In this document: positions 1 to 24,363 of the stretch, piece after piece
How the letters are laid out: each line of letters starts with the position of its first letter
How positions within the stretch are numbered: the first letter of the stretch is position 1
Virus record (IMG/VR): IMGVR_UViG_3300044511_000091
Coordinates: 1 to 24,363 of that record
Length of the DNA stretch: 24,363 nucleotides
Source of the DNA: a virus
Direction: 5' to 3' (one strand)
Made by a program: the position numbers and the translations under genes
Notes under the pieces: model-generated
Seen by the model: the letters and a program-made list of their open reading frames with translations, nothing else
Database searches by the model: none
Told to the model about the DNA's origin: nothing

Positions 1-15
1 TTAGTGTTACAAAAT

Positions 16-456
16 TTACAAGACATAATTTTTAATTTTTAAGGCTAAAACATTGCAGAACTTCTCAGTAAGTTTATTCTTGTTTGAGCTGTTTAATCCA
101 AGTATATTTTGGGTGTGAACCTCTTTCAATATGCTTAATTTTTCATCTTTCGCATTAAGTATTATCTCATATCCTACGACATTTGATACAATACTATTCC
201 AAAATTTACCTGTATCATACAAAGCTATCTCGTTATTTTTACTCACAACCTTACCACCACTTCTAGCCTTTCTTTTTAGCGTTGATGGTTTATAATAGCC
301 TAAAAATATATCCTCCGAATCATACCCTGTCTTTAATTGGTCTTTGTTGAGTTGTTCGATAAACTCTTGCAACTCATTTGCTGTTTCTAATAGCAGGTTT
401 GGTAGATTTAGGCTTAATAACTTTAGTTTCTCTGACAACTCCTTCGCTCCTATCAT
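16..456 (-). CDS. Small late-operon protein, possibly head-tail or tail completion (gp10-like)
   Basis: A 146-residue soluble protein in the structural operon. Residues 1-40 look like an amphipathic helix rich in Leu, Lys and Glu. A central basic stretch with KRKARSGGK is followed by LYDTGKFWNSI near residue 80, which recalls the 'TG-L--SI' stretch of HK97 gp10-type and virion-morphogenesis proteins. That likeness is weak and is the only hint of function. Its first 83 bases overlap the end of the preceding gene out of frame, and no later ATG is available near the N terminus, so either the overlap is real or the two frames are joined by frameshifting. Its position just after the likely tail tube gene would also suit a tail assembly role. 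I do not recognise the family with confidence. Confidence 0.6.
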   Translation of the reverse strand: MIGAKELSEKLKLLSLNLPNLLLETANELQEFIEQLNKDQLKTGYDSEDIFLGYYKPSTLKRKARSGGKVVSKNNEIALYDTGKFWNSIVSNVVGYEIILNAKDEKLSILKEVHTQNILGLNSSNKNKLTEKFCNVLALKIKNYVL

Positions 457-625
457 GGTTAATTTTGTTGTAAAGTTCGGTTAGGATAACGTCTATCTCC
501 TCTATGGTCTTACTAGGGAGTAGAGCCAACTTAAATGATACTGGTAATGACAATAACTCATCTAATGTGTTATTGAAAAGTAGGGGAGAAAGTTCCCCCC
601 TACCTATCTTAATACCTACACTCAT
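374..625 (-). CDS. Small protein after the tail tube gene (function unknown)
   Basis: An 83-residue protein. Its start codon shares one base with the stop of the 314-residue likely tail tube gene (TAATG), so translation is probably coupled. The first 60 residues are a mixed hydrophobic/acidic domain and the last 25 are a basic, Pro/Ser/Thr-rich tail (KVIKPKSTKPAIRNSK) that looks disordered. The last 83 bases overlap the next gene in another frame. A small gene right after the tail tube with an overlapping second frame is the layout of the lambda G/GT tail assembly chaperones. Here the frame change would have to be +1 or -2, and I see no classic slippery heptamer, so the chaperone idea is only a suggestion. 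Confidence 0.55.
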   Translation of the reverse strand: MSVGIKIGRGELSPLLFNNTLDELLSLPVSFKLALLPSKTIEEIDVILTELYNKINHDRSEGVVRETKVIKPKSTKPAIRNSK

Positions 626-1569
626 TATGCAGTAGTTGTAGCTGTTACTTGATTGCTCTCAAAACAAGCTCCTGAACCACCACCTAGAGGTGTTGTCAAG
701 GCTTCTAGTACAAGAGGTGCGGCTAACTTAACTTTACAAGCTCCTACAAATGCAGTTGCTAGAACAACATTACCACTTGAAACTGTAACACCTGTTATTG
801 TAACTGGAGAGCCGTCAGATACTTTTGTTACTACCCATGCACCTGTTTGAACAATTGCCGTAGCAAAAGTCTCAGCAATGTTAAGACGAGATAGTTTCTC
901 TTTGGCTGTTACTGTAATAATACCACTTCCGCCTACTGCTGTAAGTTCAACTTCTAGTACACCCTTGAAGTTGTCCTCTACTGCATATCCATCAGGTAAC
1001 ACAATACCTTTCATAGTTGTAAGGTCATTGATGTTCTTGAATCCAATTGTCAACTTATTTTCAGTCAATGTTCCACCACCATTTCCAAATTTTGGCAAGT
1101 TAGCATGGAAATTACAAGGTATAGGATATAATCCTAAAGCCCCTTCTTTACCACCGATGAAAGTTTCGTCAACAATAAAGCAAGCCTTACCTTGTACCTC
1201 ATTCATTTTTCTTAACTCTTCGGTAAACCCTATACCATAGTTAAGATACTTAGCCTCAGCCATGAATGGATATTCTTGAACACCTTCTTCCAATCCAAAA
1301 GCAGTCTGTTTTGACTCAGGAGCTTTTGTGTTGTCTGTAGCTTCCGAAAATGGAATAAATACGAATCTATTCAAAGGATTAGCATCTAAAGATAAATCAC
1401 GTAGATAATCCAAAGCACCATCTACTGTTGCCAAATTAGCAGTAGGGATATAACCACCTTGTCTGCCAATAAAAATACCACGCAAAGATTTAATCTTTAG
1501 CGCACATGATGGAATACCACCATTTACATACTTGTCATTGCAAGTTACTTCGTTTAAAATTGTAGCCAT
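625..1569 (-). CDS. Likely major tail tube / tail structural protein
   Basis: A 314-residue protein rich in Gly, Ala, Val and Thr, without a signal peptide or membrane segment. The N-terminal part (1-170) carries ordinary mixed sequence (GGYIPTANLATVDGALDYL, FIGGKEGALGLYPIP). The C-terminal third (about 205-300) is beta-rich, with alternating Val/Thr/Ala such as VTITGVTVSSGNVVLA, suggesting an immunoglobulin-like or tail-tube beta domain. It follows the connector and neck genes in the late operon, starting one base after the stop of the 211-residue gene, where siphovirus-like and myovirus-like phages place the tail tube gene. The role is inferred from position and composition; a sheath or other abundant virion protein is possible. 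Confidence 0.6.
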   Translation of the reverse strand: MATILNEVTCNDKYVNGGIPSCALKIKSLRGIFIGRQGGYIPTANLATVDGALDYLRDLSLDANPLNRFVFIPFSEATDNTKAPESKQTAFGLEEGVQEYPFMAEAKYLNYGIGFTEELRKMNEVQGKACFIVDETFIGGKEGALGLYPIPCNFHANLPKFGNGGGTLTENKLTIGFKNINDLTTMKGIVLPDGYAVEDNFKGVLEVELTAVGGSGIITVTAKEKLSRLNIAETFATAIVQTGAWVVTKVSDGSPVTITGVTVSSGNVVLATAFVGACKVKLAAPLVLEALTTPLGGGSGACFESNQVTATTTA

Positions 1570-1570
1570 A

Positions 1571-2206
1571 TTAACAATTTGTTTTTAATTTGATTTTTAA
1601 GTTTTTTATCTCTATTGCATCTACATAGTCACTGAATAAGTTGCCTGATACTCCGTCATCATCTAAATTACCATAAAAGAAATGCTCTTTTATATTAATT
1701 TCTGTTTTCTCATCTATCATTCCCAAAACTCTTAAGCTGTCTAAAAACATATTGCTTAACGGTCTAAGTATAGTTCTAAATGATTGAACCTCTCTGATGT
1801 CCGATGTAAGATTAGGTAAACTACTTGTAGCTATTATTATTTGCCCCAAAGTAGCATATCCTAAATCTCCAACTATCTTAATGTCTATGGTAGGTGAATT
1901 AAGGAATATCAAAGGGAATCTGTCTTTTTGGTCTTTGAATTGCACCATTATATCAACAAACTCTCTATAAGTACTCCTATGGAAAAATAAATTAGTTGGG
2001 TTTGATGAAGTAAATGAATTTTGTAATACGAAATCAGCTCCATCATAGCTATATATTTCATCTCCAATAAGATACTCTACATTCACATCCCCAGTAGAAG
2101 GTAAGGAATCATAACATTCTATTGCCTTAGTAGGGAACAGAACTCTTCCTTTTGTCCTATCTATTACTGGTGATAGTTGCTTTGTTATAGAATCTAATTG
2201 AATCAT
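1571..2206 (-). CDS. Neck / tail-terminator-like structural protein (putative)
   Basis: A 211-residue protein between the connector-like gene and the likely tail tube gene; its start overlaps the connector stop by four bases (ATGA). Notable stretches are DRFPLIFLNSP around residue 97 and GQIIIATSSLPNLTSDIREVQSF around 121-143, followed by a helix (FRTILRPLSNMFLDSLRV). A mid-protein beta sheet followed by a helix after 'R-FP-I-L' resembles tail terminator or completion proteins that report on tail length and join it to the head. The match is by eye and by gene order only. No catalytic motif or membrane segment is seen. Confidence 0.55.
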   Translation of the reverse strand: MIQLDSITKQLSPVIDRTKGRVLFPTKAIECYDSLPSTGDVNVEYLIGDEIYSYDGADFVLQNSFTSSNPTNLFFHRSTYREFVDIMVQFKDQKDRFPLIFLNSPTIDIKIVGDLGYATLGQIIIATSSLPNLTSDIREVQSFRTILRPLSNMFLDSLRVLGMIDEKTEINIKEHFFYGNLDDDGVSGNLFSDYVDAIEIKNLKIKLKTNC

Positions 2207-2739
2207 ACAAGTCTATTAATGTAATCTAAAATTCCGTAATCTTTAGCCCAATTATCTCTAGGATATTCAATGTCGTCTATCTCGTAAACATCTGAATTTT
2301 CATCCAACCACTCTACTATCTCTAAATTTAAGTCAGCCATATCATTCCAAACCTCTACTTGACGTATCAATGGTGATACGTTTATTAGATTGTCGGACTT
2401 GGCTATCGCTATACCTACATCAGTCATCTTAGTAGGGTCAATATAGAAATAGTAAACATAATTAGCAACTGGACTGATTTTATTGGCAGAATCATATATC
2501 TTATCCCTTAAATCAATCCACTTTTGCTCAATAGGGTCATCATTTAAACCAGCAAGAAAGGCATCTCTCAAATCCTTACCTAATAATTCTTTTAGAAACT
2601 GCAACTCACGAGTAGCTATTGTATTTAGTACCTGTTCTTTTTTCTTAGTATCTAACAATTTACTAACACCAACGCCTGATGCTTCCGCAAAAGGGATATG
2701 CAATGGCTCGTAAGCAAAATATGTTTCGTCTAGTATCAT
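2203..2739 (-). CDS. Head-tail connector-like protein (putative)
   Basis: A 178-residue, helix-rich, acidic protein two genes after the major capsid protein, where HK97 gp6-like adaptors sit. The N-terminal half has paired helices (TKKKEQVLNTIATRELQFLKELLG, about 30-54) and then AFLAGLNDDPIEQKWIDLRDKIY. A central aromatic segment (YVYYFYIDPTKMTD, about 93-107) and an acidic C-terminal region follow. Helical bundles of this kind form the dodecameric ring under the portal in related phages. It overlaps both neighbours by four bases, showing tight translational coupling. The connector role is inferred from context; the sequence resembles Bacteroidota phage proteins of unknown function, and I cannot confirm a named family. 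Confidence 0.6.
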   Translation of the reverse strand: MILDETYFAYEPLHIPFAEASGVGVSKLLDTKKKEQVLNTIATRELQFLKELLGKDLRDAFLAGLNDDPIEQKWIDLRDKIYDSANKISPVANYVYYFYIDPTKMTDVGIAIAKSDNLINVSPLIRQVEVWNDMADLNLEIVEWLDENSDVYEIDDIEYPRDNWAKDYGILDYINRLV

Positions 2740-2990
2740 TTCCTTTGTCTGCCTCTTTGTGGTTTAACGTATAATGATTCACTATCAATAGGGATAGTGG
2801 TTTGGACTTCTATTTTATCTTCATTTCCTTTAATAGGTTTATCTGATATGATGCCTCGTTGCAATAGATTATTAGCTATTGTTTCAACAGCAACATCTAC
2901 CTCTTCACCTATTGTAGAGAATTTACCTCTCCCTTTTCCTGTTGTATAATAAATCATACTCAATCTATTAATAGATAGCAATGTTTCCAT
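2736..2990 (-). CDS. Small protein downstream of the major capsid gene (function unknown)
   Basis: An 84-residue protein with a very basic C terminus (KPQRGRQRK). It lies between the capsid gene and the connector-like gene and shares four bases with the latter. The ATG at 2990 lies inside a perfect 12-base inverted repeat (2972-2999), so the start codon would be buried in an mRNA hairpin with a GAAA loop. A second ATG in the same frame at 2957 (giving MIYYTTGKGRG...) lies free of the hairpin and is an attractive alternative start. The GKGRGK stretch and basic tail could bind nucleic acid or the capsid interior, but no function is recognised. Confidence 0.6.
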   Translation of the reverse strand: METLLSINRLSMIYYTTGKGRGKFSTIGEEVDVAVETIANNLLQRGIISDKPIKGNEDKIEVQTTIPIDSESLYVKPQRGRQRK

Positions 2991-2999
2991 TGCTATCTA
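2972..2999 (-). promoter_or_regulatory. Perfect 12-bp hairpin with GAAA tetraloop over a start codon
   Basis: TAGATAGCAATG and CATTGCTATCTA are exact reverse complements separated by four bases. Read in the direction of the late mRNA the loop is GAAA, a GNRA tetraloop. It sits between the capsid stop (3011) and the next gene and contains the ATG at 2990. It could hide that start, stabilise or process the 3' end of capsid mRNA, or lower downstream expression. No T-run follows on the transcribed strand, so it is not a simple intrinsic terminator. Confidence 0.6.
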
Positions 3000-3010
3000 A
3001 TTAGTTATTA

Positions 3011-4225
3011 TTAAGGTTTGTCAATATCTGCTATTGCCGCATCAATGTCAGAACATTTCAATACCGCAACTTTATCCAAATCTCTTACAAGAACTTGGTA
3101 ACGACCAATCAATTGTGCAGATTGTGTGTCGTTAAAGTTATCGTTAGCGAAAATCTTTCCTGCATTGAATTTCCAAGAGCGTTTAGTTCTCAATTCTACT
3201 ACGTTATTGTCATAAACCAAACAAGTGTTTTCTGTAATAACTTTGTTTTGAGATACTCTTAGACCTGCAATGATTGAATTTCCGAAAACGTCTGTTTTCA
3301 TAATTGGTTGACCTGTAGTATCTTTCATTTCAGACATCACAAAGTAATCAATTGGATTCATCACTAAGTCAGTAGCTACATAAGCACCATCGGCAGTGTT
3401 GATAGTTTGAGCCATAGCCTTGATAACATTAGCAATATTTGCTTTAGCTATTTTTGCAGTGTATGGTGTAGTATCAAATTCTGTAGCGTAAACGTCTTTC
3501 AAACCTTTGATGTGTTGTTTGCCTGCTGGAGCTAAACCATCACCAACATAAATTTCACTGTCTAACTTAACATCTACAGCAATCTTCATTTGCTCTACCA
3601 ATCTATTTGCAAAATCAGGTAGTCCCTCAAATGTTTCCTCAGTTACTGTTTGCCATGCGTGGAACTTAGCATAAGGCATAGTTTTTTCTACTGCTACGGC
3701 AGTATCACCATTTGCGTTACCAGCACCCTCACCAACATAGTTAGCATTTGATGTGTAAGTCCCCTCTACATAAGCAAAAGTATCTTTACCTGTTGCCTCT
3801 GATACTTGACGTAATTTACCAACAAATGCCAAAGGACGTGTTGGAGCAAATTGTACCATTGAGTCGATGTTTGTACGTGCCAAAGACCCTGTATAGTCAG
3901 TAGTAGCAACAGATTTCACTTCAAAAGAAATGTTTTTGCCTGATGCAATAGCAGACTTTAACTCAGGGATGTTGTTGATACCAGCTTTTTGCAATCCTTC
4001 AACAATTTGGTCTTGTACTGACTTAACCTCTACTTTGTTTTGGTTTGCATTAGCTTTAATATCTAAAATGTCGGCTTGCAATGCCTCAAACTTACCTTTG
4101 TATTCTGCATACTCTACTGACTTAGTGTCCAAAGATTTAACTTCGTCAACTAAAGCATTGTGATTTTGAGCTAGTTCAAGCTCTTTACCTTCCAATCCTG
4201 AAAGGTCATACTTTTTTACTTCCAT
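3011..4225 (-). CDS. Major capsid protein, HK97 fold
   Basis: A 404-residue protein directly after the prohead protease (two-base gap). The first 90 residues are charged and predicted coiled coil (ELELAQNHNALVDEVK, EALQADILDIKANANQNK), like the HK97 delta/scaffold domain that the protease removes. The core starts near residue 108 (TTDYTGSLARTNIDSMVQFAPTR) and continues with patterns typical of the family: an E-loop/A-domain region, FHAWQTVTEETFEGLPDF around 190, a P-domain helix, and a C-terminal stretch (FAGKIFANDNF-type) near 350. Length and order fit phage major capsid proteins that form icosahedral heads. The N-terminal coiled coil implies that no separate scaffold gene is needed. Confidence 0.93.
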   Translation of the reverse strand: MEVKKYDLSGLEGKELELAQNHNALVDEVKSLDTKSVEYAEYKGKFEALQADILDIKANANQNKVEVKSVQDQIVEGLQKAGINNIPELKSAIASGKNISFEVKSVATTDYTGSLARTNIDSMVQFAPTRPLAFVGKLRQVSEATGKDTFAYVEGTYTSNANYVGEGAGNANGDTAVAVEKTMPYAKFHAWQTVTEETFEGLPDFANRLVEQMKIAVDVKLDSEIYVGDGLAPAGKQHIKGLKDVYATEFDTTPYTAKIAKANIANVIKAMAQTINTADGAYVATDLVMNPIDYFVMSEMKDTTGQPIMKTDVFGNSIIAGLRVSQNKVITENTCLVYDNNVVELRTKRSWKFNAGKIFANDNFNDTQSAQLIGRYQVLVRDLDKVAVLKCSDIDAAIADIDKP

Positions 4226-4226
4226 G

Positions 4227-4901
4227 TTATAAAAATTTTAATTTGTTAATATCTAATTTGTCGTTTTTTGTCTCTTCAACTATTGTCGGCTCTACAACTC
4301 TATGTGATTCAATCGGCATAGATTGTATGAGTGATTTAAGTTTAAGCAACTCAAACTTCTTATTCCTATTTTGTTCTATGGCAAACATCTTTTCTACCAA
4401 CTCAATAATAGAATCTCTATGTTCAATAGACTTCATCCCAGTTATTACAGTCATGTCATTACAAGCTATTGTAACTAATGACACCTCCCATAATTTTGCC
4501 TCTATTATTGTTCTTATATTTGTTATCTCATTATACATTGACTTGATAGTATTGTAGCCTATTGACATCTCTCTCAATATACCCTCTCTTATCTTTGTCT
4601 TAATGTCATCCTCCGCATCAGATATGCGAACTTTTACATACAATCCTTTGTCATCCTCTTTTATCTCCTCTATCTTCCCTATTGGATTATATATGTCATG
4701 CTGATAGCAAAAAGCAATACGACCCTCATTCTCTTTCAAGGTCTTAGTAAAAGCTCCTTTTTGGATAATATCACCTGCATTATCTTCATTTCCAAACCAT
4801 GCGCCATAGCCCTCAATGACTAACTCATTGTTTTCTTCTTCTGATATGTTGTCAATCGAAACCGATTTGAACTCCAATTGTGGTTTTCTATTATCTTCCA
4901 T
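4227..4901 (-). CDS. Prohead protease, HK97 family (peptidase U35)
   Basis: A 224-residue serine protease that cleaves the capsid delta domain and other prohead proteins during maturation. The sequence shows the family landmarks: VIEGYGAWFGNED near 28-40, DIIQKGAF with the typical G-F around 44-51, the catalytic-type His in CYQHD (residue 68), the Ser in REMSIGY (residue 113), and EAKLWEVSLV (134-143) as the third conserved block. The C-terminal 70 residues are charged and dispensable in many relatives. It lies between portal and capsid genes in the usual order, with short gaps to both. The gene order and motifs leave little doubt. Confidence 0.93.
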   Translation of the reverse strand: MEDNRKPQLEFKSVSIDNISEEENNELVIEGYGAWFGNEDNAGDIIQKGAFTKTLKENEGRIAFCYQHDIYNPIGKIEEIKEDDKGLYVKVRISDAEDDIKTKIREGILREMSIGYNTIKSMYNEITNIRTIIEAKLWEVSLVTIACNDMTVITGMKSIEHRDSIIELVEKMFAIEQNRNKKFELLKLKSLIQSMPIESHRVVEPTIVEETKNDKLDINKLKFL

Positions 4902-4908
4902 AGTATAT

Positions 4909-6108
4909 TTATTCTAAATCTAACTTTATACGTGCTTCTTCCATACTCATAAGCCCATTTGTAACCAACGGTACAACGGCATTGCTCATTTGTTGGAATG
5001 CCACTGATTCTTGTAGCTTAGCTTCTTGATAAAAATCTAAATGTGAGAAGTCAGGGCTTATATTGTAATTTACGTCTTTTATTCCTCGCATGATTTTCCA
5101 TTCACTCAAATAGTATTCAAGTGTAGGTATAGCACCTTGTGTATATGATTCTTTCCTCGCTTCAGGAACTGTCTTAAATCGTGCCGATTCTATCCCAAAC
5201 AACTCAGATGGTATGTTAAAAGCCGTACATACTGCCTTCTTTGATTCTTTTATAATATCAGGAAATATCATCTCTTGCATATCGGCTGAAATCTTACTTA
5301 CCTTAGCATCCAACGATGTTACCAAATTCTTATTTTGCTGCCTGCGTAATCCGAAATTCTTTAACTTCTCGTAGAAACTCTCTTTCTCCTTTTGCGTAGC
5401 ACTCAAAGACATCATGTTGGCATCCTTTACACCCATACCTATAACATTCAATGCACCTCTGTTAGCGTACATCTCAGTCAGTGTCTCCCACAAAGTAACG
5501 TATGTTGTAACGACCTCTGATAAGCTCTCTAGCCTACTGCCTCCAAAAAATGAATAATTATCACTTGCCAACACAACATCAGAGAAAATATGTACCTCGT
5601 TTGGTTTTAAGGTATAAGAAGATGCTCCTGTATTAACAATATAATAATCGACATTCCACTCACTGTATATGTCAGTGCCTATCTTATATATTGGCTGTAC
5701 AAATTTAGTAGGTATAACATAGTAAAACTCCTCACCTCCCGACTTAATAATCCTAACATATCCAACACCATGTAACTTCACCTGTGAATCTAACTTCTTG
5801 AAAAATATGTTGAAATCCTCTTTAAGATTTGGACGTTTAAGTTTAGCCAACTCTGCATCTATCGCCCTACTCTTTACAGTCTTACCTGTAACTGGGTCTA
5901 AAGCCCACAACTTCAAATTAGCAATGTGAGATGCTCCAACACCTATCACGGAACGGACAATGTCACATTCCTTGTAAGCTCGCTCCCTCCCATAAACAGT
6001 AGAGCAGTCAATGAAGTATTTATCGTGCGACAACAAATTCTTACCATCTGTTGTCAACTCAATACCATTGGCACTCCCTTTCGCTAATTTTATATGATAT
6101 AAACTCAT
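4909..6108 (-). CDS. Phage portal protein, HK97 family
   Basis: A 399-residue protein that would form the dodecameric ring at the capsid vertex through which DNA enters and leaves. It has the family layout: an N-terminal region with DIVRSVIGVGASHIANLKLWAL, a central segment with LHGVGYVRIIKSGGEEFYYVIPTKFVQPIY (G-G-Y--I), FFGGSRLESLSEVV near 175, a long-helix region, and the diagnostic AVCTAFNIPSELFGIE followed by RKESYTQGAIPTLEYYLSE near 300-330. It is followed closely by the protease gene. It has its own promoter-like sequence upstream in the gap after the large terminase, so head genes may be expressed apart from terminase. Confidence 0.93.
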   Translation of the reverse strand: MSLYHIKLAKGSANGIELTTDGKNLLSHDKYFIDCSTVYGRERAYKECDIVRSVIGVGASHIANLKLWALDPVTGKTVKSRAIDAELAKLKRPNLKEDFNIFFKKLDSQVKLHGVGYVRIIKSGGEEFYYVIPTKFVQPIYKIGTDIYSEWNVDYYIVNTGASSYTLKPNEVHIFSDVVLASDNYSFFGGSRLESLSEVVTTYVTLWETLTEMYANRGALNVIGMGVKDANMMSLSATQKEKESFYEKLKNFGLRRQQNKNLVTSLDAKVSKISADMQEMIFPDIIKESKKAVCTAFNIPSELFGIESARFKTVPEARKESYTQGAIPTLEYYLSEWKIMRGIKDVNYNISPDFSHLDFYQEAKLQESVAFQQMSNAVVPLVTNGLMSMEEARIKLDLE

Positions 6109-6125
6109 ATTTTAGTATTAATATG

Positions 6126-6156
6126 CAAATATAATTACAAATAAACCAAAAACAAA
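6126..6156 (-). promoter_or_regulatory. Bacteroidota-type promoter for the head genes
   Basis: On the minus strand, TTTG (6153-6156) and TATATTTG (6126-6133) are separated by 19 bases, fitting the Bacteroidota consensus TTTG-N19-21-TAnnTTTG. The -7 element continues as GCATATTAA, almost the same as upstream of the small terminase. The portal ATG lies about 18 bases beyond the -7 element. It occupies the 69-base gap between large terminase and portal. Confidence 0.7.
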
Positions 6157-6177
6157 CTTTTTTGAATAAAAAAATTA

Positions 6178-7548
6178 TCATTTATGCAATTTATCCGATA
6201 TTCCACCCAAAACAGCATAACGCAACTGGTCAAAATAATGGTTGAAAGCATCAATAGGTATGTTGGTAGTATTACCCTCAACTATCTTATAAACATAATT
6301 CTGTATCTCAGTCTCTAAATTCACATTGTGAACAAAATGCAAGTCAAACCCGTTTATAATATCCAAACCATAGCCAACACTCTTCTTCCTTACCTTGACA
6401 AAATTCCAATTGTGACCATCACGCATAGCAAACTCATTCAAAGCTATAACATACTCCTCATCATTCCTGTTCTTATCCGCACTGTCACAAAATATCCACA
6501 TCTCATCTTTCTTGCCACCGTTACAAGCCATCCTCCTCTGCTCCTCTATCTTTAAACCGACACTAACTAAATTATAACAATCTTTAGGTGTAGGTGTTGG
6601 CTCATAACTCAACAACTCACCATACAACTTGTTATCAACCCTACCACAACGTCCCAAAACAGTAGGGTCATTACTAAACCCAAAGTCAATACCTAAACTA
6701 ACCTCGTCAAAGCCATCGGTAGGGAAACTATCTATCCATTTGTAATCCTTTATGATAGCACCATCTTCAGGACATCGCTCTCCTTGACCATAAACCAACC
6801 AAAACCGCTTGTTGATAGTCCCATTCTGAAAATTCCTCTCGTTCCTAGGACGCTCACTCTCTATGCTCTTCCAACAATTGTTCTCTTCATCCCAATCGCT
6901 AAAATCCCACGGACATTTACTCAATAAGTCAGCCAACACTACTTCAGGTATATACTTGTTGTTCCGCCATGTCGTCTTTGTGAAAAAAACATTAAACCTA
7001 TTCTCCCACTTAAATATCCAATGATAACTAAATCTTGGATTCCAGTCAAAAATTGCCAACTTCTTACAACGTAACAACAACTTCTCTACAACAGCCTCGT
7101 TCTGCTCATCCATAACCTCATTGTAGAAGATTATATCACATTCGTTCTTCTCACTCAACTCCTCAACACCTCTAAAGTATATCTTGTTCCCCCACAAAGT
7201 GTATTGAGGACTCTGATTCTGACCTCCAGCACACGTCTCATCCCATATACCTATGTGACGCATACATTTCTCAAAGTCAGCGAATGTACCCTCCCTACAA
7301 GTCTTCAACGTCTTTCTAAATATAAATATCTCCAAAGGGTTAAACTTCCTATTCTGCTTATGCCCCTTGTTCAAATAACACTGATACACCAAGAAATGAA
7401 AAGTGTCCCATGTCTTACTACTCCTAGAACTACCCTCATGGCAAAATACTACCCTAGACCTTACACCTAACACAGGGTCAACAGAATCCTTGTGCTTCTC
7501 ATACGTCACGTGCATCCAATTGAATAGATTATTTGGTTTGAAATTCAT
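6178..7548 (-). CDS. terL: Terminase large subunit (DNA-packaging ATPase/nuclease)
   Basis: A 456-residue packaging motor. The N-terminal ATPase domain has a Walker A-like loop GSSRSSKT (39-46), the variant seen in PBSX-type terminases, and a Walker B CDIIFYNE (137-144) with the catalytic Glu. The C-terminal RNase H-like nuclease shows its acidic residues in LGIDFG (Asp288), IFCDSAD (Asp355) and IDAFNHYFDQLRYA (Asp433/Asp440), the last matching the 'H--DA-RYA' ending of this family. It hydrolyses ATP to push DNA through the portal and cuts the concatemer. The gene lies 900 bases downstream of the small subunit with a probable terminator between, so it needs its own promoter. The only candidate I see is a -7-like TATCTTTG at 7624-7631 without a good -33 box. 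Confidence 0.95.
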   Translation of the reverse strand: MNFKPNNLFNWMHVTYEKHKDSVDPVLGVRSRVVFCHEGSSRSSKTWDTFHFLVYQCYLNKGHKQNRKFNPLEIFIFRKTLKTCREGTFADFEKCMRHIGIWDETCAGGQNQSPQYTLWGNKIYFRGVEELSEKNECDIIFYNEVMDEQNEAVVEKLLLRCKKLAIFDWNPRFSYHWIFKWENRFNVFFTKTTWRNNKYIPEVVLADLLSKCPWDFSDWDEENNCWKSIESERPRNERNFQNGTINKRFWLVYGQGERCPEDGAIIKDYKWIDSFPTDGFDEVSLGIDFGFSNDPTVLGRCGRVDNKLYGELLSYEPTPTPKDCYNLVSVGLKIEEQRRMACNGGKKDEMWIFCDSADKNRNDEEYVIALNEFAMRDGHNWNFVKVRKKSVGYGLDIINGFDLHFVHNVNLETEIQNYVYKIVEGNTTNIPIDAFNHYFDQLRYAVLGGISDKLHK

Positions 7549-7623
7549 ATTGTACTATTTTTTGGTTAAATCATGGAAATTTAGGGAAAAATGGCATAAA
7601 GATACGAAATATATTCTATATAT

Positions 7624-7631
7624 CAAAGATA
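7624..7631 (-). promoter_or_regulatory. Weak promoter candidate for large terminase
   Basis: TATCTTTG on the minus strand fits the Bacteroidota -7 consensus and lies about 75 bases upstream of the terL start. A TTTG lies 25 bases further upstream (7657-7660), which is beyond the usual 19-21 spacing. It is listed because terL lies beyond a probable terminator and no better site is visible. Confidence 0.3.
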
Positions 7632-7770
7632 TTCTATGAAAATATACATTTAATATCAAACTTTATGCGTAAAATAATTCTAAAAGTATAAAAAACTTTT
7701 TCAAAATTTCAGAGAATATTTTTTTGAAACATAGGGCAAAGTGAAATAATATAGGGTTAAATGCTATATA

Positions 7771-7805
7771 AGTCGGGGTAAGTCGGGGTAAGTCGGGGTA
7801 AGTCG
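7771..7805. repeat. 10-bp tandem repeat AGTCGGGGTA, three copies plus a partial
   Basis: Three exact copies of AGTCGGGGTA at 7771-7800 are followed by AGTCG. The unit equals about one helical turn. It lies in the non-coding gap between the terminase genes, 22 bases before a second repeat array. No coding sequence is supported here. Confidence 0.9.
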
Positions 7806-7827
7806 AATTTTTCGAAATGTCAGAGAG

Positions 7828-7972
7828 CAGTTTGCGCCTTTTTCAAACAGTTTGAGCCTTTTTCAAACAGTTTGCGCCTTTTCTCAAGCAGTTTGAGCCT
7901 TGTATAAAGCAGTTTGCGCCTTGTATAAAGCAGTTTGCGCCTTGTTTAAAGCAGTTTGCGCCTTGTTTAACA
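7828..7972. repeat. Seven tandem 20-21 bp repeats (CAGTTTGCGCCTT...)
   Basis: Units start at 7828, 7848, 7868, 7889, 7910, 7931 and 7952. Each has CAGTTTG(C/A)GCCTT followed by a variable part (TTTCAAA, GTATAAAG or GTTTAAAG). A degenerate eighth unit follows at about 7984-8003, and a TCAGAGA sequence occurs at both edges of the array. An inverted version of the GCGCC-TTTTT core lies at 8049-8067. The unit of two helical turns would place binding sites on one face of the DNA. The location between small and large terminase genes fits a packaging (pac/cos) or other protein-binding site. A rightward reading frame (7900-8130) exists only because 21 is divisible by three. Confidence 0.85.
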
Positions 7973-8267
7973 CGTCAGAGAAGAGTTTTTCGCCTTTTTC
8001 AAAAATTCAGAAAATAGTTCGAGGGGATAGGGAGGGGCATCCCTTTCATCAGGCGCAAAAAGGCGGGGCGGGGGTATGTACTCAATTGGTTTTCAATCTA
8101 TTACACTCATTTGTTAACTACATTCCTTAATATAATAAAATTTTTTACGAAAATAATCCTATTTGACATAATATAAATTATAGGCATTAACATTTTATCA
8201 GTTCATTATCAAGCAGTTAGCTTTTCCTTACTTGATATACATTTTAACACTGTCTTAATTATGCAAA
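7973..8267. other. Non-coding gap between terminase genes
   Basis: Contains the degenerate end of the 21-bp array, a GC-rich purine stretch around 8022-8075 (GAGGGGATAGGGAGGGG and GGCGGGGCGGGGG) that stands out in an AT-rich genome, and then ordinary AT-rich sequence. I see no gene, RNA gene or clear promoter here. The G-rich runs could form unusual structures on the plus strand. Confidence 0.5.
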
Positions 8268-8311
8268 AAATATGCAGTAATTTAGTTAAAACACTAATTT
8301 ACTGCATATTT
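8268..8311 (-). terminator. Probable terminator after the small terminase gene
   Basis: A 19-base inverted repeat (8268-8286 and 8293-8311; AAATATGCAGTAATTTAGT and its complement with one mismatch) with a six-base loop. On the minus strand the stem runs into a stretch of T residues (plus-strand A-run 8265-8270). The stem is AT-rich but long. It lies 137 bases beyond the stop of the small terminase gene. Confidence 0.55.
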
Positions 8312-8321
8312 ATGTAGTTTG

Positions 8322-8375
8322 TATACAAATGTGAACTTCGTCTATACATTTGTATATTCTATCTATACATTTGTA
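8322..8375. repeat. TATACAAATGT inverted/direct repeats
   Basis: TATACAAATGT (8322-8332) is the reverse complement of ACATTTGTATA (8346-8356), and TATACATTTGTA recurs at 8343-8354 and 8364-8375. Three half-sites at roughly two-turn spacing resemble an operator for a dimeric regulator, though nothing shows which protein would bind. Confidence 0.6.
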
Positions 8376-8382
8376 AACTTTA

Positions 8383-8453
8383 TAGATTTAGTCTATTGGC
8401 CAGATTATAGGCTAAATCTATTTAATCTATTTGATTATAGGCTTAATCTATTT
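8383..8453. repeat. Stem plus 21-bp direct repeat at the 3' end of the small terminase gene
   Basis: TAGATTTAG-t-CTAT (8383-8396) pairs with ATAG-g-CTAAATCTA (8407-8420) to form a long stem. A 21-base sequence beginning GATTATAGGC occurs at 8403 and again at 8433 with one difference, a 30-base period. The second copy covers the last codon and stop of the small terminase gene. It could be an additional terminator or a protein-binding site. Confidence 0.6.
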
Positions 8454-8912
8454 CAGTTTCAGGTCATCGCTGTTAATAGTTATATTTAGGGATGTACCAC
8501 TGCCAATTTGATTGATATTAGCACTGTCCGCAATAGCGTGCAACCTGGCAACAAGCCCGCCGTTGTATTGCTGATTCAATCCGCCCCCTATATGGTCGTC
8601 TTTGATAGCCGTATATACGCGAAACACTGCGACTATTACATCGCGTTCTTGCTCAGTATACGCCCGCCCAGTATTTGGGTTTATTTCCTCGTCAATAGTA
8701 CTGTTGTATCTATATATACTTCGTGGGTCAATCCCCGCAAATAAACTAAAACCCTCGACCGTTGGCGGCTTTGGAACGGTCAACGTCTCAACCGTACCCG
8801 TTTTACTGTTGACAACTTGCTTTGAATAGCCTTTTCTTTTTAGACTTTCGAGGTAGTCATTAAAAGTTTTTTCTACCTCTTCAGCAGTTTGGAATATTCG
8901 AACTATACTCAT
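8448..8912 (-). CDS. terS: Terminase small subunit (DNA recognition for packaging), putative
   Basis: A 154-residue protein that opens the late operon. An N-terminal helical part (EEVEKTFNDYLESLKRKGYSKQ) is followed by PKPPTVEGFSLFAGIDPRSIYRY (48-70), which resembles the helix-turn-helix of P22 gp3-like small terminases ('PT--GL-L-LG-S---L--Y'). Next comes a helix with ERDVIVAVFRVYTAIKDD and a Gly-rich link. The C terminus is short and beta-like (SLNITINSDDLKLK), as in proteins that pass DNA to the large subunit. Small terminases bind the pac/cos site and form rings; here repeat arrays lie just downstream. A strong promoter lies 29 bases before the start. The family assignment is by motif and position only. 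Confidence 0.75.
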   Translation of the reverse strand: MSIVRIFQTAEEVEKTFNDYLESLKRKGYSKQVVNSKTGTVETLTVPKPPTVEGFSLFAGIDPRSIYRYNSTIDEEINPNTGRAYTEQERDVIVAVFRVYTAIKDDHIGGGLNQQYNGGLVARLHAIADSANINQIGSGTSLNITINSDDLKLK

Positions 8913-8940
8913 AATAATGTATATTTTTAAAATTATTATG

Positions 8941-8972
8941 CAAATATAGTGTATGATTATTTATTTTCCAAA
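8941..8972 (-). promoter_or_regulatory. Bacteroidota-type late promoter upstream of small terminase
   Basis: On the minus strand TTTG (8969-8972), 20 bases, then TATATTTG (8941-8948): an exact fit to TTTG-N19-21-TAnnTTTG. The -7 box continues as GCATAATAA. The ATG follows 28 bases after the box. Confidence 0.8.
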
Positions 8973-9433
8973 TTTAAGCAAATTCATTTTTGAGCCATTT
9001 CGAGCCGTTTTAAGGCACTTTTTCCCTTTATTGGTGTATTTGTATTGTTTTTACATCAGAATTGAATTTATATAGTTTAAAATAAGAAATAAAGCATATC
9101 AGGGAACAAGTGTTGATATTGAAAAGCTACTAAAATAGTAGTATCAGCAATAAAAAAAAGCATTCTACTAAATAAGCATCAATAATAAATAAGCAATAAA
9201 TAAACCACTAAATATATAACATATTGATTATTAATAATATATATATATATATTTAGTAATTTAGTATTTTTACACCCCTCGTACGCACACACGCACACAT
9301 ATTAGTCTTTTTCGCTAAATTACTAAATCACTAAATAAATAGCTCTAAACTACTGACTTTCAAATACTTATTCTATTTAGTAAAATGTAAAATACCTAAA
9401 ATAAGGACTAAAAAGGACTAAAAAAACACTAAA
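8973..9433. other. AT-rich divergent region, possible origin
   Basis: No gene is visible. The region holds many short ACTAAAT motifs, an alternating AT run near 9238-9250, and a perfect 14-base inverted repeat ATTTAGTAATTTAG (9251-9264) with its complement at 9315-9328. The 50 bases between the arms include an alternating purine-pyrimidine CGCACACACGCACACA stretch (about 9284-9299). Together with the adjacent iteron array it has the look of a DNA-unwinding region, but this is inference. Confidence 0.45.
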
Positions 9434-9586
9434 TAAGGACCTAAAACACATGATAAGGACCTAAAACCCTGATAAGGTCCTAAAACCCTAATAAGGACTA
9501 AAACCCTTGATAAGGACCTAAAACCCTTGATAAGGACCTAAAACCCTGATAAGGTCCTAAAACCCTGATAAGGACTAAAAACCACT
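9434..9586. repeat. Iteron-like array, 19-20 bp units TAAGGACCTAAAACCCTGA
   Basis: Units begin at 9434, 9454, 9473, 9492, 9511, 9531, 9550 and 9569, with degenerate units at about 9402 and 9411. The core AGG(A/T)CCT is palindromic apart from its central base. Units at 9473 and 9550 carry T in place of A, and two units have lost one C (AGGACT). The array ends about 85 bases before the plus-strand early promoter. It may be bound by a replication initiator or a regulator of the divergent promoters. Confidence 0.9.
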
Positions 9587-9669
9587 AAAAAAATATCAAT
9601 TCATAACTGACTGAAAAACAAGCATCTATAAAAAACTTTCATAAAAATATAAAAAAAGATTATAAAATG

Positions 9670-9701
9670 TTTGGAAAAAGAGAAAATACACCCTATCTTT
9701 G
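9670..9701 (+). promoter_or_regulatory. Early promoter, TTTG-N20-TATCTTTG
   Basis: TTTG at 9670-9673, 20 bases, TATCTTTG at 9694-9701: an exact match to the Bacteroidota vegetative promoter consensus. It faces the rightward genes starting at 9747. Unlike the late promoters, its -7 box is not followed by GCATAATAA. Confidence 0.8.
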
Positions 9702-9746
9702 TACCAACAAAACGAAATACTAATAACAATTTTAAACGATACGATA

Positions 9747-9857
9747 ATGACACCAACAATTGAACAAATGGAAATCGCTCTTTTGGATATTGATTTTTTT
9801 GTAGGCGGTTTAACCGATGACGGAATAAAACACTACTATAATAAGTTAATAGCATAA
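9747..9857 (+). CDS. 36-residue small protein (unknown)
   Basis: A short frame, MTPTIEQMEIALLDIDFFVG... to ...HYYNKLIA, first behind the early promoter. Support comes from its leader: AAACGATACGATA directly before its ATG is repeated exactly before the ATG of the next gene, suggesting a shared translation start region. The sequence is acidic with a probable helix (IEQMEIALLDIDFF). No function is recognised. Because it is short, the call rests on context. Confidence 0.5.
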   Translation: MTPTIEQMEIALLDIDFFVGGLTDDGIKHYYNKLIA

Positions 9858-9901
9858 AACCAATATCAAAACGAAATAATAACAAATAAAACGATACGAT
9901 A

Positions 9902-10099
9902 ATGAAAGTAGAAAAATTACAAAACGGTCAATATCAAGTAACACATGAAAATTTGACATTGACTCAAACAGTTATAAAAGGACAACGTTTTAATGACTGC
10001 ACTGTATTTGATGGACATTATTATGAACTTATTTCACAACATGACGAAAGAATGAACCCTTTATTTATTGCGTTACACAATTTTAAATGTAATGAATAA
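9902..10099 (+). CDS. 65-residue small protein (unknown)
   Basis: A soluble protein (MKVEKLQNGQYQVTHENLTL...), with alternating polar/hydrophobic residues that suggest a small beta-sheet fold (YQVTHENLTLTQTV, DCTVFDGHYYELISQ). It is expressed from the same promoter as the preceding small gene and has the same AAACGATACGATA leader. I do not recognise the family. Small early genes of this sort in phages often act against host functions, but nothing in the sequence shows that. Confidence 0.65.
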   Translation: MKVEKLQNGQYQVTHENLTLTQTVIKGQRFNDCTVFDGHYYELISQHDERMNPLFIALHNFKCNE

Positions 10100-10140
10100 C
10101 TAACTAACTAACTAATAATAACAATTTAAAATTTACAATT

Positions 10141-10575
10141 ATGGAAAATATTATCGACACTAGAGATTTAGCAGAGAGAAGAGACGAGCTTAAAACCCGA
10201 ATTTTGGACGCTTTTAATTATACTTTTTTTACTGAATTAGACTGTTGTCCTGATATTGAAACATTAAGCGACAACATCCCCGAAAACGCAACAAAAGAAG
10301 ACAAAGAGCTGTTTTTTTCTGATTGGAAAGATGAAATAAATGAAATAAATGAAATTGACGAAATTGAGCATTACTGCCCTGACTTTGAATTCGGCTGTAC
10401 TTTGATTCATTATGATTATTTCACCGAATATACAAAAGAGCTTTTAATTGATTGCGGTTATATAAGTAAAGACTTTCCCACGTGGATTGAGATTGATTGG
10501 AACGCTACCGCTGAAAATGTGATGTATGACTACTCAGAAATTAATTATCGAGGTGAAACATACCTTTTCAGATAA
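10141..10575 (+). CDS. Conserved phage protein of unknown function, copy 1 of a pair
   Basis: A 144-residue, strongly acidic protein. It starts with IDTRDLAERRDELK and has a Glu/Ile/Asn run (DEINEINEIDEIEHY, about 64-78). It then follows a pattern I know from widespread hypothetical phage proteins: D-E-G--LI--DYFTEY--EL--D-G-I-K--P-WI-IDW--TA--V--DY----Y-GE-Y. The length and ending fit that family. The function is unknown; the acidic character would suit a DNA mimic or a protein binding basic partners, which is speculation. A close paralogue lies at 10890-11327. The stop is followed by an A9 tract and a G6/C6 hairpin. Confidence 0.75.
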   Translation: MENIIDTRDLAERRDELKTRILDAFNYTFFTELDCCPDIETLSDNIPENATKEDKELFFSDWKDEINEINEIDEIEHYCPDFEFGCTLIHYDYFTEYTKELLIDCGYISKDFPTWIEIDWNATAENVMYDYSEINYRGETYLFR

Positions 10576-10582
10576 AAAAAAA

Positions 10583-10599
10583 GGGGGGAATATCCCCCC
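10583..10599 (-). terminator. G6/C6 hairpin preceded by A9
   Basis: GGGGGG-aatat-CCCCCC directly after the stop of the 144-residue gene, with nine A residues just before it. Read on the minus strand this is a stem followed by T9, the form of an intrinsic terminator for antisense transcription. On the plus strand no T-run follows, so it more likely stabilises or separates the sense messages. Confidence 0.45.
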
Positions 10600-10637
10600 A
10601 CTAAAAAAAACACTAACAAATTAAAATTTACAAAATT

Positions 10638-10841
10638 ATGGAAACATTCAAAACCTTAACGGGTGAACTAATAAAAGTTAGTTCAAATAAAAAAAGACGG
10701 CATTTTACAATAGTTACAAGTACTGCAAAGTTTCGAACCGCACAAATGGGCAAATATGAATTTGAACTGTGCCTTACTTATACTGCTAATGATTGGAAAC
10801 ATTTCCTGAGGACAGAGGAATACTACATAGTAAAAAAATAA
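10638..10841 (+). CDS. 67-residue small basic protein (unknown)
   Basis: METFKTLTGELIKVSSNKKRRHF... : a short protein with a basic patch (NKKRRHF) and a predominantly beta pattern (FTIVTSTAKFRTAQ, YEFELCLTYTAND). It has the same start region as its neighbours (ACTAACAAATTAAAATT then ACAAAATTATG), supporting real expression. It lies between the two paralogous acidic proteins. No family is recognised. Confidence 0.6.
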   Translation: METFKTLTGELIKVSSNKKRRHFTIVTSTAKFRTAQMGKYEFELCLTYTANDWKHFLRTEEYYIVKK

Positions 10842-10889
10842 AACAAACCCACTAAAAACAAATACTAACAATTTTAAATTTTAAAAATT

Positions 10890-11327
10890 ATGGAAAAGTT
10901 TATTTACACTAGCAACCTTTCAAAAAGAAGAGACGATTTAAAAAAACAAATTTTGCATGATTTTAATGAGTACTTTTGCACTGAATTAGATTATTATTCA
11001 GACATTGAAACCTATTTAAATAATTCAGGCGCTGAATATATAACAAAAGAAAATAGGGATACATACTTTTCTAATTGGCAAGATGAAATAGATGAAATAA
11101 ATGAAATTAATGACATTGAATATTGGTGCTCTGACTTTGAATACGGTGCTACTTTAATACATGAAGACTACTTTACTGAGTACGTTGAAGAGCTTATAAA
11201 CGATTGTGGATACATAAATAAAGACTTTCCCAAATGGATTGATATTGATTGGGAAAGTACCGCAAAAAATGTGATGTGTGATTATACAGACGTTAAATAT
11301 CAGGGTGAAACTTATTACTGCCAATAA
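10890..11327 (+). CDS. Conserved phage protein of unknown function, copy 2 of a pair
   Basis: A 145-residue paralogue of the 10141-10575 product. The shared blocks are SKRRDDLKKQILHDFNEYF at the start, DEIDEINEINDIEYWC in the middle, ATLIHEDYFTEYVEELINDCG, and a C terminus with KWIDIDWESTAKNVMCDY and YQGETYYC. The two copies differ mainly in the linker at residues 40-60. Tandem retention of both suggests different partners or dosage. Function is unknown. It has the common AT-rich leader and is followed by an A10 tract and a G8/C6 hairpin. Confidence 0.75.
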   Translation: MEKFIYTSNLSKRRDDLKKQILHDFNEYFCTELDYYSDIETYLNNSGAEYITKENRDTYFSNWQDEIDEINEINDIEYWCSDFEYGATLIHEDYFTEYVEELINDCGYINKDFPKWIDIDWESTAKNVMCDYTDVKYQGETYYCQ

Positions 11328-11335
11328 AAAAAAAA

Positions 11336-11353
11336 GGGGGGGGATATCCCCCC
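11336..11353 (-). terminator. G8-ATAT-C6 palindrome preceded by A10
   Basis: GGGGGGATATCCCCCC (11338-11353) is fully self-complementary, with two extra G before it and ten A before those. It occupies the same place after copy 2 as the hairpin after copy 1. It has intrinsic-terminator form only for the minus strand. Long G and C runs would also be prone to slippage. Confidence 0.45.
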
Positions 11354-11392
11354 TGAGAAAAAAAATACTAACAAATTAAAATTTACAAAATT

Positions 11393-12001
11393 ATGGAAAA
11401 TTTAAAAGCAATCGGAAAAAAAGAAAATGGTGAAATAGTCGAATTTGAAGTTGTAAATGGTTATATTTATTGTTCAGGGAACAACCTAATAGAGTTACAT
11501 TTGCCTGATGGGGTGAAAGATGTTCATTGTTCACACAACAACCTAACTAAACTACATTTGCCTGATGGTGTTGAAAAGGTTTGGTGTTCACACAACAACC
11601 TAACAGAACTACATTTACCTGATGGTGTGAAAGTTGTTAATTGTTCAGGTAACAAGCTAAAAGAGCTACATTTGCCTGATGGGGTGAAAAAGGTTTATTG
11701 TTTATCTAACGAGCTAACAGAACTACATTTACCCGATGGTATTAAAGATGTTTGGTGCGCTGGTAACAAGCTAACAGAACTACATTTGCCTGATGGTGTT
11801 AAAATTGTTCATTGTTCGGATAACAATTTCGCTAATGATGACACCTATTTTGTCAATCCAAAAACTGATAGAGTTGTTATCAAACAAGGTGATTTATACA
11901 GTTGTGGGTGTTGTTGCATGAAGACAAAAAAAGACTTCTATTCTATTTGCAAAGAAAAAGGTTTTTTTGAAATAATCGAGCATTTCAAACTTAATAGCTA
12001 A
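11393..12001 (+). CDS. Short-repeat LRR protein with cysteine-rich tail, paralogue 1
   Basis: A 202-residue protein. The N-terminal cap (1-30, LKAIGKKENGEIVEFEVVNG) is shared by all four paralogues. Six 19-residue repeats of the form NNLTELHLPDGVKVVNCSG follow, and then a conserved tail with YFVNPKTDRVVIKQGD, the cluster SCGCCCMKTKKDFY and EIIEHFKLNS. The repeat resembles the 20-residue LRRs of YopM/IpaH-type proteins (L--L-LP--L--L-V--N-L), here with Cys at one fixed ladder position. No signal peptide is present, so it is probably intracellular. LRRs bind proteins; the Cys cluster may bind metal. The partner is unknown. It shares the AT-rich leader with its neighbours. Confidence 0.85.
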   Translation: MENLKAIGKKENGEIVEFEVVNGYIYCSGNNLIELHLPDGVKDVHCSHNNLTKLHLPDGVEKVWCSHNNLTELHLPDGVKVVNCSGNKLKELHLPDGVKKVYCLSNELTELHLPDGIKDVWCAGNKLTELHLPDGVKIVHCSDNNFANDDTYFVNPKTDRVVIKQGDLYSCGCCCMKTKKDFYSICKEKGFFEIIEHFKLNS

Positions 12002-12047
12002 ATATCCCCCTAAAAAAAATACTAACAAATTTAAAATTTTAAAAATT

Positions 12048-12545
12048 ATGGGAACATTAAAAGCAATTGGAAAAAGAGAAAATGGTGAAACAATAGAGTT
12101 TGAAGTTGTAAATGGGTGTGTTTATTGTTCAGGGACTAACCTAACAGAATTACATTTGCCTGATGGGTTGAAATGTGTTTCTTGTTCAGGCAATCAATTA
12201 ACAGAGCTACATTTGCCTGATGGGGTTGAAGTGGTTGATTGTTCATATAACTATAATCTAACAGAGCTACATTTGCCTGATGGGTTGAAAGTAGTTAATT
12301 GTTCAGATAACAAGCTAAAAGAGTTACATTTGCCTGATGGTGTGCAAATTGTTCATTGCTCAGATAACAATTTCACTAACAATGACACTTATTTTGTCAA
12401 TCCAAAAACTAACAGAGTAGTTATTAAACAAGGCGATAAGTATTCATGTGGTTGCTGTTGCATGAAGACAAAAGAAGAGTTCTATAAAATTTGTAAAGGG
12501 AAAGGCTTTTTTGAAATAATCGAGCATTTCAACCTTAATAGCTAA
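12048..12545 (+). CDS. Short-repeat LRR protein with cysteine-rich tail, paralogue 2
   Basis: A 165-residue paralogue with the same cap (LKAIGKRENGETIEFEVVNG), four repeats and the intact Cys-rich tail (SCGCCCMKTKEEFYKIC). One repeat carries a two-residue irregularity (SYNYNLTEL). Two repeats have GLK instead of GVK. It begins 46 bases after paralogue 1, behind a C-run/A-tract spacer that lacks the G arm seen elsewhere. The different repeat number with constant ends shows that the array expands and contracts between fixed terminal domains. Confidence 0.85.
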   Translation: MGTLKAIGKRENGETIEFEVVNGCVYCSGTNLTELHLPDGLKCVSCSGNQLTELHLPDGVEVVDCSYNYNLTELHLPDGLKVVNCSDNKLKELHLPDGVQIVHCSDNNFTNNDTYFVNPKTNRVVIKQGDKYSCGCCCMKTKEEFYKICKGKGFFEIIEHFNLNS

Positions 12546-12596
12546 ACATCCCCCCCCCTGAGAAAAAAAATACTAACAAATTAAAACTATACAATT

Positions 12597-12737
12597 ATGA
12601 CTGAAAAAAGATGTACAAAATGCAACCGCCTATTATATATTGACACCTACGGAATAAAAGAAATACGCAATGACAAAATAACATATAAAATAAACGGCAA
12701 TATATCGGTAGTGTGTAAATGTGGGCAAGAAAATTAA
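12597..12737 (+). CDS. 46-residue zinc-ribbon mini-protein (Com-like)
   Basis: MTEKRCTKCNRLLYIDTYGI... ending VVCKCGQEN. It has CxxC at residues 6-9 and CxC at 40-42, a small zinc-ribbon layout. The beginning 'RC-KCN-LL' closely recalls phage Mu Com, a zinc-binding translational activator of the mom gene, and its many prophage relatives. It carries the same leader (ACTAACAAATTAAAACT, ACAATTATG) as the LRR genes and is the last gene before a strong terminator. Whether it regulates translation here is unknown. DNA methyltransferases are present further on, but no mom is seen. Confidence 0.7.
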   Translation: MTEKRCTKCNRLLYIDTYGIKEIRNDKITYKINGNISVVCKCGQEN

Positions 12738-12769
12738 TTAATCAATAAACATAACCAAACAGAACCTTA

Positions 12770-12818
12770 AAGGTCAATTAATAAGTTATCAAATAGCTTA
12801 TTGATTGACCTTTTTTTT
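12770..12818 (+). terminator. Strong intrinsic terminator
   Basis: AAGGTCAATTAATAAG (12770-12785) pairs with CTTATTGATTGACCTT (12797-12812) over 16 positions with one G-T pair, has an 11-base loop, and runs into eight T residues. It ends the first rightward operon after the zinc-ribbon gene. Confidence 0.9.
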
Positions 12819-12831
12819 ATTCATGTATCAA

Positions 12832-13006
<175 letters not shown>

Positions 13007-13201
13007 ATGGTAACAATTAATATTACAGATGCTCAAATAGAGATTATCAAAAAGGCATTAGAATTTGCCTACAACAGCAATTTAAAAATCATTGATTCAA
13101 ATAGGGAGCTTTTATCCTTATATGCAATTGATGAAATTATCAAAGAGGCTAATAAATTTATAGATGTACAATCTATTTTTAATAAAAGCACAACAATTTA
13201 A
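13007..13201 (+). CDS. 64-residue helical small protein (unknown)
   Basis: MVTINITDAQIEIIKKALEFAY... : after a short strand the protein is nearly all helix (IEIIKKALEFAYNSNLK, ELLSLYAIDEIIKEANKFI). It has the common leader ahead of its ATG. Its last codons and stop (ACAATTTAA) are part of the first copy of the 42-43 base spacer repeat, so the C terminus may have been reshaped by repeat insertion. No family is recognised. Confidence 0.6.
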   Translation: MVTINITDAQIEIIKKALEFAYNSNLKIIDSNRELLSLYAIDEIIKEANKFIDVQSIFNKSTTI

Positions 13202-13276
13202 ACAATGGGCACACCCCCTCGAAAAAAAAATCTAACAATTTTAAACAATGGGGATACCCCCTCGAAAAAAAAATCT
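13192..13276. repeat. Spacer repeat, two tandem copies
   Basis: Two copies (13192-13233 and 13234-13276) of a 42-43 base element. In order it contains AACAATTTAAACAATGGG, a short variable part, ACCCCCTCG, nine A and TCT. The GGG/CCC parts can form a small hairpin. It separates the 64-residue gene from LRR paralogue 3. Confidence 0.9.
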
Positions 13277-13299
13277 AACAAATTAAAATTTATACAATT

Positions 13300-13674
13300 A
13301 TGAAAACATTAAAAGCAATCGGAAGAAGAGAAAATGGTGAAATAGTAGAGTTTGAAGTTGTAAATGGCTGTGTTCATTGCTCAGATAACAAGCTAACAGA
13401 GTTACATTTACCTAATGGTGTTATACAAGTTGATTGTTCATATAACAAGCTCACGGAATTACATTTACCTAATGGGGTGAGAGATGTTCGTTGTTCATAC
13501 AACAAGCTAACAGAGTTACATTTACCTGATGGTGTGAAAGTTGTTGATTGTTCACATAACAACATAACAGATTTACATTTACCTGATGGCATTAAAGAGA
13601 TTTATTTTCAATTTAACAAACTAACAGAGTTGCATTTGCCTGATGGGGTTGAAAAAGATTTGGTGTTCATGTAA
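13300..13674 (+). CDS. LRR paralogue 3, truncated: lacks the cysteine-rich tail
   Basis: A 124-residue protein with the shared cap and five repeats, ending in VEKDLVFM instead of the conserved tail. Compared with its paralogues (GTTGAAAAGGTTTGG), it has one extra base at 13650-13665 (GTTGAAAAAGATTTGG). Restoring the frame gives VEKIWCSCNNLNNG, which then runs straight into the spacer repeat at 13673. Two events are therefore visible: a one-base insertion in an A-run, and loss of the tail by fusion between AACAATTTA inside an LRR and the same letters in the spacer. It may be a decaying copy or a shortened functional form. Confidence 0.75.
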   Translation: MKTLKAIGRRENGEIVEFEVVNGCVHCSDNKLTELHLPNGVIQVDCSYNKLTELHLPNGVRDVRCSYNKLTELHLPDGVKVVDCSHNNITDLHLPDGIKEIYFQFNKLTELHLPDGVEKDLVFM

Positions 13675-13714
13675 CAATTTAAACAATGGGGATACCCCCT
13701 CGAAAAAAAAATCT
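13673..13714. repeat. Spacer repeat copy fused to the LRR coding sequence
   Basis: One copy of the 42-base spacer (AACAATTTAAACAATGGGG, ATACCCCCTCG, A9, TCT). Its left edge replaces the 3' end of LRR paralogue 3, and its right edge leads into the common leader of paralogue 4. Confidence 0.85.
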
Positions 13715-13737
13715 AACAATTTAAAATTTATACAATT

Positions 13738-14574
13738 ATGGAAACATTAAAAGCAATCGGAAGAAGAAAAAATGGTGAAATAGTAGAGTTTGAAGTTATA
13801 GATGGGTGTGTTTATTGCTCAGATAATCAATTAACAGAACTACATTTACCTGATGGTGTGAGAATTGTTGAGTGTAGATTTAACTACCTAACCGAGTTAC
13901 ATTTACCTAATGGGGTTGAAAAGGTTTACTGCTCATTTAACTACCTAACTGAGCTACATTTACCTGATGGTGTTGAAGATGTTTGGTGTTCAAATAATAA
14001 GCTAACAGAATTACATTTACCTGATGGTGTTGAAATTGTTTATTGCTCAGGTAACAACCTAACAGAACTACATTTACCTGATGGTGTTAAAGAGGTTCGG
14101 TGTTCAAGCAACAATTTAACAGAGCTACATTTACCTGATAGCGTTGAAGATGTTTGGTGTTCAAATAATAAGCTAACAGAATTACATTTACCTGATGGTG
14201 TTGAAATTGTTTATTGCTCAGGTAACAACCTAACAGAGCTACATTTACCTGATGGGGTGAGAATTGTTGAGTGTAGATTTAACTACCTAACCGAGTTACA
14301 TTTACCTAATGGGGTTGAAAAGGTTTACTGCTCATTTAACTACCTAACTGAGCTACATTTACCTGATGGTGTGAAAGAATTTTATTGTTCAGAAAATAAT
14401 TTCCCAAATAATGACACCTATTTTGCTAATCCAAAAAATAACAGAGTTGTTATTAAGCAATGTGATAAGTATTCATGTGGCTGTTGTTGCATGAAGACAA
14501 AAGAAGAGTTCTATGAAATTTGTGAAGTAAAAGAATTTGATGAAATAATCGAGCATTTCAAACTTAACAGCTAA
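13738..14574 (+). CDS. Short-repeat LRR protein with cysteine-rich tail, paralogue 4 (longest)
   Basis: A 278-residue protein with the shared cap, ten 19-residue repeats and the full tail (CSENNFPNND, SCGCCCMKTKEEFYEIC). Two internal blocks are nearly identical at DNA level: 13858-13972 against 14257-14371 (offset 399 = 7 x 57 bases) and 13972-14088 against 14143-14259 (offset 171 = 3 x 57). These are the mark of recent unequal crossing-over or gene conversion. Consensus Cys, Asn and Leu positions are kept throughout, arguing for selection on the fold. It is probably cytoplasmic and protein-binding; the target is unknown. Confidence 0.87.
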   Translation: METLKAIGRRKNGEIVEFEVIDGCVYCSDNQLTELHLPDGVRIVECRFNYLTELHLPNGVEKVYCSFNYLTELHLPDGVEDVWCSNNKLTELHLPDGVEIVYCSGNNLTELHLPDGVKEVRCSSNNLTELHLPDSVEDVWCSNNKLTELHLPDGVEIVYCSGNNLTELHLPDGVRIVECRFNYLTELHLPNGVEKVYCSFNYLTELHLPDGVKEFYCSENNFPNNDTYFANPKNNRVVIKQCDKYSCGCCCMKTKEEFYEICEVKEFDEIIEHFKLNS

Positions 14575-14642
14575 ACATCCCCCCTCGAAAAAAAAATCTA
14601 ACAATTTAAACAATGGGTATATCCCCCCTCGAAAAAAAATCT
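14573..14642. repeat. Spacer repeat, partial plus full copy
   Basis: A partial copy (14573-14599, starting at the C-run) and a full copy (14600-14642) after LRR paralogue 4. The full copy ends exactly where the next promoter-like element begins. Confidence 0.85.
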
Positions 14643-14657
14643 ATATTTGCATAATAA
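14642..14657 (+). promoter_or_regulatory. Promoter -7 element for the lipoprotein gene
   Basis: TATATTTGCATAATAA is identical over its length to the extended -7 element of the small terminase promoter. No TTTG is found 19-21 bases upstream, where the spacer repeat lies instead. It precedes the lipoprotein ATG by 36 bases. Confidence 0.55.
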
Positions 14658-14693
14658 AAAGAGTATATTTATAAACATTAAAAAATTACTATA

Positions 14694-14957
14694 ATGGGAA
14701 AGCGAATGTTTTTTGTATTTTTATTCATTTCTACACTTGTATCATGTGTGGATGAAGACTTGGTTAAGCATGATTGGACACTTCACCTGATGACTGTATA
14801 TACTTATTCTAATAGGGAAGAGAAATACAGTAGCGAATCAATCGTAAAGGATATGTCAGAGGTTGAGATGCAAGTTAAGTATCAAACTAGATACGAGTAC
14901 TACGACAGACCTAAATTGTGCATAGCTTATATGTATTCATGGACTAAAATAAGGTAA
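14694..14957 (+). CDS. Small phage-encoded lipoprotein
   Basis: An 87-residue protein with a clear lipoprotein signal: basic MGKR, a hydrophobic stretch FFVFLFISTLVS and Cys18 in the lipobox LVSC. The mature part begins C-VDEDL, and acidic residues right after the Cys resemble the Bacteroidota lipoprotein export signal for surface display. The remaining 65 residues are polar with many Tyr, Glu and Ser. Phage lipoproteins often block superinfection by covering receptors or DNA entry, but no such family is recognised here. It has its own promoter-like element and lies two bases before the next gene. Confidence 0.75.
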   Translation: MGKRMFFVFLFISTLVSCVDEDLVKHDWTLHLMTVYTYSNREEKYSSESIVKDMSEVEMQVKYQTRYEYYDRPKLCIAYMYSWTKIR

Positions 14958-14959
14958 TT

Positions 14960-15409
14960 ATGTCAAAAGAATATGTAACGGAAAACACTTTCAAAAAAGT
15001 GAACTGGTCTGAAATATCATTATGTTTGACTGGCAACAAACTTAACATAAGATTCAATTCAGAGCGGAGGATGATACCTCGAAAGCTATGGAAGAAGATA
15101 GATGATATATTTTACAGGGAACTACCTACATTTTGGTATGAATACAAAATGTCAGAGCGAGCCGAGTTAAGAAAAAAGTCTGATGCGAATAGACGAAGGA
15201 AAGGTATGAAGTACAAGAAAAAACAAGATGCGTTGCAAAAGAAATTAGAGATAGAGATAGAAAAGACATTAGGCGGACAGAAGAAATTAGAGATAGAAAC
15301 TATAATTTCAGGTGTTGATAGGACTAAATTAAACAATGGGCATACCCCCTCGAAAAAAAAATCTAACAATTTAATCAATGGGACACACCCCCTCGAAAAA
15401 AAAATCTAA
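14960..15409 (+). CDS. Basic protein with C terminus encoded by spacer repeats
   Basis: A 149-residue, lysine- and arginine-rich protein. Residues 1-65 look folded (WSEISLCLTGNKLNIRFNSE, RKLWKKIDDIFYRELPTFWYEY). Residues 66-115 form a highly charged helix (ERAELRKKSDANRRRKG, KKLEIEIEKTLGGQKKLEIE). From about residue 122 on, the reading frame passes through two copies of the spacer repeat (LNNGHTPSKKKSNNLINGTHPLEKKI). The original end of the gene has evidently been replaced. The basic helix could bind nucleic acid. The family is unknown. Confidence 0.6.
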   Translation: MSKEYVTENTFKKVNWSEISLCLTGNKLNIRFNSERRMIPRKLWKKIDDIFYRELPTFWYEYKMSERAELRKKSDANRRRKGMKYKKKQDALQKKLEIEIEKTLGGQKKLEIETIISGVDRTKLNNGHTPSKKKSNNLINGTHPLEKKI

Positions 15410-15449
15410 CAATTAAAGCAATGGGACATCCCCCCTCAAAAAAAAATCT
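15326..15449. repeat. Spacer repeat, three tandem copies
   Basis: Copies at about 15326-15364, 15365-15407 and 15408-15449. The first and most of the second are translated as the tail of the preceding gene. After them, a 17-base sequence (ATCTAAAATAAATAA and neighbours) occurs twice, at about 15446 and 15476. Confidence 0.85.
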
Positions 15450-15491
15450 AAAATAAATAAACAAAAAGAACATTAATCTAAAATAAATAAC

Positions 15492-15499
15492 TATATTTG
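15492..15499 (+). promoter_or_regulatory. Promoter -7 element for the recombination/replication genes
   Basis: TATATTTG fits the -7 consensus and lies 48 bases before the likely SSB start at 15547. The -33 position lacks TTTG. A divergent spacer copy (about 15505-15539) lies between it and the gene. Confidence 0.5.
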
Positions 15500-15546
15500 C
15501 AAACACAATGAGGAGACAAACCCCCCTCGAAAAAAAACAAAGTAAT

Positions 15547-16077
15547 ATGAAAGTAAGTAATGTAACAGGATTTTTCGACTGTAGAGTGTACAAAAAAGAC
15601 ACAAAAAGAGGTCAACGACCAATGTCAAAACAAGGTGACAGAATCAATTTATCATTATCATTTGATGCTGACACTATCCCCGAAGAGTTCAAAGAATTTG
15701 CAAAGGCATCTAGCAAAAACGAAAAGCTGTATTTGTCATGTAAGGTGTTCCCAAACAACATCAAAGCGTTCAGTGCTTCAGCACAGGTGATTGATTTTCC
15801 AACAAATGAGCAGTTAGATGGCAATAGCTTCTTGATAAACATTGAAACATCAATTAAGCATGGAACTGGGACAGAGTTGAATGGCGTGTATGTCAATAAG
15901 ATTCAATTCATCAAAAGAGCCAATGAATCATTTGAAGCTATTGAGGATGGCGATGATAGTATGTTTGGCGTTTCTATGACACCAATGCAAGTATCAAATG
16001 AACAACAAAAAGCAGAATCAGAGCCAAAAACAAGTCCAAAAGCAGAACCAAAAGCTGATACTAAACTACCATTTTAA
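15547..16077 (+). CDS. Single-stranded DNA-binding (OB-fold) protein, putative
   Basis: A 176-residue protein from the ATG at 15547 (MKVSNVTGFFDCRVYKKD). An ATG at 15508 in the same frame would add 13 residues (MRRQTPLEKKQSN) encoded by a spacer repeat and is probably not the original start. The body (1-130) is beta-rich, with NLSLSFDADTIPEEF, LYLSCKVFPNNIKAFS and GVYVNKIQFIKR. The last 40 residues are a Glu/Lys/Pro linker ending TKLPF, like the hydrophobic tip of bacterial SSB (DDDIPF) that recruits partners. It directly precedes a YqaJ exonuclease, a common pairing for phage recombination and replication. Binding of single strands is inferred from these features. Confidence 0.65.
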   Translation: MKVSNVTGFFDCRVYKKDTKRGQRPMSKQGDRINLSLSFDADTIPEEFKEFAKASSKNEKLYLSCKVFPNNIKAFSASAQVIDFPTNEQLDGNSFLINIETSIKHGTGTELNGVYVNKIQFIKRANESFEAIEDGDDSMFGVSMTPMQVSNEQQKAESEPKTSPKAEPKADTKLPF

Positions 16078-16082
16078 ATTTC

Positions 16083-16108
16083 AATTGGGTGGGGCAACTC
16101 ACCCAATT
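16083..16108 (+). promoter_or_regulatory. Hairpin between SSB-like and exonuclease genes
   Basis: AATTGGGTG (16083-16091) and CACCCAATT (16100-16108) form a nine-base stem with an eight-base loop, just after the stop codon. No T-run follows. It probably affects mRNA processing or stability rather than acting as a full terminator. Confidence 0.5.
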
Positions 16109-16134
16109 AATTCTAACAATTAAAAATCAATTAA

Positions 16135-17034
16135 ATGGAACACAAACAAGAGATATTATCAAGTCGCATAGGGGGCTTTGGAGGTTCGGACTCAAAACTA
16201 TTCTACAAGATAGCCACAAAAGGGCTTAAATCGTTATCTGAAACAGAAAAAAGACGTATTGCTATTGCAAAAGGGTTAATAGAGCCAAAAGAATCATTCA
16301 CAACAAAAGAAATGCAAAGAGGGCATGACTTTGAGGAATGGTACGATTCAAATGTCATGTCTTTGGGAATAGACACCACTTACGAAAAGGAGTACAAAGC
16401 AAAAAAAATAATAGCCGAAAATTTCGATACGTTCGCACATTGTGATTTTTTTAAGTTTGACAACGGCGAGGTGCTGGAGTTGAAATGCGTAAAAGAGCCT
16501 GATAAAGCACTTGACACATATTATTCACAGCTACAATGGTATTATATGCTAGGAGCTTGTAGCGTTATTTTGGTAGTATTTGATGCTAATAATGATGACT
16601 TCAATGATGCACCGATATACGAAATAAGCGTTACAAAAGATGACAGATATATCAACACACTACTAGATGGCATCAATATCCTTGATGAAACATGGGATAG
16701 TTTTGAATACGAGCCAAAAGACGTATTGTTTGGCGATGATTTATCAAAATTTGAACGCAATGAGATACTTGAATACATCAATATCACCAACAAAATCAAA
16801 GCACTGGAAGCAGAGAGAGACGAAAAGAAAGAGTACATCAAATCAATGATTGAGATGTACGGTGTTGGAGGCTTGGAGTTAGAAAATTCATCTATAAACT
16901 ATGTCCACGGCAAGGTTGAGAATAAGTTTGACGAGAAGTTGTTCTTTAAAGAAAATCCTACCATTGACAAGTCTAAATACACCAAAGAATCCATAAAAGC
17001 TAGTTATATCACACTAAAAATAAAACAGCCATGA
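16135..17034 (+). CDS. YqaJ-type viral recombinase / exonuclease
   Basis: A 299-residue PD-(D/E)XK nuclease like lambda Exo and YqaJ, which digests one strand of duplex ends for recombination. Its landmarks are SRIGGFGGSD (10-19), RGHDFEEW (62-69, conserved Glu), AHCDFF (Asp104), VLELKC (Glu115-x-Lys117) and YYSQLQWYYMLGA (129-141, with the Gln of motif III). After residue 200 comes a helical coiled-coil region (IKALEAERDEKKEYIKSMIE) and a domain typical of YqaJ C termini. It sits after an SSB-like gene and overlaps the next gene by four bases. Together they suggest a recombination/replication module. Confidence 0.9.
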   Translation: MEHKQEILSSRIGGFGGSDSKLFYKIATKGLKSLSETEKRRIAIAKGLIEPKESFTTKEMQRGHDFEEWYDSNVMSLGIDTTYEKEYKAKKIIAENFDTFAHCDFFKFDNGEVLELKCVKEPDKALDTYYSQLQWYYMLGACSVILVVFDANNDDFNDAPIYEISVTKDDRYINTLLDGINILDETWDSFEYEPKDVLFGDDLSKFERNEILEYINITNKIKALEAERDEKKEYIKSMIEMYGVGGLELENSSINYVHGKVENKFDEKLFFKENPTIDKSKYTKESIKASYITLKIKQP

Positions 17035-17381
17035 GAGCAGATAGAATATCAGCAATGATAGTCAAGAATGTAGGCAACTACGAGGGTATTAGATACTCTA
17101 TTGACTACATACTAGAAGAAACAGATGACCATCAGGTTGCACTTAAAGTTGCAAGGGATGAACTTGAAAAAGCCTACAAACTGGCTTATCCAACAGCAAA
17201 ACCAAACGAAGTACTTATTGAGAAGGATGAACTAACAGAATCACATCCTAGATTTAACATGATAGCAAAGTCCTTATTTAATGGGACTACAACCGTAGAT
17301 AAAATATTAGAAAGTTATAAACTTGACATAGAGACAATAAAAAAATTACAAGAAGCAATCAAAAAATTAAAAACATTATGA
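17031..17381 (+). CDS. Small helical protein of the replication module (unknown)
   Basis: A 116-residue protein overlapping the exonuclease stop by four bases (ATGA) and the next gene by four. The N-terminal part (RISAMIVKNVGNYEGIRYSIDYILEETDD) reads as a small beta sheet. It is followed by a helix with ALKVARDELEKAYKLAYP, and the C terminus is helical (VDKILESYKLDIETIKKLQEAIKKL). The opening resembles small phage proteins that precede primase/helicase genes, for which I know no function. The tight coupling argues for a role with the exonuclease or primase. Confidence 0.7.
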   Translation: MRADRISAMIVKNVGNYEGIRYSIDYILEETDDHQVALKVARDELEKAYKLAYPTAKPNEVLIEKDELTESHPRFNMIAKSLFNGTTTVDKILESYKLDIETIKKLQEAIKKLKTL

Positions 17382-17602
17382 CAAAAGAACAACAAAAAAT
17401 AAACAGAGAAGCGGTACGAGCTATAAGAAATGGGCTATTGCCTCACTATATTGCAGATTCAGATTACAATGCTTATAGACAGCTTTGTTATAGAATATCT
17501 AAAGAGGTAGACAGGAAAATAACTTGCCGAGAAATATCTAAAAATAACTGGAAGATAGACTATGCAGAAGAATTTCCGATACAACTTACGCAAGGGGAGT
17601 AA
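17378..17602 (+). CDS. 74-residue basic protein of the replication module (unknown)
   Basis: MTKEQQKINREAVRAIRNGL... : a compact, mainly helical protein with Arg/Lys pairs (REAVRAIRNG, YRQLCYRISKEVDRK). It overlaps the previous gene by four bases, and its last 41 bases overlap the start of the primase-like gene out of frame. The pattern would fit a small DNA-binding helical protein, but there is no recognised motif. Confidence 0.6.
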   Translation: MTKEQQKINREAVRAIRNGLLPHYIADSDYNAYRQLCYRISKEVDRKITCREISKNNWKIDYAEEFPIQLTQGE

Positions 17603-18425
17603 ACACGACATTTGCCCTAATTGTGGCAAAAAAGAGTTCAAGCCTTATGTAGATAGTAACGGAAATGTAGTAGGAGAGCAATACGGTAGATGTGAACGTG
17701 TAATGAGTTGTGGATATTTGAAATATCCCAAATCATATAAAAACGATGACTGGACACCGCCACCACCTCCTCCTCCGCCACCACCAACAGAATACATATC
17801 AGAGGGCATTGTAGAGGCAACAATGACTGAGTATGATAGTAACTATTTCTATCTGTATTTAGTGTCTTTATTCGGGGATGATATAGCTAATGAATTAATA
17901 CACAAATACAACATAGGTACGGCTACTAATGGGGGGACTATCTTTTGGCAAAAGGATAAAGATGGGCGATACAGAACAGGTAAAGTCATATACTATGGAA
18001 GTAATGGCAAACGTAAAAAAGACCGCAAAAGTTGGTTTGTACACTCAAAGATAAAGGAAAATTTTCCTTTCAAACAATGCTTTTTTGGTATTCACCTTGA
18101 CGATGGAACGATGCCAACAGCACTTTGCGAGAGTGAAAAGACAGCTGTAATAATGAGCGTACTAATGCCTGAATACATTTGGTTGGCAACTGGGGGTAGT
18201 GAGATGATAAATCTTGACAGGCTTATAGAGTTGAAACGACTAGATAAGATTTTCCCTGATGGAGGTCAAAGAGAAAAATGGGAGCAGAAAACGAGGACAT
18301 TCCCAAATAGGCAGATAGACTATTCTGTGGAGCTTGCTATAATGAGAGGCGATATAGAGCAAGGGAGTGATATTCTCGATTTAATACAATTTGAATATGC
18401 AAGAGATAATAAGCAAGATAAATGA
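17562..18425 (+). CDS. Zinc-finger/Toprim primase-like protein
   Basis: A 287-residue protein. It begins with a zinc ribbon (Cys18, Cys21, Cys44, Cys50 in CPNCGKKEFKPYVD and RCERVMSCGY), as in DnaG-type CHC2 domains and Bacteroidota mobile-element proteins with a DUF6371-like region. A ten-proline linker at 66-75 follows, and then a domain with TALCESEKTAVIMSVL (Glu190), the first Toprim motif, and WLATGG. The second Toprim acidic motif is weak: FPDGG replaces the usual D-D. It precedes the SF3-like helicase, so the pair probably forms the primase-helicase of phage replication. Primase activity is inferred from domains and neighbour; the assignment to DUF6371 is from memory. Confidence 0.75.
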   Translation: MQKNFRYNLRKGSKHDICPNCGKKEFKPYVDSNGNVVGEQYGRCERVMSCGYLKYPKSYKNDDWTPPPPPPPPPPTEYISEGIVEATMTEYDSNYFYLYLVSLFGDDIANELIHKYNIGTATNGGTIFWQKDKDGRYRTGKVIYYGSNGKRKKDRKSWFVHSKIKENFPFKQCFFGIHLDDGTMPTALCESEKTAVIMSVLMPEYIWLATGGSEMINLDRLIELKRLDKIFPDGGQREKWEQKTRTFPNRQIDYSVELAIMRGDIEQGSDILDLIQFEYARDNKQDK

Positions 18426-19773
18426 CATAATGTATTGGGATGGGGAAGGCACACCTGAAGAGATATTTCAGATGAACAACGGTAATATAAATGCCATACC
18501 TAATGCTCAAATAATTGATGTAGTTCATAAAGGGGATTTAGCTACGTGGGCTGAATTTCAGTACGATGTCGATAGCGAGGAGAAATTGACAAATAGGATA
18601 GTAGGAACTGTAAGAAAAGCCGTATCTGATGCCGTTTTCCTTGACAAAAAGAAGCTGGATGAGTTTCCGCCTTTGGCTAACTTCTACTACTACTGTTTGA
18701 AATTAGATAGAAGTGGTGAACTGATGAAAAAATGTAAGGCTATGTCAGAATGGGCTTGGATTACTTCTATCAACAAAAAAAGATTGGCTGAGAATGTTAG
18801 CAAGTATTTCTCTACCCCTGATGATGATAGGTACAATAAAGCTAAGCACAAACTGATAGAGATATATGGGTTTACGGACAAAGATATGGATGCTTTTAGG
18901 TATTTTGTATGTCAGACGTTACATGATAACCACAACCCGTCTTTGAACAAGTCCTTGTATATCTATGGCACAAAGAAGCAAACAGGTAAAACAACCATAG
19001 CAAGGTCAATAGCTACAATCCTAAATGGCGATAAATTTGATAATTTTGGTCAATATGAGAGTACGTTAGGGGCAGAGATGCAATACAATGAGCATGACTT
19101 ACCTTTGGGGGCTAAATACAATGCAGTTATACTTGACGAATCAATGCCAAAGGATAGTAGAAAGGCTTATGGTCAGATAAAACAGGTATTGACGAGTAAC
19201 AGTTGTAAGTACAATCAAAAGTTCGGAAGTATCACTAGAGTGCCATGTAAAAGGTTCTATATTTGTACCTCTAACGAGCCGATATATGAATTTATTCAGG
19301 ACAGGACAGAGAGAAGATTCTATGCAATAGAGATGTCAAAGAGACCAAAGAAATTGTCATTTGACGAGATATACAATCTATGGTTTGAGTTCTGTATCAA
19401 TTGCTCACCTGAGAGTGATTGGTTTAAATGGTATAACTCTTTTGACGAGGTAGATGGTTTAGCAAAGAAAGACGAGGACGATATGTGGGTTGAGATGATA
19501 CATCTTAGAAAAGAGATATTCCCTAATGGTGTGGGTCAGACAATAAGCACTATAACGAGTAAGTCAGCTTGTAAGTTACTTTACAAAGGCACTCCGACAA
19601 GAGACCAAGAGAAGATAATAAAACATATCTTTGAGAGCAAGTTTAAATCTTGTACGCCACCTAGTAATAAGTTTATGTACTCAATAACAAAATGTAGGGA
19701 TATACTTGACGATGCTTTTTTACAACTTAATAATGGAGATGATATAGAGGTTGACGATGGTATGCCTTTTTAA
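18397..19773 (+). CDS. SF3-like replicative helicase (primase-helicase ATPase)
   Basis: A 458-residue ATPase from the ATG at 18397. A TTG at 18391 extends it by two residues, and an ATG at 18430 would shorten it and remove the overlap with the previous gene. The motor domain is in the middle: GTKKQTGKT (191-199) as Walker A, NAVILDE (242-248) as Walker B, YICTSNEP (288-295) as the sensor, and DRTERRF (302-308) carrying the arginine finger. This set matches SF3/VirE-type helicases of phages and plasmids. The Walker A loop has one more residue than the usual GxxxxGK. The last 150 residues include helices and an acidic end (DDIEVDDGMPF) that might bind SSB-type partners. Confidence 0.85.
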   Translation: MQEIISKINDIMYWDGEGTPEEIFQMNNGNINAIPNAQIIDVVHKGDLATWAEFQYDVDSEEKLTNRIVGTVRKAVSDAVFLDKKKLDEFPPLANFYYYCLKLDRSGELMKKCKAMSEWAWITSINKKRLAENVSKYFSTPDDDRYNKAKHKLIEIYGFTDKDMDAFRYFVCQTLHDNHNPSLNKSLYIYGTKKQTGKTTIARSIATILNGDKFDNFGQYESTLGAEMQYNEHDLPLGAKYNAVILDESMPKDSRKAYGQIKQVLTSNSCKYNQKFGSITRVPCKRFYICTSNEPIYEFIQDRTERRFYAIEMSKRPKKLSFDEIYNLWFEFCINCSPESDWFKWYNSFDEVDGLAKKDEDDMWVEMIHLRKEIFPNGVGQTISTITSKSACKLLYKGTPTRDQEKIIKHIFESKFKSCTPPSNKFMYSITKCRDILDDAFLQLNNGDDIEVDDGMPF

Positions 19774-19803
19774 TCGAATATTAAACTTTTAAATATCAAA
19801 ATA

Positions 19804-20526
19804 ATGGAAAATACAAACGATACTAACAGCACAAACCCAACCACTACTTATAGCGAGTGTTATCGACTGCCTTTCCTTTCTCTTTTCCACGCTGACTGTA
19901 TGGAAATTATGAAACAATACCCTGATAAATACTTCGATTTGGCTATTGTTGACCCTCCATATGGGTTAGATATAGCTAATATGAATATGGGTATAGGCAA
20001 AAGCAAAAAAGCAAGTAAAATACAAAACAGGAAATGGAAACCTAAAGACTGGGATAAAAACGCACCTAAAAAAGAATATTTTTATGAACTTTTTAGAGTT
20101 AGCAAAAATCAAATTATATGGGGTGGAAACTATTTTGAATTACCACCGTGTAAAAATTACATAATTTGGGATAAAGAAATACCTAAAGGACTTTCTTTTG
20201 CTGATTGCGAGTTAGCTTGGACTTCGTTTGATTGCGCACCTAAAATGTTTAGATATTCGGCATATTTGAATAAAAACGAAAAATTCCACCCTACACAAAA
20301 ACCAGTTGATTTATACGATTGGATTTTAACACGATACGCAAAAGAAAACTCAAAGATTATAGACACTCACTTCGGTAGCGGTTCAATAGCTTTAGCAGTT
20401 AATAAAGCAACCAGATTAGATAAAATGAATTTACACTTAACAGCGTGCGAGATTGACAAAGAATATATTGATAAGGCAATCAAAAGAATTTCAGAAAGTA
20501 TCAAACAAGGGACGCTGTCTTTTTAG
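19804..20526 (+). CDS. DNA methyltransferase, beta class (N6-adenine/N4-cytosine), copy 1
   Basis: A 240-residue SAM-dependent methyltransferase. Motif IV DPPYG (50-54) comes first and motif I in THFGSGS (188-194) near the end, an order that defines the beta class. HPTQKPVDLYDW (about 162-173) is the typical block before motif I. No restriction partner is near, so it is probably an orphan enzyme that protects phage DNA or alters host signals. The specificity region between IV and I is short (about 100 residues). It has its own 30-base gap after the helicase, without an attC-like element on its left side. A related enzyme follows. Confidence 0.9.
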   Translation: MENTNDTNSTNPTTTYSECYRLPFLSLFHADCMEIMKQYPDKYFDLAIVDPPYGLDIANMNMGIGKSKKASKIQNRKWKPKDWDKNAPKKEYFYELFRVSKNQIIWGGNYFELPPCKNYIIWDKEIPKGLSFADCELAWTSFDCAPKMFRYSAYLNKNEKFHPTQKPVDLYDWILTRYAKENSKIIDTHFGSGSIALAVNKATRLDKMNLHLTACEIDKEYIDKAIKRISESIKQGTLSF

Positions 20527-20531
20527 GTTGC

Positions 20532-20593
20532 AACTAACGTTTCCGCTATGAGTAGTGGCGGTTTTGGAACTACTCACTTATAAAATTACACAA
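20532..20593. other. Left half of an attC-like site after methyltransferase 1
   Basis: AACTAACGTTTCCGC begins like the 5' half of the attC-like elements further right (CTAACG...). A stem TGAGTAGT...ACTACTCA with a 12-base loop follows (about 20549-20576). The expected 3' half (a GTTAG box) is missing; the next gene starts instead. See the right half at 21335-21360. Confidence 0.4.
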
Positions 20594-21334
20594 ATGACAA
20601 TAGGAAATACAAACGAGAATATACCAACTGCACACCAACTTTCGGATAGCGAGTGTCATGTGCAACCTTTTTTTACTTTCTATAATGCCGACAATATGGC
20701 TATTATGAAACAATATCCAGATAAGTATTTTGACTTGGCAATTGTTGACCCTCCGTATGGAATTGACATAAATAACCAATCGCAAGGTAAAGGCGGTGGC
20801 GTGGCTCGTAAAATAGATTATACAAAAAAAGATTGGGATAAAACAGCCCCTGATATAATATATTTTAACGAACTGCGGAGAGTGTCTAAAAATCAAATTG
20901 TTTGGGGCGCAAACCACTTTATTAGCAAATTGCCTTTTGATAGTAGTTGTTGGATAGTTTGGGATAAAGATAATGGAGAAACTGATTTTGCTGATTGTGA
21001 ATTAGCGTGGACAAGTTTTAAAACTGCAGTTAGGCGTTTTAAATGGACATGGGCAGGGATGAGACAGCAAAATATGAAGCATAAAGAGGAAAGAATACAC
21101 CCAACTCAAAAACCAGTAGCCTTGTACGAATGGATAATAAAAAACTACGCAAATGAAAACGATAAAATAATTGATACTCACTTAGGTAGTGGAAGTATTG
21201 CAATAGCAATTGACAAGGCAAACACATTAGATAAAAAGAACCTATCATTTGTCGGCATTGAATTAGACCCCGACTATTATCGAGCGGCAGTAGAACGATT
21301 CAAAAACCATAAACGACAATGCGTGCTTTTTTAA
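20594..21334 (+). CDS. DNA methyltransferase, beta class, copy 2
   Basis: A 246-residue relative of copy 1, sharing MAIMKQYPDKYFDLAIVDPPYG, ADCELAWTSF, HPTQKPVALYEWI and IIDTHLGSGSIAIA. DPPYG is at 52-56 and LGSGS at 197-201, again the beta-class order. A GTG at 20555 would add 13 residues, but the ATG at 20594 has a plausible AT-rich leader, while the extension overlaps the attC-like stem. The target region (residues 60-160) differs clearly from copy 1 (WTWAGMRQQNMKHKEER), so the recognised DNA sequences probably differ. No restriction enzyme is seen. Confidence 0.9.
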   Translation: MTIGNTNENIPTAHQLSDSECHVQPFFTFYNADNMAIMKQYPDKYFDLAIVDPPYGIDINNQSQGKGGGVARKIDYTKKDWDKTAPDIIYFNELRRVSKNQIVWGANHFISKLPFDSSCWIVWDKDNGETDFADCELAWTSFKTAVRRFKWTWAGMRQQNMKHKEERIHPTQKPVALYEWIIKNYANENDKIIDTHLGSGSIAIAIDKANTLDKKNLSFVGIELDPDYYRAAVERFKNHKRQCVLF

Positions 21335-21365
21335 GGTTGGTTATGAGCCGATGTTAGCAGTAACC
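21335..21365. other. Right half of an attC-like site and left end of the membrane-protein cassette
   Basis: After the methyltransferase stop, GGTTGGTTATGAGCCGAT leads into GTTAGCAGTAACC (21353-21365). The latter is the exact reverse complement of GGTTACTGCTAAC at 21912-21924, on the other side of the next gene. GTTAG matches the 3' core of attC sites. Confidence 0.5.
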
Positions 21366-21407
21366 TTTTATTAATGTAAATTATTAACAACTAAATACTT
21401 ATAAATT

Positions 21408-21911
21408 ATGTGGACAATTATTATTATTACAGCAATCGCAATTTTTATTTCATGTTACACAGAGTATAAATATGGTTTTTACTCGAATGAATTTGATTAT
21501 TTTATTTCGGCATCTATGGGGCTTATAATTGGTTGTTTTATTGGACTAGCAATTGCTTTAGCTTTACCAGCAAAAACAGAAATTGTAAAAACAACTTACA
21601 ATTTAGAGGCACTACAAGATAATAACAGTGTTAAAGGTTCATTCTTTTTGGGTAGTGGACAAATTGAAGGTAAAATGAAATATGTTTTTTACTATGAAAG
21701 AGACGGTTTTTATAAACTTGAACAAGCCGATTACGAAGAAGTAAGAATCAAATACTCAGAGGGGAGACCAAAAGCAGAAAGATTCAATAAAAGAAATGTA
21801 AAGGATGCTTTTATAAACAACTTTGCTATTGATTTTAATTGCTATAATGAATATATTATTTATGTGCCAAAAGGAACAATTAAGCAGAACTACTCGCTCG
21901 ATGCTCAGTAA
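21408..21911 (+). CDS. Membrane protein on a cassette-like unit (unknown)
   Basis: A 167-residue protein with two N-terminal membrane helices (IIIITAIAIFISCY, about 3-16; ASMGLIIGCFIGLAIALAL, about 35-53) and a polar C-terminal domain of about 110 residues (GSFFLGSGQIEGKMKYVFYYERDG...) that looks beta-rich. The KYVFYYERDGFYKLEQ stretch resembles cassette- and plasmid-borne membrane proteins of unknown function. The gene fills one unit bounded by the 13-base inverted repeat GTTAGCAGTAACC / GGTTACTGCTAAC. No promoter is seen inside the unit. Confidence 0.7.
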   Translation: MWTIIIITAIAIFISCYTEYKYGFYSNEFDYFISASMGLIIGCFIGLAIALALPAKTEIVKTTYNLEALQDNNSVKGSFFLGSGQIEGKMKYVFYYERDGFYKLEQADYEEVRIKYSEGRPKAERFNKRNVKDAFINNFAIDFNCYNEYIIYVPKGTIKQNYSLDAQ

Positions 21912-22009
21912 GGTTACTGCTAACGTTCGAGGCTAAGAAACGTAGCCTTTATAAGTCGTTTCGAGTTTAAAATACGCTAATTGGCTATTTTTCTTAGCCT
22001 TTGTTAGCA
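21912..22009. other. attC-like folded recombination site 1
   Basis: The outer boxes TGCTAAC (21918-21924) and GTTAGCA (22003-22009) are exact complements. Inside them GGCTAAGAAA-cg-TAGCC (21931-21947) pairs with GGCTA-tt-TTTCTTAGCC (21983-21999). This gives two pairs of boxes, a short spacer (gttcga against ttt) and a variable centre, the organisation of integron attC sites (RYYYAAC ... GTTRRRY). The stop codon of the preceding gene directly abuts it. Confidence 0.6.
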
Positions 22010-22023
22010 AATGTTAGTTATTT

Positions 22024-22401
22024 ATGAAAGTAAGTTTTGATTTTGATAGCACTTTAACGAGAATGAGTGTTCAAAAATATGCAAAAGAATTAGTTGAAAG
22101 AGGTTTAGAGGTTTGGATTGTAACGAGCAGAATGGGTTTTGGTAAAGAACCTAATCCAACATGGAATGATGATTTATTTGAGGTTGCAAAATATGTTGGA
22201 ATTAAAAAAGAAAATATACACTTCTGTTGTATGGCTAATAAATCAGAGTTTTTAAAAGATAAAGGATTTGTTTTTCATATTGACGATGATAACATTGAAT
22301 TATCATTTGTTAAAACAGATACTAATGTAGTGCCAATTTATCTATTTGGTAATAAATATTGGAGGAATGATTGCGAGGTCGCTCTTTCTAATATTTGCTA
22401 A
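22024..22401 (+). CDS. HAD-superfamily phosphatase-like protein on a cassette-like unit
   Basis: A 125-residue protein with the full HAD motif set: SFDFDSTLT (4-12; nucleophile Asp6 and Asp8), VTSR (33-36), the motif III Lys in NKSEFLKDKG (Lys73 region) and HIDDDN (85-90). There is almost no cap domain, so it is a minimal phosphohydrolase, comparable in size to small phage or polynucleotide-type HAD proteins. Its stop codon lies inside the attC-like box (GCTAACG), and the unit ends are GTTAGCAAAT and ATTTGCTAAC, exact inverted repeats. The substrate is unknown; a nucleotide or nucleic-acid end phosphate is possible. Confidence 0.75.
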   Translation: MKVSFDFDSTLTRMSVQKYAKELVERGLEVWIVTSRMGFGKEPNPTWNDDLFEVAKYVGIKKENIHFCCMANKSEFLKDKGFVFHIDDDNIELSFVKTDTNVVPIYLFGNKYWRNDCEVALSNIC

Positions 22402-22526
22402 CGTAACACGGCTATGGGCATGGGGCGAACTGCGAGAGCTAATTTTTCGCAAAGCGGTAAAGCCCGAACGGGTAAAGCAACTGCTAAACCGCACAAAATA
22501 ATCCCCTGAACATGGGCTAGTGTTAG
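22393..22526. other. attC-like folded recombination site 2
   Basis: Begins with ATTTGCTAACGTAACAC and ends with CTAGTGTTAG. TAACAC (22404-22409) pairs with GTGTTA (22520-22525). GGGG/CCCC and CATGG/CATGG-type arms lie inside, and smaller stems GCGGT/ACCGC (about 22454-22492) and CCCGAACGGG (22463-22472) lie in the centre. Longer (about 130 bases) and less regular than site 1, but with the same outer boxes. No gene is visible in 22402-22565. Confidence 0.5.
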
Positions 22527-22565
22527 TGGCAGGTTTTTAGTACTAATTTCAAAACATATAATAAA

Positions 22566-22880
22566 ATGGAAACAAATATCACAAAAGGAGATTGGAGCGT
22601 AAATTCAATTGATTTAGCAGACTATAAATCTTTAGCTGTTATTTCAGAAAAAGCTCAAAAAGTTATTTGTCATTGTCATTTATCAGATATGAAAATGTCT
22701 AAAGAAAATATGGAAAATGCACAATTAATTTCTGCTGCACCTGATTTATTGTCAGCCCTTAAAAACTTAATGGAAGGTGTTGAATCACTTCCACCGTCAA
22801 CTTCAATAGTATGTGTTTTAGATAAGCAATATAAAGACGCTGAAAATGCTATAAAAAAAGCATACGGTCATCATTTTTAA
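22566..22880 (+). CDS. Small phage-type protein on a cassette-like unit (unknown)
   Basis: A 104-residue protein. ENAQLISAAPDLLSALKNLMEGVE (about 51-74) and the ending AENAIKKAYG match a widespread motif of hypothetical phage proteins ('NA-LIAAAPELLEAL... AI-KA-G'), typically 80-150 residues. The first 45 residues form a beta-like part (DWSVNSIDLADYKSLAVISE). Function is not known for the family. The unit ends GTTAGTGGCAGG (22522-22533) and CTTACCGCTAAC (22882-22893) are complementary if G-T pairs are allowed. Confidence 0.7.
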   Translation: METNITKGDWSVNSIDLADYKSLAVISEKAQKVICHCHLSDMKMSKENMENAQLISAAPDLLSALKNLMEGVESLPPSTSIVCVLDKQYKDAENAIKKAYGHHF

Positions 22881-22881
22881 A

Positions 22882-22915
22882 CTTACCGCTAACACCGACA
22901 TATTCGCAACAAATG
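22882..22915. other. Truncated attC-like left half joined to a phage intergenic repeat
   Basis: CTTACCGCTAAC (22882-22893) is the left core of a third site, but no GTTAG box follows. Instead a 22-base sequence starting ACCGACAT (22894-22915) follows; a related copy (18 of 22 identical) lies at 23147-23168, after the next gene. This marks the right edge of the cassette-like block. Confidence 0.45.
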
Positions 22916-22953
22916 AAACACGAAGAATATAAACAATTAAACAATAATGAATT

Positions 22954-23145
22954 ATGAAAGCAGATTTAGTAGGAGCTTTAAAACAGATAAATAAGAGTTA
23001 TAGAGCATTTGAACACAAAGGGCAAAGAATGTCAAAAGTACAAGTACGTAAAGTATTAGAGTACGGAATTTCAAAAGGGTATAAAACGACTGCCGAATTA
23101 TCAGAAGAAGAAGTTGATAATGTGCTTTCTTTAAATGCCCTATAA
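22954..23145 (+). CDS. 63-residue basic helical protein (unknown)
   Basis: MKADLVGALKQINKSYRAFE... : a small, mostly helical protein with basic patches (HKGQRMSKVQVRKVLEYGISKGYK) and an acidic end (ELSEEEVDNVLSLNAL). The arrangement of helix, basic turn and helix could be a compact DNA- or protein-binding fold. It is bounded by the ACCGACAT-type 22-base repeats. No known family is recognised. Confidence 0.6.
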   Translation: MKADLVGALKQINKSYRAFEHKGQRMSKVQVRKVLEYGISKGYKTTAELSEEEVDNVLSLNAL

Positions 23146-23207
23146 AACCGACATCCCCACAACAAATGTAATACAAAATGATTTAACTAACTAATAACAA
23201 AACAATT

Positions 23208-23438
23208 ATGGCAAGACAGTATCACGTATCAGTCAATTTTGCTGACAGCGACTATACATACCATACTACATTTGATAGCCATTCAACAAATGATGAAGCT
23301 ATCATACAAGCAGGCAGAGTAGCAATAACCAAGAAGTTAGAGGCATGGAAGCTGGAAGCGAAAAACATAAAAAGTGTAGAAATATATTATTTCACACAAA
23401 CAAAGGAAACAATAATCTATAAATTTGAAAAACAATGA
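23208..23438 (+). CDS. 76-residue small protein (unknown)
   Basis: MARQYHVSVNFADSDYTYHT... : probably a small alpha/beta protein, with strands YHVSVNFAD and TYHTTFDS, a helix EAIIQAGRVAITKKLEAWKLEAK, and strands SVEIYYFTQ and ETIIYKFEK. It overlaps the DnaA-like gene by four bases (ATGA), so the two are translated together. No function is known. Confidence 0.65.
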   Translation: MARQYHVSVNFADSDYTYHTTFDSHSTNDEAIIQAGRVAITKKLEAWKLEAKNIKSVEIYYFTQTKETIIYKFEKQ

Positions 23439-23743
23439 AGGACAAATCAAATGAAATAATCAATGTAGTGTGTAGTCATTTCGGAATCACTGATGAGCAA
23501 ATAAAAGCCAATACACGGAAAGCATACATAGTCCTAGCTAGGCAGATGGCTATGTATCTTATATATGAGAATTGTAAGTTAATGACACATGAGAATATAG
23601 CCGATATTTTCTACAGAGATAGATGTATTGTATATCACTCAATTAATAAGATAAAAGACTTGAAAAAGGTAAGCAGAGAGGTAAAAGAAATATACTCTGA
23701 ATTGAACTACAAAATTAACTACAAAGATGCGAAAACTGCATAA
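23435..23743 (+). CDS. Stand-alone DnaA domain IV-like DNA-binding protein
   Basis: A 102-residue protein made almost entirely of the C-terminal DNA-binding domain of DnaA. The N-terminal helix EIINVVCSHFGITDEQIK is followed by TRKAYIVLARQMAMYLIYE (27-45), corresponding to the 'R---IV-ARQIAMYL' helix of domain IV. Next are LMTHENIADIFYRDRCIVYHSINKI (49-73), where RDRCIVYHSI equals the signature '-RDHSTVLHA' that reads DnaA boxes. The ATPase domains are absent. It may bind DnaA-box-like sequences in the phage or host, or compete with host DnaA. Its stop overlaps the start of the helicase gene. Confidence 0.85.
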   Translation: MKDKSNEIINVVCSHFGITDEQIKANTRKAYIVLARQMAMYLIYENCKLMTHENIADIFYRDRCIVYHSINKIKDLKKVSREVKEIYSELNYKINYKDAKTA

Positions 23744-24363
23744 CTACCAATTAAGAGCCATAGAATTTTGCAAAGGCAAACCAAGTGTAATCTTATCAGT
23801 AGGAATGGGTCTAGGCAAAACAGCATCAATACTACATTATATCAATCAAGCAACAAGGATGACAAGTTGCTTGATTGTAGCTCCCAAACGAGTGGCAGAA
23901 AATAACTGGAAGCAAGAATGTTTGGATTGGAATTTGAATGATTTACACGATAGATTTGTAGTTATCAAAGGCACAAAAGCACAAAGAGCCAAGCTAATAC
24001 AATCAAGTAGGTGGTTGATTATTGGTAGGGATAATTTGGCAGATGTCGAAGATATGCAGTTTGACTTAGTTGTCCTTGACGAGCTTACTAGCTTTAAAAA
24101 TCACGAGAGCAATCGTTCTAAGGCTTGCTATTCTATCAACGCATACCAAAAGATAGGACTAACAGGTACGATGATGACAAACGGTGCGATAGACCTTTTC
24201 GGACAGTTTTGTGCTGTTGGATTTGGTGGAAAGACATCGAATAAAGAAAGGAATAATACTTTTTACCGTTGGCGTGGGACGCACTTCAAAGACCAACTTG
24301 CGGGAAGTGGGTTGCAATTTCAAAAATGGAAAGCAATAAGTCCTTTGGAGGTCATTCTTGATA
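23727..24363 (+). CDS. SNF2-type DNA helicase, 5' part only (cut by window end)
   Basis: An open frame from the ATG at 23727 to the window edge, 212 codons. It starts MRKLHNYQLRAIEFC (Q-motif-like) and shows Walker A in SVGMGLGKTASIL (about 25-37), motif Ia LIVAPKRVAENNW, motif II LVVLDELTSFKN (DE-L in place of DEAH) and motif III GLTGTMMTNG. This is the N-terminal RecA-like lobe of phage SNF2 helicases, usually 450-550 residues, which translocate on duplex DNA. The start overlaps the DnaA-like stop by 17 bases. It is the last gene seen in the replication region. Confidence 0.85.
   Translation, partial: MRKLHNYQLRAIEFCKGKPSVILSVGMGLGKTASILHYINQATRMTSCLIVAPKRVAENNWKQECLDWNLNDLHDRFVVIKGTKAQRAKLIQSSRWLIIGRDNLADVEDMQFDLVVLDELTSFKNHESNRSKACYSINAYQKIGLTGTMMTNGAIDLFGQFCAVGFGGKTSNKERNNTFYRWRGTHFKDQLAGSGLQFQKWKAISPLEVILD

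Follow-up and report, generated by a model that had tools for sequence, protein, structure and literature searches.

A predicted attC-like cassette recombination site in a Bacteroidota-type tailed phage and its probable association with a recombinase clade separate from IntI

Gene cassette arrays carried by phages are already known (PMC9892861). CALINs have been published for virulent phages including the Polaribacter phage P12002L, in which one of two tested sites was active with IntI1, and overall five of the six phage attC sites tested were functional with this enzyme (Qi et al. 2023, PMC9892861). In IntI, an enzyme-specific insertion has been described as essential (PMC8138268), and the reverse-orientation integrons of Spirochaetota (Treponema) show an unusual orientation of the integrase relative to the cassettes (PMC9668308). 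For the Bacteroidetes, IntegronFinder 2.0 reported that earlier finds were only integrases without cassettes, together with one complete integron, in Salinibacter (PMC9024848). In addition, short ORFs within attC and translation signals in attI1 have been reviewed (PMC8876359). The locus described here resembles integron attC sites and phage CALINs in its folded site with R and L boxes, its tandem cassettes and its small accessory genes, and P12002L in particular in the presence of DNA methyltransferase cassettes in a Bacteroidota phage without an integrase. It differs from integron attC in that the site lies 5' of the gene, whereas the classical site forms the 3' end of the cassette gene, and in that the matching ends extend well beyond the 7-nt R box.

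The window, that is, the whole stretch of 24,363 nucleotides that was analysed, is an IMG/VR virus record encoding a terminase, a portal and a major head protein, and we therefore assign it to a tailed phage. The focal hairpin sits between the ORFs of cassettes 1 and 2 (Table 1), in a run of small genes 3' of two N6/N4 DNA methyltransferase genes. No integron-type integrase was found in the 24-kb record (no TIGR02249 match); having at least two attC-like sites (20531-20662 and 21917-22010) and no integrase, the window fits the definition of a CALIN. The three components of an integron, namely an integrase, an adjacent attI and tandem cassettes, occur in related Bacteroidota loci but not together in the window record. 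Comparison of these sequences makes it probable that a gene cassette, one of a small array in a Bacteroidota-type tailed phage, has this hairpin as its recombination site, and that the site belongs with a separate, non-IntI recombinase clade.

Table 1. Positions of the predicted sites, cassettes and methyltransferase genes in the window
Feature	Start	End	Strand	Details
DNA methyltransferase 1 (N6_N4_Mtase)	19804	20526	+	Pfam
Second site	20531	20662	+	Between the methyltransferase genes; R' GTC at 20655; R2 E 7e-4
DNA methyltransferase 2	20594	21334	+	Pfam; start codon inside site 20531-20662
Cassette 1 body	21353	21924	+	R' 21353-21359; ORF 21408-21911; own R'' 21918-21924
Focal attC-like site	21918	22009	+	R'' 21918-21924; L'' arm 21930-21947; L' arm 21983-22000; R' 22003-22009
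Cassette 2	21925	22402	+	Site core 21925-22009; ORF 22024-22401; own R'' 22396-22402
Cassette 3	22403	22893	+	Degenerate site 22403-22528 (R' 22522-22528); ORF 22566-22880; own R'' 22887-22893

The outer boxes of the focal hairpin, TGCTAAC and GTTAGCA, enclose the inner boxes GGCTAAGAAA (21931-21940) and TTTCTTAGCC (21990-21999), which read AGGCTAAGAAA (21930-21940) and TTTCTTAGCCT (21990-22000) when the terminal A-T pair is included, and a third pair, TAGCC (21943-21947) and GGCTA (21983-21987). All of these box pairs had been named in a preliminary description of the sequence and are present at their exact coordinates; the start that it gave for the feature, 21912, is 6 nt too early, the outer box beginning at 21918. 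It had also reported an asymmetric spacer of six against three bases, which is right for the letters as read (GTTCGA and TTT); because A21930 pairs with T22000, the truly unpaired spacer is 5 against 2 nt. The R boxes have a G^TT core and depart from GTTRRRY at the last two positions. The L-box score was 11 in a custom site finder, and an equal site appeared anywhere in 1 of 100 shuffled windows. In addition, the covariance model R2, no part of the window having been used to build it, recovered the site at 21917-22010 (E 1.4e-7, the E-values of the models built in this analysis, R1 and R2, being rough).

Each single strand gives the hairpin when folded, as had been proposed as a check, with about -20.5 to -20.8 kcal/mol (z -4.6) for the + strand and about -17.8 to -18.3 kcal/mol (z -3.5) for the - strand; none of 200 shuffles folded as well. 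The L arm has 11 bp, and the unpaired spacer from R to L is present on both strands. The same proposal included a look for extrahelical bases, and there are none in the focal L'' arm: the arms are equal in length and without a bulge, and one 2x2 internal loop is the only difference between them. The split-box asymmetry is therefore real but does not have the status of an attC hallmark that it had been given, since the classical extrahelical base of the L arm is absent. This missing base, the spacer of 5 against 2 and the lack of a link to IntI separate the focal site from integron attC. The ATG of cassette 2 at 22024 is 14 nt past R', and so the start codon falls outside the focal site.

The cassettes in the window have matching inverted ends. 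In cassette 1, the ORF encodes a protein of 167 aa (PHROG 8077, function unknown), and the ends GTTAGCAGTAACCTT and AAGGTTACTGCTAAC (21353-21367 and 21910-21924) match at 15/15 positions in a repeat search. Cassette 2 encodes a 125-aa protein whose relatives in Flavobacterium phages bear the annotation HAD family hydrolase, and its ends (22003-22017 and 22388-22402) match at 14/15, the mismatch falling at position 11 as is usual in the family. Relatives of the HAD-like gene were considered as mobile cassettes in their own right and set aside, since most of those on viral contigs lie outside arrays. Cassette 3 carries PHROG 1273; its ends (22522 to 22893; GTTAGTGGCAGGTTT and GTTAGCGGTAAGTTT), matched by eye, agree at 12/15, and its hairpin does not fold better than shuffled sequence (z about +0.4). 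The array then terminates in an R'' (GCTAAC, 22888-22893) joined to the phage sequence ACCGACAT. A hairpin alone would not give such matching ends, because the matching stretches are the two extremities of the same gene unit, with several hundred bases between them.

The methyltransferase genes also show traces of cassette organisation. The coding sequence of methyltransferase 1 contains an R' (GTTATCG, 19859-19865), the 5' half of its site not being recognisable, and its body and leader are homologous to a cassette gene in contig L219. The second site holds the start codon (20594) and the first codons of methyltransferase 2, a layout also seen in L219-L221 and L225, and cassettes homologous to methyltransferase 2 occur in three records (G414, G415 and G413). 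Of the site 3' of this gene, only L'-R' is left (about 21335-21359). Related phages were recognised by 44% identity in the neighbouring VapE-like protein. No relatives were found when the DnaA-like neighbour was used as the probe for related phages. In contig L019, the VapE-like gene lies directly 5' of the homologue of window ORF 23208, and because these two genes abut in the related phages, such phages lack the segment that runs from methyltransferase 1 through ORF 22954.

With a degenerate site past cassette 2 and the methyltransferase 2 site minus its 5' half, the phage cassettes could be fossils. Under such a reading the focal hairpin would be a true recombination site by origin, immobile in the window phage and retained for useful genes (the methyltransferases and the HAD-like protein), which is compatible with its being a cassette site. 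The degenerate neighbour, the truncated site and the record without an integron-type integrase favour immobility, but the focal R and L boxes are intact, and the ends of cassettes 1 and 2 are kept at positions where decay would be expected without selection or recent insertion. We regard an immobile remnant as possible, although on balance unlikely.

The site family extends well beyond the window. An exact 17-mer of one focal arm matched 13 viral contigs, about ten of them with the same site and a conserved loop, and the two-arm pattern matched two MAG contigs, one of them labelled Bacteroidetes. Three short-pattern matches (L005, L009 and L011) were rejected as chance, the partner arm being absent. 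The covariance model R1 gave 79 matches in 28 sources, nearly all of them phage and including tandem arrays. A simple finder detected 20 sites in contig L007, all of them on a single strand, compared with 0-3 in shuffles, and the 93-kb record G005, whose phage genes include a DNA ligase, RNA ligases and a DNA transfer protein, carries 35 sites across about 27 kb. The record with this array of about 35 sites also contains two TnpB-like (OrfB_IS605) genes (L045 6754-7956 and L046 13582-14700). Sites matched by R1 and R2 also occur in P12002L, in some cases between the methyltransferase genes of that phage. Among 395 sampled Bacteroidota genomes, many of which are MAGs, 153 (about 39%) contain R2 sites. 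The same family was also seen on a contig binned as the archaeon Methanofastidiosum (L016 3495-3590), which is probably mis-binned.

Matching ends are a general property of these cassettes. Comparison of each cassette's start with its own end gave 348 matches in 56 phage cassettes (239 +/- 11.7 when permuted) and 252 matches in 46 bacterial cassettes (116 +/- 9.5 when permuted), values that were reached in 0 of 2000 permutations in either set. Of the phage sites, 68/72 are more stable as the + strand (p 1e-12), as are 72/91 of the bacterial ones (p 6e-11), and G.T wobbles favour it by 107:24 and 149:19, respectively; in three classical control attC sites from plasmid R721, the favoured strand likewise reads toward the integrase. 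Homologous cassettes share the upstream site (identity 0.88-1.0) and not the downstream one (0.63-0.68), as found in a small number (about five) of independent pairs, and in the fully homologous pairs the shared blocks start near the end of the upstream R'' and stop close to the next R'' (G326 duplicates, G005/G008 and, by block ends, G410/G411). Since the upstream site is shared and the blocks break at R'', the site belongs to the downstream gene, with exchange at R''. Breakpoints, strand bias and the recombinase geometry described below agree in indicating that the site is 5' of its gene and that the genes read toward the integrase, opposite to the arrangement in classical integrons.

In phage arrays, the site often includes the start of the gene. 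Long sites (104-140 nt) contain an in-frame start codon in 27/36 cases, compared with 3.8 +/- 1.8 expected from shuffled sites, and the frequency of a start codon inside a long site differs between phage (27/37) and bacterial (1/15) arrays (Fisher p 2e-5). The reading frame from the in-site start codon runs through R' into the gene, and in most of the 27 start-in-site cassettes R' agrees at all six variable positions with the R'' that immediately follows the gene's own stop. Methyltransferase 2 of the window is of this type and the focal site is not. In-site starts and R' boxes inside genes had prompted the idea that phage genes are split between cassettes, with the start codon supplied by the site of the upstream cassette; this was rejected, because homologous cassettes bring the upstream site along, so that start codon and gene form one unit. 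In several records (G005, L042, L149, L213-L225 and L234), the long sites contain the start codon and the first 12-38 codons of the cassette gene.

The recombinase clade linked to these arrays is typified by a 267-aa tyrosine recombinase of the phage record G409 (L228 8282-9085). A few genes separate its coding sequence from a cassette array on the same contig, and at least one phage may therefore carry the complete system. Close homologues are found where bacterial arrays end. The clade profile A6 matches 115/395 genomes, 89 of which also have R2 sites (odds ratio 11.6, p 7e-24, kinship ignored); the physical linkage and the one-sided geometry hold regardless of a correction for kinship, being independent of it. 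All 24 recombinases that have a listed site within 12 kb lie downstream of it. Twenty regions centred on the recombinase were drawn from the recombinase list, so that loci were not picked by their sites; all 20 contain R2 matches, and 40/43 matches point toward the recombinase (tallied from the table by reading). The recombinase gene itself is found in both orientations.

The distance between the GLRxxE and HxLRH motifs is 92-93 residues in the clade (17/17 measured), 133-134 in IntI (10/10) and 95-103 in Xer, and therefore the IntI-specific insertion (around patch III) is missing from the clade. In a tree, the clade stands apart from IntI and from Xer, neither being placed as its sister. The closest solved structures are XerC-like and XerA proteins (4a8e and 5hxy; also 1a0p), followed by IntI4. 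Like IntI (TIGR02249; VchIntIA, PDB 2a3v), the clade consists of simple tyrosine recombinases beside an attI-like platform and a cassette array, but it is separate and lacks the insertion; like XerC/XerD and archaeal XerA, its members are of similar length without the insertion, but they are apart from the Xer proteins of the same genomes and linked to cassette arrays. The Treponema reverse integrons share the unusual integrase orientation; there, however, a true IntI gene is flipped, whereas here the enzyme is not an IntI and the cassette genes face the platform. Several recombinases of the clade (L284, L287 and L115) have an extra N-terminal domain of about 100 aa.

Closely related recombinase loci from different genomes were compared next to the recombinase gene. 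At the platform edge (..AAC followed directly by TCCTTTATATATGCACC), about 97-104 nt away from the gene, similarity between the loci breaks off abruptly in 5/6 comparisons; in the sixth it extends for about 30 nt more, and the sequence before the edge differs in each locus compared. The last cassette's own R'' is 48-121 nt from the recombinase in 14/22 loci. Edge and last R'' together would look like an attI with the last-inserted cassette, cut at AA^C.

Another reading sees in the window array a CALIN of ordinary integron cassettes, each gene lying upstream of its attC, on which a classical IntI would act with exchange at R' (G^TT). The array organisation and the R and L boxes are integron-like, phage CALINs that work with IntI1 have been published as described above, and IntI genes (TIGR02249 above cut-off) are common in the sampled Bacteroidota (105/395). 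R2 sites, however, show no association with IntI across the same 395 genomes (36 with both, odds ratio 0.74, p 0.25), seven IntI regions yielded a single weak R2 match, and the association and geometry with the other clade are strong; breakpoints at R'' and a focal L arm without the extrahelical base also argue against service by IntI, which we judge improbable. IntI may nevertheless act on such sites too, since one of the two tested sites of P12002L, a phage that carries members of the family, was published as active with IntI1. A hairpin that works in the transcript between genes, whether as a terminator or as another RNA element, and is unrelated to recombination would suit the intergenic position and the better fold of the mRNA-sense strand but predicts neither a match of unit start and unit end 150-1500 nt apart nor R'' breakpoints nor the linkage and orientation of a recombinase and, with no Rfam match, is very improbable.

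The preferred reading thus remains that of a cassette recombination site. The term attC-like, used in the preliminary description, holds, given the R and L boxes, the unpaired spacer, the strand-biased fold, matching cassette ends, tandem arrays, and a linked recombinase and attI-like platform near related arrays, all of which were observed in the sequences compared. The site is nevertheless not a canonical IntI attC, because the recombinase clade is without the IntI insertion and the genes are reversed relative to the site. One DNA strand would fold into the hairpin as the substrate of a tyrosine recombinase, which most likely acts like an integron integrase and comes from the separate clade without the IntI-specific insertion; this putative enzyme adjoins the attI-like platform in many Bacteroidota chromosomes and appears near an array in at least one phage. 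A cassette would have the layout [L'' - loop - L' - R' - gene - own R''], which puts the site 5' of the gene, and the cassette genes would be directed at the integrase, contrary to the classical arrangement. A recombinase of this clade, supplied by the host or by a co-resident element, may recognise and cut the folded + strand and excise the cassette at its R'' points. Strand exchange is predicted at AA^C of R'', corresponding to G^TT on the opposite strand. The excised cassette could then enter a platform or, in a phage, some suitable site. In this way the phage would carry methyltransferases, the HAD-like protein and small proteins of unknown function as cassettes. Since the window phage has cassettes and no integron-type integrase in 24 kb, it would depend on a host or co-resident enzyme and could be a shuttle; we infer the catalysis, the identity of the strand and this reliance on a host enzyme.

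No published description of the site family, the recombinase clade and the reversed layout was found in a search that was short on preprints and on most subscription journals, and the system, which is integron-like and widespread among Bacteroidota, with its own recombinase and with reversed genes, appears to be undescribed. It is likely that it represents a second widespread class of Bacteroidota integron, with an insertion-free integrase clade, its own attI, 5' sites, platform-facing genes, cassettes ferried by phages and, in phage arrays, a site doubling as the gene start. Surveys with IntegronFinder have found almost no complete integrons in the Bacteroidetes (PMC9024848), whereas here a coherent site family occurs in more than a third of the sampled species, accompanied by a recombinase and a platform. 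Should this be confirmed, cassettes could be recombined through a folded strand without the IntI insertion, a large phylum would have its own gene-capture system, and phages would be a plausible vehicle for cassettes, including methyltransferases that may help to evade restriction. The in-site starts also provide natural examples of recombination sites overlapping coding sequence.

Elsewhere in the window, four related ORFs (11393-14574) are made up of tandem 'LTELHLPDGV' leucine-rich-like repeats. Most of them share a Cys-rich C-terminus, and many of the internal copies are 75-82% identical. Upstream of this cluster, 10141-10575 and 10890-11327 are tandem duplicate genes of about 145 aa with 75% DNA identity.
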